Source of the DNA: Cyanobacteria bacterium FACHB-63
GTDB taxonomy: Bacteria; Cyanobacteriota; Cyanobacteriia; Leptolyngbyales; Leptolyngbyaceae
Reading direction: 5' to 3'
DNA: 64,000 nt
Assembly: GCA_014695255.1 (NCBI GenBank)
Contig: JACJNX010000064.1
Location: 124,001-188,000, forward strand
Position numbers and translations under genes: made by a program. The first letter of the stretch is position 1, and each line of letters opens with the position of its first letter. Positions 1 through 64,000 of the stretch are shown here, piece after piece. A model generated the notes under the pieces. The model searched no databases, was not told where the DNA came from, and saw only the letters and a program-made list of their open reading frames with translations.

Positions 1-147
<147 letters not shown>

Positions 148-187
148 TCACCTAACTTGTGATCGACAATTCGCTCCCAATTATACG

Positions 188-371
188 TTGCGAACCGTTA
201 CATTTTTAGACTTTGTGCAAAAACTTAGGCGCAGTTGGGTAGAGCGTCATCGGTTTACCCTAACTGAACTCACACCAAACATCAGCATTGGAAACCTAGC
301 TGCTAACGTAGATCTGACACTGCTCAATGAGCAGGGCAATATTATTAACACCTCTGCCTATGATCGAGTCG
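188..371 (+). pseudogene. Frameshifted pre-peptidase-like (PPC) beta-sandwich module
   Basis: This frame reads RFTLTELTPNISIGNLAA, then DLTLLNEQGNIINTSAYD, the strand pattern of bacterial pre-peptidase C-terminal (PPC) domains. Its expected continuation, ESIAAVLSAGTYLLQVF, is present but in the next frame from base 366. Removing one base near 365 would join the two into a normal PPC module leading straight into the glycosidase-like domain of the following gene. The frame is open back to 143 but holds no ATG; the only start is a TTG at 188 without a clear ribosome binding site. I infer that an originally longer PPC-glycosidase gene has a single-base frameshift, or that this is a sequencing error. 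Confidence 0.6.
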
Positions 372-1646
372 ATCGCTGCTGTTTTGAGTGCTGGAACTTA
401 TCTGCTGCAAGTGTTCTCTGGTCAACCGGTAGACACAAGCTTTGTCATGACGAGCGCGATCGCTAACACGATTCGAGAAAGAGCAAGACCCGCAGATACG
501 TTTATTGACTCGATCGGCATGAACGTGAATCTACGCTATACGGGGATTAGTTATCATGACCGTTACGCCGATGTCTTCGAGCCGCGTTTACGAGAATTGG
601 GCGTTCGACATATTCGCGACGGTGGAAACAAGCCAGAAGTGTTCACCAAGCTGCGACGACTGGCAAGGTTTGGAATTAAGTCTGCGTTGATTGTCGATCC
701 GCGACTCGGCGGTACACCCGACAACGTTGTACAGCAAATCAAACAAGCATTACCAGGAATTGAAACTGTCGAAGGACCAAACGAGTGGGATGCTAACCCT
801 GAAACGATGAGCTACAAAGGTAAGTCTTTCCCAGAGGGGCTACGGGAGTATCAAGCCGATCTGTATCGTGCCGTAAAAAGCGATCCGGCGACGGCTCATA
901 TTCCGGTGCTCGTTCCATCGATGGCACAACCAGAGAACGGGCAACGAGTGGGATCGTTGGCTGAATTTAGCGACTTCGGGAATATGCACAGCTATTCAGG
1001 CGGGCGAATTCCGAGTTTTGATTTCGATCGTCGTTGGCTTCCATTGGCCAGAGAGTATTCTGGCAATCAACCGATCATCGCGACGGAAACGGGATATCAC
1101 AATGCCGTGAACGATCGTGAAACGGGTCACAAAGCGGTGACTGAGCAAGTGTCCGCGAAATACATTCCGCGAACGTTCTTGGAGTTTTTCAATCGCGGCG
1201 TGAAGCGGACGTATCTTTACGAATTCATGGATCAGCGACCTTTACCAGATGCTGAAAACAACTTTGGCATCATTCGCGCTGATGGAACTCCGAAACCTGC
1301 GTTTTATGCGCTGCGAAATCTGATTCGCATTCTGAAGGATACGCCTGGAAGTACAGCAAGCGGAGGATTATCCTATTATTTCAGTGGAAATGTGAAAGAC
1401 TTGCGCCACACGCTTTTACAAAAGAGCAATGGGGAATTTTATCTGGTGATGTGGCTGAATTCTGAAAGTACCGATGCGCCCAAAGCTCAGCGAGTCACAG
1501 TGAATTTGTTAACGCCAACTCAGAAAGCCGCGACCTTTTTACCGAACCGATCGCCGAATGCCACTGCTACGTTTGCGACACCAAGGCGCATTACGATGGA
1601 CGTACCCGATGCCCCAATCATCTTGAAAGTGGTGCCAAAAGCCTAG
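327..1646 (+). CDS. Glycoside hydrolase-like TIM-barrel protein
   Basis: A 439-residue protein from an ATG at 327; a later in-frame ATG at 447 could equally be used. From about residue 60 it looks like a clan-A type (beta/alpha)8 glycosidase: GMNVNLRYTGISYHDRY and RELGVRHIRDG near the start, a VEGPNEWD stretch with an Asn-Glu pair (N152-E153) in the acid/base position, and IATETGYHNA (E254) in the nucleophile position. A beta-sandwich tail follows (YLVMWLNSE, then a VTVNL region). The substrate is not predictable, and the family assignment (GH39-like or unclassified) is inference. Residues 12-35 appear to be the second half of a PPC domain whose first half lies out of frame upstream, so the 5' end is probably damaged and the true start uncertain. 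Confidence 0.7.
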   Translation: MSRAILLTPLPMIESIAAVLSAGTYLLQVFSGQPVDTSFVMTSAIANTIRERARPADTFIDSIGMNVNLRYTGISYHDRYADVFEPRLRELGVRHIRDGGNKPEVFTKLRRLARFGIKSALIVDPRLGGTPDNVVQQIKQALPGIETVEGPNEWDANPETMSYKGKSFPEGLREYQADLYRAVKSDPATAHIPVLVPSMAQPENGQRVGSLAEFSDFGNMHSYSGGRIPSFDFDRRWLPLAREYSGNQPIIATETGYHNAVNDRETGHKAVTEQVSAKYIPRTFLEFFNRGVKRTYLYEFMDQRPLPDAENNFGIIRADGTPKPAFYALRNLIRILKDTPGSTASGGLSYYFSGNVKDLRHTLLQKSNGEFYLVMWLNSESTDAPKAQRVTVNLLTPTQKAATFLPNRSPNATATFATPRRITMDVPDAPIILKVVPKA

Positions 1647-1691
1647 AGTGATCCAGTTGGGGCTGTACAACTTGTATCGCCCCAAAGGAAA

Positions 1692-1787
1692 CTAGATCAG
1701 CTTGATGGCGCGGAAAGTAAAGAACAGTGCATAAGCAAGCGCGATCGCGCCACCGACCATCAAGAAATAAGCAATGACTGCCGACAT
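1692..1787 (-). CDS. petL: Cytochrome b6f complex subunit PetL
   Basis: A 31-residue single-membrane-span protein starting MSAVIAYFLMVGGAIALAY and ending FRAIKLI. Length, the early Tyr-Phe pair, the ALF in the second half and the basic-Ile-basic-Leu-Ile end match PetL of cyanobacteria and of plastids, which I recall ending NKIRLI. PetL is a peripheral single-helix subunit that stabilises the dimeric cytochrome b6f complex in the thylakoid. An AGGAG ribosome binding site sits at normal distance upstream of the ATG. The gene stands alone between the glycosidase-like gene and aroB on the other strand, far from petB and petD at 54-55 kb. Confidence 0.88.
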   Translation of the reverse strand: MSAVIAYFLMVGGAIALAYALFFTFRAIKLI

Positions 1788-1816
1788 AAATTGTGTCTCC
1801 TAACCTCTCTAACAAA

Positions 1817-1822
1817 ACTATA
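1817..1822 (-). promoter_or_regulatory. Possible -10 box for petL
   Basis: Read on the minus strand this is TATAGT, preceded by a run of T and followed about 30 bases later by the AGGAG and ATG of petL. No convincing -35 hexamer is visible at 17 bases. Assignment rests on position and the hexamer only. Confidence 0.35.
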
Positions 1823-1906
1823 CAAAAAAACGGAGGGCGTTTGATCGCTTCATGCGGTTCGATCGCTTGATAAGATCACCCTAAACGCTGTTTTTGAGAG
1901 CGACTC

Positions 1907-2995
1907 ATGCCGTCTGTTATTCCCGTTACGCTACCCCAAAACTCCTATGACATCGCGATCGCGGCGATTGATGAAATTGGCGATCGAATGCAGGCTTTGA
2001 CTAAACTCGGCAAAAAGGCGCTCGTTGTCTCGAACCCGGTGATTTTTAAGCATTATGGGCAAACGGTGATCGATGCGCTGACGCAAGCGGGCTTTACGGT
2101 AAGTTCGTGCATTTTGCCTGCGGGGGAGCGCTACAAAACCCCGGCAACGCTGCAAAAAATTTATGATGCGGCGTTAGAAAATCGGTTAGAACGATCGTCG
2201 GTGATGGTCGCATTAGGCGGCGGCGTGATTGGAGATATGACAGGGTTTGCTGCGGCAACTTGGCTCCGAGGAATTAACGTCGTACAAGTGCCAACGACGC
2301 TCTTGGCGATGGTGGATGCTGCGATCGGTGGCAAAACTGGAGTGAATCACCCGAACGGGAAAAATCTGATCGGAGCCTTTCACCAGCCCCGGTTGGTTTT
2401 GATCGATCCGCAAGTTTTGAAAACGCTGCCTTCGCGGGAATTTCGAGCCGCGATCGCCGAAGTGATCAAATACGGGATCATTTGGGACGCAGGGCTATTT
2501 GAGAAACTAGAACAGGCGAAGCGATTAGATCAGATTCGCGCTGTCGGAGATGATTTGGTGTATGAAATGTTGGTGCGATCGGCGCAAGCGAAGGCGCACG
2601 TCGTCAGTAAAGATGAGAAAGAATCAGGATTACGGGAAATTCTCAATTACGGGCACACGATCGGACACGCGATCGAAAGCTTAACGAATTATCGCGTGGT
2701 CAATCACGGAGAGGGCGTTGCGATCGGCATGATGGCGGCGGGATTGATTGCCGTTGAGATGGGACTCTGGGATCAAGACGAGTGCAATCGGCAAAAGGTT
2801 CTAATTGAAAAAGCGGGTTTACCGACTCGAATCCCGGTGGAGTGCGATCGATCTCAAATTCTGCCGACGCTGCAAGCCGATAAGAAGGTCAAAGATGGCA
2901 AAGTTCGCTTTGTTTTGCCGCGACAGATTGGAACAGTGATTGTGAGCGATCAAGTTGAATCGGATGTGATTCAATCTGTAATTTCTCAGATGTAG
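1907..2995 (+). CDS. aroB: 3-dehydroquinate synthase
   Basis: A 362-residue protein, full length for AroB, which converts DAHP to 3-dehydroquinate in the second step of the shikimate pathway. Visible are GERYKT, the NAD-binding [47 protein letters not shown], and the metal-ligand regions [15 protein letters not shown] and [10 protein letters not shown]. The enzyme needs NAD and Zn/Co. It is cytosolic and supplies aromatic amino acids, and through 4-hydroxyphenylpyruvate the quinones and tocopherol made by the HppD at 58 kb. It begins with an ATG at 1907 and is followed by an inverted-repeat element rather than another gene, so it looks monocistronic. Confidence 0.96.
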
Positions 2996-3045
2996 ATTTA
3001 ATCTGAGTTCGACCGATCGCTTGCTTCGTTTTTGTCGGCTTCTTG

Positions 3046-3127
3046 CCCCCTAAATCCCCCATTCTGAGGGACTTTGAGAATCTAATTTCTTTGGCTTGAA
3101 GTTCTCACGAGTGGGGGATTTAGGGGG
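3046..3127. repeat. Inverted repeat with CCCCCTAAATCCCCC arms
   Basis: Two perfect 15-base arms, CCCCCTAAATCCCCC at 3046-3060 and GGGGGATTTAGGGGG at 3113-3127, flank a 52-base interior. The element lies just behind aroB and before the convergent binding-protein gene, so it may act as a terminator, but the long loop is unlike a simple one. A worn, similar sequence (TAGGAGATTTAGGAGG) follows at about 3227-3242. A different, compact hairpin with CCCCCTAA arms occurs at 63081. Such ends resemble short interspersed mobile repeats common in filamentous cyanobacteria; that identity is inferred. Confidence 0.7.
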
Positions 3128-3290
3128 TTTCCAAGATCTTTAGCAATTTAAAGATCAATTTGGTATTGGAGAAAAGAAATCCCTTAAAATCAAGAAGCTT
3201 TCTAACCTTCAAAGTCCCTACTCATAGGAGATTTAGGAGGCTTCCCAAGTTCAGCAACGAAGCGAATTCCTTCTGCCGAATTCTGTAAAC

Positions 3291-4892
3291 TTAAGCCTTT
3301 TTCATCGTTCCAAACGGAACTTTCTGAGTCACTTCTAGCGTTGCATTTTGAATATTTTTCTGCACAAATAAGACATCCTTGTTTTGCCAAAGTGGAATGA
3401 ACGGAACATCTTTTGCCAGTGCATCTTGCAGTTGTTCAAACATCTGCTTACGCGCTTCTGGATTTCGTTCTTTGCGGCTTTGATCAATCAATTGATTCAC
3501 CCGATCGCTGTAATAATATGATCCCTGCAACACGCTCGATCCCTCTTCACAGCCCTTAGCCGATGAGCCTTTCGCACATTCCATAAATGGTTGAATATAG
3601 TTATCTGCGTCCAGAAAATCAGGTGTCCAGTCCAGCAAAAAGATCGGATATGCGCCTTTGTCGAGATTTTTGTAAGCGGTGACGGATTCAACACTATTGA
3701 GTTGAAGCTGCATCAAGTTACCGAGATACTTCTGCACCACTGCCTTTAAGGTCACGGCTGCAAGTTGGTCATTGGAGACGTTCGATCGATACCAAAATTC
3801 AACCTTAAGCGGATTAGATTCTGAATAACCCGCTCTTGTAAGTAAATTCCGCGCTTTCTCGATGTTGCGATCGCCATATTCTTTAAATACAGGCTTCTGT
3901 TCACGCAAGCTGCTCGGAATCAAACTATATAAAGGCTCAACTTGTCCTTGAAAAATTCGGCTTTCTAAAATCGGACGATCCATGATGGCGGCGATCGCTT
4001 GTCGCACCTCCAACTGATCAAGCGGTGGAGATTTCATATTTAAGGTGAGATAGTCGATTCCACTGCCCGATCGTTCGATTATTCTCCAGGTATTATCGCC
4101 AGCATTTTCTCTGAGATTGCGAATCTGTTCGAGTGCAAGTCCCTGATAAGCGACATCGATCGCGCCTGTACGAAACGCATTAAATAAGTTCGCCGGACTT
4201 GAGAAAAATTGAATATTTACGCCACGATTGGCAGGTTTATCGCCCCAGTATTGATCAAACGTATCAAGAACGATCGAATCCGTCCCAAACTTCACTAATT
4301 TGTAGGCTCCAGTTCCGACAAAACTTTCGGAATTAAACGATCCTTTCTCGATTTTGTAGGCTTTGGGAGAAACCGCACACGCGCCTGAAAATGCAAGCAG
4401 CGCAGGGAATCCCGCAAACGGCTTTTTCAACTTAATGCTTAACCGATCTGCACCCTGTGCCGAAATCGAATCCACAGCATCAGCTAGCAAAAACGCAGGC
4501 GAACCGCCATTTTGAATAAAGCGCTGCAACGAAAATTCCATTGCTTTTGCGTTAAATGGCTCACCGTCATGAAATACAACCCCACGCCGCAACGGAATTG
4601 TATACGTTAACTGATCTGCACTCACTTTCGGTAATGCTGTCGCTAACTGCGGCTCTAATTCACTCGTACCCGGTTTATAGCGATAGAGTCGATCGCCCAA
4701 GTTGTAAAGAAGACTTCCAGCAAAAATACTATATGCATCTGCGGGATCAAGAGTGCCGATTGTGGCAGTCGTCCCGATCGTAATTCGTCCGTCATTCTGC
4801 GCTATCGGTTCAGGCGTAGACCGGGTACAGCCGATCACGACGGAAAAACACAGAACGCAGAGGATCAGCGATCGCCAAAGTTTTCTCAGCAT
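3291..4892 (-). CDS. Family 5 (oligopeptide-type) ABC substrate-binding lipoprotein
   Basis: A 533-residue protein with a lipoprotein signal: positive MLRKLWRS, a hydrophobic stretch and the lipobox VVIGC near residue 22. The mature part has the SBP_bac_5 pattern: GTLDPADAYS, YNLGDRLYRY, ATALPKVSADQLTYTIPLRR, and GVVFHDGEPFNAKAMEFSLQ; later WTPDFLDADNYIQPF and LWQNKDVLFVQ. Proteins of this family deliver peptides, nickel, glutathione or related solutes to ABC transporters. The substrate cannot be told from sequence. No permease or ATPase is next to it, so it must pair with components encoded elsewhere. It is divergent from the RNA methyltransferase gene, whose start lies about 80 bases away. 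Confidence 0.88.
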   Translation of the reverse strand: MLRKLWRSLILCVLCFSVVIGCTRSTPEPIAQNDGRITIGTTATIGTLDPADAYSIFAGSLLYNLGDRLYRYKPGTSELEPQLATALPKVSADQLTYTIPLRRGVVFHDGEPFNAKAMEFSLQRFIQNGGSPAFLLADAVDSISAQGADRLSIKLKKPFAGFPALLAFSGACAVSPKAYKIEKGSFNSESFVGTGAYKLVKFGTDSIVLDTFDQYWGDKPANRGVNIQFFSSPANLFNAFRTGAIDVAYQGLALEQIRNLRENAGDNTWRIIERSGSGIDYLTLNMKSPPLDQLEVRQAIAAIMDRPILESRIFQGQVEPLYSLIPSSLREQKPVFKEYGDRNIEKARNLLTRAGYSESNPLKVEFWYRSNVSNDQLAAVTLKAVVQKYLGNLMQLQLNSVESVTAYKNLDKGAYPIFLLDWTPDFLDADNYIQPFMECAKGSSAKGCEEGSSVLQGSYYYSDRVNQLIDQSRKERNPEARKQMFEQLQDALAKDVPFIPLWQNKDVLFVQKNIQNATLEVTQKVPFGTMKKA

Positions 4893-4972
4893 GACAGCAG
4901 CCCAAATTGAGTTTTTTGAGTGTACCAGGAATTCAGCGACGCACTAAAATTCCTTTAGTGCCGGAAGAGAAG

Positions 4973-5785
4973 ATGCTAACAAGCCTGCAAAATCCACTGA
5001 TCAAACAATTACGAAAGCTGCACCGCGCTAAAGAACGGCGAGAACAACAAGTCGTCTTACTCGAAGGAACGCATCTCATTGAGGAAGCAAGCGCGATCGG
5101 CTTATTCTTTCTTACCGTCTGCTGTACCGAAAGCTGGCAGCACCAGCATCCGGATTTGTTTGCACACCTGCAATCACGATCGCAGCGTTTTGAACTCGTT
5201 ACCCCGGAAGTGATCAAAGCGATCGCCACCACCGTAGAACCCGATGGAGTTGTGGCAACCGTCGATCGCTTTCACACTCGCCCCGTCGAATTTACTCAGC
5301 TAGGGTTGGTTCTCGAAACCATTCAAGATCCCGGCAATTTAGGCACGATTATTCGCACCGCTGCGGCGGTAGGAGTGGAAGGACTCTGGCTGAGTGAAGA
5401 CTGCGCCGATATTGAAAATCCGAAAGTTTTACGATCGTCTGCTGGACAATGGTTTCACGTACCGATGTCGATTCGCTCGGACTTAAAGGCGGATTTAGCG
5501 ACAGCCAAATCTCAAGGAATGCAAATCATCGCCACCGTTCCCACAGCGACTCGGACTTATTGGGAAGTTGACTTCTCTCGACCTAGCGTGATCCTGATGG
5601 GAAATGAAGGAGCAGGACTATCAACCGAACTGCTGGAATTAGCAGAAGTTCAGGTGACAATTCCATTAGTAACAGGGGTGGAATCGTTAAATGTAGCGAT
5701 CGCGACCGCATTAATGCTGTACGAAGCACGACGGCAGTATCAAGCATCTGCCTCTACAGTGAAGGAACCGTTTTTAGACAAATAA
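4973..5785 (+). CDS. SpoU/TrmH-family RNA 2'-O-methyltransferase
   Basis: A 270-residue SPOUT methyltransferase. The three family motifs are visible: NLGTIIRTAAAVG (motif 1), ILMGNEGAGLS (motif 2) and IPLVTGVESLNVAIATALMLYE in part (motif 3), which form the knotted S-adenosylmethionine site. The N-terminal part, starting MLTSLQNPLIKQLRKLH, then REQQVVLLEGTHL, is the small substrate-binding domain of TrmH/RlmB-type rRNA or tRNA 2'-O-ribose methyltransferases. The target nucleotide is unknown. I chose the ATG at 4973, preceded by a GGAAGAGA ribosome site, over the ATG at 4907 because the family begins here. The TMEM14-like gene follows 13 bases later and may be cotranscribed. Confidence 0.9.
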   Translation: MLTSLQNPLIKQLRKLHRAKERREQQVVLLEGTHLIEEASAIGLFFLTVCCTESWQHQHPDLFAHLQSRSQRFELVTPEVIKAIATTVEPDGVVATVDRFHTRPVEFTQLGLVLETIQDPGNLGTIIRTAAAVGVEGLWLSEDCADIENPKVLRSSAGQWFHVPMSIRSDLKADLATAKSQGMQIIATVPTATRTYWEVDFSRPSVILMGNEGAGLSTELLELAEVQVTIPLVTGVESLNVAIATALMLYEARRQYQASASTVKEPFLDK

Positions 5786-5798
5786 CTAGATAATCACA

Positions 5799-6113
5799 AT
5801 GCTCTGGACAATTCTCATCGCCCTTTACGGATTGTTGGTCGCGATCGGCGGCATCATTGGCTATATCAAAGCGAGAAGCCGCGCTTCTCTCTTGACAGGA
5901 TTAGGAAGCGCCGTTGCGCTTGGGGTCGCTGCCTACGCCAACTCAACTAATCGAGTCCGTGGTTTGCTCGTTGCTATCTTAATCGCGATCGCACTGACAA
6001 CCTTTTTCGGGTTGCGCTGGAGAGAAACTCGTAAATTCATGCCTGCTGGACTGATGACGCTGCTGAGTGCCATCGCCGCGATCACTTTTACGGTTGGAGT
6101 TGCTAATCGTTGA
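5799..6113 (+). CDS. TMEM14-family small membrane protein
   Basis: A 104-residue protein made almost entirely of four hydrophobic segments, with the TMEM14 hallmarks IGYIKARSRASLLTG and LGLRWRETRKFMPAGLM-like spacing (here FFGLRWRETRKFMPAGLM). Plant relatives (FAX proteins) export fatty acids from chloroplasts, and animal TMEM14C moves porphyrin precursors. In cyanobacteria the role is not settled, so a transport role is inferred only. It follows the RNA methyltransferase by 13 bases and converges with the FHA-protein gene ten bases downstream. Confidence 0.8.
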   Translation: MLWTILIALYGLLVAIGGIIGYIKARSRASLLTGLGSAVALGVAAYANSTNRVRGLLVAILIAIALTTFFGLRWRETRKFMPAGLMTLLSAIAAITFTVGVANR

Positions 6114-6123
6114 ACCTGCCGCA

Positions 6124-6777
6124 CTAAATCTGAAACAGAAACGAAACCTTATCGCCTTTACCGAATGAAATTCGATCGCCCGCTCTCAGTCGGTGGCGAT
6201 TCCCCATCGGTAGCGGTGAGTTATTAATATAGGTTCCATTCGAGCTACCGACATCTTCAATGTAGTAAGCATCGCCCTCGACTCGAATATCTGCATGAAT
6301 CCGCGACACAATTTCAGAATTGGGAAAGCCAGAGACATCAATATCTGGGGGAATGCGATCGTTAGGTTTACCAATGTGAATCACCGACAAGCTCGGCGGA
6401 ATCTCGATCTCGGTACTCGTCTGTAAGTTCAGCAATCGGGCATAACTCTGCTGAAGTTGGGTTGCTGAATTCGATTGCGGGATTGACGCAGGAGCGGCTT
6501 CGGCTTGAGTCGGAATCACGATCGGATCAGGTTCAATTAACGGATCAGGAATCACCGGATCAGGAAGTTTCTGCGGCTCAGAAGATTCAGGAGTCGATAG
6601 CATAGAAGCGTTCGTAGATTTCAGGTCAAAGCCGCACTGCCCACAAAAGCTGGCATCGGCTTGGATTGCAGCAGAGCAGTTGGGACAGGCGATCGTCGCA
6701 GGCAAGGGGGTGTAACAGGACTCACACTGCACCGCACCGTCTGGATTGGGATGATTGCAATTCGGACAGACAATCAT
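6124..6777 (-). CDS. Zinc-ribbon and FHA-domain protein
   Basis: A 217-residue soluble protein. Two zinc-ribbon-like Cys clusters open it (CPNC at 4-7, CESC at 18-21, CPNC near 31, CGQC near 45). A Pro-rich acidic linker follows, then a C-terminal FHA domain with IGKPNDR, VSRIHAD and DVGSSNGTYINN, the residues that hold phosphothreonine. Such proteins typically recognise targets of Ser/Thr kinases. I chose the internal ATG at 6777, where the zinc ribbon begins, rather than the ATG at 6924, because the upstream 49 residues look non-coding. Neither the partner kinase nor the ligand can be named. Confidence 0.85.
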   Translation of the reverse strand: MIVCPNCNHPNPDGAVQCESCYTPLPATIACPNCSAAIQADASFCGQCGFDLKSTNASMLSTPESSEPQKLPDPVIPDPLIEPDPIVIPTQAEAAPASIPQSNSATQLQQSYARLLNLQTSTEIEIPPSLSVIHIGKPNDRIPPDIDVSGFPNSEIVSRIHADIRVEGDAYYIEDVGSSNGTYINNSPLPMGNRHRLRAGDRISFGKGDKVSFLFQI

Positions 6778-6965
6778 TAGAGAGTTCCATTCAAGATTGA
6801 ATTGATCATATCTGCCAACTGCTCCGCAGAAGATGACCCTTGTAATAAATACAAGCTGAACTCTCAGATTACGGTTGCTTGCCTGCAATCTACCTGTAAA
6901 TCTATGCAGAAGCGATCGCAGCATCGTTTGATCCGTGTGAGCCGATGCTGCGATCGCTCCAAGAA

Positions 6966-7565
6966 TCAGGAAGTTTGTCTTCTTCTACTGCTTAAGCCAA
7001 CTAATCCAGCAAGCCCTAAAACGCCCAATAGTCCCCAGTTGCCGCCAGAGTCTTGATTGCTCCCTGCGGTCGAGGTGGTAGCACCCGCAGGAGAAGTCGT
7101 AGTTGCACCTGTATTTCCGCTTGGGTCAGTCGTTCCTGCCCCAGAAACGCCTCCGGTTCCAGTTGTTCCGGTCGTCCCCGTAGTTCCGGTTCCAGTTGTT
7201 CCAGTTGTTCCGGTGCCTGTCGTTCCGGTACCTGATGCTCCGACACCTGCACCTGTTGCATCTGTACCTGCCGCTCCAGTTCCAGTCGTTCCCGAACTTC
7301 CTGTCGTGCCGGTTCCCGTAGTTCCGGCTCCAGTCGTTCCCGCAGTTCCTGAACTTCCAGTTCCAGTCGTTCCGGTGCCGGTCGTGCCAGTTGTTCCGGT
7401 CGTCCCGGTGCCGGTCGTGCCGTTTGTAGAGCCAGCAGTCCCACTGCCTGACGAGCTACCCGAACCACTGCTTTGAGCGACAGCGGGTAATCCCAACGGC
7501 AAGGTTGCAAGACCGATCGCTAACGCACTTGCAGACAGAATTTTAGGCAAATTCGATCGTGTCAT
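6966..7565 (-). CDS. Thr/Gly-repeat WGxxGxxG-type surface protein
   Basis: A 199-residue protein with a signal peptide ([20 protein letters not shown], cleavage likely at PAVAQ-SS), a middle of about 110 residues that is nearly all TGTTGTTGTG-type repeats, and an end comprising [21 protein letters not shown]. That tail (WGxxGxxG, hydrophobic stretch, basic residues) matches the sorting signal of WGxxGxxG-CTERM proteins. I infer an exported, possibly cell-surface-anchored protein. The repetitive DNA also leaves open frames on the opposite strand (7057-7476), which I judge to be shadows. Repeat number probably varies between strains. Confidence 0.82.
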
Positions 7566-7717
7566 AATTTTGTGCCTTCTAGAGTTAAAGATGCTTTTTC
7601 AAACGAAGATGCGAAAACCTACGCTTGATCCATCTCATTCTCGGCAATTCGTCGGTTGCTGCCTCTGCCTAAAGCATTAGTGCGCAATCGAGGGCATACA
7701 TCGCTGCCAGAAATAAA

Positions 7718-7807
7718 CGGAGAGAGAGGGATTCGAACCCTCGGTACGGTTCAAGACCGTACAACAGATTAGCAATCTGCCGCTTTCGACCACTCAGCCA
7801 TCTCTCC
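7718..7807 (-). tRNA. tRNA-Ser (GCU)
   Basis: Read on the minus strand, GGAGAGA opens the acceptor stem and TCTCTCC closes it, followed by discriminator G at 7718. The D-arm region (TGGCTGAGTGG), an anticodon loop in CAGATTGCTAATCTG giving anticodon GCU, a long class II variable arm (GTACGGTCT...ACCGTAC) and GGTTCGAATCC in the T-arm are all present. The long variable arm and G discriminator confirm serine identity; it reads AGC/AGU codons. No CCA is encoded. Confidence 0.97.
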
Positions 7808-7815
7808 AGAGTGAT

Positions 7816-7846
7816 GAGTCACTATTATAGCAGGTTTTAGTGACTC
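7816..7846 (-). terminator. Hairpin between mraY and tRNA-Ser, containing a TATAAT box
   Basis: GAGTCACTA at 7816-7824 pairs perfectly with TAGTGACTC at 7838-7846. The hairpin lies just after the mraY stop and just before tRNA-Ser on the same strand. The minus-strand hexamer TATAAT at 7824-7829 lies inside the loop, about 16 bases before the tRNA 5' end, and is the probable -10 box for the tRNA. The element could therefore end mraY transcripts and start the tRNA. Confidence 0.55.
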
Positions 7847-7877
7847 TATCGCAGTTTTTTGTGCGGAATTAAACTTT

Positions 7878-8969
7878 TTAGTGAATGACGAGACTGAAAC
7901 CAGCGAGTAGTGCGGCGATCGCATAAAACCAGCCGACAACCTGAGTTTCTGTCCAACCCGTCAATTCCAGATGATTGTGGAACGGTGACATCTTCAGCAG
8001 GCGTTTACCTACTCCGTTGGCATCTTTCGTTGCTTTGAAGTAAGCGACTTGGGCAATCACAGAGAGCGTTTCCAGGAAAAATAGACCACTCAGAATCAGC
8101 AGAGCGAACAGCGAATTTGTTAGTAACCCCACTGCCGCCAATGCACCTCCTAGCGCCAGCGATCCCGTATCACCCATGAATACTCGCGCCGGATTCCGGT
8201 TGTGTACCAAAAATCCAAGGCAACCACCACCTAGAGCAGCGCAAAAAACCGCCAGATCAGGATGATTTGGAAAAATCAGCGCACCCAAACCGAGAAACGC
8301 GATCGCAACAGTTCCACCCGCCAAGCCGTCCATGCCATCGGTCAAATTAGTCGCATTACTTTCTGCGACTAACACAAAGCCAGCTAGCACCCAAAAGAGC
8401 GCTCCCAACGGCAACATCAGACCGAACGGAAGCGCGATCGTCGTCAGGCTTGAATTTGTCACCATCAACCAGAGGCAGAAAGCAACGGCAAAAGAGATTT
8501 GCAGTCCCATCTTGGTTTTAGGGGAGATGCCTTTGTTCGACTTGCGGCGAATAATCTGCCAATCATCGAGAAAGCCGATCGCCGCATAAGACAGTGTCAG
8601 CGCTGACACCGCAATCACATTGCCGGAAAATCCAGAGAGATACAGCGCGATCGCGACTGCAACTGGAACAAAGAATGCGCCTCCCATCGTCGGAGTGCCA
8701 GCCTTCTTCAAATGAGATTGGGGTCCATCTTCGCGAATAATCTGTCCGGCTTTCAGCGCTTTGAGAAATGGAACCGCCCAGAAACCGACTCCTGCGGTTG
8801 CCAGTCCACTCATCCACAGCGGGAAAGTTAGTGACGTATTTTGGCTCCAAGCGCGACCACTGGTTTGATCGAGTGCGATCGCGGCGATGGTCATGCCGAT
8901 CGTTAATAAAAGGAACAATCGCGTTCCTGAGAAATTTAAGGCTCTTCCTGTAAATAGTTTCGCGTCCAC
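7878..8969 (-). CDS. mraY: Phospho-N-acetylmuramoyl-pentapeptide transferase MraY
   Basis: A 363-residue polytopic membrane enzyme that joins the UDP-MurNAc-pentapeptide sugar phosphate to undecaprenyl phosphate, making lipid I. Seen: GPQSHLKKAGTPTMGG, the catalytic Asp pair region GFLDDWQIIRRKSNKGISPK, NLTDGMDGLAGG, FMGDTGSLALGG and the closing KMSPFHNHLELTGW with the essential His. The start is a GTG at 8969; the ATG just upstream is out of frame. The N-terminal part carries about 60 residues with extra hydrophobic segments before the conserved core. The gene is alone rather than inside a division-cell-wall cluster, as is usual in cyanobacteria. Confidence 0.95.
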   Translation of the reverse strand: MDAKLFTGRALNFSGTRLFLLLTIGMTIAAIALDQTSGRAWSQNTSLTFPLWMSGLATAGVGFWAVPFLKALKAGQIIREDGPQSHLKKAGTPTMGGAFFVPVAVAIALYLSGFSGNVIAVSALTLSYAAIGFLDDWQIIRRKSNKGISPKTKMGLQISFAVAFCLWLMVTNSSLTTIALPFGLMLPLGALFWVLAGFVLVAESNATNLTDGMDGLAGGTVAIAFLGLGALIFPNHPDLAVFCAALGGGCLGFLVHNRNPARVFMGDTGSLALGGALAAVGLLTNSLFALLILSGLFFLETLSVIAQVAYFKATKDANGVGKRLLKMSPFHNHLELTGWTETQVVGWFYAIAALLAGFSLVIH

Positions 8970-9012
8970 AAGCGTTTCATCTCACTCCGCACAGTACACC
9001 ACACTCATCAAA

Positions 9013-9040
9013 GGGCTAGATTCTCTAGAGAACCTAGCCC
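9013..9040 (-). terminator. Hairpin downstream of the DUF3134 gene
   Basis: GGGCTAG at 9013-9019 pairs with CTAGCCC at 9034-9040, with an inner TTCTC/GAGAA stem. It sits nine bases beyond the DUF3134 stop and before mraY on the same strand, so it probably separates the two units. Only a weak T run follows (CCCTTTGATG on the minus strand). Confidence 0.6.
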
Positions 9041-9048
9041 AGCATCAT

Positions 9049-9282
9049 CTAATCTTCTAGTTCGAGGTCATCATCGTCGTCGGTGTCAAAAGTACCACCG
9101 TCGTTTTCCATCAGTTCATTGATTTCTTCCTCATCATCGAGGTAGTCGAAATCTGCATTGTCGCGTGCTAACAGTCGCCCGCTGCTTTCGAGCCAGTCGA
9201 GAATTGACGACTCTTGCTGCATTGGAATAATGGCGGCACGTTGATTTCGAGTTTCTTGACGTAAGGACGGATTGTGAGTCAT
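9049..9282 (-). CDS. DUF3134-family cyanobacterial protein
   Basis: A 77-residue acidic protein. MTHNPSLRQETRNQRAAIIP, QQESSILDWLESSGRL and the DYLDDEEEINELM region match the DUF3134 family, found almost only in cyanobacteria. The C-terminal third is dominated by Asp and Glu. Function is unknown. I take the ATG at 9282 as the start, since the family begins MTHNPSLRQ; the longer frame to 9357 adds a non-conserved, basic stretch. A strong hairpin lies after the stop. Confidence 0.85.
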   Translation of the reverse strand: MTHNPSLRQETRNQRAAIIPMQQESSILDWLESSGRLLARDNADFDYLDDEEEINELMENDGGTFDTDDDDDLELED

Positions 9283-9573
9283 TGAGGGTTTGTAGCTCCA
9301 GCCGTAAAGGAATTCTAATGCTATCTTAGATCGACTAAAACACCCAGAGTCTACCACTTGCGGTCACTCTTAGAGTGGATTTTTGCTTGAATTAGAGCAA
9401 TAAGCTTGATTCAGCTATCTTGCTCAAGATTCAAAGTATTCTCTACATTTTTCTGAAAATGTCAAGTATTTTTTTCAAAGAACGATTCAGGCAACTGTAA
9501 GAATATTTCTCCAAACTGAAACACAGGTGTGGAGAGCGATTAGGATTAAGTCTATTTACTCCAGGAGCGTGCC

Positions 9574-10158
9574 ATGATCGGGAAGGCGGCTTTACTTGAA
9601 GTGATTGCAGGCAAGAATCGCGGCATTCTTGCCGATGAAGCGCAAAAACAGTGCATTTTAGCGGCGATCGCACAGCTTGAGGATCGCAATCCAACTCCAC
9701 GACCGCTTGAAGCGTTGAGTCTACTTGATGGCAATTGGCGCTTGCTTTATACAACCAGTCGCGGGATTTTGGGGATCGATCAGTTTCCATTTTTGAAGTT
9801 GGGGCAGGTGTATCAATGTATTCGCGCTCCGGAGGCGAAGTTGTACAACATCGCAGAGGTTTCGGGGGTGCCGTTTTTAGAGGGAATTGTTGCCGTTGTA
9901 GCGCGGTTTCGTCCCCGGACAGAGCGGCGAGTCGATGTGAAGTTTGAGCGATCGGTCATTGGGTTGCAGCGGCTGATTGATTACCAGTCGCCCAACTACT
10001 TTATCCACCAGCTAGAATCCGATAAGAAGTTCGCCGCGATCGATTTTAGTATCGAGAGCCGCGATCAGCAGGGTTGGCTAGATATCACATATCTCGATGA
10101 AGATCTGCGGATCGGGCGTGGCAACGAGGGTAGCGTGTTTGTTTTAACCAAAGAGTAA
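9574..10158 (+). CDS. PAP/fibrillin (plastid lipid-associated) family protein
   Basis: A 194-residue protein with the fibrillin pattern: an N-terminal helical part, then LDGNWRLLYTTSRGILGIDQFPFLKLGQVYQ split across two motifs, and the C-terminal LDITYLDEDLRIGRGNEGSVFVL, the usual family end. Fibrillins are lipocalin-like proteins of thylakoids and plastoglobules that bind lipids or quinones and matter under light stress. The ligand here is unknown. The PD-(D/E)XK gene begins four bases after the stop, so the two are very likely cotranscribed, and recJ follows; no functional link between fibrillin and nucleases is implied. Confidence 0.88.
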   Translation: MIGKAALLEVIAGKNRGILADEAQKQCILAAIAQLEDRNPTPRPLEALSLLDGNWRLLYTTSRGILGIDQFPFLKLGQVYQCIRAPEAKLYNIAEVSGVPFLEGIVAVVARFRPRTERRVDVKFERSVIGLQRLIDYQSPNYFIHQLESDKKFAAIDFSIESRDQQGWLDITYLDEDLRIGRGNEGSVFVLTKE

Positions 10159-10161
10159 TCG

Positions 10162-10932
10162 ATGCGGCTGTCTCAAGGTCATCTCAATTTATTGGAACTC
10201 TGTCCACGCAAATTTCAGCACACTTATCTAGAGCAGTTGGGATCGCCAAATTCTCTGGATCAGCAAGAGCGACTTTTAGCGGGGAGTCGGTTTCACTCGT
10301 TGATGCAGCAGTGGGAGATGGGTTTACCGATCGCGCCTTTTCTCCTGGAAGATTCGCAGTTGCGGCAGTGGTTTCATGCGTTTACCGCAGCCGCTCCGCA
10401 AATTCTCCAGATTCACAATCCACTGTTTCGAGAAAGTGAACATTTACGGATGCTGGAGTTTCGCGGGCACATCTTGACGGTGGTGTATGATTTGCTGATT
10501 CTGACCGAGCAAGAGGCGCAGATTCTCGACTGGAAGACGTATCCGAAGCCGTCTAGAAGTGATTTATCTCAAAGCTGGCAGTCTCGCTTGTATCCGTTTG
10601 TGCTGGCTGAAACGAGCGAGTATGCACCGGAGCAGATTTCGATGACTTATTGGTTTTTTCAGGCGAATGGAGAAACGGCGCAGAGTTTGAAGCTTCCCTA
10701 TAGTTCCAGGCAGCATGAGGAGACGCGGCAGGCGTTAACGCGATTGTTGGATCAGTTTAGGGTGTGGCTCGATCGCTACGAAACACAGGGCGAGTTCTTT
10801 CCTCAAATTCCCGAAACTGCGGAGTTTTGCGCGGACTGTAGCTTTGCGATTCGGTGTGAGCGATCGGCTCAAGATTCGGTTCGTTCTGATTCGTTTCTCA
10901 GCCTTGCAGAGATTCAGGAAGTTCCTCTTTAA
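10162..10932 (+). CDS. PD-(D/E)XK superfamily nuclease (Cas4/RecB-like)
   Basis: A 256-residue protein with MRLSQGHLNLLELCPRKFQH at the start (a Cys of the usual four-cysteine set), GSRFHSLMQQWE, and the catalytic block FRGHILTVVYDLLILTEQEA followed by ILDWKTYPK (Asp and Lys of PD-(D/E)XK). Near the end FCADCSFAIRCER supplies three more Cys, giving a possible iron-sulphur site as in Cas4 and AddB. No CRISPR array or cas gene is near, so a repair or recombination role is more likely. It sits between the fibrillin gene (four bases upstream) and recJ (36 bases downstream), the latter a single-strand exonuclease, which suggests a common role in DNA end processing. Confidence 0.82.
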   Translation: MRLSQGHLNLLELCPRKFQHTYLEQLGSPNSLDQQERLLAGSRFHSLMQQWEMGLPIAPFLLEDSQLRQWFHAFTAAAPQILQIHNPLFRESEHLRMLEFRGHILTVVYDLLILTEQEAQILDWKTYPKPSRSDLSQSWQSRLYPFVLAETSEYAPEQISMTYWFFQANGETAQSLKLPYSSRQHEETRQALTRLLDQFRVWLDRYETQGEFFPQIPETAEFCADCSFAIRCERSAQDSVRSDSFLSLAEIQEVPL

Positions 10933-10968
10933 AGGATAGTATTTATGTATCTATTTCTTGGTTAACTC

Positions 10969-13242
10969 ATGGGTGATCCGGTTCTGCAATGGCAAGTTTA
11001 TGGTGATTCTGAGGTTCCAGAAGCGTTTGTGCAAGCGGTGAAGCAACAGACTCCAGGAATTGAAGGACGCTATTTACCTCAATTGCTGTGGCAGCGTGGC
11101 ATCCAAGAGGTAGAACAATTAGCGGGGTATTTGTTTGCGGCAAACTATCAGCCGACGAGCGCGATCGAGTTTGGTCAGGAGATGCAGTGGGCGGTACAGC
11201 GATTAGTGCAGGCGATCGAGCGCGATGAAACGATCGCAATCTGGGGCGATTTCGATGCAGATGGAGTTACTTCGACAGCGGTACTGTGGGATGGTCTAGG
11301 ACAGTTCTTTCCGCGGCATGAAAAGCTGTTTTACTACATTCCGAATCGCTTGACTGAATCACATGGACTCTCCAAGCCGGGAATTGATCAACTGAAGCAC
11401 GTTCAGTTGATGGTGACTTGCGACACGGGCAGTACGAACTTAGATGAGATTCAGTATGCTCAAAGTCTTGGAATCGATGTGATTGTGACCGATCATCATA
11501 CTTTGCCAGAATCGCGTCCGCCTGTGATTGCGATCGTCAATCCGCGATCGCTGGATCAAAATCATCCGTTTGCCTCGCTGTCTGGGGTTGCAGTGGCTTA
11601 CAAGCTGGTTGAAGCACTGTACGAAGCTTTACCGGATATTCCCGAAAAGCCGATCGAGCAGCTATTGGATTTAGTGGCGATCGGCTTAATTGCTGATCTC
11701 GTGGAACTGAAAGGAGACTGTCGTTATCTGGCACAGAAAGGCATTGAGCAACTTCAGAAGCAATCGACTAAAGCAGCGACTCGTCCGGGAATTACTCGAT
11801 TGTTGGAATTGTGTAAGCGATCGGGCGATCGACCGACTGATATTTCGTTTGGGTTAGGTCCTCGAATTAATGCAGTAAGCCGAATTCAGGGGGATGCTCA
11901 TTTCTGTGTGGAATTGCTCACCAGTCAGGATGTCCAACGCTGTCGAGAACTTGCAGAACAAACAGAACTTGCAAACACTCGTCGAAAAGCTTTGCAGAAA
12001 GATGTGTTGCAGCAAGCAAAGGCGAAACTGAGTCAGCTTGATCTTTCAACCACAGGCGTAATTGTGCTGTGGGATGAACAATGGAGCGCAGGTGTCCTTG
12101 GATTAGTTGCAGGTCAGATTGCTCAAGAATACGGTAAGCCAACGATTCTATTAACTATAGATGGAGAGTTTGCGAGAGGATCGGCACGATCGACGAATCA
12201 AATTGATCTCTATCAGTTAGTCAAAGATCAAGAGCATCTGTTACATCGCTTTGGTGGGCATCCGTTTGCAGCAGGATTGAGTTTAGCGATCGACAATCTG
12301 GAATTGTTCGCTCAAGCAATCAATCAGCGATTATTACAATCAAGTGAACCTCCAATTCCAGTCATTCAAGCAGATCTGTGTGTTACCGTCAGCGAACTAA
12401 ACTTAGAACTCTACAAGGAAATTCGGTTGATTGAGCCTTGTGGCATGGGTAATCCGATTCCTAAGTTATTGATTCGGAATTGTTGGTTCCAAGCTGGACG
12501 AAATACTAAACTTCAAGATTTCCGTGGACGCAAAGTAGAATACATCCGCACTCCTTTCACCATTCGGGATGAATCGGCTGAGAAGGGTTTTCCCGGAATC
12601 TGGTGGGGACACTATGCTTATGAGCTTCCATCAGGGCGGTGTGATGCGATCGTTGAACTCGAAAACAATGTTCAGCAGAAACGGTATGAAGTTCGCTTAA
12701 TTGCGGTGCGTTCTTGTGATCAAATCAATGTGTCTGCACGATCGCAATGGCTTTTAGATTGGAGAACAAATCGCACCGAGGACGATGCAATCGAACTCAA
12801 AACAGCGCCCGCCAATTGGATCGAGTTTCAAACCTGGTTTAGACGCGCAATCTATCAGCAACGCCCTCTAGCGATCGCTTATTCTCCTCCAACTTTGATC
12901 CCTGCGGTTGAAATCTGGCAAACCTTAGTAGGAATTGCAAAGTATCTCAGTCGGACTGAAAAAACAGCAACCCGACAACAATTGTACGATCGCTTACACA
13001 TTGGTGATGTCGCACTCAAAGCAGGCATTCAAGCATTAGAGCAACTTGGATTTCAAGTAACTTACGCCGATCAGTGCTTTAGTATGACTCTGAAGGACTC
13101 CGATCAGTCCGCAAATGCTGCGATCGAGCAATTTTTTACAGCCGTCCGTGAAGAACAATTCTACAGGCAATACTTTGCACAAGTTCCGTTTAGTACCCTG
13201 CAAGCGATCGTCGCTCAGTGGGACATTCCAACAAGGAACTAG
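10969..13242 (+). CDS. recJ: Single-stranded-DNA-specific exonuclease RecJ
   Basis: A 757-residue DHH-family nuclease. The metal-binding motifs are plain: WGDFDADGVTSTAVLWDGL (motif I), TCDTGS (II), VIVTDHHTLPE (III, the DHH) and GVAVAYKLVEAL; the DHHA1 part has RFGGHPFAAGLSLA and the OB-like part PCGMGNPIPKL. RecJ degrades single strands 5' to 3' during recombination and mismatch or base excision repair. The protein is longer than E. coli RecJ (577 residues); the extra roughly 180 residues at the C-terminus are typical of cyanobacterial forms. Its TAG stop overlaps the TAG of the convergent gene at 13239 through a shared CTAG. Confidence 0.94.
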   Translation: MGDPVLQWQVYGDSEVPEAFVQAVKQQTPGIEGRYLPQLLWQRGIQEVEQLAGYLFAANYQPTSAIEFGQEMQWAVQRLVQAIERDETIAIWGDFDADGVTSTAVLWDGLGQFFPRHEKLFYYIPNRLTESHGLSKPGIDQLKHVQLMVTCDTGSTNLDEIQYAQSLGIDVIVTDHHTLPESRPPVIAIVNPRSLDQNHPFASLSGVAVAYKLVEALYEALPDIPEKPIEQLLDLVAIGLIADLVELKGDCRYLAQKGIEQLQKQSTKAATRPGITRLLELCKRSGDRPTDISFGLGPRINAVSRIQGDAHFCVELLTSQDVQRCRELAEQTELANTRRKALQKDVLQQAKAKLSQLDLSTTGVIVLWDEQWSAGVLGLVAGQIAQEYGKPTILLTIDGEFARGSARSTNQIDLYQLVKDQEHLLHRFGGHPFAAGLSLAIDNLELFAQAINQRLLQSSEPPIPVIQADLCVTVSELNLELYKEIRLIEPCGMGNPIPKLLIRNCWFQAGRNTKLQDFRGRKVEYIRTPFTIRDESAEKGFPGIWWGHYAYELPSGRCDAIVELENNVQQKRYEVRLIAVRSCDQINVSARSQWLLDWRTNRTEDDAIELKTAPANWIEFQTWFRRAIYQQRPLAIAYSPPTLIPAVEIWQTLVGIAKYLSRTEKTATRQQLYDRLHIGDVALKAGIQALEQLGFQVTYADQCFSMTLKDSDQSANAAIEQFFTAVREEQFYRQYFAQVPFSTLQAIVAQWDIPTRN

Positions 13243-13667
13243 GATTTGAAAATCGCCAGTTTCCAGTTGTTTGGCTGCTCTAGCTGATTGATCTGTCCTT
13301 TTGACATCAACCAAAGCGTCGTCCGAGTTCTAAAGAATGCTGTGACTTGACGATCGCCGTTTGCAGTCGAATGTGTCACTACATCTCCGCAGTAAGGGCT
13401 TGATCCTTCAAACCTCACCACCACAAACCGACCGGGCTGATAGCCATCAGGAACCTTGAATGTTGCAAAAACATTGTGCCGCCCCTGCCACGGCTCAACG
13501 ACAATGTGATCAGGATAAACAAACTCTGTTGCAGTTTCGGTCTGTGTCAGCACCCAATCTGGACAGCCGGAAACAACACCGGGTCTACGAGATTGAAGCT
13601 TGTTAAACGCGACACACGCCACTGCTACAAATAGCAGCAAAAATAGCATTAGACCCATTCGTTTCAC
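13239..13667 (-). CDS. Membrane-anchored or secreted unknown
   Basis: A 142-residue protein with an N-terminal hydrophobic segment (MKRMGLMLFLLLFVAVACVA). The rest looks like a compact, mainly beta domain with two Cys that could pair (SGCPDW and SPYCGDV), consistent with a periplasmic location. I recognise no family. It converges with recJ and shares four bases with its end, so its existence is supported by a full open frame with plausible signal sequence rather than by known homologues. The AmiC-like amidase gene lies about 70 bases beyond on the same strand side, upstream being 13668-13738. Confidence 0.6.
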   Translation of the reverse strand: MKRMGLMLFLLLFVAVACVAFNKLQSRRPGVVSGCPDWVLTQTETATEFVYPDHIVVEPWQGRHNVFATFKVPDGYQPGRFVVVRFEGSSPYCGDVVTHSTANGDRQVTAFFRTRTTLWLMSKGQINQLEQPNNWKLAIFKS

Positions 13668-13738
13668 GATCTACTCTTGTCTCAAAAAACACACGCTACC
13701 AAGGTAGATCATTTTATTCCAATCTGCCAAAGGTCGAT

Positions 13739-15481
13739 TTATTGAGCCTGAGCAAACCAAGCGGTTATACCATTTGCCAGCGTTACTGCCAGTTTCTTTT
13801 GTTCCTGCGGGTTAGTAATCCACTCAAACTCGTAAGGGTTAATCATAAATCCCAGTTCTAACAACACGGATGGCGCAGTCGTCGGGCGAGTCAGAGCGAG
13901 ATTATTCCAGTACACACCGTAAGAAGGTCGATCGAGTTCTTTCACCAAGTAGTTGTGCAAAAACATCGCTAAATCATGCGATTGAGGTTGATACCAAAAT
14001 GTTCCAACCCCTTTGGTATTGATCGCATCGCCATCATCCGGCAGTGCGTTGTAGTGAACCGAAAGCGCGATCGCAGGCTCAGTATCGTTAATCCGCTTGA
14101 CGCGATCGGCAAGTTCTACATCAACGTCCGCTTCACGAGTCATGACAACGGTTGCGCCCCGATTCGTCAATTCATCCCGCAGTAATTTACTCGTAATCAA
14201 GGCGACTGATTTCTCTGGATAGCCGTTTCCACCTCTTGATCCTAGATCTTCGTTTCCGCCATGTCCTGGATCAATAAGAATTTTGATTCCTGAGAGCGAT
14301 TTTTGTTTGATTCGCGGCGGGTGTTTTAGCGATAAAACTAGCGTTGTTCCCTCATATCGCAATTTATATCCCCATTGCTGCTTCGATTTTAAGTCAAAGC
14401 GATATTCAATTCTTTCAGGCTCAATCTGTTGCCAATTCACCCTAGCACTCACAGGATTGTCATCTAATCGAATCGTATCTGTTTGTGCAGTTGTGTTATA
14501 AAGCGTAAGTGTAAAACGACCCTGATCTTGTTGTACGGAGAGCGGCACAGGTGTTTGCAGTGGAAATAATACTTCTGCCCAGCCTTTTACCTGACGAGAA
14601 GTAATACCGCGAATAATCGATCGTACTGGTGTCGCTCCAGGAACAATTTTGACATCGCTCGATCGAATCCATCCACCATAATCGAGCCGCACCCAATCGC
14701 CCTCCCGCGCTGTAATCGTGGCTCTCGTTCCTTTCGGTAACGGGGTCAGACGCGAGAAATTCGTGCTTGCACCTGTTCGTGCAGTTCCTTGATCGGCTGT
14801 TACTTCTGCGACTTCTAATCGAGCGGGATCAAGAATCACAAGCTTTCCAGGCGCTTCCTGAGTCACATTGCCTAAAAGATAGGTCACTTTTCCCAAGTCT
14901 CCGATCGATTGCGGTCGAATACAAGCGGCATACTGAGTAGCTTGCGTGGAGATTGGCTGAACCAATCCCGTTAATACGCCCGAATTTGCGGGGAGATTCG
15001 CGATCGATGTCTGCGGCATCAACGGGATCAATTGATCTGCAACTTTTGCATTCACCATGACGTTAGGAGGCGCGATCGCGCTGAGGCAGATTGTTTCTCC
15101 GGGCGATCGAGCGAGATCAACAGTAGGCATAAGTGAATCTTTGGCAAACGTCATGCCAACGGGTGCAGGGGGTTCGGTCGAGTTTCGCGTGATTCTAAGC
15201 TTGAGTTCTTGATCCTGATAGCGCACTGAAAACTGATTTTCACCCAACTGAAGCGGAAGACTCGGCGCAAAATGACCACCTGGACTGCGTTGAATCGGCT
15301 TGCCATTGATTGTCACTTCGCCTTTGGGCGGGGCGGAACCGATAAAGAAAATCTGTTTGGCAGTTGTTTCATGCTGGCTTGGCGGATAAACTACGCCCAG
15401 AGAAGGCTTCGACCAAGCTGCACCAACAATCAATCCAGTCGTCAACACTGCCAAAATTAACGCGCCGAGAAATCGCTTCAT
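13739..15481 (-). CDS. N-acetylmuramoyl-L-alanine amidase, AmiC/CwlV type
   Basis: A 580-residue exported protein: signal peptide (MKRFLGALILAVLTTGLIVG), beta-rich and SH3-like regions in the middle, including an AMIN-like stretch before the enzyme, and a C-terminal Amidase_3 domain. The zinc and catalytic residues are seen in LIDPGHGGNEDLGS, YPEKSVAL, LSVHYNALPD and SVLLELGFMINPYE. These enzymes cut the amide between MurNAc and L-Ala, for cell separation and, in filamentous cyanobacteria, for drilling septal nanopores (AmiC). Whether this copy does the latter is unknown. The start is the ATG at 15481, where the signal peptide begins; the longer frame to 15535 adds 18 non-signal residues. Confidence 0.88.
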   Translation of the reverse strand: MKRFLGALILAVLTTGLIVGAAWSKPSLGVVYPPSQHETTAKQIFFIGSAPPKGEVTINGKPIQRSPGGHFAPSLPLQLGENQFSVRYQDQELKLRITRNSTEPPAPVGMTFAKDSLMPTVDLARSPGETICLSAIAPPNVMVNAKVADQLIPLMPQTSIANLPANSGVLTGLVQPISTQATQYAACIRPQSIGDLGKVTYLLGNVTQEAPGKLVILDPARLEVAEVTADQGTARTGASTNFSRLTPLPKGTRATITAREGDWVRLDYGGWIRSSDVKIVPGATPVRSIIRGITSRQVKGWAEVLFPLQTPVPLSVQQDQGRFTLTLYNTTAQTDTIRLDDNPVSARVNWQQIEPERIEYRFDLKSKQQWGYKLRYEGTTLVLSLKHPPRIKQKSLSGIKILIDPGHGGNEDLGSRGGNGYPEKSVALITSKLLRDELTNRGATVVMTREADVDVELADRVKRINDTEPAIALSVHYNALPDDGDAINTKGVGTFWYQPQSHDLAMFLHNYLVKELDRPSYGVYWNNLALTRPTTAPSVLLELGFMINPYEFEWITNPQEQKKLAVTLANGITAWFAQAQ

Positions 15482-15663
15482 TACCGCAAACAAAATAAAG
15501 GTAACGGTATCACATCCCGTCCCGTTGACGCGCAAAATTCTTAGAGGTTGCTAGCTCGATCGCTTCAAGATTAAGATTTACATCGTTCTCAAAGTTCGAT
15601 TCTAAGCGGTTGATACGATCGCAACTGTGCTAAATCCCTTCAATCTGGCTTTCACCCCCGCTT

Positions 15664-16128
15664 ATGACTACTACGATCGCTTATCCTCACACTGATGATC
15701 TAACCAGCGCTGATTATCTTGTTGTCGGTTTAGCCACTTGTTTTATCAAAGACGATGACGGAGTTCACGAAGTCCGCGTCGTCGAGCCGATCCCCTCTGC
15801 TGCACTCGAAGCGATCGTCAAGGGCATTCCCACCTCTTATGAATCGGCAACTGCAACCACGATTGGGGCTGTGATCTCAGAAGACTCTTTACATCTGCCT
15901 GAAAACTTCCCTGCCGATGTGCAGTTCTGCGATGATTTCGCCTTTCGCGCCACCGCATCCGCTCGCACCTACAAAGCCAAATCAAGCGCTCAATCTCATA
16001 TTCCCGCAGGCACAACCCGCAGCGATTTCAATTTTTCGGTCGATCGCAAGCGCGTTCTCAACTCACAGCGCATCGTCAAGACCGAAGATAATGTAAAACA
16101 ACATCAGTACACTCACGAAGTTCTGTAA
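15664..16128 (+). CDS. Conserved cyanobacterial protein of unknown function
   Basis: A 154-residue soluble protein with no transmembrane segment or recognisable catalytic motif. It begins MTTTIAYPHTDDLTSADYLV and includes GLATCFIKDDDGVHEVRVVEP, an acidic patch and AALEAIVKGIPTSYE; I have a general impression of cyanobacterial relatives but no function. It is followed six bases after its stop by the glutathione S-transferase gene, so the pair is probably one operon. A role linked to redox or detoxification would be a guess from that neighbour only. Confidence 0.65.
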   Translation: MTTTIAYPHTDDLTSADYLVVGLATCFIKDDDGVHEVRVVEPIPSAALEAIVKGIPTSYESATATTIGAVISEDSLHLPENFPADVQFCDDFAFRATASARTYKAKSSAQSHIPAGTTRSDFNFSVDRKRVLNSQRIVKTEDNVKQHQYTHEVL

Positions 16129-16134
16129 GACATC

Positions 16135-16686
16135 ATGCTTAAGCTTTATGGCGGTGCGCGGAGTCGGGCATCGATCGTGCAATGGTATCTCGAAGAATTA
16201 GAGATGCCTTACGAATTTGTGCTGCTGGATATACAATCCGGAGAGCATCAACAAGCTGCATTTCGCGAAATTAATCCATTTGCCAAAGTTCCTGCGATCG
16301 TCGATGGCGATCTCAAACTTTGGGAGTCGGGCGCAATTCTGCTCTATTTGTTTGACAAGTACGGCAATTCTAATTCGAGCGATCGGGCGATTGCGGCTCA
16401 GTGGGTGCTATTTGCGAATGCAACTTTAGGTCCTGGAGTCTTTGTTGAAGCGAATCGAGAGCGCGAATTGCCGCGACTGATGCAGCCCTTAGACGCAATT
16501 CTTGCAAAACAGGAGTTTATTGCGGGCGATCATTTCACCGTTTCGGATGTCGCAGTGGGTTCAATGTTGGCGTATATTCCAATGATGTTGAAACTCGATC
16601 TCAGCGAGTATCCGAACGTCGTGAATTACATCAAGCGCATGGCAGAACGTCCTGCGTTTCAAAAAGCGATCGGCGGACGCAAGTAA
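16135..16686 (+). CDS. Glutathione S-transferase family protein
   Basis: A 183-residue protein, somewhat shorter than typical (about 200). The N-terminal thioredoxin-like domain has LYGGARSRASIVQWYLEELE, NPFAKVPAIVDGDLKLWESG (cis-Pro and the glutathione-binding Glu-Ser pair) and AILLYLFDKYG. The C-terminal helical domain includes the FTVSDVAVGSMLAY motif, the N-capping box of GSTs. A Ser/Arg pair (SRAS) lies in the position of the catalytic residue, as in beta- or theta-like bacterial classes. The substrate is unknown. It is six bases downstream of the unknown gene at 15664 and ends before a strong bidirectional terminator. Confidence 0.88.
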   Translation: MLKLYGGARSRASIVQWYLEELEMPYEFVLLDIQSGEHQQAAFREINPFAKVPAIVDGDLKLWESGAILLYLFDKYGNSNSSDRAIAAQWVLFANATLGPGVFVEANRERELPRLMQPLDAILAKQEFIAGDHFTVSDVAVGSMLAYIPMMLKLDLSEYPNVVNYIKRMAERPAFQKAIGGRK

Positions 16687-16714
16687 TTCACAGAAAATTC
16701 TGCTTAAACAAACA

Positions 16715-16750
16715 AAAGAGAGAGGGGTCAGTTTTGACCCCTCTCTCTTT
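16715..16750. terminator. Bidirectional terminator between GST gene and psbK
   Basis: AAAGAGAGAGGGGTCA pairs perfectly with TGACCCCTCTCTCTTT around a GTTT loop, with A-rich sequence before and T-rich sequence after. It lies between two converging units and fits an intrinsic terminator for both. Confidence 0.9.
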
Positions 16751-16769
16751 TATATTTTGATTCAATTGT

Positions 16770-16907
16770 TTATTTGAAACCGACGGCAGCTTGCCACACG
16801 AACGCCAGCAAGAGAAAGAAAACAGGAATTACAGGCAGAACGTTAACCAACGGATCAAAAATTGCGTAAGCTTCGGGCAATTTTGCAAGTAGCATTGCTG
16901 CTTCCAT
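16770..16907 (-). CDS. psbK: Photosystem II reaction centre protein PsbK
   Basis: A 45-residue precursor containing [20 protein letters not shown], then [16 protein letters not shown], which is the PsbK signature; the first eight residues are normally removed so that the mature protein starts at the KLPEAY segment. PsbK is a single-helix subunit of photosystem II near CP43 and PsbZ. A GGAGAGG ribosome site precedes the ATG. The gene lies downstream of tgt and a DUF29 gene on the same strand; tgt-psbK linkage is known from other cyanobacteria. It ends at the strong terminator shared with the GST gene. Confidence 0.97.
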
Positions 16908-16949
16908 GACGCGATAACCTCTCCAACACAGGACTCATAATTGATACGG

Positions 16950-16955
16950 ATTTTA
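16950..16955 (-). promoter_or_regulatory. Possible internal -10 box for psbK
   Basis: TAAAAT on the minus strand, 43 bases before the psbK ATG, in the gap between the DUF29 gene and psbK. No good -35 box is seen at the right distance. Given how much more PsbK than Tgt is needed, a dedicated promoter here is expected. Confidence 0.3.
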
Positions 16956-17005
16956 ACACGATTCGAGGATCGACTCTAGTTGCCAATTTTTCAGATGTTT
17001 GCAGA

Positions 17006-17437
17006 TTAAGGTTGAAAGTCTGGATCAAGTAGTTGGTCGATCGTATAAGGACATTCAACCGGAAAGGTATCGATCTCTCTTTGTGTTTCCTTTGCCGCAT
17101 CTCTGCGCTCCCGCCGATAATATTTCTCGATCCATGCTGGATCTTGAAGAAAGCGATGCAAACTCGGTGTGTCCTCTAAACAATCCTGAATTTGATCGCG
17201 ACAGTTTGAAATTGTTGTTTCCCAGCTTCTTGTTCTGCGCTCCGGTTGGTACTGGCATTTCAGCAGATGCAAAATTAAAACCTGTAAATGGCTACCGAGT
17301 TCTTTCTGTTCGCTCCGTCCCAACGCCTCTAATTCCTCGACTAAATTTTTGACATCGAGATCTGCCCAGCGTCCTTTCTGAAGATGCTCGGCTTGTTGCT
17401 GTGTCCATTCGAGAAAATCACGATCGTAGAGTTCCAT
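17006..17437 (-). CDS. DUF29-family protein
   Basis: A 143-residue protein with the DUF29 hallmarks MELYDRDFLEWTQQQAEHL, LDVKNLVEELEALGRSEQ, LVILHLLKCQYQPE-like (here LQVLILHLLKCQYQPERR) and SWETTISNCRDQIQDCL. DUF29 proteins are abundant in cyanobacteria and have no established function. I place the start at the ATG at 17437, one base after the tgt stop (TGA-T-ATG), which fits both the family start and translational coupling; a longer frame to 17467 overlaps tgt. The gene lies between tgt and psbK in a three-gene run. Confidence 0.88.
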   Translation of the reverse strand: MELYDRDFLEWTQQQAEHLQKGRWADLDVKNLVEELEALGRSEQKELGSHLQVLILHLLKCQYQPERRTRSWETTISNCRDQIQDCLEDTPSLHRFLQDPAWIEKYYRRERRDAAKETQREIDTFPVECPYTIDQLLDPDFQP

Positions 17438-17438
17438 A

Positions 17439-18548
17439 TCATTCCACGGGTTTAAGCCATGCTGCAAATTCGGTGTGAAACGTGCCGTTAAAGATTGCGG
17501 TGCGAATGCGTTGGGTGAAGCGAATCAGTTCAGTGATGTTATGAATTGAGATAAGCGTATAGGCGAGCAATTCTTGCGATCGCAGCAAATGACTCACATA
17601 AGCCCGACTAAAATTCTGACAGGTGTAACACGGGCAAGATTCATCGATCGGCGTAAAATCTTCGCGGAATTTCGCATTCTTCAGATTCCAGCGTTCTCCC
17701 TGCACCAAAGCCGCTCCGTGTCGTGCTAATCGAGTCGGAATCACACAATCGAATAAATCCATTCCTGCCGCGATCGCTCGTGCCATTTCGCGATAGGTTC
17801 CCACTCCCATTAAATATCGGGGTTTATTTTCGGGTAACAATGGCGTTGTCGCTTGAACGACACGATCGATAATCTCCGGTGCTTCACCGACACTGACACC
17901 GCCGATCGCATATCCGGGCAACTCTAAATCCGCTAAGAGGCGAACCGCTTCGGCTCTGAGATCGAGAAATTCTCCACCTTGCACAATTCCAAATAAGGCT
18001 TGATCTGATCGTTGGTGCGCCTCAATGCAGCGTTTTAACCAATCGTAAGTCCGAGAAAGCGACTTCTCGGTGGCATCGCGTCCCACTCCTGGAGGCGGAC
18101 ATTCATCAAACGCCATAATCACATCTGCACCCAGTGCATTCTGAATCTGGATGGACTTCTCTGGCGTAATTTTGATCATCTGACCATCGCGAGGAGAGCG
18201 GAAGGTTACGCCTTCATCGGTGATCGATCTCATCTCACTGAGGCTAAAGACCTGAAAGCCGCCGGAGTCTGTCAGCATCGGCTTTGACCAGTTCATGAAG
18301 CGATGGACACCACCTGCTTTCTCGACAATATCCTCCCCTGGCTGCAAGTGCAAATGATAGGTATTCGACAGCACCATCTGTGCGCCTGTGGCTTCGAGTT
18401 GATCCGGCGTGATAGTTTTCACGTTCGCTAACGTTCCTACGGGCATAAAGCGCGGTGTTTCGACAATTCCATGCGGGGTGTGAAAGACTCCAGCGCGGGC
18501 GTGAGTGTGCTTACAGCGGGCTTGGCATTGAAAAGAGAACTGATTCAA
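17439..18548 (-). CDS. tgt: Queuine/preQ1 tRNA-guanine transglycosylase
   Basis: A 369-residue full-length Tgt, which swaps guanine-34 of GUN-anticodon tRNAs for preQ1. Seen: [43 protein letters not shown] (catalytic Asp), [60 protein letters not shown] (second Asp) and the zinc site [17 protein letters not shown]. The gene starts a run with the DUF29 gene (one base between) and psbK. The queuosine pathway also needs QueD, a relative of the tandem PTPS protein at 38.9 kb, but that protein's role is uncertain. Confidence 0.95.
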
Positions 18549-18614
18549 GGCGGGAATTCCGAAACAAATGCAGATCTCATCATAGATGCGACAAGCGGCA
18601 AAAGAGGCGCTGAC

Positions 18615-18643
18615 TTGGCAAATTATGCCAGAATTAGCATATT
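18615..18643 (+). promoter_or_regulatory. Promoter of the toxin-antitoxin pair with overlapping operator
   Basis: TTGGCA at 18615-18620, 17 bases, then CATATT at 18638-18643 make a fair sigma-70 type promoter. The palindrome TGGCA-aatta-TGCCA at 18616-18630 overlaps the -35 box and is a natural operator for the XRE antitoxin. The -10 box ends six bases before the toxin ATG, so the toxin mRNA may have almost no leader. Confidence 0.5.
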
Positions 18644-18649
18644 AGGCTG

Positions 18650-19048
18650 ATGAATGAATCTCTGAAGCCAATTGAGTGGATCGGTTCCTCTCTAGACGAT
18701 CTGAAAAATTTTCCTGAAGAAGTTCAGCAAGTGATGGGATACGCTTTGTATCGATCGCAGTGTGGCAAGAAGCACCCAGACGCGAAACCCCTCAAAGGCT
18801 TTAAGGGAGCATCACTGTTAGAAATTGTAGAAGACTTCGATGGAGATGCTTATCGAGCCGTATACACAGTGCGATTTGAGGGAGTTGTGTATGTGCTACA
18901 TGCGTTTCAGAAGAAATCAAAGCGCGGAATTGCAACGCCTAAGCAAGAGATTGAGCTGATTGGAGCTAGACTGAAACGCGCGAAAGAACACTACGAGCAG
19001 TATTACAAACAGCGATCGGAGGAAAGCAAGAGTGAATCAAGAGATTAA
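18650..19048 (+). CDS. HigB/RelE-superfamily toxin (Gp49-like, DUF891)
   Basis: A 132-residue basic protein. IEWIGSSLDDLKNFPEEVQQ, the ADAKPLKGFKG-like segment (here PDAKPLKGFKGASLLEIVED), YRAVYTVRFEGVVYVLHAFQKKSKRGIATPK (read as two adjoining motifs) mark the phage-Gp49-like branch of RelE-type toxins, which cut mRNA on the ribosome. The toxin gene comes first and its end overlaps the start of the XRE gene by 17 bases, the usual order for HigBA/RelBE-like pairs of this branch. Function is by family; activity is unknown. The C-terminal tail is charged (EESKSESRD), and its coding region holds the ribosome site of the next gene. Confidence 0.9.
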   Translation: MNESLKPIEWIGSSLDDLKNFPEEVQQVMGYALYRSQCGKKHPDAKPLKGFKGASLLEIVEDFDGDAYRAVYTVRFEGVVYVLHAFQKKSKRGIATPKQEIELIGARLKRAKEHYEQYYKQRSEESKSESRD

Positions 19049-19358
19049 CGTACAATCCAGCAGCGGTAATGTGTTTGAGGATTTAGGATTTGTAAACTCT
19101 GAAGAATTGCTTGTTAAAGCGGAACTGGTGAGCCAGATCAACGACTTGATATCAGCGAAGAACTTGACTCAGACTGAGGCAGCTAAACTACTCGGCGTTG
19201 ATCAGCCCAAGATTTCCGCTCTTTTACACGGCAAGCTGTCAGGCTTTTCAACTGAACGACTTTTTCGATTTCTCAATGCACTAGGCAGTGATGTAGAAAT
19301 TCGCGTAATTCCATCTCCGCAAGCGGGGTCTCAAGCCCGAACTCGAATTATTACTTGA
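19032..19358 (+). CDS. HigA-like XRE-family antitoxin
   Basis: A 108-residue protein starting at a GTG inside the toxin gene. The central helix-turn-helix runs ISAKNLTQTEAAKLLGVDQP and KISALLHGKLSGFSTERLF, followed by LNALGSDVEIRVIP, as in the antitoxins that accompany Gp49-like toxins. It should bind the toxin and the palindrome upstream of the operon. GGAGGAAAG lies at normal distance before the GTG. The end converges, two bases away, with the fragment gene at 19360. Confidence 0.9.
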   Translation: MNQEINVQSSSGNVFEDLGFVNSEELLVKAELVSQINDLISAKNLTQTEAAKLLGVDQPKISALLHGKLSGFSTERLFRFLNALGSDVEIRVIPSPQAGSQARTRIIT

Positions 19359-19359
19359 T

Positions 19360-19674
19360 TTAGATCCAAGCTTTTCCACCTGCGGTCTCAATCAGGGATT
19401 TAACGACTGGTCTAGCTCTGTGAAACCCTCCACGCGGACAATTTGGATGATTGATGTATGAGGCGATCGCTGGAGCAATTTTTGCGATCTCTAGATCAAT
19501 TTTTAGGACGGGGTGAGGATTTTTATAAATCGCATTTTCTTCGATGCTCAAAGGATTCGTATGTGAAAAGTCTTGCGAAACTCGATGAAACACTCGCTTA
19601 CACACGAACAAAATACATTGAGGCTGCAATTCTGCCACCACTTCTTGAAAGATTGGTTTTGCTTCTGTCCACAT
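19360..19674 (-). pseudogene. Probable 3' fragment of an unidentified gene
   Basis: An open frame of 104 codons from an ATG at 19674, but it is open further upstream to a TGA near 19711, and the extra residues (DSPSEEMWTEAKPIFQEVVA) read as natural protein. QPQCILFVCKRVF and the end, SYINHPNCPRGGFHRARPVV, resemble the C-terminal half of an alpha/beta enzyme, with the HP.....GGF ending typical of some glycosylase-like families, but I cannot identify it. The N-terminal half is missing. It abuts the antitoxin gene tail to tail. Confidence 0.45.
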
Positions 19675-19873
19675 TTCTTCGCTAGGTGAGTCGATCGCTG
19701 CTCATGGATACTATCTTTTGATACACAACTAATCAGTATTTATAGGCTCAAAAGCAATTCTCGATCGATTGATCTTTAGACAGTCCCAGTGTCCGTCTCA
19801 AAGATGATTGCACTCGATCGAGCGCTGTCTACACTCAGGAATAGGATTGCAGCCATCCAAAATTTTTCTTAGC

Positions 19874-19935
19874 TTTCATAATCCTTTCATTTTTCTGCAA
19901 TACTTTAGTAATCACGGTTTTCATTTTTCTTTCAT
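19874..19935 (+). promoter_or_regulatory. Paired TTTCAT direct repeats before the metal transporter
   Basis: TTTCAT occurs at 19874, 19885, 19919 and 19930. Each pair has an 11-base spacing, and the two pairs lie 45 bases apart. Eleven-base direct repeats are the usual binding pattern of OmpR-type response regulators. In Synechocystis the Mn transporter is controlled by such a regulator, ManR; that this is its site is inference. Confidence 0.45.
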
Positions 19936-19951
19936 TTTCGGAGAATCCGTT

Positions 19952-20758
19952 ATGCAATCGACTCCCTTTTTCGACGATGCCACTCCTAGATTTACCGTTC
20001 ATTCTCAAGCCCATCCCCACCAGGCGACATCGAATCTGGTAGTCGAAGATCTCAGCGTTCGATATCGTGCGATCGAAGCCCTGAGCCAGGTTAGCTTCTC
20101 CGTCAAACCGGGGCGCTTGATTGGAATTTTTGGTCCGAATGGAGCTGGAAAAAGCACCCTGATCAAAGCAATGTTGGGTCTAATTCCAAGCATCAGCGGT
20201 AAAGTGCTTTATCAAGGAAGACCGCTGGTTGATCAGTTGGATCAAGTGGCATATGTGCCGCAGCGATCGCAAATCGATTGGACGTATCCCGTTACCGTTT
20301 GGGATGTGGTAATGATGGGGCGCACCCGAAAAACCGGATGGTTTCAGCGCTATTCTTCGCTCAGTCGGCGATTGGCAACTCAGGCACTCGAACGAGTTGG
20401 AATGATCGAATTTCGCGATCGAGCGATTTCTGATCTGTCTGGTGGTCAACAGCAACGGGTATTCCTCGCAAGAGCATTAGCGCAACAAGCAGAAGTCTTT
20501 TGTTTCGATGAACCCTTTGTCGGAATTGATCAAAAAACACAGTCGATTATGTTCGATGTGTTCAAGGAATTGACCCGCGAGAATAAATTAATCTTGGTGG
20601 TGAATCATGACCTGGGTGAATCGATTAGGCACTTTGATGATTTGATTTTGCTGAATAAATCGCTGGTTGCCAGTGGATCTCGTCAGCAAGTCTTGACCCA
20701 AGAGAATCTGCAACAGGCTTATGGTGGAAAAGTTGTCTTCTTTTCGGATGCTGCATAA
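19952..20758 (+). CDS. mntA: Mn/Zn-type ABC transporter ATP-binding protein
   Basis: A 268-residue ATPase: Walker A GPNGAGKST, Q-loop YVPQRS, signature LSGGQQQRVFLARAL, Walker B VFCFDEPFVGID, and the switch His in VVNHD. The stretch QIDWTYPVTVWDVVMMGR is typical of the manganese/zinc/iron (chelate-free) importer ATPases. An extra N-terminal 33 residues, including HSQAHPHQ, precede the ABC core. I start at the ATG at 19952, which has a GGAG site; the longer frame to 19808 is AT-rich leader. The permease gene follows two bases after the stop. No binding-protein gene is adjacent, unlike the mntCAB order known from Synechocystis. Zinc instead of manganese remains possible. Confidence 0.85.
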   Translation: MQSTPFFDDATPRFTVHSQAHPHQATSNLVVEDLSVRYRAIEALSQVSFSVKPGRLIGIFGPNGAGKSTLIKAMLGLIPSISGKVLYQGRPLVDQLDQVAYVPQRSQIDWTYPVTVWDVVMMGRTRKTGWFQRYSSLSRRLATQALERVGMIEFRDRAISDLSGGQQQRVFLARALAQQAEVFCFDEPFVGIDQKTQSIMFDVFKELTRENKLILVVNHDLGESIRHFDDLILLNKSLVASGSRQQVLTQENLQQAYGGKVVFFSDAA

Positions 20759-20760
20759 CT

Positions 20761-21666
20761 ATGAATGCTTTGATTGAGCCTTTGCAATATGGATTCATGC
20801 AGCGATCGCTAATCATTGCGATTTTGGTCGGATTAATTTGCGCGATCGTTGGAAGCTATCTGATTGTGCAGCGATTGGCACTGTTGGGGGATGCGATTAG
20901 CCATTCTGTACTGCCAGGACTCGCGGTCGCGTTTCTATTCGGATTCAATATTTTTGTGGGCGCTTTTATTGCAGGCGTTCTCAGTACTTTAATCATTGCC
21001 TGGATACGAACGCGATCGCCCATTAAAGAAGATGCTGCAATGGGCATTGTCTTTAGCGCATTCTTTGCAGTGGGAATCACGTTAATCACCGTGATCCAAA
21101 AAGATAACAAAATTGATTTGAATCATTTTCTATTCGGTAATATCTTAGGCGTTACTGCTAGTGATGTTCGAGATACTGCAATTATTGCTGGAATTATTTT
21201 AGCGATCGTCTTTCTTTTCTATAAAGAACTTCTCTTTTATACCTTTGATGCACTGGGCGCACAAGCGGCAGGACTGCCAACGAATCTACTCAATTTAGGG
21301 TTAATGGTGCTGATCGCGTTAACGATCGTCGCCAGCATGAAAGCCGTCGGTGTGATTCTCGTGTTGTCGCTGCTGATTACACCCGGATCGACTGCTTATC
21401 TACTGGTCAAACGATTGCATCATGTAATGATCTTGGGAGCCGTGATCGGGATTGTTTCCAGCATTAGCGGAATGTACCTTAGCTACTTCTACAATCTGCC
21501 ATCGGGAGCGGCGATCGTCATGGTGACATCGGGCTTATTTTTTCTAGCATTTCTACTCAGCCCGCGACACGGAATTCTCACACAGCCTGGATCAAGGACG
21601 GTGCCTACATTGCCTCTACTGCGCGAACTTAGAGAATTAATGCCTAAAAGTCGTCAAAAGGGTTAA
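20761..21666 (+). CDS. mntB: Mn/Zn-type ABC transporter permease
   Basis: A 301-residue ABC-3 family permease with about eight hydrophobic segments. MQRSLIIAILVGLICAIVGS, QRLALLGDAISHSVLPGLAV (the family-defining stretch) and KAVGVILVLSLLITPGSTAYLL are characteristic. It is the inner-membrane partner of the ATPase two bases upstream. The metal bound is set by a binding protein not encoded here. The 3' end overlaps the convergent zinc-ribbon gene by about 20 bases. Confidence 0.9.
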   Translation: MNALIEPLQYGFMQRSLIIAILVGLICAIVGSYLIVQRLALLGDAISHSVLPGLAVAFLFGFNIFVGAFIAGVLSTLIIAWIRTRSPIKEDAAMGIVFSAFFAVGITLITVIQKDNKIDLNHFLFGNILGVTASDVRDTAIIAGIILAIVFLFYKELLFYTFDALGAQAAGLPTNLLNLGLMVLIALTIVASMKAVGVILVLSLLITPGSTAYLLVKRLHHVMILGAVIGIVSSISGMYLSYFYNLPSGAAIVMVTSGLFFLAFLLSPRHGILTQPGSRTVPTLPLLRELRELMPKSRQKG

Positions 21667-21937
21667 ACGAATCCGATCGGCGGCGATCATCTTCGCGGTT
21701 TCCGAATTCGCTTGGAGGTCGCTCACTGCTCCAAGCCCACCAGGCCTGACCACATTGACAGTGATAGAACTCCTGCCATTTTTTGCGGTAGTCCTCGGTA
21801 AAGACAGGCGATCGGCGATTAATCCAAACGCGATCGGCTTCGATCGCAGGCTTATGACAGGTCGGACAAGCAAACGAGAAAGAATGAACCGCCGTCTGTG
21901 TCCAAGTTGGCGGAGTCGGCTCAAAAGCGTCCATCAT
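21644..21937 (-). CDS. Small zinc-ribbon protein of cyanobacterial type
   Basis: A 97-residue protein with FACPTCHKPAIEADRVWINR, then FYHCQCGQAWWAWSSE: two Cys pairs (CPTC and CQC) suited to hold zinc. Between them RRSPVFTEDYRKKWQEFY is strongly patterned. The C-terminus is acidic and Asp/Phe-rich (FNPFDDF). I have a general impression of conserved cyanobacterial relatives but know no function. Its end overlaps the end of the mntB-like gene by 23 bases, convergently. Confidence 0.7.
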   Translation of the reverse strand: MMDAFEPTPPTWTQTAVHSFSFACPTCHKPAIEADRVWINRRSPVFTEDYRKKWQEFYHCQCGQAWWAWSSERPPSEFGNREDDRRRSDSFNPFDDF

Positions 21938-22095
21938 TTATGCAGGGTCAGTTAACGCTGCAATCATTATGGCTTGGAATTGGGGTTTCAGGATCATTTA
22001 GCATTCAGCCTGAAAGATTATTGAGCCGAAATCGGGAATCTTATGTATCGTGCTATGAACGATGACTTCTCTAGCGTTCTCGCCCGATTCTACCC

Positions 22096-23571
22096 ATGAG
22101 CGTACTCAATCTTGTTTCGTTGGCTGGCATCTTCGGCTTATGTGCGATCGCCTGGCTATTCTCTGAAGATCGCACTCCTAAGCTGTTTCCTTGGCGAGTG
22201 GTACTGTCTGGAATTCTGCTGCAATTGGTGCTTGGCGCGCTGGTGTTTGTGGTACCAGGAACTCGTGAAGCGCTTCAGATTTTTAGTAATTTGCTCGATG
22301 GGGTGTTTCTAGCGGCGGATGCTGGAGCGCGTTTTGTGTTTGGGCGAACGATCGTTCCTGTGCCTGGACAACCGAGTGACGTGAACTTAGGATACATTTT
22401 TGCCTTTCGTGCTCTGCCAACGGTGATCTTTTTCTCCGGCTTGATGGCGCTATTGCAAAATCTTGGTGTGATTCAGGTGATTACCAACGTATTTGCAAAA
22501 GCGTTTTATGCCGTGATGCGATTGAGCGGAGCAGAAGCATTGAGCGGAGCGGCGAATATTTTCGTAGGGATTGAAGCGGCGATCGTCGTTAAACCCTATT
22601 TGCCAAAGATGACTCGCAGCGAACTCTGTGCGATTTTGTCCTGCTGCTTTGGCACCGCCGCTTCATCGACTTTAGCCATCTATGTCAGCTTTCTACGTCC
22701 AGTGTTTCCGAACATCCTGGGTCACTTAGTTTCTGCGTCGATTATTGCAATCCCGGCTTGTTTTGTTCTGTCCAAGATTCTTGTTCCTGAAACCGAAAAG
22801 CCGTTAACAATGGGTGGCATTCCCAAAGAGGAAGAATATCTCGCTGAAGACGGCGAAATCGTTCAAGCTGAAGAGCGAGTCAGTCCCTTAGATGCAGCTA
22901 TTCTGGGGGCACTCGACGGCGTGAAAATGGCAGTGTCGATCGCAGCCGTCCTAATCCTCATTCTGGGTTTAGTTTCGCTAATTAATCAGATCTTTGGCGG
23001 ATTGGCAACGCTTCCATCTCCGATCGGAGATATCTTCAAAGTCGTCACTTTAGCGAATATTACAGGCGTTTTATTTTTGCCGTTTACTTTTCTGACCGGA
23101 GTTTCGCTGGACTGGAACGAACTTTGGGAATCTTCTGTAATCATCGGACGGCGCTTGCTCGAAACGGCAATTCCTCCGTATCAAGCTTTAGCAGCAGCAG
23201 CATCCCGACCGGAAAATCCGATTAGCGATCGTGCCGTTTTAATCATTAGCTATGCGCTTTCGGGCTTTGCTCATTTAGCTTCGGTTGGCATTTTTGTGGG
23301 AGGAACGATCGCGCTGATTCCCTCACGCCGCAAAGACATCTCTGAGTTGGGATGGAAAGCTTTATTTGTTGGAACCCTAGCTACGATGATGATCGCTTGT
23401 GTGGCAGGAGTTTTTGATACAGGCAATCCAGGAATTTTAGGAGAAAAAGCGGCTCCTCGTGCGATCGTCGCGCCCAGCCCAAAACCCAGCGTTGTTTCAG
23501 TCCCATCAGTGCCACCCTCGCCTAAAGCGCTGAAAGTTTCAACTCCGAAACCCAGTTCAAAGCCTCAATAA
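22096..23571 (+). CDS. Concentrative nucleoside transporter (CNT/NupC family)
   Basis: A 491-residue membrane protein. It begins with three helices (the Nucleos_tra2_N part), followed by FAFRALPTVIFFSGLMALLQ, LSGAEALSGAANIFVGIEAA, VKPYLPKMTRSELCAI (the CNT signature region) and the C-terminal ISYALSGFAHLASVGIFVGG. CNT proteins import nucleosides with sodium or protons. An unusual Pro/Ser/Lys-rich tail of about 45 residues (repeated PKP and PSP) closes the protein. The gene stands alone. A good hairpin follows the stop. Confidence 0.9.
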   Translation: MSVLNLVSLAGIFGLCAIAWLFSEDRTPKLFPWRVVLSGILLQLVLGALVFVVPGTREALQIFSNLLDGVFLAADAGARFVFGRTIVPVPGQPSDVNLGYIFAFRALPTVIFFSGLMALLQNLGVIQVITNVFAKAFYAVMRLSGAEALSGAANIFVGIEAAIVVKPYLPKMTRSELCAILSCCFGTAASSTLAIYVSFLRPVFPNILGHLVSASIIAIPACFVLSKILVPETEKPLTMGGIPKEEEYLAEDGEIVQAEERVSPLDAAILGALDGVKMAVSIAAVLILILGLVSLINQIFGGLATLPSPIGDIFKVVTLANITGVLFLPFTFLTGVSLDWNELWESSVIIGRRLLETAIPPYQALAAAASRPENPISDRAVLIISYALSGFAHLASVGIFVGGTIALIPSRRKDISELGWKALFVGTLATMMIACVAGVFDTGNPGILGEKAAPRAIVAPSPKPSVVSVPSVPPSPKALKVSTPKPSSKPQ

Positions 23572-23596
23572 TGATTGAGTTATCAGTTGAATTTGC

Positions 23597-23628
23597 AGTG
23601 ATAGCGTCTCATATGTACTGCTATCACT
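23597..23628 (+). terminator. Hairpin after the nucleoside transporter gene
   Basis: AGTGATAGC at 23597-23605 pairs perfectly with GCTATCACT at 23620-23628 across a 14-base loop, 26 bases beyond the stop. No long T run follows, so its efficiency is uncertain. Confidence 0.55.
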
Positions 23629-23700
23629 CCTGCCAAATTACTGCAATCAACGTAAAGGTACAACAGAGCGGATTAGAGGGATTAGCACGAACCAGCGGTA

Positions 23701-23832
23701 GGTAAAGGAATGGGACTCGGGCTAACGATCGTCCGTCAAATTGTACAAGAAAAGCATGGCGATCGTTTAGAGGTTCAGTCCGAGCTAGGTCAGAGAATTG
23801 AGTTCATGATCCAGTTGCCCATCCTAGCTTAA
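23701..23832 (+). pseudogene. Remnant of a histidine kinase C-terminus
   Basis: Forty-three codons read GKGMGLGLTIVRQIVQEKHG, then RLEVQSELGQRIEFMIQLPI and a stop. This is the G2 box and last strands of a HATPase_c domain. Nothing upstream in the same frame continues the domain sensibly, so only the tail of a sensor kinase survives. It differs from the kinase on the opposite strand next to it (which has GKGTGMGMAISYQI), so it is not a simple inverted copy of that gene's end. The gap 23572-23906 otherwise holds only the transporter hairpin. Confidence 0.75.
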
Positions 23833-23906
23833 ATCATTAGGATTGAACATTGAAGGTCATGGATCATCCGTGATTCGTCTGCAAGATTGCAAATGAAATC
23901 CTGACC

Positions 23907-26123
23907 TCAGTGCAATCCGGCAAGTCTTCTCACCTGCTGATTCTCTGGGTGCGATTGCTGCTGTAGTGGAATTCGGACAATGAACTCTGTTTCTCCAGTG
24001 GTGGAAAAACACTCCAGTTTGCCGTGATGTTGCTCGGTCACGATTTGATAACTGATTGCCATTCCCATTCCGGTTCCTTTACCTAAAGATTTCGTGGTGA
24101 AGAATGGATCAAAAATCCGTTGCTGAACGGCTGGAGGAATACCACATCCATTATCGATGATTGCTACCTCAACCCATGCTGTATCAATAATCGAAGTGCG
24201 AATTGTAATTTGACCAAGATTGTTGTTGATCGCTTGCTTTGCAATGTTGTCCTCGATTGCGTCGATCGCATTCACCAAAATATTCATAAACACTTGGTTG
24301 ATTTGTCCCGCATAACATTCGACGTGCGGTAAAGTTGCGTAGTCTTTGATTACCTTAATCTCCGATCGACAAGAGGTCGCTTTAAGGCGGTGCTGTAAAA
24401 TCAGCAGTGTACTATCGATACCTTCGTGGATATCGACCTCTTTGTACTCGGCTTCATCCATACGCGAGAAAGTCCGTAAAGACAGCACAATTTGGCGAAT
24501 TCGATCGGTTCCAAGTTGCATCGAAGACAAGGTTTTCGGCAGGTCTTGCTGCAAGAACTCTAGATCAATGTCTTCAGACAGGGTTTGAATTTCAGTGACA
24601 GGATTGGGATAATAGTGTTGGTACAACTGCACGAATGCTAATAAATCCTGAGTGTATTCCGCAATATGCTTAAGGTTGCCGTGAATAAAGTTGACAGGGT
24701 TGTTAATCTCATGAGCAGCTCCAGCAACCAATTGCCCCAAGCTCGACATTTTCTCGCTCTGCACCATTTGAGCTTGAGTTCGCTGCAATTCTGCCAACGC
24801 ATCCTTTAGCTTAGCGGTGCGCTCCTCGACGCGATCTTCTAATTCGTTCTTGCTGTGCTCTAGTGCGGTGAATAGCTCATTTAGCCGTCCTGCCATGTGG
24901 TTGAAAGAGTTAGATAAAGCGTTGAGTTCGTTAATATTGCTGGGCTCTACAGTTTGGTCAAGATGACCCACGGCGATCGCTTCACTCGCTCGATTGAGGC
25001 GAAGAATCGGACGAGCAATCCAACGAGATGTGAAGACTCCCATGATCGAGGCAATCACTAATGCACTAAAACAGAGTGCGATCGTAGTACGTGTATTCGC
25101 ATTGATCTGTGCCATAAATGTGTTTTCAGGCACACTCATAACCAGAAGCCAGTCCAAGCCGTACTCATCATGCCAAGGCATCACAGTGACGAAATGCTGT
25201 TCCCCCTGTATTTCTAACTGAAATTTCTTGTTCTCAGTAATGGACTGCAATCTGTTAGAGGTTTGAATTTGTCTTGCAATGGTTTGAACAACGGGATTGG
25301 AGCTATCGATCGCTCGTAATCGCTGAATTTTCTCATTTATAACGGTAAAGGGCTTTTCTGAACCAGAGTTCGCAATCAAGGTGCCATCCCGCTCGATAAG
25401 GAATACTTGTCCAGATTCACTGATATCTAAACTGCGAAGGAAATCGCTGAGTTTCAATAGATGAATGTCAATCGCAATCATTCCTAACAAGCGATTTTGA
25501 GCATCATAGATCGGTCGGCTCGCAGAAGCAGCAATGTAAGGACCTGTCGGATACATTCCTGTGATCATCTTTGTCCAAATCGGCTTAGCCGCAGCGATCG
25601 GTTGGGTATACCAGGATTCCTTAGCGTTCTCATAGTCCCAACGAGAATTGACCTGAGTTCGGTTGCCTTGATTATCAACTGTATAGGTTGTCACGTTGTT
25701 AGGAAGCTTGGCAGTCCAATCATCAATGGTAATTGTTTTGCCATCATAACGGGCGACTCCAATTCCCTCACCTGTGGTCAATCCAATTCCAATATAAGTT
25801 AAGTCATACGCTCTAATTTGATCCCAAAAGTATTTACTGATAAATTCACGCTCGCCTACATTTAATATTCCTCTTCGAATGGCATCAGCATTCATCTGAT
25901 TGAGCTTTTGAGGAGCGGCAAGATAAGACTTCAGGTGCTCGTTGACGACATCGCTGGTACGATCGACAAGTTGTCCCGCTAGATTGTTGACCGCGCTTTG
26001 TCCATTTTTGAACGACAGATAACCGACGAGGCTCACGGCTGCAAAAGTCTGGAGAACAAAGGGAACAACGAGAACTAACTGTAATGGAAATGCTTTATCT
26101 TTTGCGAGTTGCCGGAACTTCAT
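23907..26123 (-). CDS. Cache-HAMP sensor histidine kinase
   Basis: A 738-residue membrane kinase. One helix (about 14-36), a large extracytoplasmic dCache domain to about 335 (YIGIGLTTGEGIGVARYDG, WYTQPIAAAKPIWTK, GPYIAASASRPIYD, LLGMIAIDIHL), a second helix (about 346-366), HAMP (about 367-420), a coiled coil (420-460), the phospho-acceptor block GQLVAGAAHEINNPVNFIHG with H471, and HATPase_c with NQVFMNILVNAIDAI, DNGCGIP and GKGTGMGMAISYQI. Cache domains sense small ligands such as amino acids or carboxylates; the ligand is unknown. No response regulator gene is adjacent. The start is the ATG at 26123 rather than 26147, where the family's basic lead begins. Confidence 0.93.
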   Translation of the reverse strand: MKFRQLAKDKAFPLQLVLVVPFVLQTFAAVSLVGYLSFKNGQSAVNNLAGQLVDRTSDVVNEHLKSYLAAPQKLNQMNADAIRRGILNVGEREFISKYFWDQIRAYDLTYIGIGLTTGEGIGVARYDGKTITIDDWTAKLPNNVTTYTVDNQGNRTQVNSRWDYENAKESWYTQPIAAAKPIWTKMITGMYPTGPYIAASASRPIYDAQNRLLGMIAIDIHLLKLSDFLRSLDISESGQVFLIERDGTLIANSGSEKPFTVINEKIQRLRAIDSSNPVVQTIARQIQTSNRLQSITENKKFQLEIQGEQHFVTVMPWHDEYGLDWLLVMSVPENTFMAQINANTRTTIALCFSALVIASIMGVFTSRWIARPILRLNRASEAIAVGHLDQTVEPSNINELNALSNSFNHMAGRLNELFTALEHSKNELEDRVEERTAKLKDALAELQRTQAQMVQSEKMSSLGQLVAGAAHEINNPVNFIHGNLKHIAEYTQDLLAFVQLYQHYYPNPVTEIQTLSEDIDLEFLQQDLPKTLSSMQLGTDRIRQIVLSLRTFSRMDEAEYKEVDIHEGIDSTLLILQHRLKATSCRSEIKVIKDYATLPHVECYAGQINQVFMNILVNAIDAIEDNIAKQAINNNLGQITIRTSIIDTAWVEVAIIDNGCGIPPAVQQRIFDPFFTTKSLGKGTGMGMAISYQIVTEQHHGKLECFSTTGETEFIVRIPLQQQSHPENQQVRRLAGLH

Positions 26124-26250
26124 GGTGAGAAAGCTATATGAACACAATGCCTATAAGATTCCCTAGATATTCAGATGACCAACTGTTTGAAGTTCTAGCA
26201 TGTTTGAGATTCTGTTAATGGAGGCGATTGCGTGACAAAATTTATCTACC

Positions 26251-27438
26251 CTATCTGAGCGTAAACGCAATCCAGCTCAATGCTGCTCCTCCCAACACTA
26301 ACCACGCTGCATTCACTCGGTATCGAATTGTTAAAAAAGTGCTAAGGAGCGCGATCGCAATTGCTAAACCGTCTACATAAGGTGCAGTTGATTTGCTGAA
26401 GGTGGTGATCGCAAGCTGAATGGTTACAACCGTCATCAGCGCTAATGCACTGGCATTCACTGCATCTAGAAATGCAGATGCCCACTTCGATCGGCGCAAA
26501 TGCGGAATGATTGGATTTAGGGCAGCCACAAAAATGAAAGAAGGCAGAAAAATTCCAATCGTGGCAACGATCGCCCCTGGAAATCCGGCAATGACGAAGC
26601 CGATAAACGTTGCTGTCGAGAGAATTGGACCCGGAGTGAACTGTCCGATCGCGATCGCATCTAACAATTGCTGCTGTGTTAACCAGCCGTATCCCTGCAC
26701 AAACTCACCCTGCACAAACGACAGCAACACATAGCCACCCCCAAATAAAATACTGCCGATTTTCAAAAACGATAAGCCTAATTGCCACAATGAGATCTGC
26801 GATGCTGCGGTCACTGCCGCCGTTGCCTTCAAGGCGCTGCTAGTGACAATGCTTGCGATTAGAATGTTGGCTTCTTCTTTGGTTTGTTGAGGGCGATCGG
26901 GCGATCGCAGCCAAATCATTCCCAGCACACCGCCGACCAGAAGCGCAACGATTTCGCTGGTGTTGCCTAACCAAAGCAACAGGGCAACGGCGATCGCAAT
27001 CACAAACAATTTGCGCGTTTTGATTGCCTTTTTTCCCAATCGCCATAGCGCATCGACTACGATCGCCAGAACCGCAGGCTTAATGCCGTAAAGCAAGAAC
27101 GCAAATTGCGGCACTGCACCCAGCGCCACATAAGCGCAAGCAAATCCAGTCGTGATCAAGACCGCCGGGAAAATAAACGCTACACCCGCCACAATCAGAC
27201 CCAGCCAGCCTGCATAAACGTAACCGACGTGAATCGCCATCTCGGTCGAGTTAGGTCCTGGGATCAGGTTTGTTGCGCCAAGCAAATCGAGGAAGTGATC
27301 GCGGCTCAGCCATTGGCGTTTGCCCACGACTTCCGCTTCAATCATGGCGATATGGGCATTTGGACCCCCAAACCCGATTATACCTAGCTTGAAGAAAAGG
27401 GCGGCGAGTTCTTTTAATCGATTGGTCGAGCGTTCCAT
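26251..27438 (-). CDS. chrA: Chromate transporter family protein ChrA
   Basis: A 395-residue two-domain ChrA. Each half has the family pattern: FFKLGIIGFGGPNAHIAMIE, FLDLLGATNLIPGPNSTEMA in the first; FLKIGSILFGGGYVLLSFVQ, LLDAIAIGQFTPGPILSTAT and PGAIVATIGIFLPSF in the second. ChrA exports chromate in resistant bacteria, but many homologues have no proven substrate. It is alone, with the histidine kinase gene following on the same strand 127 bases later, and pyrG upstream 75 bases beyond its start. No chrB-like regulator is near. Confidence 0.92.
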   Translation of the reverse strand: MERSTNRLKELAALFFKLGIIGFGGPNAHIAMIEAEVVGKRQWLSRDHFLDLLGATNLIPGPNSTEMAIHVGYVYAGWLGLIVAGVAFIFPAVLITTGFACAYVALGAVPQFAFLLYGIKPAVLAIVVDALWRLGKKAIKTRKLFVIAIAVALLLWLGNTSEIVALLVGGVLGMIWLRSPDRPQQTKEEANILIASIVTSSALKATAAVTAASQISLWQLGLSFLKIGSILFGGGYVLLSFVQGEFVQGYGWLTQQQLLDAIAIGQFTPGPILSTATFIGFVIAGFPGAIVATIGIFLPSFIFVAALNPIIPHLRRSKWASAFLDAVNASALALMTVVTIQLAITTFSKSTAPYVDGLAIAIALLSTFLTIRYRVNAAWLVLGGAALSWIAFTLR

Positions 27439-27513
27439 AGGGAATCTGAATGGAAATTAACTTCCATTCAACCGCAAAACTCTCATCAAAGCAGGTATCC
27501 GGCGAAACTTGAC

Positions 27514-29295
<1,782 letters not shown>

Positions 29296-29375
29296 TTAAT
29301 TGACAGGCAGCTTTTACCGCCTCCTTCAAAATCACGTTGATATTTAACAGGGTGTTCGCTCATGTTGAGCAAACG

Positions 29376-30005
29376 TTAATCAACATACCCAAGTGCCCAA
29401 ATCATTCCGGTTGAAATTACCCAAGTGATCCCACACACAAACAGCCCAACCACAAAACAAGGCTGCTCTCCGAAACGGTGCAGCCAGCCAAAAAGAAACG
29501 TTAGCAGTCCTGCCGCGATCGCAATTCCTAAAGGCAACTGTAGCAAGCGGTCTTCTCCAACCGTATGCAAAAAGAAATTGCGCTGTGGATATTCTTGTCT
29601 CAGAGTTGCGATCTGTTCTGCACTCAATCCCAGATTGCTATCGGTTGAAATCACAGGCAACCAACCGCCAACAATCAGCGTATGAAAATTGCCTTTGCAA
29701 TCAGCAGTCCGACCTGCATAAGACAACTGGCACTGCTTCACCTGATGCGGCGATGATGTCAGTGCCAGTTCTAGAGGACGATCGAACAGTGAAACCTTAC
29801 ACTGCTGCTGCTGCTGATTTTGCTGTCCGGCTTGAGTACAGGAAAGGGCTTGTCCTGGAATAAAGAGTGATTGAACCTGTAACCCTGCAACCTGTCCACC
29901 TACAGGCATAGGTGCGTTGAGGATTAGCTGAATCATCAGGGTGTTTACCAGAACGACGAAAAAAGCGATCGTCGAATTCAAGAAGAAGCGAACAGTTTGA
30001 CGCAT
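29376..30005 (-). CDS. Membrane protein of unknown function with a Cys-containing outer domain
   Basis: A 209-residue protein. One helix near the N-terminus (RFFLNSTIAFFVVLVNTLMI), an extracytoplasmic domain of about 110 residues with four Cys (SCTQAG, QQCKVSL, KQCQLSY, ADCKGNF) that could make two disulphides and a Gln-rich run, then two C-terminal helices (LGIAIAAGLLTFLFGW and FVVGLFVCGITWVISTG). The Gln run QQNQQQQQ is low complexity. I recognise no family. The start at 30005 has a GAGG site; the frame to 30050 adds 15 residues without support. Confidence 0.6.
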   Translation of the reverse strand: MRQTVRFFLNSTIAFFVVLVNTLMIQLILNAPMPVGGQVAGLQVQSLFIPGQALSCTQAGQQNQQQQQCKVSLFDRPLELALTSSPHQVKQCQLSYAGRTADCKGNFHTLIVGGWLPVISTDSNLGLSAEQIATLRQEYPQRNFFLHTVGEDRLLQLPLGIAIAAGLLTFLFGWLHRFGEQPCFVVGLFVCGITWVISTGMIWALGYVD

Positions 30006-30093
30006 AGAAACTACCTCTAAAAGATAAGCCTCACGATCTTTATTGTTCACTACAGAGTTCCGGACTCACTTGATGTTCATCAAGTCTTCAAGT

Positions 30094-31920
30094 CTAAGGT
30101 TTTGCAGCCGTTTGGCAAGTTGAATCAGTTTGCATAGGAGGCATTAGCGCCACAATATGCGGAACCGGACGCGGTGTATAGCTCATCATTGATTCACCCT
30201 TGTACACCAGCGACGCACTCGCCCCAGAATCGAGCATCACCGCTTCTTTGAGTCCCGCTTTTGCCAATGCCTCACCCAGCGCCACCGAGTTTACGTAGTC
30301 GCCAGAAACTCCGACTAACGGACGATCGGCTTGATCAATTCCCCAAAACGCTCGATCGCGCTCTGCATCAAAGCCAAACAATCCCCGGAAAGTTTCAGCA
30401 GATTGCGGTTGCCCATTTTTGACTAGCCACGCGCCAGCCACAAACGCATCTTGAACCCCGTCTAATTCGGCTGCAATGCCTTCGCGGGTATTGTGTTTCA
30501 GCGGGTCAAACGGAACGTATTTGATTGTGCGATCGCTAATCAAAACGAGCGGTCGTCCTTCCAGTTTTGTTAGAGTCCCTTGCGGTGCGGGCACAAACGT
30601 TCCAGATTGAGAACTCATCACAGGGCCAATCATCTTATTCGAGTTCAGCGCCTCAAGCGAAAAGAAGCCACCATCGACACCCGCGATCGCGGGTGTCTTC
30701 TTCATGATTTCTCCCACCTGATAACGGCTATCTGCGTGAATCGTAGTTGGCTTTCCGCCTGCTGCCATAATGAGCGGCACTTTATTCACTGTGGTTTTGA
30801 TCAACTCCACAGGGGCGCTAAAGTTCAGTCCATCTTTAATCAACGCGACGGGTGGACCACCATTTGCTGCCTCGATTACTTTCTCGGTTTGAGACTGTCC
30901 GATTCGCGAAATATTAAACAAGTTCTCCGACTCAGCCGCAAACAGGTTTGCCTCATCGCTCATCGTCCAAGCTGCTTGATAACCCGCCGCGATCGCTGCT
31001 TGCTGCACCCGCTCATCGTTCTTGCCTTCGGGATAGACAAAATACTTGATCGGAATGCCGAGTTTTTCCTCTAGCGCCCGCTTCGATTCGGTCATTTCAA
31101 ACGCTAACTTGGCATCCTCCTTGATTTCGCGCAAATCACGCGGATGATTCACACTATGCGATGCGATCGTCACCAAAGGATCAGCCGACATCTCCTTAAT
31201 CTGCTCCCAGGTCATGCCGGGACGACCTCTAGGCTTATCGATCTTGGCAGGATAGATCGCAAATGCTGCCGGATAGCCGTACTTTTTCAGCAGCGGATAA
31301 ACAAACTTGTAATGACCCAAATACCCATCATCAAAGGTCAGCACGATCGGTTTTGCAGGCAGCGGAATCCCTGTCTTCAGATGCTCAACAAGCTGATCAA
31401 AGCTGATCGGAGTGAGATTATTTTTCTGAATCAGCTTTAAGTGCGCCTCAAACTCTTCGGGAGTGACATCAAAGAACACTTCTTTCTGCGCCACAATGTC
31501 GTGATACATCATGATTGGCACCTTTGCCAATCGCGCCCGCGCATTGATTTGCGGAAAGGGTGCCTCTGCAAATTCAGATTTCCACGCTTCAGCGAACTGC
31601 TTCGATTCAGCGTTAAACGTGACAGGCTTGAAATCCTGAGGAATCGAAGTCGAAGCTTGATAGCCGATCTGCGCTCCTTGCGTACACATCGGAGCGATCG
31701 CAACGTTAAGGCTCGATTTCAGCACTGGCGGTTTTTCGATCACTTCCATCAAGGTTGGCGGCGCGATCGTTGCCATTTGAGTTGGAATCATTCCAGCGCA
31801 GGCACCAATCGTGACGGTTGCAGCGAGGGACAAACCAAAGAGCGCGAATCGTTTCCAGTGCGATCGAGGAGCAATTCGTTTAGAAAAGCTCAGAAGGCGT
31901 GTCCAGAGCGACAATTTCAT
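30094..31920 (-). CDS. Exported NodB polysaccharide deacetylase fused to a NAGPA-type phosphodiester glycosidase
   Basis: A 608-residue exported protein. After a signal or lipid anchor (hydrophobic stretch ending TIGACAG) comes a NodB domain: MYHDI, VLTFDDGYLGHYKFVYPLL (metal-binding Asp pair), HSVNHPRDL and YPEGKND. The last 250 residues are a phosphodiester glycosidase (NAGPA/DUF2233) domain: GVDGGFF, GIAAELDGVQDAFVAGAWL, LVGVSGDYVN and LDSGASASLVYKG. The first half removes acetyl groups from a GlcNAc polymer; the second resembles enzymes that cleave sugar phosphodiesters. I infer action on cell-envelope glycans or wall-linked phosphosugars. The start at 31920 gives the cleanest signal sequence. 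Confidence 0.87.
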   Translation of the reverse strand: MKLSLWTRLLSFSKRIAPRSHWKRFALFGLSLAATVTIGACAGMIPTQMATIAPPTLMEVIEKPPVLKSSLNVAIAPMCTQGAQIGYQASTSIPQDFKPVTFNAESKQFAEAWKSEFAEAPFPQINARARLAKVPIMMYHDIVAQKEVFFDVTPEEFEAHLKLIQKNNLTPISFDQLVEHLKTGIPLPAKPIVLTFDDGYLGHYKFVYPLLKKYGYPAAFAIYPAKIDKPRGRPGMTWEQIKEMSADPLVTIASHSVNHPRDLREIKEDAKLAFEMTESKRALEEKLGIPIKYFVYPEGKNDERVQQAAIAAGYQAAWTMSDEANLFAAESENLFNISRIGQSQTEKVIEAANGGPPVALIKDGLNFSAPVELIKTTVNKVPLIMAAGGKPTTIHADSRYQVGEIMKKTPAIAGVDGGFFSLEALNSNKMIGPVMSSQSGTFVPAPQGTLTKLEGRPLVLISDRTIKYVPFDPLKHNTREGIAAELDGVQDAFVAGAWLVKNGQPQSAETFRGLFGFDAERDRAFWGIDQADRPLVGVSGDYVNSVALGEALAKAGLKEAVMLDSGASASLVYKGESMMSYTPRPVPHIVALMPPMQTDSTCQTAAKP

Positions 31921-32044
31921 GATGAAGATGGGGTTAGGGTCAGTTACAGATGGACTCGATCGGACTGGCATCTCTAAGTCATGCAACTTACACAATCCGA
32001 GGGAAGCTTGTCAATCTTTTCTCACTAACCCCGATTCTATCCGG

Positions 32045-32719
32045 TTAAAGCGATTCGGATTCACTCAATCGTTCTAGGGAAATCCGCGCCGATTCTGCCA
32101 CGTTGAAATTATTGTCTTTCTCTAAATAGCGCAGCGCAGAACGGCTCTTGTCGCTCGGCAGGTTGCCTAATGCTTCTGCAAGTCGCTGCCGCACGAGCCA
32201 ATCTTCAGACTGAGCGAATCGCAGGATCGCATCGACGGTATCGACCGCTTTAATTTCTCCCAACGCCGCGATCGCGGCTTGCTGCACCACTATTTCTTCG
32301 CTGTCTAATGCCTGCAAGAGCACTTCCCGCGCTCGTGAATCTTTCAGGTTTCCTAGCGCCACTGCCGCACTAAAGCGCACTAGCCAATCCGTATCCTCAT
32401 AAAAGGTACGCACTAATGGCTCAAAGGCTCTAAGGTCTTCGAGATATCCTAAAGCACCTGCGGCATCTGCGCGAATGCCGTAATCTTTCTCAGTTTCAAG
32501 AATATTGAGCAGAATCGGAAAGCATTCATCAGTTTGCTTGATTCCCAGCGCAAAGACTGCCATCGATCGAATTTGTAAACTTTCATCGTTCAGCACCTTC
32601 TTAATCAAAGGCACGGCATCTTCTGCTGGGACTTCTCGCAAGTTCGCTAGAGCAATCATCCGATCGCGGCTAGAAGTGCTTTCAAGGTGCTCGGCAATCT
32701 GCTGTAGGCTGAAACTCAT
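32045..32719 (-). CDS. HEAT-repeat protein, NblB-like
   Basis: A 224-residue all-helical protein of six or so HEAT-like repeats (QIRSMAVFALGIKQTDECF, GIRADAAGALGYLEDLRAF, LVRFSAAVALGNLKDSRAR, VQQAAIAALGEIKAVDTV, LVRQRLAEALGNLPSDKSR). Size and repeat pattern fit NblB, which is needed for phycobilisome breakdown during nutrient starvation, and the bilin lyase-like CpcE/PecE proteins are related. The absence of a paired lyase gene and the length near 220 residues favour NblB, but the family is broad. It lies between the deacetylase fusion gene and the epimerase gene on the same strand. Confidence 0.75.
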   Translation of the reverse strand: MSFSLQQIAEHLESTSSRDRMIALANLREVPAEDAVPLIKKVLNDESLQIRSMAVFALGIKQTDECFPILLNILETEKDYGIRADAAGALGYLEDLRAFEPLVRTFYEDTDWLVRFSAAVALGNLKDSRAREVLLQALDSEEIVVQQAAIAALGEIKAVDTVDAILRFAQSEDWLVRQRLAEALGNLPSDKSRSALRYLEKDNNFNVAESARISLERLSESESL

Positions 32720-32846
32720 AATTTACACAAATCTTTAAAGTGTTGGTTTCATTGTGGCAGACTTGCACAATAAATTCATCGAGTCGATCTACAGGGATCG
32801 GGTGCGATTACCGTACTAAACCAGCAAATTTCTTGTTCTTATCCTT

Positions 32847-33776
32847 TCAGAGGACATACAAATCCCGATGGGCGGTATACCATTCTACAGTTCTTCTCAA
32901 ACCCTGCTGTAGAGGGGTTTTTGGCTTCCAGCCTAGCTTTGATATTGATTGTGCAATCTTTGCTGCCCGGACTTGTTCCATCGGTCGATCGGGTAATGCT
33001 CCAAATTGCGGTTGAATGTTGGGATCAATTAATTGATTAATCTGCTCGACAAGGGTTGAAATCGGGGTCAAGGTGCTTGACCCTAGCTCGAATGTACCGC
33101 CTTCTACATCGGGCGCTTGGGCGATCGCAATCAAGCCATCGATGAGATCATCAACATAAATCCAGTCGATTTGCCGCTGACCGCTGCTGAGTTCGGGTGA
33201 TTTTCCCTTCAGCATCGAAAGCGTTACATAGGGAATCAGCTTTTTGATGTCTTTTTGGGCAGGACCGTACACCATGAAAATTCGCGCATTGACGATCGGC
33301 ACCTGGTAAAGCTGATAGAACATTTGAGCATAAGCGCTGCACGACCATTTCGCTGCGGCATACGGTGACGAAGGAATCGGAGCATCGCCTATATCTGGTT
33401 CTTCCAGTGACCCTGCCAAAATGATTCTGCGTCCGCCGGCTTCCGCCATTAGGGTTAATAGATTCACGGTACTCAGGAGATTGTTTTCGAGGGTCGATCG
33501 CACGGCATCGATGTTGCGTGAACCCGAAACATAACTCGCTAAGTGAAAGACGGTATCGGGCTTAATGCTCGTAAAAATTTGCTGCATTTCATTAAAGTTT
33601 CTGACATCTGCCTGCAACCATTGAATCGAACCATCTTCAGAGAATTGCTTGTAGCGAGACACCCCATACACAGTGGCATCACAGTGAAGCAAGCACTGGC
33701 AAAGATGAGAGCCAATGAAACCCGTTGCACCAGTTACTAAAACTTTTTGCCCATCAAACGATTGAGGAAAACGCAT
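32847..33776 (-). CDS. NAD-dependent nucleotide-sugar epimerase/dehydratase
   Basis: A 309-residue extended SDR enzyme. The NAD site is VLVTGATGFIGSHLCQCL, the catalytic pair lies in SSPYAAAKWSCS (Tyr-xxx-Lys), followed by NARIFMVYGPAQKD and the DWIYVDD-like IDWIYVDDLIDGLIAIAQ. Such proteins epimerise or dehydrate UDP-, GDP- or CDP-sugars; the product cannot be fixed. It is preceded by an AT-rich gene-free stretch and followed by the HEAT gene. The pyrophosphorylase at 61.9 kb could feed the same type of pathway, but they are far apart. Confidence 0.88.
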   Translation of the reverse strand: MRFPQSFDGQKVLVTGATGFIGSHLCQCLLHCDATVYGVSRYKQFSEDGSIQWLQADVRNFNEMQQIFTSIKPDTVFHLASYVSGSRNIDAVRSTLENNLLSTVNLLTLMAEAGGRRIILAGSLEEPDIGDAPIPSSPYAAAKWSCSAYAQMFYQLYQVPIVNARIFMVYGPAQKDIKKLIPYVTLSMLKGKSPELSSGQRQIDWIYVDDLIDGLIAIAQAPDVEGGTFELGSSTLTPISTLVEQINQLIDPNIQPQFGALPDRPMEQVRAAKIAQSISKLGWKPKTPLQQGLRRTVEWYTAHRDLYVL

Positions 33777-34148
33777 ACGACAAGATTAGGGAGATTTTTA
33801 AAGTTGAGAATGACGAATTCAAACAGTGGTAGCTGTCGTGATGCACCTATGCTTAAGAGAAACAATTGCTTAAGAGAAACAATGCTTCAGCAAAAATATT
33901 AAATTGCTTTTATTTCTATGAAAGCTAAATAGAACAGCTAGTAACCTTAAACGGACTCTAGATTCAGCAACAATGGATGTTAATTAATACTCGTCGCTTT
34001 AAGGAATAAACATAGAACATTAACATTGATGCCAAATTAGCTCTACAAACAATGCAGACTGTAGAAAATTGACCAATCGAAAGCGGCGAAGGACCGTATT
34101 CATTCTGCCTCTCACCGCCGATCGGTTACTGTATTTCAAAGGGAGCAA
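33777..34148. other. Gene-free AT-rich stretch with a short tandem repeat
   Basis: This 372-base gap upstream of the epimerase gene holds no credible reading frame. It contains two adjacent copies of the 16-mer GCTTAAGAGAAACAAT starting at 33851 and 33868, with a third partial start (GCTTcag) behind. The rest is AT-rich. I see no promoter motif that I would trust. Confidence 0.5.
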
Positions 34149-34463
34149 CTAGCCTGGTAAATCGACGCGATTACCGTTGTTATCTTCGTAGTACATAGGG
34201 GGTTCAACTGCAAAGTTGTTGATCTGTCCAGACTCAGTGATGACATAGCCATCGGTTGTCTTTAAGTCTGTTTCAGATTCTTCCTCGACTGCGGCTTCGA
34301 GATCATGAATGTTTCTTTCAACATTGACTCCAGAAGGAATGCGTTCGTCTGGTGCATTCACATCAGTCGGTTGTGCCGTTTGAACAGCCCAATGATCGTT
34401 TCCTGCTGCGCCTCTTCCGGGTTGCGCGGATTCTGGGGAGGATAAATCTGGATTGTTTGTCAT
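34149..34463 (-). CDS. Small acidic protein of unknown function
   Basis: A 104-residue hydrophilic protein beginning MTNNPDLSSPESAQPGRGAA, with LEAAVEEESETDLKTTDGYV and ending in PPMYYEDNNGNRVDLPG. Composition (many Asn, Asp, Glu, Pro, few hydrophobics) suggests a largely disordered chain. No domain is recognised. It has a conventional ATG, stands alone between an AT-rich gap and the CDC48-like gene, and has no sign of export. Confidence 0.55.
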   Translation of the reverse strand: MTNNPDLSSPESAQPGRGAAGNDHWAVQTAQPTDVNAPDERIPSGVNVERNIHDLEAAVEEESETDLKTTDGYVITESGQINNFAVEPPMYYEDNNGNRVDLPG

Positions 34464-34566
34464 AAGTCTTTACTCTGAATTCACTTCTGGTTTAGACAAT
34501 AGCTCGATCGATCTTTGTAAGATTCTTCCGATCGAGATAGGTTGGTAAACCAGAAGGCAGAATCCG

Positions 34567-36345
34567 CTAACGTCGCTGACTTAATAAGGCTTGATAGGCG
34601 ATCGCAAAGTCTTCTCCGGTAATCTGTAAATCAGTTGGTTCAGTCATCCCTAGAGCGCGATAACGTCGAACAGCTTGCAGCGCTGCTTGATTGCTCAAAA
34701 GCGCTAAGTCCGCGCCGTTCCAGCCTTCGGTCGAGTGGGCGATCGTGTCTAAATCAACCTCGGCTAATGGTCGATCGACATTATGCACTCGGAGGATTTC
34801 CAAACGACTGGATTGATCCGGGAGAGAGACTTGAATTTGTAAATCTAATCGTCCAGCCCGGAGTAGTGCCGGGTCGATTTCATCGGGGCGATTCGTTGCG
34901 CCAATCAAAAGCACAGTACCGCAGTCTTGTAATCCGTCGAGTTCAGTCAGGAGTTGAGCGACGACGCGATCGCTCACACCCGAATCGCCGCTAAACTTAC
35001 CGCGCACAGGCGCTAGCGTATCAATCTCATCGATGAAAACGACACAGGGCGAAGCTTGACGCGCCTTGTTGAATAAATCGCGAACTTCTTGCTCTGCGGC
35101 TCCGACCCAACGACTCATCAACTCTGCACCATTCACCGCAATAAAATTTGCTCTCGCTTGAGAAGCAACGGCTTTGGCTAACAGAGTTTTACCGGTTCCG
35201 GGCAGTCCCCACAATAGGATGCCGCGAGGGGCTTTCGCTCCAGTGCGCTGGTACAGTTCAGGATAGAGCATTGCACCCTCGACGGCTTCTTGCAAGGTGC
35301 GTTTGATGTGTTCAAGTCCGCCGATTTGCTCCCAAGAAACATTAGGAGATTCAACTTCAACCGATCGCAGTACCGAAGGCTTAATCTCTTTAAGCGCTTG
35401 CAGAAAATCCGTCTGTTCGATCAACAATTCATTCGGAACTGCTTCTAATGAGGGCACTTGTCGCCGTAAGGCTGTATAAGCCGCTTTTTGACAAACTGCT
35501 TTGAGATCTGCGCCCACCATTCCGACAGTGAGATCTGCGATCAATTCCAGATCAACCGATTTAAGCGGCATTGATCGCGTCAGAATCTTGAGAATTTCCA
35601 AGCGCCCGGTGCGATCGGGGACTCGGAATTGGATTTCGCGATCGAAGCGTCCGGGTCGGCGTAAAGCTGGATCGAGATGATCCGGTCGATTCGTTGCTGC
35701 GAGAACAATCACACCTTTGGTTTGAGCAAATCCATCCATTAAGGTGAGCAACTGAGCTACAACGCGCTTTTCGACTTCGCCTTCGACTTTGGTACGATCA
35801 GGCGCAAGGCTATCAATCTCATCGATAAACACAATACAGGGAGCCGAAGCCGCCGCTTTCTCGAAAATGCCGCGAAGTCGGGCTTCCGCTTCCCCATAAT
35901 ATTTGCCCATGACTTCGGGAGCGGCGATCGCAATGTAGTTCACGCCTAATTCTTCGGAGAGCGATCGAGCAGTCAAGGTTTTTCCGGTTCCGGGTGAACC
36001 TGTGAGCAAGACTCCGCGAGGAGGTTCAAGTCCTAGCCTTTCTAGAACTTCTGGTCGCTTCAGTGGCAGTTCGACCAGTTCTCGCAATTCTTTCAGCACA
36101 TCGCTCAGTCCTCCAATATTTTGGAGTGAGACAGGGCTTGCAGACGGGGGGGTGATGATCACTTCTGGAGCAGGAGGCTGAGCAGGTTGAGGGCGGCTCA
36201 CGCCGATTCCCGTATTGCGGGGAATGCTGCTAAAAGCTGCCCGATTCACTTGCACATTGGCTTTGATTTCACCTTTTTCTGCTTTTTCTTCGAGCAGTTT
36301 GGCAAGTTCTAACAGTTGCTCAAATCCTTTAAATAGCTCACTCAT
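34567..36345 (-). CDS. CDC48-like double AAA ATPase lacking the N-domain
   Basis: A 592-residue protein of two AAA modules in tandem. Module 1: GSPGTGKT (about 116-123), IVFIDEIDSLAP, arginine finger region RRPGRFDREIQFRVPDRTGR. Module 2: GLPGTGKT (about 388), VVFIDEIDTLAP, RAGRLDLQIQVSLPD. Both modules keep Walker A, Walker B and sensor residues. Instead of the double-psi barrel N-domain of Cdc48/p97 it has about 70 residues with a charged helix and Pro-rich linker. Such proteins unfold or extract substrates. It is divergent from the double ArsA/Get3-like gene with 60 bases between the starts, so the two probably share a control region. Confidence 0.9.
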   Translation of the reverse strand: MSELFKGFEQLLELAKLLEEKAEKGEIKANVQVNRAAFSSIPRNTGIGVSRPQPAQPPAPEVIITPPSASPVSLQNIGGLSDVLKELRELVELPLKRPEVLERLGLEPPRGVLLTGSPGTGKTLTARSLSEELGVNYIAIAAPEVMGKYYGEAEARLRGIFEKAAASAPCIVFIDEIDSLAPDRTKVEGEVEKRVVAQLLTLMDGFAQTKGVIVLAATNRPDHLDPALRRPGRFDREIQFRVPDRTGRLEILKILTRSMPLKSVDLELIADLTVGMVGADLKAVCQKAAYTALRRQVPSLEAVPNELLIEQTDFLQALKEIKPSVLRSVEVESPNVSWEQIGGLEHIKRTLQEAVEGAMLYPELYQRTGAKAPRGILLWGLPGTGKTLLAKAVASQARANFIAVNGAELMSRWVGAAEQEVRDLFNKARQASPCVVFIDEIDTLAPVRGKFSGDSGVSDRVVAQLLTELDGLQDCGTVLLIGATNRPDEIDPALLRAGRLDLQIQVSLPDQSSRLEILRVHNVDRPLAEVDLDTIAHSTEGWNGADLALLSNQAALQAVRRYRALGMTEPTDLQITGEDFAIAYQALLSQRR

Positions 36346-36405
36346 GATTGGTCAGGTTTTGGGGAAGACTATGGGTGATTGTGCCCAAACTCGCCCTTGT
36401 GAACG

Positions 36406-38223
36406 ATGAAAACTCTAAACTCCTTTGATTCTCTACATCTGGCAATGTTTAGCGGTAAAGGCGGCGTAGGGAAATCGACGCTTTCTAGTGGATTTGCACG
36501 CCGCTGGGCAAGACAATTTCCAAGTGAGCGAATTTTGCTGCTTTCAACTGATCCAGCGCATTCATTGGGCGATGTGCTGCAAATAGAAGTCAGCAACACG
36601 GCTCAAACGGTTGAAGATCTACCAAACTTGAGTGTCAGAGCGTTAGATGCAGGACTGCTGCTGAAGGAGTTTAAGGCGAACTATGGGGAGATTCTGGAGC
36701 GCCTAGTCGAGCGGGGCAGCTTTGCTGAGAAAGGAGATTTATCTTCGGTTTGGGAGTTGGGCTGGTCCGGACTCGATGAACTGATGGGAATTCTAGAAAT
36801 TCAGCGACTTTTGAACGATCGCATCGCCGATCGCATCGTGGTAGACATGGCTCCGAGCGGTCACACTTTAGCGCTGTTTAATCTCATGGACTTTCTCCAA
36901 GAGTTTCTGTCTGCATTGGAACTCTTTCAGCAAAAACATCGCACCATCAGCGAAACTTTCACCGGACGCTACACCCCGGATGAGGTCGATCGCTTTCTCG
37001 ACTCAATGCAGCGTGACTTAACGCATGGGCAGCAATTGTTGCAGGATCGATCGCGTTCTGCTTGCTTTATTGTGGCGATCGCAGAATGGTTGAGCTTATG
37101 TGAATCAGAACGCTTTTTAAAGTCTTTGGAAGCGCTACAGATTCCATTTGGAGCTTTGTTTCTCAATCAGATTAATTCCGAGAGCGAAATGCTGATTGAG
37201 AAGTTTCAGTACAGCTTTGAGCCTGGATCGATTATCACAATTCCACAACAGCTCGAAGAACCGATCGGAGCAAGCGCGATCGATCACTTAATCTCACAAA
37301 CTGGTCTTTCAGGTTCACTTTCAACTCCTCACTCCGTTGAACCTTCGACTAAATTCGCAGATTTCATCCTAGAAGGTTGCAAGCTGATTTTAGTGGGTGG
37401 TAAAGGTGGAGTCGGAAAGACAACGGTTGCAGCCGCGATCGCGCTCCAGATCGCGCAACAGCATCCCGATAAAAAGATTCGGGTGATTTCGATCGACCCA
37501 GCGCATTCATTAGGCGATGCGTTCGGCACTCAACTCGGACATCAACCCACGGAAATCTTGCCCAATCTGAGCGCCCAGGAAATTAATGCGCGGGAAACGC
37601 TCGACCAGTTTCGATCGACCTATCTTTGGGAGCTAGCCGACATGATGAGTGGCAAGACTGAAGACGAAACCCTGCAAATCGCCTACACGCCGGAAGCTTG
37701 GCGCAAAATTATGGCGCAAGCGCTCCCTGGAATCGAAGAAATGCTGTCTCTGATTGAGGTGATGGAGCTTTTAGACTCGCAAGCCCAAGATCTGATCATT
37801 TTGGATACGGCTCCGACAGGTCATCTGCTTCGTTTCCTCGAAATGCCTTCGATCCTGTCAAATTGGCTAGCTTGGATTTTCAAGCTCTGGCTGAAATATC
37901 AAGATATCGCTGGACACACAGAACTGATGAGCCGATTAAGAACGTTGCGCCAGCGCATTGTGCAAACTCACAAAAAACTGCAATCTCCTGAACATACAGA
38001 ATTTATCGCTGTTGTACAAAATCGATCGACTATCCTCGCCGAAACGGAACGCTTGATCAAATCGATCGAACAGTTGCAAGTCTATCAGCGCTACATCGTT
38101 CACAACCGCGCCGATCGTCCACTCGATTTATTCGGGGATAAAACAATTATCACCATCCCGAATATTTCTGCTGAACTTCCGCCATTTGCTCAACTGGAGA
38201 AAGTCGCCGAACTGCTGCGATAA
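36406..38223 (+). CDS. Double-domain ArsA/Get3-family ATPase
   Basis: A 605-residue protein with two complete ArsA modules. Module 1: [20 protein letters not shown] (17-24 P-loop), [32 protein letters not shown]. Module 2 from about 330: [58 protein letters not shown]. Both have the deviant Walker A and switch residues, so both may hydrolyse ATP. The Cys triad for arsenite of E. coli ArsA is not evident, and no arsB or arsR is near, so a Get3-like role in handling hydrophobic proteins, or another cargo, is as likely. It is divergent from the CDC48-like ATPase. Confidence 0.9.
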
Positions 38224-38257
38224 AATGAAGCCACTCCGATTAATGTGCTTGAACACT

Positions 38258-38842
38258 ATGACTCAGGCTCAAACAAAAAAACTCACGTTTGAAGAGTATC
38301 TTTCCTACAACGACGGCACAGATACCCGATACGAACTTGTGGACGGAGAACTAATCGAAATGCCGCCAGAATCTCAACAAAATAACGATATTGCTAAGCG
38401 CATTCTGTTTGAGCTTCTTAAGCATTTCCCGATCGAACTCATTGCCTACAAAGACACTGAGATTGAAGTGTCCGGTAGACTAGCAAGATGCCGACTGCCG
38501 GATTTAATTCTGCATACAGAGGAATCTAAGGCAGCAATCAGTACAAGAAATCGCGCCACGATTACCCGCGATATGCCACCGCCTGCGATCGTTGTCGAAG
38601 TCGTTTCACCCGGAACAACCAATCGAGACCGAGACTATCGCCACAAACGCACCGAATATGCTGCCCGTTGCATTTCTGAATACTGGATTGTCGATCCGCA
38701 GGAGCAGCAAATCACTGTTTGTACCTGGATTAACGGTCAGTACGAAGATGAAGCTTTTAGAGACGAGCAGAAGCTTAAATCGACGATCGTTCCCGCATTC
38801 GATCTCAACGTAAATCAAATTCTAAATGCGTCGCAAGTTTAA
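38258..38842 (+). CDS. Uma2-family (DUF820) putative nuclease
   Basis: A 194-residue protein with the Uma2 pattern: [58 protein letters not shown] and [15 protein letters not shown]. The Glu, Asp, Glu-Val core residues correspond to a PD-(D/E)XK fold. This family is expanded in cyanobacteria and its role is not settled; a mobile-element link has been proposed. I start at the ATG at 38258; earlier frames overlap the ArsA gene. A decayed second copy of this family lies at 55.5 kb. Confidence 0.88.
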
Positions 38843-38908
38843 ACGCATTCCTACCCAGAAGCGCTTATCCTAAAGTAATGTGAAGTTTTTTAAACTCCTA
38901 ACCCCCCT

Positions 38909-39778
38909 ATGAAATGTATCATCGATCGCCGCGCCCAGTTTTCGGCAAGCCATCGGTACTATCTGCCCGAACTGAGCGAAGCGGAAAACGTTGAGCGATT
39001 TGGGGCTTGTACTCGCGCTCCCGGACATGGGCATAACTATGTGCTGTATGTCTCGATGCTGGGAGATCTAGACGAATACGGCATGGTACTCAATCTATCC
39101 GATGTCAAGCACGTGATCAAGCGCGAAGTCACCAGTCAGCTTGACTTCTCCTATCTGAATGACGCATGGACAGAGTTCCAGCAAACCCTTCCCACAACTG
39201 AAAATATTGCTCGATCAATCTGGTATCGATTAGCGCCGCACTTACCGATCGTCAAAATTCGACTGTACGAACATCCTGAACTCTGGGCAGATTATCTAGG
39301 AAACAACATGGAAGCCTACCTCACTATCAGCACTCACTTTAGCGCCGCTCATCGTCTCGCTCGTCCGGATCTCAGCTTTGAGCAAAACTGCGAAATCTAC
39401 GGCAAATGCGCTCGTCCAAACGGTCATGGACATAATTATCACCTCGAAGTCACCATCAAAGGTGAAATGGATGAGCGAACCGGAATGATTGCAGATTTAG
39501 TCGCATTCCAGAAAGCAGTAGATGATTACGTGGTAGAACCTTTCGACCACACTTTCTTAAATAAAGATATTCCTTATTTTGAGAAAGTTGTGCCAACTGC
39601 CGAAAATATTGCAGTTCACATTCGCGATTTGCTGGAAGACCCAATTCGCCAGATTGGGGCACAGTTGTACAAAGTGAAATTGATCGAGAGTCCGAATAAC
39701 TCTTGTGAGGTTTATGGCGCGAATGCGACGGATGCGATCGCGCTTCTAATGCGTGAACCTGCACTCGCAAAAGTGTAG
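38909..39778 (+). CDS. Tandem 6-pyruvoyltetrahydropterin synthase (PTPS/QueD)-family protein
   Basis: A 289-residue protein of two PTPS modules. Module 1: FSASHRYYLPEL (H15), ACTRAPGHGHNYVLYVSMLG (C34, H40, H42), LPTTENIARSIW, YEHPELW. Module 2: FSAAHRLARPDL (H148), CARPNGHGHNYHLEV (C167, H173, H175), FDHTFLNKD (D213, H214), VPTAENIAVHI, IESPNN. Both keep the zinc ligands and catalytic Cys. In module 1 the Asp-His pair of the relay is LDFSYLND, so the His is replaced by Phe-80. The protein may make a pterin or the queuosine precursor 6-carboxytetrahydropterin. It is not a standard single-domain QueD (about 120 residues). Confidence 0.88.
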   Translation: MKCIIDRRAQFSASHRYYLPELSEAENVERFGACTRAPGHGHNYVLYVSMLGDLDEYGMVLNLSDVKHVIKREVTSQLDFSYLNDAWTEFQQTLPTTENIARSIWYRLAPHLPIVKIRLYEHPELWADYLGNNMEAYLTISTHFSAAHRLARPDLSFEQNCEIYGKCARPNGHGHNYHLEVTIKGEMDERTGMIADLVAFQKAVDDYVVEPFDHTFLNKDIPYFEKVVPTAENIAVHIRDLLEDPIRQIGAQLYKVKLIESPNNSCEVYGANATDAIALLMREPALAKV

Positions 39779-39788
39779 AACTAAACCA

Positions 39789-39814
39789 TCGGGCGATTCG
39801 ATCGGATCGCCCGA
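39789..39814. terminator. Hairpin between the PTPS gene and phoU
   Basis: TCGGGCGAT at 39789-39797 pairs perfectly with ATCGCCCGA at 39806-39814 around an eight-base loop. It lies between two convergent genes, ending six bases before the phoU stop, and should serve the PTPS gene at least. No T run follows. Confidence 0.6.
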
Positions 39815-39819
39815 AAGCG

Positions 39820-40491
39820 TTATCGTTTTCCCGTGACAATATATGCCACGCGCTTACCAATATTTGCCGCATGATCCGCCATGCGTTCTAAGTGGCGAAT
39901 AATTAGCACTTGCAGCACGATTGGTTCGATCATGCCCTTCACATCTTGCTGACGCGCTAATAAGTTATAAAGCGTTTCGTAGTCTGAATCCACCACATCA
40001 TCGCGCTGACGCACATCTAAACCCAATTCAGCGTTGAGATCGGACAGCGACTCTAAACTAAGGGCTAACATTGCCCGACAGCGATCGAACATCTGCCGAA
40101 TTTTACCCATATGTGGCGATTCGGGATACGGAAACAACTGCACTGCGACATCACCCAAGTTTTGAGCATAGTCTCCAATTCGCTCTAGATCGCGAACCAG
40201 CTGCATCAGAGCGCTGAGTAGCCTTAAATCCTGAGCCACAGGAGATTGCAGTGCGATCAGATTGACGCAATCGAGTTCGATCTGTTTGTAGAGACGATCG
40301 ATTTTCTTATCAAGTTTGCGAATTTGATCAGCGGCAGCGAGATTGCGATCGAACAAGGCTTCTCGTGCGAGATAGCAAGATCGTTCGACCAGTGCTCCCA
40401 TGCGCAAAACATCGCGTTGGATGCGTTTGATCTGGCGCTCGAAGTGAACCCGAATCGGTTCTTGACCCTCTGGCACGTTTTTGTAAAACAT
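39820..40491 (-). CDS. phoU: Phosphate signalling protein PhoU
   Basis: A 223-residue two-bundle PhoU. VHFERQIKRIQRDVLRMGAL, the first EXXXD metal motif region (LDKKIDRLYKQIE), LRDLERIGDYAQNLGD-like (LVRDLERIGDYAQNLGDVAV), and the second bundle end HLERMADHAANIGKRVAYIV are typical. PhoU links the Pst phosphate transporter to the PhoR-type kinase (SphS-SphR in cyanobacteria) and keeps the pho regulon off when phosphate is plentiful. No pst genes adjoin. Facing it, 224 bases away, is the start of the gene at 40716. I did not find a convincing Pho box between them. Confidence 0.94.
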   Translation of the reverse strand: MFYKNVPEGQEPIRVHFERQIKRIQRDVLRMGALVERSCYLAREALFDRNLAAADQIRKLDKKIDRLYKQIELDCVNLIALQSPVAQDLRLLSALMQLVRDLERIGDYAQNLGDVAVQLFPYPESPHMGKIRQMFDRCRAMLALSLESLSDLNAELGLDVRQRDDVVDSDYETLYNLLARQQDVKGMIEPIVLQVLIIRHLERMADHAANIGKRVAYIVTGKR

Positions 40492-40715
40492 TGAATTGTC
40501 AAAGAAATCTGGGGAAAACGGTCGCTGAAGGCTTCACTATAACAATAGAATTTTTAGATGTCAGGTATTGTACACAACGTTTCAATTCTTTTTTATTTTA
40601 GAGCGATCGAATTTTCAGATCATCCTGTAACCTATAGACTTCCCGATCAAAGCGCCTGTATTGTTTCCCTTCTAAAATAAAGATGATCGCGAACCTTATT
40701 TCGACAAATTCCGCT

Positions 40716-41495
40716 ATGTTTTCTTCTGCTGACGACCAGATCGCACAATATTCCCAAGGGCACAGCTTATTTGCCCAACTTAGAAGCCGCTTTCCGCAAG
40801 GAGCGCTGATTTCGGAACTGGTTCAAATTCACGATGGACAGTTTGTGGTCAGAGCGATCGTTCAGGTTGGAACCACGACGATGGCAACCGGAATGGCGGC
40901 GGCTGAAAAAATCGAAGTTGCAGAAGATCGAGCGCGGGTTCGAGCAATGGAGGTGTTGGGAATTTCGCCAACCGGAGGTGCACCTACATTTGATGTGGCG
41001 GCGCGATCGATGGAACCCCCTAAGGAAGTCGAACCGAGTTTTACAACGGCAATTCCCGACCTTCCATTGCCCCCGGTTGAAGCGTTAGTTCCCGAAATTC
41101 CTAAGAAGACCGTTCGCAAGAAAAAAGAAGAACCACTCGATGAAGTGGCTCCAGTGCCTGATTTGCTGTCGTTTCCGGGCTTAGATATGCCGGAGATTAA
41201 ATCTGCACCGCCAGAAATCACTCGTGAGCCTGCGAATCCGCCCATCGATTTCTCGTCAGATTTTGAAGACGATGAACCAGAACCACCCGCACCAGAACCG
41301 ATCGATCTATCCGATGCGATAGCGCAAATTGGTACAGAAATTGAGCGGATTGGCTGGACAAAGAAACAAGGAAGCACGTATCTTCAAGACACCTACGGCA
41401 AAAAAACTCGTGCTGAGCTAGATGAGGATGAATTAATCGAGTTTCTGCACTATCTCAAAGCCTTACCATCTAAGGGACAAGGAATTCCCTTCTAA
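40716..41495 (+). CDS. Cyanobacterial protein with a possible Rad52-like N-domain
   Basis: A 259-residue soluble protein. The first 95 residues (FAQLRSRFPQGALISELVQI, FVVRAIVQVGTTTMATGMAA, EKIEVAEDRARVRAMEVLGI) follow a beta-beta-alpha rhythm that recalls the Rad52/DdrA annealing fold, where an ATG(x)A turn precedes a helix of E-xx-A-xx-RA-LG type. A Pro/Glu-rich linker follows, then AIAQIGTEIERIGWTKKQGS and TRAELDEDELIEFLHYLKAL, like the small helical tail found on some phage annealing proteins. The similarity is by eye and weak. The ATG at 40716 is preferred over the one at 40683. The isochorismatase gene follows six bases after the stop. Confidence 0.55.
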   Translation: MFSSADDQIAQYSQGHSLFAQLRSRFPQGALISELVQIHDGQFVVRAIVQVGTTTMATGMAAAEKIEVAEDRARVRAMEVLGISPTGGAPTFDVAARSMEPPKEVEPSFTTAIPDLPLPPVEALVPEIPKKTVRKKKEEPLDEVAPVPDLLSFPGLDMPEIKSAPPEITREPANPPIDFSSDFEDDEPEPPAPEPIDLSDAIAQIGTEIERIGWTKKQGSTYLQDTYGKKTRAELDEDELIEFLHYLKALPSKGQGIPF

Positions 41496-41501
41496 ACACC
41501 T

Positions 41502-42185
41502 ATGACATTTATTGCAGCACAGCCTTACGAGTACGAGCTACCCACCAATTCGGAAATTGCGTTGATTGTGATTGATATGCAGCGCGATTTTCTCGAATTG
41601 GGTGGATTTGGTGAAGTGTTAGGAAATGATGTCGGGCGATTAACTGCGATCGTTCCGACCGTGAAACGCTTGCTCGAAGGCTGTCGCGCTTTCAATGTCC
41701 CGATTTTTCATACCCAAGAAGGACACCAGCCCGACTTATCCGATTGTCCTAAATCGAAGTTGAAGCGCGGTCGGGGAGAGTTGACGATCGGTGATACGGG
41801 TAAACTTGGCAGGATTCTGGTCTTAGGGGAACCTGGGAATGAGATTATTCCAGAGCTTGCACCGATCCCCGGAGAAGTCTTGATTCCGAAACCCGGAAAG
41901 GGCGCGTTCTACAATACTGATCTTGAGGTGCAATTGATCGCCCGGAATGTGACGCACCTATTGATTGCAGGTGTGACTACAGAGGTCTGCGTGCAAACGA
42001 CGATGCGTGAGGCGAACGATCGTGGTTATGAATGTTTGCTGGTTGAAGATGCAACCGAGAGCTATTTTGCTGAATTTAAGCAAGCGACTTTAGAAATGGT
42101 GCGGGCGCAAGGGGGAATCATCGGATGGACGGCGACGACAGATGAAGTGCTACAGGGATTGCGATCGTGGAAAGCAGCAGGGTAA
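41502..42185 (+). CDS. Isochorismatase-family cysteine hydrolase
   Basis: A 227-residue alpha/beta hydrolase of the isochorismatase superfamily. The triad is in [13 protein letters not shown] (Asp), [19 protein letters not shown] (Lys) and [20 protein letters not shown] (Cys). [20 protein letters not shown] is also typical. Members include nicotinamidase, N-carbamoylsarcosine amidase, biuret and ureidoacrylate hydrolases; this one cannot be assigned, though [13 protein letters not shown] with an N-terminal [10 protein letters not shown] is common in ureidoacrylate/biuret hydrolase-like groups. It follows the Rad52-like gene by six bases, so they are likely cotranscribed. Confidence 0.87.
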
Positions 42186-42212
42186 GCGATCGGGCTTTCT
42201 AAACCCGATCGC
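42186..42212. terminator. Hairpin with HIP1-like arms after the isochorismatase gene
   Basis: GCGATCGGG at 42186-42194 pairs with CCCGATCGC at 42204-42212 around a nine-base loop. It starts directly at the stop codon and separates the gene from the convergent one ending at 42235. It is probably a terminator, though the arms are also variants of the frequent HIP1 octamer. Confidence 0.6.
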
Positions 42213-42234
42213 CTCTGAGAATCGATAAGATTAA

Positions 42235-42549
42235 CTATTTGTCACCAACAACCTTTTCAACTGCGGCTTCTGCCTTTTCGAGCAGGTTTGCTTGGTCGGG
42301 ATTCTCCTTCTTAAAGAGCTTCAGATCTTTCTCATATTCTTTGTCTAATCCCTTGGGATCGTTTGCCGCTTCCATCGCTTTTTCGTAAGCTTCTTGGCGG
42401 CTTGAATACTGTTCTCCATCCGGGCTGATCACTTCTTCGCTTCCAGGCACTTGCGTTGTCACCTCTGCATAAGCAGGCGCGAAGAAGCCTGTCCACGTCA
42501 TCAAACCTACAACTAATACCGCGAAGACACGCGCCATTAAACGTTTCAT
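42235..42549 (-). CDS. Small secreted charged protein
   Basis: A 104-residue protein with a good signal peptide (MKRLMARVFAVLVVGLMTW, cleavage at AYA-EV). The mature 68 residues are highly charged and helical: GEQYSSRQEAYEKAMEAAN, then YEKDLKLFKKENPDQANLLE, and KAEAAVEKVVGDK. It contains no Cys. It is likely lumenal or periplasmic. I recognise no family. The start at 42549 is chosen because the signal peptide begins there; a longer frame reaches 42576. A GGAGG-like site precedes it. Confidence 0.65.
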   Translation of the reverse strand: MKRLMARVFAVLVVGLMTWTGFFAPAYAEVTTQVPGSEEVISPDGEQYSSRQEAYEKAMEAANDPKGLDKEYEKDLKLFKKENPDQANLLEKAEAAVEKVVGDK

Positions 42550-42685
42550 ATAAAGTCCTCCGAACATAATAATCAATTTGCGTTCGGGGCAATTTTACGA
42601 AATTTACGATCGCTCCTCCGTCTACCACAGGACAGAAGCAGAAAATTTTGACCTTGGACAAAACTTATCGATCGCGGAGCGCGCA

Positions 42686-45112
42686 TCAACCCAATGTGCC
42701 GCGTGTGACTCCAAGCTGATTTTGCAGTTTTAAATCCCGCCAAAGTTGTGCGCCTGTGATTTCTCCATTCAAAAGTTGACGATAGCGATCGATCGTCTGT
42801 GCGATTTGATGACTAGATTCGTTGAGAAATTCGATTCTAAAGCGTTGTGCGCCGCATTGTTGCAAGTGATGTAAGAACTCTGCTCCGGTTTGTGCGGTTC
42901 CGTTGAATACGGTATTTCGACAGCCTGCATCGGCGTGTAAGACGTGTTCGATTCCAGTACGATCGCGTAATTTCACTTCATGCTGTTCACAAGGTCTGCC
43001 GCAGTTGGTGAAGTCCGTCCCTTCTGAAAGAAAAGCACAGAAAACACAATGCTCCATGTGAAACATCGGAATGTGTTGGTGAATGGTGATTTCAAACCAA
43101 TCTGAAGGACAGCTTTTAATCAGGTGTGTGAGTTGTTCGATATTGAGGTCATACGAAGCGGTGAGACGTTCTAGACCGAATTGTTTGAAGTAATCGGCGG
43201 TGATGGCGTTAGCAACGTTGAGTGAGAAATCGCCGATTTTGCGATCGTCCTTGAAATACTTCAAGTGATCATAGTTGCGGATTAAGTACCCGTCTGCATC
43301 TGATTTGCGAACTTGGTCTAGAATCCACTGTTCCCCAGGCTTTGTGATTCTCGGTGGTGCCACCCAAATTTTTGCATCTGAAGATTGGCGCGTTAGCTCG
43401 ACGGCTTGACGATAAGCGCGAGGATCTTCAAATTCGCAGTAAACGGTTTGAATTCCTGATTGCAATACGGTTTCTAATTGTTTCAGATTGCGGATAAGAA
43501 CAACTAATTCTGGTGTTTGAGATTGTATTGTTGCTTTGGGTAATAAATCTTTGAGCGATCGCGCCTCATCCATCTGCCATTGTTTTGGCTGGATTCTGAG
43601 TTGTTCTAATCGATCGACCATTTCCCGCCGCATTCGATTCAGTTCACTCACCGGAATCATCGCAGCATCAGTTAGATGATTGTCGAGTTTGCCTAACTTG
43701 AAGGGTGTATTTCCCAGTCGTCCGAATTGTTCTTGTAATCGCTCTGTTGTTAAAGGCTTTGAATGCGCTTCAACGAGTGGCATCTCAGATTCAACGCGGG
43801 TAATGTGTCCTACTGAATCTCTGGCGATCGCGCTCAAAGCCTGCCCAATTTCACCATGAATTTCAATCTCAATCGGTCGCTGAAATCTCGGTTGATCGCC
43901 TGCGTAAGTTTGGCGAATTTGTCGATCGAGATCCGGATCGCTCGTTTTCCAAATCAAATCACCGATACTGATGCGACGCAAATTTAACTGATCGCGTCCG
44001 AAGGTCAAAATCGTTTTTCCGTTTTGGCGATCGACTGCATAAATCCGTCCGCCTTCTTCTTTAGCTTCTGGATGTCCCGCATCAAAGACAATGCCATCAC
44101 CGGGTTTTACTGGGGCTTGTGCGGCGATCGTAATTTGCTCTCGTCGAATATCAACTACTTCACCGAGATAAACGCCGCGCTTCTTGCCAAATCTCGCATG
44201 AACGAGTTCTTGATTGTTAATTCCCTCAAACCATCCAGTGTGCAATCCGCGTGAAAATGCCATTTCTAAGTTGTAGCGCTCAGCATTCACATCAGCGATC
44301 GCTTGGTCAAGTGCGTTTCTATAAACTTTAGTGACATTCGCCACGTATTCAGGAGCTTTTAACCGTCCTTCGATTTTGAGACAAGACACACCCGATCGCA
44401 CCAGTTCCGGCAGCACATCTAATCCGGCTAAATCTTGAGGACTGAGCAAATACCGTCGATCGCCCAAATTCATCGTTTGCCCATCTGAGATCAACTCATA
44501 CGGCATTCGACACGCTTGAGCGCATTCTCCCCGATTCGCCGATCGACCCCCTAGCGCTTCACTGGTCAAACATTGCCCTGAGTACGCCACACACAATGCA
44601 CCATGCACAAACACTTCAAGCGGTAGCGTGATGTTATTGTCGTTTAAGTGCTTTTGAATCTTGTTAATTTCTTTGATCGAACATTCCCGCGCTAATACAA
44701 CCAACTGACAACCGAGCGACTTCGCAAATTCGACTCCTGCTGCACTTGTCACCGTCATTTGAGTCGAACCATGAATCGGAAAATCTGGCGATAAGTGGCG
44801 AATCAAGCGACAAATTCCGATGTCTTGCACAATCACGGCATCGACACCGGAAGTGATGATCGATCGTAGATATTGTTCTGCTTCTGCTAATTCATTCTGA
44901 AAGATTAATGTGTTTAACGTGACGTAACCTTTCACGCCGCGCCAGTGTAAAAACTCCATTAACTCTGGCAGATCCGATTCTGTAAAATTCTCTGCTCGCA
45001 TTCGTGCGTTGAACCGATCTAACCCAAAGTAAATTGCATCTGCGCCGTTCTCGATCGCAGCTTTGGCGCATTCCCAATTTCCAGCAGGTGCAAGCAGTTC
45101 TGGAGTTTTCAT
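42686..45112 (-). CDS. Peptidase U32-family protein (RlhA/TrhP-like)
   Basis: An 808-residue protein. The U32 barrel is clear: ELLAPAGNWECAKAAIENGA, AIYFGLDRFNARMRAENF, FVHGALCVAYSGQCLTSEAL, GECAQACRMPYEL, ISGQTMN-like SDGQTMNLGDRRYLLSPQDL, CLKIEGRLKAPEYVANVTKV. A central DUF3656 region and a Cys-rich C-terminal part (EHCVFCAFLSEG, NCGRPCEQHE, ADAGCRNTVF) follow. Relatives RlhA and TrhP hydroxylate 23S rRNA or tRNA bases rather than cutting peptides, and the conserved Cys set suggests an iron-sulphur site. RlhA-like function is inferred from size and DUF3656. It is last in a run with cardiolipin synthase and the endonuclease-like gene. Confidence 0.88.
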   Translation of the reverse strand: MKTPELLAPAGNWECAKAAIENGADAIYFGLDRFNARMRAENFTESDLPELMEFLHWRGVKGYVTLNTLIFQNELAEAEQYLRSIITSGVDAVIVQDIGICRLIRHLSPDFPIHGSTQMTVTSAAGVEFAKSLGCQLVVLARECSIKEINKIQKHLNDNNITLPLEVFVHGALCVAYSGQCLTSEALGGRSANRGECAQACRMPYELISDGQTMNLGDRRYLLSPQDLAGLDVLPELVRSGVSCLKIEGRLKAPEYVANVTKVYRNALDQAIADVNAERYNLEMAFSRGLHTGWFEGINNQELVHARFGKKRGVYLGEVVDIRREQITIAAQAPVKPGDGIVFDAGHPEAKEEGGRIYAVDRQNGKTILTFGRDQLNLRRISIGDLIWKTSDPDLDRQIRQTYAGDQPRFQRPIEIEIHGEIGQALSAIARDSVGHITRVESEMPLVEAHSKPLTTERLQEQFGRLGNTPFKLGKLDNHLTDAAMIPVSELNRMRREMVDRLEQLRIQPKQWQMDEARSLKDLLPKATIQSQTPELVVLIRNLKQLETVLQSGIQTVYCEFEDPRAYRQAVELTRQSSDAKIWVAPPRITKPGEQWILDQVRKSDADGYLIRNYDHLKYFKDDRKIGDFSLNVANAITADYFKQFGLERLTASYDLNIEQLTHLIKSCPSDWFEITIHQHIPMFHMEHCVFCAFLSEGTDFTNCGRPCEQHEVKLRDRTGIEHVLHADAGCRNTVFNGTAQTGAEFLHHLQQCGAQRFRIEFLNESSHQIAQTIDRYRQLLNGEITGAQLWRDLKLQNQLGVTRGTLG

Positions 45113-45157
45113 TACATCAATTAGCAAGAGTGCAGCAGAGCGATCGTAGCAGGTCGA

Positions 45158-46600
45158 TTACAAGATCGGGGCAAATAATCGCGCAATTCGAGCGACTAAC
45201 CGAAACCACAACGGACGCTTCTGATAGTCTCCAGGTTCAACTAAGCGACAAATTTCTAAATCGTCTTGCAGCATTTTCTCAACAGATCGCACAAACTCCT
45301 GATTCAGCACAAACACGGTGACTTCAAAATTCAGGTAGAACGATCGATTATCCAAATTGACTGTGCCAACTCCAGCGATCGCATCATCCACCAAAATGAT
45401 TTTCTGGTGCATAAACCCCGGCTGATAGCGGTAAATCTTCACGCCTGCGGTCTGCATCTCGTTGTAATACGAAAACGCACAGAAATACACCATGAAATGA
45501 TCCGGGCGATTGGGCAGCAAAATTCGCACATCGACCCCACGAATCGCAGCCAGTTTGAGCGCAGTCGCGATCGACTCATCCGGCACAAGATACGGACTCG
45601 CAATCCATAGCCGTTGTTTTGCTTGATTAATCACATTCATGAAAAACAACGTACAAGCAGGAACATAATCCGCAGGCCCCGTCGGAAACACAAGCGCTGT
45701 TTGATTAAATCCCGGTTTTGGATCAATGTTCCATTGCACTTCGGGAAGGCTTCGCGTTGCCCAAAACCAATCGCCCAGAAAGCTACCCTGTAAGCATTTC
45801 ACCGCCGTTCCCTGCACTCTCATGTGCGTATCGCGCCACGGACTTAGGGGCGGTTTGTAGCCGAGATATTCATCCGCAATGTTTAACCCTCCCACAAAGC
45901 CGATCGCACCATCGACGATTAGAATCTTCCGATGATTGCGAAAGTTAATCTGCCAGCGATTTCCCCGTCCTTTTGTGCTTCTAAAGGTTCTAACTTTCAC
46001 GCCTGCTTGACGAAGAGAGCGCAGATACGATCGGGCTAGTCCTCGTGTGCCAATTCCATCGTAGAGTAAGTACACTCGCACACCCTGAGACGCTTTCTGA
46101 ATCAGGACTTTGCAGAATTCGTGTCCAATCTCATCATCATCTAACGTATAAGTTTGCAGCAATATGTAATCTTTTGCTGATCCAACTGCAGATAGCATTG
46201 CTGCAAAGGTTTCCATTCCATTCAGCAATAACTCAAAATAGTTTCCCGTTGTGAATGGAATCGTGGTTAATGAGTCTGCTAACGTTTGCAGTGAAGCGAA
46301 CTCTTTAGGGAGTTCCGTTTTGTATTCTAAAGCTTCTTGATAAACCTGTTGAGCCAGCGTATTGTGTTCGACATAAGCGGCATGAAGCGCTTCTGCATAG
46401 CCATAAAATCGATTGCGCCCCAAAATCCAATAGGCTGGAATCGCTAACCACGGAAACGTCAAGAGCGAAATACTCCAAGCCACCGCCCCACGCGACGATC
46501 GTACCGTCATCACGGCGTGACCCGCATTGATGATTCCTAGAACATGAACAACAATTGCGACAATGCTAAAGATCTGAACGGAACCACCGACATCGACCAT
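45158..46600 (-). CDS. Cardiolipin synthase (phospholipase D family)
   Basis: A 480-residue protein: two N-terminal helices, then two HKD motifs, NHRKILIVDGAIGFVGGLNI and MHQKIILVDDAIAGVGTVNL, both followed by the family's N-xD-R/S pattern. The HRK/HQK, GG and N residues are intact. It condenses two phosphatidylglycerols into cardiolipin, or transfers phosphatidyl groups more generally. Many cyanobacteria contain little or no cardiolipin, so the in vivo product is open. The stop of the upstream endonuclease-like gene lies eight bases before its ATG, and the U32 gene follows. Confidence 0.9.
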   Translation of the reverse strand: MVDVGGSVQIFSIVAIVVHVLGIINAGHAVMTVRSSRGAVAWSISLLTFPWLAIPAYWILGRNRFYGYAEALHAAYVEHNTLAQQVYQEALEYKTELPKEFASLQTLADSLTTIPFTTGNYFELLLNGMETFAAMLSAVGSAKDYILLQTYTLDDDEIGHEFCKVLIQKASQGVRVYLLYDGIGTRGLARSYLRSLRQAGVKVRTFRSTKGRGNRWQINFRNHRKILIVDGAIGFVGGLNIADEYLGYKPPLSPWRDTHMRVQGTAVKCLQGSFLGDWFWATRSLPEVQWNIDPKPGFNQTALVFPTGPADYVPACTLFFMNVINQAKQRLWIASPYLVPDESIATALKLAAIRGVDVRILLPNRPDHFMVYFCAFSYYNEMQTAGVKIYRYQPGFMHQKIILVDDAIAGVGTVNLDNRSFYLNFEVTVFVLNQEFVRSVEKMLQDDLEICRLVEPGDYQKRPLWFRLVARIARLFAPIL

Positions 46601-46608
46601 AGCTTGAC

Positions 46609-47439
46609 TCAGAGATGAAACTCAACCAGCATCGGTTTATGATCAGACGATTGAATGTGATCGAGAACACGCGCTGCTAGATAATTCTGTCGCAATCCGC
46701 GATAGAAAATATGATCGAGCGGTGGAGACAGCAAAAATCGCTTGATTTTTTGAGCATCGGTTGCTGGAAACTCTGCTCTGATTAAACCGAGCCTGCGCGT
46801 CATCTTATCAAGCATCTGCCACCTGGAGCGATTCCAAGTATTAAAATCTCCCGAAAAGATGACTGCTCCATTGTGGTGTGCGATCGCGTTTTCGATTTCA
46901 TGCAGTTGCGCCTTGAACTTCTCTAACTCAACAAAATTAATCAGGTGCGAGTTGATCGTCAGCAAGGTTCCTTCAGCAAATGGATGCTCTGTCACTAGAG
47001 AAACCTTTGGGGTATTTGAGACAGGTTCAAAATGTTCGGTCACTAGCGCTCTGTGAGTCACACTGGTTGATTGTGAGCCAGTCAAAACTCCCGCATAAAT
47101 ATTGTGATACTGGTCGATAAAGTTTGGTGCGAAACTCCAGCTTAATTCTGCCAGCTTAAAATTTTTGGAGTGAGCGCATAAACTGAATTCTTGCAGAAAG
47201 ACTAGATCGGGACGGTAGCGATCGAGAATCCAATCAAAATCGATTTGCCAGGCGCGATCGTCATTATTCTTAGCAATGTTCCAATTCAGCACCCGAATCG
47301 CTTTTTCATTTAACGGTGCAGTTTGGTGATGATGGTGATGAATGACGGTTTCATCGGTGCGGGCAAATCGATAAAGGGGCAGCAAGTTTTTGAATGGAAC
47401 GCTGCTTGCAAAGCCAGATTCGGACTCTAACTTGAACAT
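46609..47439 (-). CDS. Endonuclease/exonuclease/phosphatase-family protein
   Basis: A 276-residue EEP-fold enzyme: VLNWNIAKNNDDRAWQIDFD, PDLVFLQEFSLCAHSK (metal-binding Glu), LLTINSHLINFVE, VIFSGDFNTWNRSRWQMLD (Asp-Phe-Asn) and the final LDHIFYRGLRQNYL and QSSDHKPMLVEFHL (Asp-His). The family ranges from DNA nucleases to lipid phosphatases. Being first in a run with cardiolipin synthase makes a phospholipid role plausible, but that is context only. A His-rich stretch near the start (HHHHHQTAP) is odd, perhaps a metal-binding feature or chance. Confidence 0.85.
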   Translation of the reverse strand: MFKLESESGFASSVPFKNLLPLYRFARTDETVIHHHHHQTAPLNEKAIRVLNWNIAKNNDDRAWQIDFDWILDRYRPDLVFLQEFSLCAHSKNFKLAELSWSFAPNFIDQYHNIYAGVLTGSQSTSVTHRALVTEHFEPVSNTPKVSLVTEHPFAEGTLLTINSHLINFVELEKFKAQLHEIENAIAHHNGAVIFSGDFNTWNRSRWQMLDKMTRRLGLIRAEFPATDAQKIKRFLLSPPLDHIFYRGLRQNYLAARVLDHIQSSDHKPMLVEFHL

Positions 47440-47498
47440 TGTTGATTTCCGGATGCAACCGTTTGTAAACCAATCTTAATCTTGATTTCGACTTTCAG

Positions 47499-47560
47499 CT
47501 TAGCACGCCGACAAATCTCGCCGGATAAAGGCGAGAACATCCCTGAGATGCTGCGCTAAG
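47499..47560 (+). promoter_or_regulatory. Possible structured leader upstream of proA
   Basis: CTTAGC at 47499-47504 pairs with GCTAAG at 47555-47560, enclosing the hairpin CTCGCC-GGATAAA-GGCGAG at 47517-47535. The fold ends 41 bases before the proA ATG. It does not match a riboswitch I know. It could equally be a terminator or chance pairing. Confidence 0.3.
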
Positions 47561-47601
47561 AATGTATTACGCTGGAAACTGTCGCGAATCGGATTTTTGT
47601 C

Positions 47602-48909
47602 ATGACTGCTTCTGTTGCTTCAGGTTCACTCACCACACTCGCACAGCAAACCCAAAATGCAGCGCGTCAGCTTGCGGTGCAGCCGACTGAGAAGCGAAAC
47701 GAGGCAATCGCGAAGGTTGCTGATGCGCTTGAAGCGAATGCAGCAGAAATTTTGGCGGCGAATGCGACGGACTGTGAGGCAGCAAAGGTAGAAGGGATTT
47801 CTTCGGCGCTGTATGCGCGATTGAAGTTGGATGAAGCGAAATTAAAGGGCGCGATCGTTGGGGTGCGCGATGTTGGTAAGCTGGCTGATCCGATCGGAGC
47901 CGTTCAGATTCATCGTGAACTTGATGAAGGTTTGATCCTTAAGCGGATGACTTGTCCGTTGGGTGTATTAGGCGTGATCTTTGAGGCGCGACCGGATGCG
48001 GTGATGCAGATTTCAAGCCTTGCGATTAAGTCGGGAAATGGGGTGATTCTCAAAGGTGGGAAAGAAGCGATTCGATCGTGTGAAGCCTTAGTAAAAGCCA
48101 TTCATCAGGGATTGACCAACGCGGTAATTGATCCGGCTGTTGTGCAATTGCTGACAACACGCGAGGAAACACTAGAGTTATTGAAACTCGATCAGTATGT
48201 GGATCTGATTATTCCACGCGGATCAAACTCGTTTGTGAAATTTGTGCAGGATAATACGCGGATTCCAGTGTTAGGTCATGCCGATGGAATCTGTCATTTA
48301 TACGTCGATCGTGCTGCTGATATTGGGAAAGCAATCAAAATTGCCGTTGATTCTAAAACGCAATATCCTGCGGCTTGTAATGCGATCGAAACCTTGTTAG
48401 TGCATTCTGCGATCGCATCAGAATTTCTGCTCGAAGCGGTTTCAGCATTACAAGCAAAGAATGTTGAACTGCGAGGAGATGAACGCACCCGCGAAATTTT
48501 GAATATTGCAGCAGCAACCGAAACAGACTGGTCAACGGAATACAGCGATCTAATTTTGGCGATCAAGATTGTAGATTCAACCGAAGACGCGATCGCGCAT
48601 ATCAATACTTATGGATCGAAGCATACAGATGCGATCGTGACTGAAGATGCAAAAACTGCACAGTTGTTTATGAATCAAGTCGATGCAGCAGGCGTGTATC
48701 ATAACTGTTCGACGCGATTTGCGGATGGGTTTCGATATGGATTTGGGGCGGAAGTTGGCATCAGTACGCAAAAAATGCCGCCGCGAGGTCCTGTTGGGCT
48801 TGAAGGATTAGTGACCTACAAATATCAATTAGTCGGGGACGGACAAATTGCGGCCACCTATGCGGGAGCCAATGCGAAACCGTTTACGCATCGTGATTTG
48901 TCGGTTTGA
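47602..48909 (+). CDS. proA: Glutamate-5-semialdehyde dehydrogenase
   Basis: A 435-residue enzyme that reduces glutamyl-5-phosphate to the semialdehyde for proline synthesis. [72 protein letters not shown] (active-site Cys), [20 protein letters not shown] and [15 protein letters not shown] are all typical of GPR. No proB is adjacent. The stop is followed at once by a repeat and palindrome block. Confidence 0.96.
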
Positions 48910-48920
48910 TCAATTCTGTC

Positions 48921-49088
48921 GCTCAACTTAATCACGGAATTGCTCAACTTAATCACGGAATTGCTCAACTCGATTCAACAGATGCAAAATCAAGTTATGC
49001 AATTTCTCAACTTGATGCGGAACTTCTGATCTTGATTACAGAATTTCTCAACTTGATTTTGAATGTGCTGAATCAAGTTGAGAAATTC
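48921..49088 (+). repeat. Repeat block with multiple palindromes after proA
   Basis: Two exact 21-base units stand side by side at 48921-48941 and 48942-48962, and a third begins at 48963 and decays. The core CTCAACTT(A/G)AT recurs to 49058 in both orientations. ATCAAGTT at 48989 pairs with AACTTGAT at 49009. A perfect 18-base inverted repeat has arms at 49041-49058 and 49071-49088 with a 12-base loop. The core appears in different reading frames, so this is a DNA- or RNA-level element rather than a peptide repeat, although one frame stays open for 95 codons. Confidence 0.7.
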
Positions 49089-49114
49089 GCTGATTCAATG
49101 AAGAAATTACAACG

Positions 49115-50032
49115 ATGCAACAATCCATTCCGATCGCTGATCTTCAATCTTTTCTATCCGACGATCCAATCCAACAGCAGGATTTCGTGCTGACGATCGG
49201 CAAGGCTTTAGAAGACATTGGCTTTTTTGCCTTGATTAATCATGGGGTCGATCGCACCCTCATTCAACGCGCCTATCAACTTGCCGAAGCATTCTTTGAG
49301 CTACCCGCAGACGTGAAATTACGCTACGAAGATCCGAACCTGAATGGACAGCGAGGATTTACGCGCTTTGGCAAAGAACACGCGAAAGATCATCCTGTCC
49401 CAGATCTCAAAGAATTCTGGCACGTCGGGCGCGAAGGTCATTTAGCAAACCTTAATCCGATCGAAATTCCTGAGTTTCGATCGACGATGAACCAGCTATA
49501 CGCCCAACTCGAACACTGCGCCGTCAAACTGCTTGAAGCTTGTGCCTTGTTTCTAGGAGAGCCGCGATCGTTTCTCAGCAACATGACGATCAATGCCGAT
49601 ACCATTCTGCGAATCATTCACTATCCGCCCATTCCAGAGAATGTTGATCCTGCAAGTTTACGATCGGCTCCCCACGAAGATATCAATCTCATCACTCTAC
49701 TCTGTGAAGCAACCGAGAGCGGCTTAGAGTTATTGCAGCGTGATGGAACTTGGAAAGCCATTCCAAATGTCGAAGGTCAAATCATTGTCGATAGCGGGGA
49801 TATGTTGCAGCAACTCACAAATGGCTTGCTCAAAAGTACAACCCATCGAGTTGTGAATCCAGGAGATCGATCTCGCCGATTTTCGATGCCATTTTTCGTG
49901 CATCCCACCAGCAAAACCGATCTTACGCCGCTTCAGGGCTGCATTGATCGCACAGGTGGAGCAACCAAATTTCCCAAAATCACCGCAGGCGAATATTTAC
50001 AGCAGCGACTTGCCGAAATCGGGCTGAAATAA
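49115..50032 (+). CDS. 2-oxoglutarate/Fe(II) oxygenase of the isopenicillin N synthase family
   Basis: A 305-residue enzyme. An N-terminal DIOX_N region (IPIADLQSFL, IGFFALINHGVD, AEAFFELPADVKLRYE, GQRGFTRFGKEHAKDHPVPD) is followed by the double-stranded beta-helix with the iron triad in SAPHEDINLITLL (His, Asp) and KSTTHRVVNP (His), and the 2-oxoglutarate Arg in RSRRFSMPFF. Substrates of these bacterial proteins are mostly unknown; plant relatives act on hormones and flavonoids. It starts 26 bases behind the palindrome block following proA. Confidence 0.9.
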   Translation: MQQSIPIADLQSFLSDDPIQQQDFVLTIGKALEDIGFFALINHGVDRTLIQRAYQLAEAFFELPADVKLRYEDPNLNGQRGFTRFGKEHAKDHPVPDLKEFWHVGREGHLANLNPIEIPEFRSTMNQLYAQLEHCAVKLLEACALFLGEPRSFLSNMTINADTILRIIHYPPIPENVDPASLRSAPHEDINLITLLCEATESGLELLQRDGTWKAIPNVEGQIIVDSGDMLQQLTNGLLKSTTHRVVNPGDRSRRFSMPFFVHPTSKTDLTPLQGCIDRTGGATKFPKITAGEYLQQRLAEIGLK

Positions 50033-50033
50033 A

Positions 50034-50129
50034 TTAGCCACCCGCCGCAAACGTTGCCATAATTGCCACAGAAAGCAAGATCCCAGGGATTAACATCACA
50101 ATCAGCATCAATAAATCGTGTGGGGTCAT
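50034..50129 (-). CDS. 31-residue single-span membrane peptide
   Basis: A short gene with an ATG at 50129, a CGGAG ribosome site at proper distance and a TAA at 50034. The product begins MTPHDLLMLIVMLIPGILLS and ends AIMATFAAGG: one membrane span with a short polar N-terminus. Size and style recall the small subunits of photosystems, cytochrome b6f or NDH-1, but it matches none that I know (not PsbX, PsbT, PsaM, PetN or PetM). It converges with the oxygenase gene, one base between the stops. The following gap up to 50224 probably carries its promoter and that of the gene at 50225. Confidence 0.65.
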   Translation of the reverse strand: MTPHDLLMLIVMLIPGILLSVAIMATFAAGG

Positions 50130-50224
50130 GTGTCAGGCTCCGAACTTTTGGTCTACTTCCATTTTAGGAAGTGCGATCGTGATGTTTTACTACCCAAAGA
50201 TTGAGAAACCCTTAAGGTTAGACG

Positions 50225-50572
50225 ATGAACAACTTCTCCTTAGATGAGCTACAAAAGAAAGATTTGCTCACAGCGTTGGGGCTGTGGCTGGTCGTCGAGA
50301 TGGTGAGCTTTGTGTTATTTCCGACACTTGGATTGATTAATCCGGGCGCTAGACTGAGAACATGGTTTCTGTTGAGTGTACCGTTTGGTCTGGGTGGGGC
50401 AGCGCTGGTGAGTATGAGTTCTCAGTTTGTGGCGCAGGTGGGCGATCGACCCAGAAAAAAAATATCTTCGCTGATTGGACAATTTGGCGGTTGGATTGGA
50501 CTTGCAGGGATCATGTTTCCGTTTTTCGTGGTGTGCTTAGAGTTTTTCTCAACGCTAAATTTACCGAAATAA
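50225..50572 (+). CDS. Small integral membrane protein of unknown function
   Basis: A 115-residue protein with about three hydrophobic segments (LLTALGLWLVVEMVSFVLF, TWFLLSVPFGLGGAALVSMS, FGGWIGLAGIMFPFFVVCLE) and a short polar loop with RPRKK. I recognise no family. The DUF1802 gene begins two bases after its stop, so they are cotranscribed and possibly coupled. Confidence 0.6.
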   Translation: MNNFSLDELQKKDLLTALGLWLVVEMVSFVLFPTLGLINPGARLRTWFLLSVPFGLGGAALVSMSSQFVAQVGDRPRKKISSLIGQFGGWIGLAGIMFPFFVVCLEFFSTLNLPK

Positions 50573-50574
50573 CT

Positions 50575-51147
50575 ATGAAGCACGCACTCAAGGAATGGTC
50601 GATCGCAATCAAAGCTTTGGAGCAGGGAGAAACGATTTTGCTGCTTCGCAAAGGTGGGATTCGCGAAGAGCAGGGACGATTTGAGGTGCCGTTTCGTAGA
50701 GTCTTGCTGTATCCAACCTACGAGCATCAAGACCCTGCCTTACTCAAGCAACCGAATTTAGTCGATCGCGTTGAATCCGGTTGGCATCCTGAAACGATTG
50801 AGATAAGTTCGATCGCCGACATTACTGATGTATTTCAAGTGAGTGATGCGGAGGTGGTGCGATCGTTGCTGCCGTTTCACATCTGGAACGATCGGTTTGT
50901 CGAAGAACGATTGAAGTGGAAACCGCGATCGCCGTTGTATTTACTGCTGCTGCGGGTGTTTCGCTTGCCGCAACCGCAAAAGATTGGTTATCAAGAAGCA
51001 TATGGCGGATGTCGATCGTGGATTGAAATCGAAGATGTGGCGATTGATCAAACAACCCCAGTGCTGAGTGAGGCGGAATATCAGGAGCGGGTTGGTGAGA
51101 TTCGATCAATTGTGGAGCGATCAGCAATCCAACAGTTTCTAACTTGA
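50575..51147 (+). CDS. DUF1802-family protein
   Basis: A 190-residue soluble protein starting MKHALKEWSIAIKALEQGET, then LLLRKGGIREEQGRFEVPFR, LYPTYEHQDPALLK, FHIWNDRFVEERLKWKPRSP and LLLRVFRLPQ, the pattern of DUF1802, found in cyanobacteria, actinobacteria and archaea without known function. The ATG at 50575 follows the membrane-protein stop by two bases; a longer frame from 50362 overlaps that gene and is rejected. The last nine bases overlap the convergent coiled-coil gene. Confidence 0.83.
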   Translation: MKHALKEWSIAIKALEQGETILLLRKGGIREEQGRFEVPFRRVLLYPTYEHQDPALLKQPNLVDRVESGWHPETIEISSIADITDVFQVSDAEVVRSLLPFHIWNDRFVEERLKWKPRSPLYLLLLRVFRLPQPQKIGYQEAYGGCRSWIEIEDVAIDQTTPVLSEAEYQERVGEIRSIVERSAIQQFLT

Positions 51148-51339
51148 ACGACGCTCTTGAATCAACGTCTCTACAATTCCAACTAAGCGATCGATGTTAC
51201 GCTCTTGGCGCTCCGACGCAGCTTTCAGTTCAGTAAAACCACTCTCCACTGTCATGCGGAGTTCAGTAATGCTTTCGGTCATGCGTCCGATTTGATCAAT
51301 AAGAATTTCAATTTTTTCGCTGTTACTCAGTTGAGCCAT
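51139..51339 (-). CDS. Short coiled-coil protein
   Basis: A 66-residue protein, MAQLSNSEKIEILIDQIGRM, then TESITELRMTVESGFTELKA and ERNIDRLVGIVETLIQE: heptad spacing of I/L/V throughout, so a single amphipathic coiled coil. Similar short proteins are common in cyanobacteria and are often annotated only as hypothetical. I use the ATG at 51339, since the longer start at 51375 adds residues that do not fit the heptads. Its end overlaps the DUF1802 gene by nine bases. Confidence 0.6.
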   Translation of the reverse strand: MAQLSNSEKIEILIDQIGRMTESITELRMTVESGFTELKAASERQERNIDRLVGIVETLIQERRSS

Positions 51340-51383
51340 ACGGGATTCTAGATTGAGCGAAATCGGGTATAGCACTACCTTAA

Positions 51384-52649
51384 TTAAAGCGATAAACTCG
51401 TTTTCTCGACAAAGCTTTTGACCTTCGTATCAATCTCACGCAGATAAATCAACCAGACGTTTTGAACCGGCTGAGTCAACGTTTGCACCAGCGCCGAAAG
51501 CTCTCCAATTTCTCGCAATCCAGCCGTTGTTTGAATATTAATTCCACGATCGTACAGCGTATATCCCCGTTTCACAGCAATTCTTAAACCGCAATAAACC
51601 GTTGAATCAAATCCGGCTTGATCTGTCCAATATTGCGCCTTTTCTAGCAATAACGTTCGATCGCTCTCCTCTAACTGCGAAATATCCAAAGCCTTGAGTA
51701 AATCCCGGTTAAGAAAACGCCGAGACAAATCCGACAAAATCGCGTCCTCGTGCGTTTGCCACTGTTGTAAATGATAGATAAACGTTCCATCATCGGTCGC
51801 TAAATATTGCGCTAATTCAATTTGATTACACTCTTGATTTAGCCAAGCTTTTACGTTCTGATCTGCGTTTAAATTGCCAAGTTTGAATTGATATCTTGCC
51901 TGCTCAAATACTTTCAACAATACCCAAGTTGCAGCCACATTTTTACGATGGTTATACACCTGAGCATACATAAAATAACGCACGATCAAATAATGCTCGA
52001 TCGCTGCCATTCCCTTACGCGCAACTACTAACTGCTGCGTCACCGGATCGTATCTCAACGCCATCAGAATTCGATCCAGATCAATTCGCCCGTAAGATGC
52101 CCCAGTAAAGTAACTGTCTCGCATTAAATAATCAATGCGATCGCAATCCAACTGACTTGAAACTAACTGCCAAATCAACGGTAGCGGATATTTCTTCAGT
52201 AAAACTGCTTCAATTTGATCAATAAAATCTGGTGAAACACGATCGAACAATTCCCGAATCGGCTTCGACTCCCGCAGAATTCGCCGCGTCCAAACCTCAT
52301 GATCGCTACCAAAAATTTCCTCAGCCGTGTGGCTAAACGCACCATGCCCAATATCGTGCAGCAATGCGGCACACAGCAGCACCGTTCGATGTGGCGCAAG
52401 CTGTGGATAATCCCGCGCCATGCGGTCGAATGCCCGTCTTGCCACCGCCATCACGCCTAATGAATGCGTAAACCTCGATCCTTCTGCTCCATGAAACGTC
52501 AAACTAGCAGGACCTAGCTGCCGAATCCGCCGCAACCGCTGAAACGCAGGAGTATCAATCAATTGAATCAAAAGCGCCTCAGTCGAATCGCTCCAATTCA
52601 GCGCGATCGCTCCATGTAGCGGATCATGATAGACGCGCTCAAAGCTCAC
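51384..52649 (-). CDS. HD-domain phosphohydrolase (dNTPase/SAMHD1-like)
   Basis: A 421-residue protein. VYHDPLHGAIALN, FQRLRRIRQLGPASLTFHGA, RFTHSLGVMAVARRAFDRMA (His), AALLHDIGHGAFSHTAEEIF (His-Asp) and LVSSQLDCDRIDYLMRDSYF (Asp) give the four metal ligands of the SAMHD1/YdhJ-like HD group, which hydrolyse (d)NTPs or related nucleotides. The activity is not proven for this branch. Translation starts at a GTG that overlaps the TGA of the upstream protease gene (GTGA), showing coupling. It lacks an added SAM domain. Confidence 0.88.
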   Translation of the reverse strand: MSFERVYHDPLHGAIALNWSDSTEALLIQLIDTPAFQRLRRIRQLGPASLTFHGAEGSRFTHSLGVMAVARRAFDRMARDYPQLAPHRTVLLCAALLHDIGHGAFSHTAEEIFGSDHEVWTRRILRESKPIRELFDRVSPDFIDQIEAVLLKKYPLPLIWQLVSSQLDCDRIDYLMRDSYFTGASYGRIDLDRILMALRYDPVTQQLVVARKGMAAIEHYLIVRYFMYAQVYNHRKNVAATWVLLKVFEQARYQFKLGNLNADQNVKAWLNQECNQIELAQYLATDDGTFIYHLQQWQTHEDAILSDLSRRFLNRDLLKALDISQLEESDRTLLLEKAQYWTDQAGFDSTVYCGLRIAVKRGYTLYDRGINIQTTAGLREIGELSALVQTLTQPVQNVWLIYLREIDTKVKSFVEKTSLSL

Positions 52650-53890
52650 TTCGCTCCTGCCACAAGAGAAGTCTCAGACAACATATCGATCGCCGCTTGA
52701 TACTGCTTATCCAACGGTGTTCCAATCTGCTCGATCGTCATCGACTGATCCAAAGGAACAATACGATCGGGCTGAATTCCTAAGCGATTAATGTCTGTAT
52801 GATTGGGTGTCTCATATTTCGCAACCGTCACCGCCAACCCTGCACCATCTGATAAATCAAACAGCGATTGAATCAAGCCCTTCCCAAAGGTCTTTTCACC
52901 CAAGATCGTCGCCCGTCCGTTATCTTGCAGCGCCCCCGCTAAAATCTCGCTCGCACTAGCAGTCCCTTGATTGACTAACACGACCAGCGGATCTTGAGTT
53001 AATGCTTTGCCCGTCGCCTCAAAGCTGCCGATCGTTCCTTGGCGATTCACGGTGTAAACGATCTCGCCTTCATTCAGCCACAATCGCGCAATTTCAATTC
53101 CCGCATTCAGCAGTCCACCCGGATTGTTTCGCAAATCGAGAACATAGCGATCGACTCCATCGCGCTCTAGTTTTGCGATCGCGTGAGCCACTTCCATTGT
53201 TGCGTTCGCATTAAACTGGCTCAATCGCAAATATCCAATCTTTGATCCATCCGCTTGAGGGCGCAACTCTGCAATCACCGGATTCACTTCAATTCGATCG
53301 CGCACCAAATCAAACTCGCGTTCAACCCCATCCTCGCGAGCGATCGTCAAAGTGACATGACTCCCCACAACGCCGCGCATTCTTTCGGCAGCTTCATCAA
53401 GGCTCAGTCCTTCGGTCGTCACATCATCAATTTTTAGAATCTTGTCCCCTGCAAGAAGCCCGGACTTGGCAGCAGGAGAACCCACGATCGGCGAAATCAC
53501 CTTCAGTCGCTTAGTTTCAACATCCAGCGCAATCTGCAATCCAACACCCGTCAACTCACCGGACGTGCTCGTTTGCAAGCTGCGGTATTGATCTGGCTTT
53601 AATAGCCTGGTAAACGGATCGTCCAGCACGGCTAGCATCTGTGAAATCACACCATACGTTGCCTCTCGATTCGGCATCGATTGCTTCAGATACTTCTCCC
53701 GTAGCGCCCACCAATTCTTATGATTGAACGTTGGATCAACATACGCTCGATCGATAATTCGCCACACTTCGTTAAGTAACTTCTGCTCCTCGGTCAGCGC
53801 TGTTGCAGGGGCTGCCATCAACAAGAGCGCAGCCGCGATCGACAATCCAATGATTGTCACTGAGCGAAGCCAAATGAATCGTTTTTCCAT
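52646..53890 (-). CDS. C-terminal processing protease (CtpA/S41 family)
   Basis: A 414-residue exported S41 peptidase. A signal peptide ends at about ATALT; the PDZ domain (GVGLQIALDVETKRLKVISP, LAGDKILKIDDVTTEG) spans about 110-190; the catalytic part has GYLRLSQFNANA, DLRNNPGGLL, VNQGTASASEI with Ser312 and GEKTFGKG with Lys337, the Ser-Lys dyad 25 residues apart as in plant D1 protease. Cyanobacteria have up to three paralogues; CtpA cuts the D1 precursor of photosystem II. Which paralogue this is cannot be told. The HD gene overlaps its stop by four bases. Confidence 0.9.
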   Translation of the reverse strand: MEKRFIWLRSVTIIGLSIAAALLLMAAPATALTEEQKLLNEVWRIIDRAYVDPTFNHKNWWALREKYLKQSMPNREATYGVISQMLAVLDDPFTRLLKPDQYRSLQTSTSGELTGVGLQIALDVETKRLKVISPIVGSPAAKSGLLAGDKILKIDDVTTEGLSLDEAAERMRGVVGSHVTLTIAREDGVEREFDLVRDRIEVNPVIAELRPQADGSKIGYLRLSQFNANATMEVAHAIAKLERDGVDRYVLDLRNNPGGLLNAGIEIARLWLNEGEIVYTVNRQGTIGSFEATGKALTQDPLVVLVNQGTASASEILAGALQDNGRATILGEKTFGKGLIQSLFDLSDGAGLAVTVAKYETPNHTDINRLGIQPDRIVPLDQSMTIEQIGTPLDKQYQAAIDMLSETSLVAGAK

Positions 53891-54152
53891 AGCGATCGAT
53901 AGTAGCGCTAAATCCAGCGATTTGAAGGAGCAAAATCCCAGTATGATTCACTTTGCCAGAGAAGGCCAAATCCGACAAAAGTTTTGCGAAACGAAATTAT
54001 TCTTTACAAAGGCTTAAGCTTATCGATCGTCGATCAAACCGCCACAAAATCGGCAAAAACCCTGATAAATTGCCTCTTCTTGCTAAGAAATCCACACTAT
54101 GGATGTGTTACATTTTTTATGAACAGCAATCATCTTTAGGAACGCTTGCTTT

Positions 54153-54800
54153 ATGGCAAATGTGTATGACTGGTTCGATGAGCGCCTCGAAATTGGAGCG
54201 CTTGCCGAAGACGTAACCAGCAAGTACGTGCCTCCCCACGTCAACATCTTCTATTGCTTGGGCGGCATTACGCTGGTGTGCTTTTTGATCCAGTTTGCGA
54301 CTGGATTCGCAATGACTTTCTACTACAAGCCAACCGTTGCCGAAGCATTTTCTTCCGTTCAGTACATCATGAACGAAGTCAACTTTGGCTGGCTGATTCG
54401 CTCCGTCCACCGCTGGTCTGCCAGCATGATGGTGTTGATGATGATTCTGCACGTGTTCCGCGTATACCTCACCGGTGGCTTCAAAAAGCCGCGTGAGCTG
54501 ACCTGGGTAACGGGTGTCGTTCTTGCAGTTATTACCGTTTCCTTCGGTGTGACGGGCTACTCGCTGCCTTGGGATCAAGTTGGCTACTGGGCGGTGAAAA
54601 TCGTGTCAGGTGTGCCTGAAGCGATTCCCGTTGTTGGAACCCTGATTGCAGATTTGCTGCGGGGTGGTGCAAGCGTCGGTCAATCGACCTTAACTCGCTA
54701 CTACAGCGCTCACACCTTTGTCTTACCTTGGTTGATCGCCGTCTTTATGTTGGCGCACTTCCTGATGATCCGAAAGCAAGGAATTTCAGGCCCGTTGTAA
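54153..54800 (+). CDS. petB: Cytochrome b6
   Basis: A 215-residue thylakoid protein of four helices. [32 protein letters not shown] (Cys-35 for heme ci), [20 protein letters not shown] and [20 protein letters not shown] give the His ligands of the two b hemes; ISGPL ends it. It forms the core of cytochrome b6f, moving electrons from plastoquinol to plastocyanin. petD follows 105 bases later. The 262-base gap upstream is AT-rich close to the gene, but I do not commit to a promoter. Confidence 0.98.
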
Positions 54801-54810
54801 GAATTTTTTG

Positions 54811-54859
54811 GATTCGGGACTTTAGAATTGCGCTTAAGATAAGTTTAAAGTCTCGAATT
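54811..54859 (+). promoter_or_regulatory. Stem-loop between petB and petD
   Basis: ATTCGGGACTTTA at 54812-54824 pairs with TAAAGTCTCGAAT at 54846-54858, with one G-T wobble, across 21 bases. No T run follows. It may protect the petB 3' end after cleavage or tune petD, rather than end transcription. Confidence 0.55.
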
Positions 54860-54905
54860 CAAAAGTGTTTTGCTGATCTCTAGAGTTAAGGAGAGCCTTT
54901 GTTAA

Positions 54906-55388
54906 ATGGCAACGATTAAAAAGCCGGATCTTAGCGATCCTCAATTGCGTGCGAAGTTGGCGAAAGGTATGGGTCACAACTACTATGGTGAACCTGCTTG
55001 GCCCAACGATTTGTTGTATATTTTCCCGGTCGTGATTTTAGGCACGATCGCGCTTTGTGTGGGTTTGGCAGTGCTTGACCCTGCTATGAACGGTGAGCCT
55101 GCAAATCCGTTTGCAACGCCGCTCGAAATTCTGCCTGAGTGGTATCTGTACCCTGTCTTCAACATTCTCCGCCTAGTGCCGAACAAGCTCTTGGGTGTGG
55201 TGTTGATGGGTTCTGTGCCTCTGGGCTTGATTGCCGTTCCGTTCATCGAAAACGTCAACAAGTTCCAAAATCCCTTCCGTCGTCCGGTTGCGATGGCGGT
55301 ATTCCTGTTTGGAACCTTTGTCACGATGTGGCTCGGAATTGGTGCAATCTTCCCGGTGAGCCAAGGCTTGACCCTCGGATTGTTCTAA
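54906..55388 (+). CDS. petD: Cytochrome b6f complex subunit IV
   Basis: A 160-residue protein with [59 protein letters not shown] (the PEWY quinol-oxidation motif) and [17 protein letters not shown]. It completes, with cytochrome b6, the equivalent of cytochrome b. A GGAG lies unusually far (about 12-14 bases) before the ATG. petBD is the standard cyanobacterial pair; petL lies 53 kb away. Confidence 0.98.
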
Positions 55389-55404
55389 ATTAATTTGAAT
55401 TTGA

Positions 55405-55450
55405 TGCCTGCTGGGTGGTTTGAAGAGATTCAAGCTGTTTGGCAGGCATT
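55405..55450 (+). terminator. Terminator of petBD
   Basis: ATGCCTGC at 55405-55412 pairs with GCAGGCAT at 55443-55450, enclosing TTGAA-GAGA-TTCAA as an inner hairpin. TCTCTTTAG follows. It lies 16 bases beyond the petD stop. Confidence 0.6.
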
Positions 55451-55469
55451 CTCTTTAGGAGGATGTTTG

Positions 55470-55825
55470 ATGTCTTCAAGGCTTCTTACGCCCGAAGAGT
55501 ATCTAGATTTGGAAGCAGATGCAGAATTCAGAAGTGATTATGATGCAGGATGAGTTACACCTAAGCTTGGTGGAACGGTAAACCATAATCTCATTTGTGG
55601 GAATTGCTGTTGTCTTCTGAAGCTGGCACTGAAGGAGCAAGACTACAAGATCTTTGTAATCGATATCAAAATCAGATTGCGATCGATCACTTCTACAAAA
55701 CCCAGCCGAAACATTGGCAGATCGATCAATTCGATGAGCAAGACACAGAAATTAAACTGCGATCGGTTGAAGCAACATTGTTAATTGCCGATATCTACGA
55801 AAAAGTACAGTTTAGTGAACTCTAA
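55470..55825 (+). pseudogene. Uma2-family gene, inactivated
   Basis: A strong AGGAGG precedes the ATG at 55470, and the frame reads MSSRLLTPEEYLDLEADAEF, then stops at a TGA after 27 codons. Beyond it, KLGGTVNHNLICGN and LKEQDYKIFVIDIKIR are recognisable Uma2 segments in the same frame; the C-terminal part (HFYKTQPKHWQIDQFDEQDT and the rest to 55825) is in another frame. The middle with the catalytic residues is missing. So the gene has a stop, a frameshift and an internal deletion. An intact relative is at 38258. Confidence 0.82.
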
Positions 55826-55906
55826 AAAAAGCTAAGTTTTTTACCTTGCCGACTGGTGACATTTGATAGAGTAAGCAAATCTACGCTGATTCAAGGCTTT
55901 TCAATC

Positions 55907-56899
55907 ATGGACGCGGCTCAACTGATTCCGATTTTTGCAACAGCGATCGCAACTTCAACTCCCTTAGTATTTGCCACGCTTGGAGAAACGATCGGAGAAC
56001 GGGCAGGAGTGATTAACCTTTCGGCAGAAGGCACAATTTTGATGGGTGCCATGACCGGATTTGCGATCGCGAAAACGCTCGAAGCCACTGGAACCGTTCC
56101 AAGCTTGCTGATGGGATTTATCGGAGCAGGATTAGTCGGAGCCACGATCGCGCTGATTGTGGCATTTGGAGCGCTGACACTGAAACAGTCTCAAGTCGCG
56201 ATCGGGTTTGTGCTGACGCTGTTGGGTGCGAGTTTGTCGTCGTTTCTAGGAAATCCATTTGTGCGAATTCCAGGACCAACCGTTCCAAGTTTTCGGGTTC
56301 CGCTACTGCAAAATATTCCGTTGATTGGGCAGTTATTTTTTCAAAGTGATTTGCTTGTTTATCTCAGTTATTTGTCGATCGCGCTCGTTTGGATTTATTT
56401 CTATCGGACTCGCGCTGGATTGATGTTAAGAGCGATCGGAGAGCAACCAAATGCAGCATTTGCTAGAGGAACGAATGTTGTTTTGATGCGCTACATTTAC
56501 ACCTTGATTGGTGGCGCAATGATGGGAATGGCTGGAGCAGCATTCTCACTAAATTTCAAAGCAGGATGGAGTCAGTTGCATACGGCAGGATATGGGTGGA
56601 TTGCGTTAGCGATCGTCATCTTCGGCGGCTGGAATCCACTTAGAGTTGCAATTAGCTGTTATCTGTTTGGAATTTTGCAATCGCTGGCGGGTGTGGCTCA
56701 AAGTACGATTCCAGATGTTCCGACTCAAGTGTTTACCGTTGCACCATTTCTATTGATGATTTTATTGTTAGTTTTGACTTCGAGCGATTGGCTAGAGCGA
56801 TTGCTAAAACTATTACCTTCCCCGATCGACAACACGGCATCAGAACTGATTCGGAGTACGCCGCCTGCTGCGTTAGGGAAGGTATTTGAACAGGATTAG
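55907..56899 (+). CDS. BMP-type (nucleoside) ABC transporter permease, single
   Basis: A 330-residue permease of the ribose/galactose/simple-sugar branch that serves BMP-family nucleoside importers (YufQ/NupQ type): ATLGETIGERAGVINLSAEG, QSQVAIGFVLTLLGASLSSF, RAGLMLRAIGEQPNAAFARG, HTAGYGWIALAIVIFGGWNP. It has about eight helices. Normally it works with a second permease, an ATPase and a BMP lipoprotein, none of which is here. The start is the ATG at 55907. Its stop shares four bases (TTAG) with that of the convergent methyltransferase gene. Confidence 0.88.
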   Translation: MDAAQLIPIFATAIATSTPLVFATLGETIGERAGVINLSAEGTILMGAMTGFAIAKTLEATGTVPSLLMGFIGAGLVGATIALIVAFGALTLKQSQVAIGFVLTLLGASLSSFLGNPFVRIPGPTVPSFRVPLLQNIPLIGQLFFQSDLLVYLSYLSIALVWIYFYRTRAGLMLRAIGEQPNAAFARGTNVVLMRYIYTLIGGAMMGMAGAAFSLNFKAGWSQLHTAGYGWIALAIVIFGGWNPLRVAISCYLFGILQSLAGVAQSTIPDVPTQVFTVAPFLLMILLLVLTSSDWLERLLKLLPSPIDNTASELIRSTPPAALGKVFEQD

Positions 56900-58077
56900 C
56901 AGCAGCTTGAGGAGCTACAGCCGTCGCCGTTGGACTGCTCGATCGTCTCACGATAATCTGTGCCTTTAGTCACGCGCGGATCACGAAACGCATCGCCGGA
57001 GCAATCAAACGGTTTTGCTAACTGGAATGAAACTGAATCACGCGGCGGAACCGGAATGATATCAGAATGATAAGCGCCGTTGGGATTGGTGTAGATTTGA
57101 AACGTTTTATCACACACTGCCATGCGTTCACCCCGATAGAGAGTGTGTCCGTCGTCATCTTGCACCGCCTTCCAAGGGCCGCGATAAATCACAGCCTGAT
57201 TGCGCTCCCAGCACTCACCTTGTTTCCCTTTGAACGCTTGAACGGTGAGCGATCGAAACTCCACGCCATCGATCACTTGCCACGGTTCAGTCTGACGCGC
57301 CAGAATTTCGATTCCGTAGAATCCTGCCTGATCAAACATTTCAAGAAACTCATTCTCGCGGAATGCGCCTGCAATACAGCCGCTCCAGAGTTCCGGATCG
57401 TTCAAAATCTTCTCAGTCGGAGCTTCATCACAAACAATGTCTGAGATTACAGCGCGTCCACCCCGTTTGAGAACACGAAAGATTTCCTGAAACAACTGTT
57501 TTTTATCTTGAGGACGAACAAGATTGAGAACACAATTGGAAATTACAGCGTCAACGCTATCCGTCGCAATTAAGGGCTGAGTTTGACGTAAGCGATCGCA
57601 CTCTGCCTCCAGTGCTGCAATCTGATCTACGGAATGAATCGGATGCTGTTCGAGCCACTGTTGCACCAAGTCTAAATTCAGCGCTAGGTCTTGAATCTTA
57701 CCTTTTACGAATGCAACGTTCTCGTACCCTAGCTTCTCGCTCATAGGCACAAGATACTTGCGCGATAAATTGAGCATTTCATCGTTCATATCGACACCGA
57801 TGATTTTCCCAGTCGCGCCGACTTTTTGCGCCAGAATATAGCAGTTTTTTCCCGCTCCAGAACCGAGATCAACAACGGTTTCACCAGACCTGACATATCG
57901 AGTTGGATCACCACAGCCATAGTCTTTCTCGATGATTTCTTGCGGCAGAACTTCTAAATAGCGTTGATCGTAACCATCTGAGGGACAGCAAAGCGAGGCT
58001 TGGGGTTGCTGTGCGCCTGCTGCATACCGCTCTCGTACTGCTTGTTCTACGTCGTAGGGGAGTGTTGTGTCAGTCAT
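56896..58077 (-). CDS. arsM: Arsenite S-adenosylmethionine methyltransferase
   Basis: A 393-residue ArsM-type enzyme. C30/C31 (SLCCPSDGYD), C55 (DYGCGDPTRYV), C182 (DAVISNCVLNLV) and C234 (LWSGCIAGAFRENEF) match the four As(III)-binding or catalytic Cys of the family. VVDLGSGAGKNCYIL binds S-adenosylmethionine. The C-terminal part is the arsenite-methyltransferase extension and ends in a Cys-rich tail (CSSSSCC). Methylation gives volatile or less toxic arsenicals, or in cyanobacteria arsenosugar precursors. No arsR-arsB neighbours are seen; hppD lies 72 bases upstream. The end overlaps the permease stop by four bases. Confidence 0.9.
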   Translation of the reverse strand: MTDTTLPYDVEQAVRERYAAGAQQPQASLCCPSDGYDQRYLEVLPQEIIEKDYGCGDPTRYVRSGETVVDLGSGAGKNCYILAQKVGATGKIIGVDMNDEMLNLSRKYLVPMSEKLGYENVAFVKGKIQDLALNLDLVQQWLEQHPIHSVDQIAALEAECDRLRQTQPLIATDSVDAVISNCVLNLVRPQDKKQLFQEIFRVLKRGGRAVISDIVCDEAPTEKILNDPELWSGCIAGAFRENEFLEMFDQAGFYGIEILARQTEPWQVIDGVEFRSLTVQAFKGKQGECWERNQAVIYRGPWKAVQDDDGHTLYRGERMAVCDKTFQIYTNPNGAYHSDIIPVPPRDSVSFQLAKPFDCSGDAFRDPRVTKGTDYRETIEQSNGDGCSSSSCC

Positions 58078-58149
58078 ACCGAATCGTTCTCAATCACTGA
58101 GATCTAGTTTAGAAAATTGAATCAATTGATCCAGGATTGATCGCGGTTT

Positions 58150-59238
58150 CTAAAGATTTCCGCGTAAGGCTTGTTCTCGCTCGATCGCTTCAAACAAAGA
58201 TTTGAAATTTCCTTCACCAAATCCCTGCGAGCCATGCCGTTCAATGATTTCAAAAAATAAAGTCGGGCGATCCTGCACAGGGCGAGTAAAGATTTGCAGC
58301 AAATAGCCTTCACGATCGCGATCGACTAAAATCCCCAGTTCGGCTAATTGGTCGATCGATTGGTCAATCTTGCCAATTCGCGCCTCTAAATCTGCATAGT
58401 ACGATCGGGGAACGCTGAGAAACTCAATGCCTAAATTCTTCAGCTTTGTCACTGTATCAACAATGTTGTGAGTCAGATAAGCAACGTGTTGAACTCCCGC
58501 ACCGTGATTGTATTCTAGAAATTCCTGAATTTGAGATTTTCCTTTGCCGATCGCAGGTTCGTTAATGGGGAGTTTGATCGTACCTGTGGCATTCTGCATT
58601 ACAGAGGAAGTGAGTGCAGAGTACTCGGTCGTAATTGCTTTATCGTCAAACTGTATTAATAGATCTAATCCTAAGACGTTCTCAAAAAACTTCACCCAGC
58701 AATCCATTTTTCCTTTCTCAACGTTCCCAACAATGTGATCAATCTTGATTAATCCAGCATCTGTATGAGGTTGAGTTGAACGCGGAACAAATTCTGGAGC
58801 AAAAACGCCGTGATAACGATCGCGCTGCACGAATTTGATCAACGTATCGCCATATCCATAAATTGCAGCATAGCGATAAGTTCCCATTTCGTCTGATTCT
58901 TCGGTCACTGGAACTGCCATCAAAGCGCCCCGTGCCATGCTGATTTCAAACGCCCGATCGACATCCATCACCCTCAGCCCAATGATCGCGACATGATCGC
59001 CGTGTTTAGCAGTTTTAAGCGCGATCGGATGATCTGAATCCAGTGCAGAACTTAACACTAAGCGAATCTCGCCTTGCTGCATGACATAGGAGGCAACATC
59101 ACGGGTTCCGGTATCGAGTCCTCGGTAGGCGATCGACTGAAAACCAAAAGCGCGATCGTAAAACATCGCTGCTTGTTTTGCATTGCCGACATAAAGTTCT
59201 AAATGATCGAAAGCTTGAATCGAAACAGCATCACTCAT
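58150..59238 (-). CDS. hppD: 4-hydroxyphenylpyruvate dioxygenase
   Basis: A 362-residue enzyme forming homogentisate, for tocopherol or tyrosine breakdown. Two vicinal-oxygen-chelate halves: FDHLELYVGNAKQAAMFYDR in the first, then the iron ligands in KIDHIVGNVEKG (His), AGVQHVAYLTHNI (His) and LFFEIIERHGSQGFGEGNFK (Glu). The C-terminal SLFEAIEREQALRGNL closes the active site as in other HPPDs. I start at the ATG at 59238 where the similarity begins, four residues inside the longest frame. arsM follows on the same strand, without evident functional tie. Confidence 0.95.
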   Translation of the reverse strand: MSDAVSIQAFDHLELYVGNAKQAAMFYDRAFGFQSIAYRGLDTGTRDVASYVMQQGEIRLVLSSALDSDHPIALKTAKHGDHVAIIGLRVMDVDRAFEISMARGALMAVPVTEESDEMGTYRYAAIYGYGDTLIKFVQRDRYHGVFAPEFVPRSTQPHTDAGLIKIDHIVGNVEKGKMDCWVKFFENVLGLDLLIQFDDKAITTEYSALTSSVMQNATGTIKLPINEPAIGKGKSQIQEFLEYNHGAGVQHVAYLTHNIVDTVTKLKNLGIEFLSVPRSYYADLEARIGKIDQSIDQLAELGILVDRDREGYLLQIFTRPVQDRPTLFFEIIERHGSQGFGEGNFKSLFEAIEREQALRGNL

Positions 59239-59732
59239 GCACACCATCACTCGTAATTGAAGGCGACATCACAGAACTATGAAAATTCATATCATTTCGC
59301 AGCAAATAACCCTAGTTTTTTATCTAGAAATACAGAATTAGACTGAAAATCAGTTTAATTGTTTTATCAGGCTATGAGTAAATTTGGGACAATAAATATA
59401 CCTTTAGAGAGATTGCCAAAACTTTGTACTACCGTGCAAACTCACCCGAATTGATTTCAATACTCAATCATTCAGCTTTGTGTGAAGTTCTTGATAACTT
59501 TAGAATTGTTGTCGGCGATCGCTTTAACAATTCTGCTTGTACAAACTTTGCGTAGATTTAGAATTCGCTCACGTGTAGCTATTCCTGGTACTGCTCCAAG
59601 CTGAGCGCTTTAATTTCTGGTTGAGCTTGCATCGTTTCACGATGGGATTGAACTGCTTCTGTACCATTATCTATAGAATGTCTACCTATTGAGAACGATC
59701 TTAAAATTGCTCAAATCTTGCACACTAAACGA
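59239..59732. other. Gene-free interval before the ABM-type gene
   Basis: Roughly 490 bases, AT-rich near the hppD start. On the minus strand a short open stretch (about 59585-59665) reads SHRETMQAQPEIKALSLEQY and then stops; it looks protein-like and may be the tail of a lost gene, but has no start or support. Otherwise nothing recognisable. Confidence 0.4.
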
Positions 59733-60416
59733 ATGCTCAACACTGACCACGACGATCGCATTTTCTACTCCACGGTTGTTCTAGAATTCATCGTTCCCAA
59801 TGGCAACAAAGCTGCGTTTCGCAACTGGGTTCGGGCTTTGGAGCGGGGCGCTAAACGTCATTCAGGATTTCTTAGATATGATCTGTGTCCGCCGTTGCAA
59901 TGTGCAAATGGTGTAGTGAAATGGTATTCAATCGTTCATTTCGATACGCCCAATCACTTAAATGATTGGCTAGGCTCTGACGGTCGTGAACACTTGATCG
60001 AATCGGGGCAACAGATTTTTGAAGCTTATAAGTTCAAATCATTTACCACTGGATTAGAAGGATGGTTCTCAACCGAGGCAGGCGAAGAGCGATCGAGTTT
60101 AGGAGCGCCCCCCTGGAAACAAGTGCTGGCAGTCGTCTTAGGACTTTACCCGCTGGTGATGATCCAGATAAAACTGTTTTCGACTTATGATTGGCTAAAA
60201 TCGCTGCAATCGTGGTCGCCTGCGGTCATTACGCTGGTCAACAATATCATCATTTCTTCGCTACTCACCTGGGCAGTGATGCCGCAGATTACAAAACGGT
60301 TGAATTTTTGGCTACAGCCTGCCTTCCGCGATTCTAGGCGAAAAACAGACTTGATCGGGATTGCGATCGTTCTTGTTGCCTTCGTATTGATGGTTTCGCT
60401 ATTCAGCCGAATCTAA
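59733..60416 (+). CDS. COG3224-type antibiotic biosynthesis monooxygenase (ABM) fused to membrane domain
   Basis: A 227-residue protein. The first 100 residues are a ferredoxin-like ABM domain: [60 protein letters not shown]. After a linker ([12 protein letters not shown]) come three helices: [40 protein letters not shown] and [17 protein letters not shown]. This arrangement is that of the COG3224 group, whose function is unknown; the substrate would be near the membrane. I start at the ATG at 59733 rather than the TTG at 59718. Its TAA overlaps the TAG of the TPR gene in CTAA. Confidence 0.83.
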
Positions 60417-61186
60417 TTCGTCAATTCCTGCATCCAGCGGCTTACCTGCATCCGCAATCTCTTTTCCGAAATGTCAGATTCCGGGATGCGCTCTAGGGAG
60501 CGGTTGTAATCTGCGATCGCAAAATTCCAGTCGCCTGCTAAATGATGCGCCCGACCCCGCGCTCCGTAGAGATGCGCCTCTAGCACCGAATGATCGTTCA
60601 GCGGCGAGGAAAGCAGTTGCGAGATTTGCAGCCCTTGTTCAAAGTTCTCGATCGCCTGCGAATACAGTTCAAGATCGCGAAAGGTAATTCCCTGATTTAG
60701 CCAAGCGCGAATATTTGTCGGATCAAGATCGATCGCTTGGTCATAGTCTATGATCGCTTCGATTAGAAGCCCTTGGGAGGCGTAATAATTAGCGCGGTTA
60801 TTGTAGGCGCTCGCAAGCTTGGGATTGAGGCGAATTGCATTGTTATAGTCTTCGATCGCTGCGTCCAAATGCCCGCACTGGAAATGCACCAGTCCGCGAT
60901 TGTTGTAATCGGTCGCATTTTCAGGATTACGATCAATCAAGATTGTCAAGCCTGCGATCGCTTCGAGATAGTGACCTTGTTTCGCATCCGTTAGTGATTG
61001 TTGGCGCAATAAGCGATCCTGAGCAACGGGATCAAGCCAGACCGTTTGCGGTCGGGTAGATTTGGGTAATGAGCGATCGACTTTCGGAGAGCGACGACTC
61101 ACTGTACGACTCACTGTAGTGGCACGACCCACATTCACAGTTCGTTGTTTCGATTGCTTGCTATCTAAAAAAGTCCGACCGTTCAT
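60413..61186 (-). CDS. TPR-repeat protein
   Basis: A 257-residue protein: a basic, Ser/Arg-rich N-terminal 65 residues ([16 protein letters not shown]), then four to five TPR units ([78 protein letters not shown], and [20 protein letters not shown]). No signal peptide is seen. A scaffolding or binding role follows from the repeats only. I start at the ATG at 61186, preceded by GAGG; the alternative at 61249 adds 21 unsupported residues. Confidence 0.85.
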
Positions 61187-61866
61187 ACCATCCTCACCAT
61201 GTCTATGAACTAAACTTACCGGCTTACTCCGCTGCTGGTTACTGCCCAAGTGCCATAACTGAATATGTCCACGGTCAGATCTTGCGTTTCTTCTCCGTCC
61301 TTGGAGCCACTTACCTGAACGAATTCTAAGCCTCAGTAATTTCTACACTGCTGATTGATTCGATTTCTGAAACCGCTAGATCGTTCACGAAATCCTAGTG
61401 CTTTACAGAAACTTTGTATTAACTTTGCATAGCCTTGATCTTTCTCCCGTATAAACACGAACATGCCAACACTCGAAAGATAATCTGTAGAATGGCGATG
61501 CTGGCTACGCTTATGCCAAATTTCAAATTGACCCAGGCGAAGTTGAACGATAACTAAAGTGACAGACTCGATCGAAAAACCAAAGCTCTAAAACATTTGC
61601 ACTGTTAGAACACTGGAGCGATCGGCGATAATGCAAGAGAGTTTTCTGAATCCGATCGCGCTTTCGGAACATCTTGGAGAAAAACTGAACTTTCAGACGA
61701 ATTCAAGATCAAACGGGATACGGTAGGGTTGACATAATCTCTGGGTTTCTAGAACTTGATCGCGCTCTAGAAGCTCTGTGATTAAAGCGAGTTTGGCGCG
61801 AAATCGTCCAGTTGTAGTGTGCGATCGTATGAACATTGACGGCGTAGGGTTGGAGACAAACAATTT
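61187..61866. other. Gene-free interval between TPR and pyrophosphorylase genes
   Basis: About 680 bases with no complete gene, divergent control region for the two neighbours. At 61491-61553 a short frame reads GDAGYAYAKFQIDPGEVER before a stop; it looks protein-like but has a stop just upstream, so it could be a gene remnant or chance. No promoter motif is convincing. Confidence 0.45.
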
Positions 61867-63042
61867 ATGAAAGCCATGATTCTGGCGGCTGGGAAAGGCA
61901 CGCGGGTTCGACCAATTACGTACACAATTCCTAAGCCGATGATTCCGATCCTGCAAAAACCAGTGATGGAGTTTTTGCTGGAGTTGCTGCGTCAACACGG
62001 CTTCGACGAAATCATGGTGAATGTGAGCCATTTGGCAAATGAGATCGAAAGCTATTTCAAAGATGGGCAGCGCTTCGGTGTCCAGATTGGCTATTCGTTT
62101 GAAGGCCGGATCGTAGACGGGGATCTTGTCGGTGAGGCAGTCGGTTCAGCAGGCGGAATGAAGCGCATTCAAGACTTCTCACCCTTCTTCGACGATACGT
62201 TTGTGGTACTTTGCGGCGATGCCCTAATCGACTTGGATCTCACAGCAGCAGTGAAGTGGCACCGAGAAAAGGGATCAATCGCGACGGTGATTATGAAAAC
62301 GGTCGATCGATCAGAAGTTCCAAGCTACGGCGTAGTTGTGACCGACGAAGACGGCAGAATCAAGGCATTTCAGGAAAAACCATCGGTTGAAGAAGCCTTA
62401 AGCACGAATATCAATACCGGGATCTACATTTTTGAACCCGAAGTTCTAGATTACATTCCATCTGGCGTTGAGTTTGATATCGGTAGCCAGTTATTTCCGA
62501 AGCTAGTGGAAATGAATGCGCCGTTCTATGGATTGCCGATGGACTTTGAATGGGTCGATATCGGCAAAGTCCCAGATTATTGGCAAGCGATTCGCGGCGT
62601 TCTCAAAGGCGAAATCAAAAATGTTCCGATCCCAGGACGTGAAGTGGCTCCGGGGATTTACACGGGGCTAAATGTGGCAGTCAACTGGGACAAGGTAGAT
62701 ATTCAAGGGCCAGTTTACATTGGCAGTATGACTTGTATCGAGGACGGCGCGAAAATTGTAGGCCCTGCGATGATTGGGCATAACTGCTGGATTTGTAGCG
62801 GTGCAACCGTAGATAACAGCGTCATTTTTGAGTGGTCGCGTTTAGGCCCAGGAGTGCGATTGGTCGATAAGTTAGTCTTCGGGCGGTTCTGTGTAGACAA
62901 GACAGGCGCAACGATCGATGTCCAAGCCGCTTCACTCGACTGGCTGATCACCGATGCCCGTCATGAAGTGCCAAGACATCCCGCCGCAGAACATCAAGCG
63001 ATCGCGGAACTGTTGAATGTCGATACGAAGGTTGCGACTTAA
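61867..63042 (+). CDS. Nucleotide-sugar pyrophosphorylase (mannose-1-P guanylyltransferase-like)
   Basis: A 391-residue protein. The nucleotidyltransferase half has MKAMILAAGKGTRVRPITYT, IPKPMIPILQKPVMEFLLEL, GSAGGMKRIQ, FVVLCGDALIDLDLTAAVKW, NTGIYIFEP and WVDIGKVPDYWQAI; the second half is a left-handed beta-helix (VAPGIYTGLNVAVNWDKVDI, GPVYIGSMTCIEDGAKIVGP, GHNCWICSGATVDNSVIFEW). It joins a sugar-1-phosphate to an NTP; GDP-mannose or dTDP/UDP-glucose are all possible, and the bacterial two-domain form alone does not settle it. It is followed by a strong terminator. Confidence 0.88.
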   Translation: MKAMILAAGKGTRVRPITYTIPKPMIPILQKPVMEFLLELLRQHGFDEIMVNVSHLANEIESYFKDGQRFGVQIGYSFEGRIVDGDLVGEAVGSAGGMKRIQDFSPFFDDTFVVLCGDALIDLDLTAAVKWHREKGSIATVIMKTVDRSEVPSYGVVVTDEDGRIKAFQEKPSVEEALSTNINTGIYIFEPEVLDYIPSGVEFDIGSQLFPKLVEMNAPFYGLPMDFEWVDIGKVPDYWQAIRGVLKGEIKNVPIPGREVAPGIYTGLNVAVNWDKVDIQGPVYIGSMTCIEDGAKIVGPAMIGHNCWICSGATVDNSVIFEWSRLGPGVRLVDKLVFGRFCVDKTGATIDVQAASLDWLITDARHEVPRHPAAEHQAIAELLNVDTKVAT

Positions 63043-63080
63043 GACGCTCACCGTTGAAATTGTCGCGATCGTGAACGAAA

Positions 63081-63121
63081 TAGCCCCCTAAATTTCCGAT
63101 TCTGCGGAACTTAGGGGGCTA
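63081..63121. terminator. Strong bidirectional terminator with CCCCCTAA arms
   Basis: TAGCCCCCTAA at 63081-63091 pairs with TTAGGGGGCTA at 63111-63121, and an inner TTCCG/CGGAA stem continues to a six-base loop. It separates the pyrophosphorylase gene from the convergent comB gene. The arms resemble those of the repeat at 3046, which suggests that the repeat family supplies terminators. Confidence 0.85.
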
Positions 63122-63146
63122 ACTTGTTTAAAGGTGCTTGAAAGAG

Positions 63147-63935
63147 TTATCTCAAAGCAGCATTAGAGAGCGTTCGATCGAACAGTGGACGCACCACTGC
63201 TTGATGCTTTACCAGGGTTCCAATCTCAGCTTGAATCGGCAGAACATCGAGCGAATCGAGCGTCGAACAATATTTCAGATCTTCCATACAGTTCAACCGC
63301 AGCAGTCGCTTACCGTGGCTGGCGTGATACATCAGGCTCAGCAGATTATCTTGCCACTGTTGGTAAAGCGAAACTGCGCCAACCAATTCATCGTTACCCA
63401 CCAAATCTTCCAGCGGACAGCCCAATTGATCCGCCACACTTTGCACGATCGCACCCGCACAAACGGTATCTTCAAGGGCGAACGATCCTTCCCAGCCCGC
63501 CCCGACGATCCAAACTGTTTCGGGTTGATGCTCGACCAGATATTGCACGACAGCATGACGATTGATCAATGCCGCTGCCAATACAGTCGGACAAGCTTGA
63601 ATTTTCTGGAGTGCGCGAGTTCCGTTTGTGGTGCTGATAAACAGTTGTTTTCCGCTCATCAAATCGGGCGTACAGTCGAGCGGTGAGTTACCGAGATCGC
63701 AGCCTTCTACCTTGCTTCCGCCTCGTTCTCCTGCCCGTAAACGCTTTTCTGGGGGTAGCGCCTCGCTTTCTTGGACGAGCTTTTCCATGTCGCTGAAGAC
63801 ATGAACTGCTTCTGCCCCGGCAAACAGAGCAGTTGCGATCGTGCTGGTTGCTCGCAGTACATCAATCGCAATCGCACAATCAGCAGTGCTTTGTCCAGGC
63901 GTAAGTTCAGGCGTGTGGAATACTGAAAATTTCAT
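63147..63935 (-). CDS. comB: 2-phosphosulfolactate phosphatase family protein
   Basis: A 262-residue ComB-fold protein: [83 protein letters not shown] and [17 protein letters not shown]. In methanogens ComB makes sulfolactate for coenzyme M; cyanobacteria keep the gene without that coenzyme, so the true substrate here is unsettled. It is complete, with the ATG at 63935, and converges on the strong terminator at 63081. Confidence 0.92.
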
Positions 63936-64000
63936 AGGATGTAGAGTGTAGTGACTGCGGCAGGAAAAACTTCAGATGAAGAGGGGTCGCCGCTTTCAGG

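Follow-up and report, generated by a model that had tools for sequence, protein, structure and literature searches.

Is the palindrome-rich repeat block behind proA a terminator, a small RNA, a gene, or a copy of something that belongs elsewhere? The block was found in the window (the whole stretch of DNA analysed, 64,000 nucleotides), in the 205-nt spacer that separates proA from a 2OG-Fe(II) oxygenase gene; both genes are read on the + strand. The left neighbour (47602-48909) carries the name proA from the sequence-only reading. Most of the spacer is filled by the array.

Position and build of the repeat block

The features are as follows.
47602-48909, + strand: proA, left neighbour, outside the array class
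48917-48979, + strand: three forward 21-nt units (starts 48917, 48938, 48959), with an exact tandem at 48921-48970
48984-49004, - strand: single unit in reverse orientation
49001-49062, + strand: three forward units (starts 49001, 49021, 49042), with one 20-nt interval
49041-49088, no strand: perfect 18-bp inverted repeat, arms 49041-49058 and 49071-49088, 12-nt loop
49067-49108, - strand: two units in reverse orientation, namely the hairpin's right arm and the unit next to it
49115-50032, + strand: 2OG-Fe(II) oxygenase gene, right neighbour, outside the array class

The block is real and non-random. An exact 21-base tandem had been claimed for this place, and Tandem Repeats Finder recovers it at 48921-48970 (period 21, 2.4 copies, 100% match), together with a second run at 49001-49058 (period 21, 2.8 copies, 76%). 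Unit cores in both orientations had likewise been described; they are present on both strands from 48917 to 49108, with + strand spacings of 21, 21, 42, 20 and 21 nt. The perfect 18-base inverted repeat with a 12-base loop was also correctly read, and the whole block forms a 67-nt inverted repeat, 78% complementary. The folding calculation that had been proposed was run: predicted folding beats all 200 dinucleotide shuffles on both strands (z -4.99 and -4.75). Units run head to tail at 21-nt spacing and are not parted by unique spacers, as the repeats of a CRISPR are.

The proA-array-oxygenase junction was found only in the source species and one sister species (G006) among the relatives compared. 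In G006 the array is met at the same junction by two overlapping matches of 91% and 86% identity; the two arrays are insertions of about one and two units apart. An array of like kind behind proA is absent, by eye, in 18 other genomes, and none of the other oxygenase loci compared has proA in the flank that precedes the oxygenase gene.

Coding, terminator and RNA tests

A 95-codon frame opening with TTG runs over the block. It is not kept, because in the sister species the TTG start is missing and the length of the lead-in is altered (16 nt vs. 14 nt). Before the hairpin, window and sister differ in this frame by 2 synonymous and 5 non-synonymous changes (counted by eye; too few for a test), and the alignment gives no sign of codon-level conservation. 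The view of the block as non-coding and repeat-like is borne out.

No terminator-like site (shuffled mean 0.2) and no promoter-like site is found in 48850-49150, and a G+C-rich stem followed by a T run does not occur in the block. Over five array copies the window hairpin has 1 pair changed on both sides, against a shuffled mean of 0.8. A terminal hairpin common to these five copies was promising at first and was rejected, with 77.6% of cells paired vs. 78.2% after shuffling. A terminator or mRNA-stabilising hairpin array would suit the location behind proA and the strong predicted folding; with no terminator-like site, no compensatory changes and no such array behind proA in the 18 other genomes, this explanation is very improbable. 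The terminator array of the sequence-only reading finds no support, given the same site count and the occurrence of related arrays upstream of genes. For its other proposal, a small RNA, no positive evidence was obtained: in Rfam 15 the block does not reach a gathering score and yields sub-threshold matches only, mostly to plant and animal miRNA models, and the hairpin lacks covariation over the five copies. No evidence was found for the proA block as a terminator, coding gene or small RNA.

Copies of the unit elsewhere

The 12-base core CTCAACTTGATT alone is weak and poorly informative evidence; with one mismatch it occurs at 136 places in the genome vs. 48 for the reversed core. The genome search that had been suggested with this core becomes specific when a two-unit pattern at 21-nt spacing is used (9 matches in the own genome vs. 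0 for the pattern read backwards). Seven of the nine lie in the proA block and in an array at G000:C164; two are isolated and carry 3 mismatches. The proA-block unit has few copies in its own genome. Arrays with this unit occur at G000:C164 and at the syntenic places in G006 and G004, directly upstream of a gene for a 121-aa protein of family A. Scored against family-A unit profiles, the window block reaches 27.1, 25.1 and 22.9 bits for the family-A arrays of G000, G006 and G004; the next best profile gives 16.4 bits and the median is 9.2. By unit sequence the block is closest to the family-A array at G000:C164 and to the syntenic arrays of the congeners G006 and G004.

No gene or remnant of family A, or of a second family, B, was found near the proA block (44 queries; one weak match, window 25758-26012, E 0.007). 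The proA array is called solo because neither family has a gene beside it. The block is one solo example of a broader class of non-coding arrays whose period is nearly fixed at 21 nt; in filamentous cyanobacteria such arrays usually stand next to family-A or family-B genes. Solo arrays of like unit were also found next to TrkA and, in a more diverged form, next to LdpA in G006; by eye, a like-unit array is absent at TrkA in 5 other congeners having TrkA and at LdpA in 7 others.

Family A and its upstream arrays

Family A comprises small, helical, unannotated proteins of about 120 aa. It is present in 13 of 20 relatives (up to 13 matches each) and in 13 of 292 genomes of a phylum sample (up to 14 matches each), and has at least 433 relatives in named genomes. 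The best 80 of these, at least 433 in all, bear cyanobacterial names (Nostoc, Leptolyngbya, Nodosilinea, Tolypothrix, others) with one exception, a MAG labelled Chitinophagaceae. As the best matches, these 80 loci lean towards the subfamily of the query; the 20 whole-genome loci are broader. Gene starts of family loci were taken from the matches and are approximate.

When the lag may vary freely, self-similarity over the 600 nt upstream of family-A genes peaks at 20-21, 41-42 or 62-63 nt in 69/78 loci; of the 80 named loci, 78 were usable upstream and 77 downstream, the rest being too short. Self-similarity of 0.55 or more is found at 63/78 loci upstream, 2/77 downstream and 1/78 after shuffling. 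The upstream region of one locus (L269) is masked, and its high real and shuffled values are an artefact; the cleaner upstream count is 62/77. A run detector was applied to 100 loci, merged to 96, 92 of them testable. It finds an array upstream in 83/92, downstream in 4/92, far upstream in 3/68 and at control lags in 1/92; nine of the 92 loci are without an array.

The median array has about 10 units, and the median distance from array end to gene start is 156 nt. Unit intervals are 21 nt in 462 of 541 cases and 42, 63, 84 or 105 nt in 48 more; intervals of 20, 22 and 41 nt are occasional. Unit sequence varies between loci, spacing hardly. Unit similarity between loci climbs with protein identity and is near background below about 0.5 identity; at 50-60% protein identity, same-strand similarity exceeds opposite-strand similarity in 69% of 956 non-independent pairs. 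Eighteen Nostoc loci (between L242 and L287) share a conserved leader, about 150 nt ahead of the family-A start, in the stretch that separates the array from its gene. The leader contains a TATACT-like (promoter-like) box, with a hairpin in front of the start codon; of its 31 predicted pairs, 3 stay paired although both sides have changed. These 18 arrays hold 7 to 17 units.

Twenty-one nt equal seven codons and some arrays can be read as heptads, so that the block might be a remnant or fragment of a coiled-coil gene. Heptad-like frames are seen by eye in several arrays, and genuine coding 21-nt heptads exist in the genus (L158, L165). However, 36 distinct family-A array types show no three-base conservation pattern (P 0.40), open frames are not in excess (26 vs. 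28.5 expected), intervals of 20, 22 and 41 nt occur, and start and frame are lost in the sister species. Descent of the arrays from coiled-coil genes was rejected on the frame tests and is extremely improbable.

Folding falls below z -2 against column-permuted controls in 10/36 array types on the + strand and 9/36 on the - strand (means -1.18 and -1.32); the unit is palindromic in 1/36. RNA structure is a trait of a minority of array types, not the rule of the class, and the window block with its hairpins seems to belong to that minority. Selection on DNA or RNA structure had been suggested for the block; among the array types at large, selection on RNA structure is not general.

An active repeat RNA offers another explanation: the arrays would be transcribed, and the linked protein would bind or process their RNA in the manner of type III toxin-antitoxin systems, with the proA array as a stray copy. 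The position of arrays directly upstream (family A) or downstream (family B) of a small gene fits this, as does the folding of the window block and of the 10 and 9 array types given above. Most array types, however, lack a folding excess, no Rfam match was obtained in 20 loci, the promoter-like box of the Nostoc group lies between array and gene, and there is no confident match to a toxin-antitoxin or defence model; the window hairpin, as stated, does not covary. An RNA role of this kind is unlikely.

The AlphaFold model of family A is helical, with one helix of 54 residues; that of family B is helical, with one helix of 53 residues. Neither model has a Foldseek match in the PDB at E 0.001 or better. 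No confident family match was found for family A in Pfam, NCBIfam, PADLOC or PHROG. Matches of family A to Flagellin_N (below cut-off, 4/20 members), Med9 (1.4e-5, one member only) and a designed DARPin fusion (2e-5 over 27 residues, no single stretch passing) were rejected as chance hits of helix type. One family-A query gave no match in phage records, and viral contigs yielded no confirmed relative of either family. Plasmid records yielded one relative of family A and one of family B; a Nostoc family-A gene searched as DNA in plasmid records yielded none.

Family B and its downstream arrays

In 400 kb scanned of the own genome two non-coding arrays were found, one of them right behind a 162-aa gene, which represents family B. 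The array scan covered about 0.46 Mb of this genome; the run detector scores the window block itself as coding, owing to the 95-codon frame. Family B comprises small, helical, unannotated proteins of about 160 aa and is present in 14 of 30 genomes. The run detector places its arrays downstream in 27/29 and upstream in 2/29, with control lags giving 1/30 loci on either side. The free downstream lag is 21, 42-43 or 63-64 nt in 29/30, and self-similarity of 0.55 or more is reached in 28/30 downstream vs. 5/30 upstream. The family-B alignment (A2) comprises 24 of the 30 loci; a locus with an internal stop was left out, as were five that are near-duplicates or have unclear starts.

No confident match of family B was found in Pfam, NCBIfam or PADLOC. 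Dor1 (0.0027 in 1/24 members) and NCBIfam matches of 0.002 or weaker were taken as helix-type chance. Profile comparison detects no homology between families A and B (probability 1.4%). A family-B homologue outside the cyanobacteria (L340) is carried by plasmid pTs417 of Candidatus Thiodictyon syntrophicum (proteobacterial), between the arginine decarboxylase and pyruvate kinase genes, with 36.8% identity and no array. On the contig of the window itself, a family-B gene (L338, G000:C141:105446-105886) lies 18 kb left of the window and 67 kb from the proA block; its downstream 21-nt array has a unit quite unlike that of the proA block.

Scans of other genomes and neighbouring repeats

Two genomes without family-A or family-B matches, scanned over 400 kb each, have 0 and 1 (weak) 21-specific arrays. 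In 400 kb of G174, a genome with 14 family-A matches, four arrays were found, two of them beside family-A genes; a third family-A gene there is without a detected array, and one array lies by a TPR-like repeat frame. A perfect 21-nt array of G174 (L376, G174:C1:309092-309343) adjoins no family-A gene and is possibly solo or linked to a further family. In the G012 sample, control lags give 6 and 6 arrays vs. 7 at lag 21; a single lag-21 array in that genome proves little, because control-lag arrays are equally common.

Other repeats occur nearby and in relatives. A decayed non-coding repeat with a period of about 42 nt (L190:19172-19306, G000:C138:299172-299306) lies behind a serine protease gene, which we take to be DegP/HtrA-like; similar words also occur downstream of a family-A array (L058). 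On the - strand of the window, 51139-51375 holds a 78-aa coiled-coil-like frame, with longer relatives in congeners that have coding 21-nt heptad repeats (L158, L165). Coding and non-coding 21-nt repeats need to be separated, because both coexist. Tandem repeats of periods 9, 15, 24 and 48 overlap long frames at window 7152-7422 and, by period, are probably a repetitive protein segment.

Turnover of the array and origin of the hairpin

On its right side the hairpin has 30 nt that agree with the left 30 nt of the sister segment at 28/30 positions when reverse-complemented and at 18/30 in direct comparison, as local inverted copying in one of the two would predict. Such copying, in either direction, looks like the source of the perfect 18-bp inverted repeat; paralogous arrays carry a loop resembling that of the window, so that both directions are compatible. 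The suggestion of a young repeat element holds in part. The junction was found only in the source species and G006 and its unit number differs between them; the class itself occurs widely and is linked to particular protein genes.

The arrays might also be neutral minisatellites, i.e., functionless products of local slippage that stand near these genes by ancestry. Unit number differs between the sisters and among the Nostoc arrays, solo arrays occur, and unit sequences drift. Drift, however, would hardly yield side-specific linkage with two unrelated families together with a near-constant period over many units. For the proA copy by itself a neutral minisatellite is quite possible and a fair account; for the class it is a poor one, and for the arrays at large this origin is rather unlikely.

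Comparison with known systems

Iteron and centromere arrays (parC/ParR, plasmid iterons) are phased sites beside the gene of the binding protein. The gene-linked arrays share with them, in layout only, fixed helix-phased tandem sites beside a small-protein gene and a variable copy number. They differ in that families A and B match no named DNA-binding family, that several paralogous pairs with differing units occur per chromosome, and that the arrays lie upstream of A but downstream of B; binding by the linked proteins is putative. In type III toxin-antitoxin systems such as ToxIN the ToxI units are longer than 21 nt. Like these systems, family A has a tandem array just ahead of a small gene; it differs from ToxIN in its 21-nt units, in the promoter-like box between array and gene, and in a helical protein without toxin match in the PADLOC, Pfam, NCBIfam and PDB comparisons.

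REP elements are palindromic intergenic repeats associated with RAYT genes, some by a dedicated gene and some solo, and this arrangement is shared. Unlike them, the arrays are not one high-copy element, a palindromic unit is found in only one of the 36 array types, and none of the libraries searched gives families A and B a transposase-like match. Anabaena and Nostoc also have intergenic STRR tandem repeats with a unit of 7 nt; the LTRR unit is 37 nt long. LTRR are described as intergenic tandem repeats of Anabaena/Nostoc (PMC2408588). Common to LTRR, STRR and the present arrays is an intergenic tandem repeat in filamentous cyanobacteria; the present arrays have locus-specific units of a common 21-nt length and are tied to two protein families. 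TAACTGA heptamer arrays are described as intergenic direct repeats, also in Cyanobacteria, with a proposed binding protein (PMC4679880). As described there, they consist of one fixed 7-nt sequence before many genes, whereas many unit sequences of 21 nt and two gene families are found here. No paper on the gene-array pair was found in the one open-licence library searched, from which subscription journals are largely absent. Any novelty would lie in the gene-array class, not in the proA copy.

Proposed function

Observed are the lack of a conserved frame, a near-fixed 21-nt phase, side-specific linkage to two helical families, changing copy number and solo copies. With a probability of about one half, the array units are sites on the DNA, spaced by two helical turns, at which the linked protein binds, and the proA copy is an orphan. 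The units would be bound by the long-helix protein of family A, which has basic ends. A spacing of 21 bp corresponds to two turns of B-DNA and would set all sites on one face of the helix; such sites may allow cooperative loading of protein, as on iterons or a plasmid centromere, or form a platform beside the promoter of the gene itself. The proA array would be a dispersed or orphaned platform, with or without an effect on proA or the oxygenase gene. Its unit number would shift by slippage or unequal exchange, and its hairpin would stem from local inverted copying (template switch) between near-palindromic neighbours, not from selection for a terminator. As a counterpoint, the fixed unit length within family A could be plain inheritance kept by homogenisation.

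We tentatively propose an undescribed class in filamentous cyanobacteria: a multi-copy small helical protein with a cognate 21-bp array, paralogue-specific units and two-turn spacing, represented by two unrelated families, from which arrays may leave the gene and settle solo. The units of such a class would form sequence-private DNA-protein assemblies, e.g., chromosome landmarks, silencers or copy-counting loci.

Significance

The near-constant, side-specific pairing of two unannotated families with arrays of one period in many cyanobacteria suggests a functional unit that is invisible to protein-only annotation. Both families gain a concrete candidate partner, their own array. The pairing also offers an account of intergenic repeats that might otherwise be recorded as terminators, false CRISPRs or mere noise. 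If binding and phasing hold true, the pairs would represent a new way for bacterial chromosomes to build private DNA-protein assemblies.
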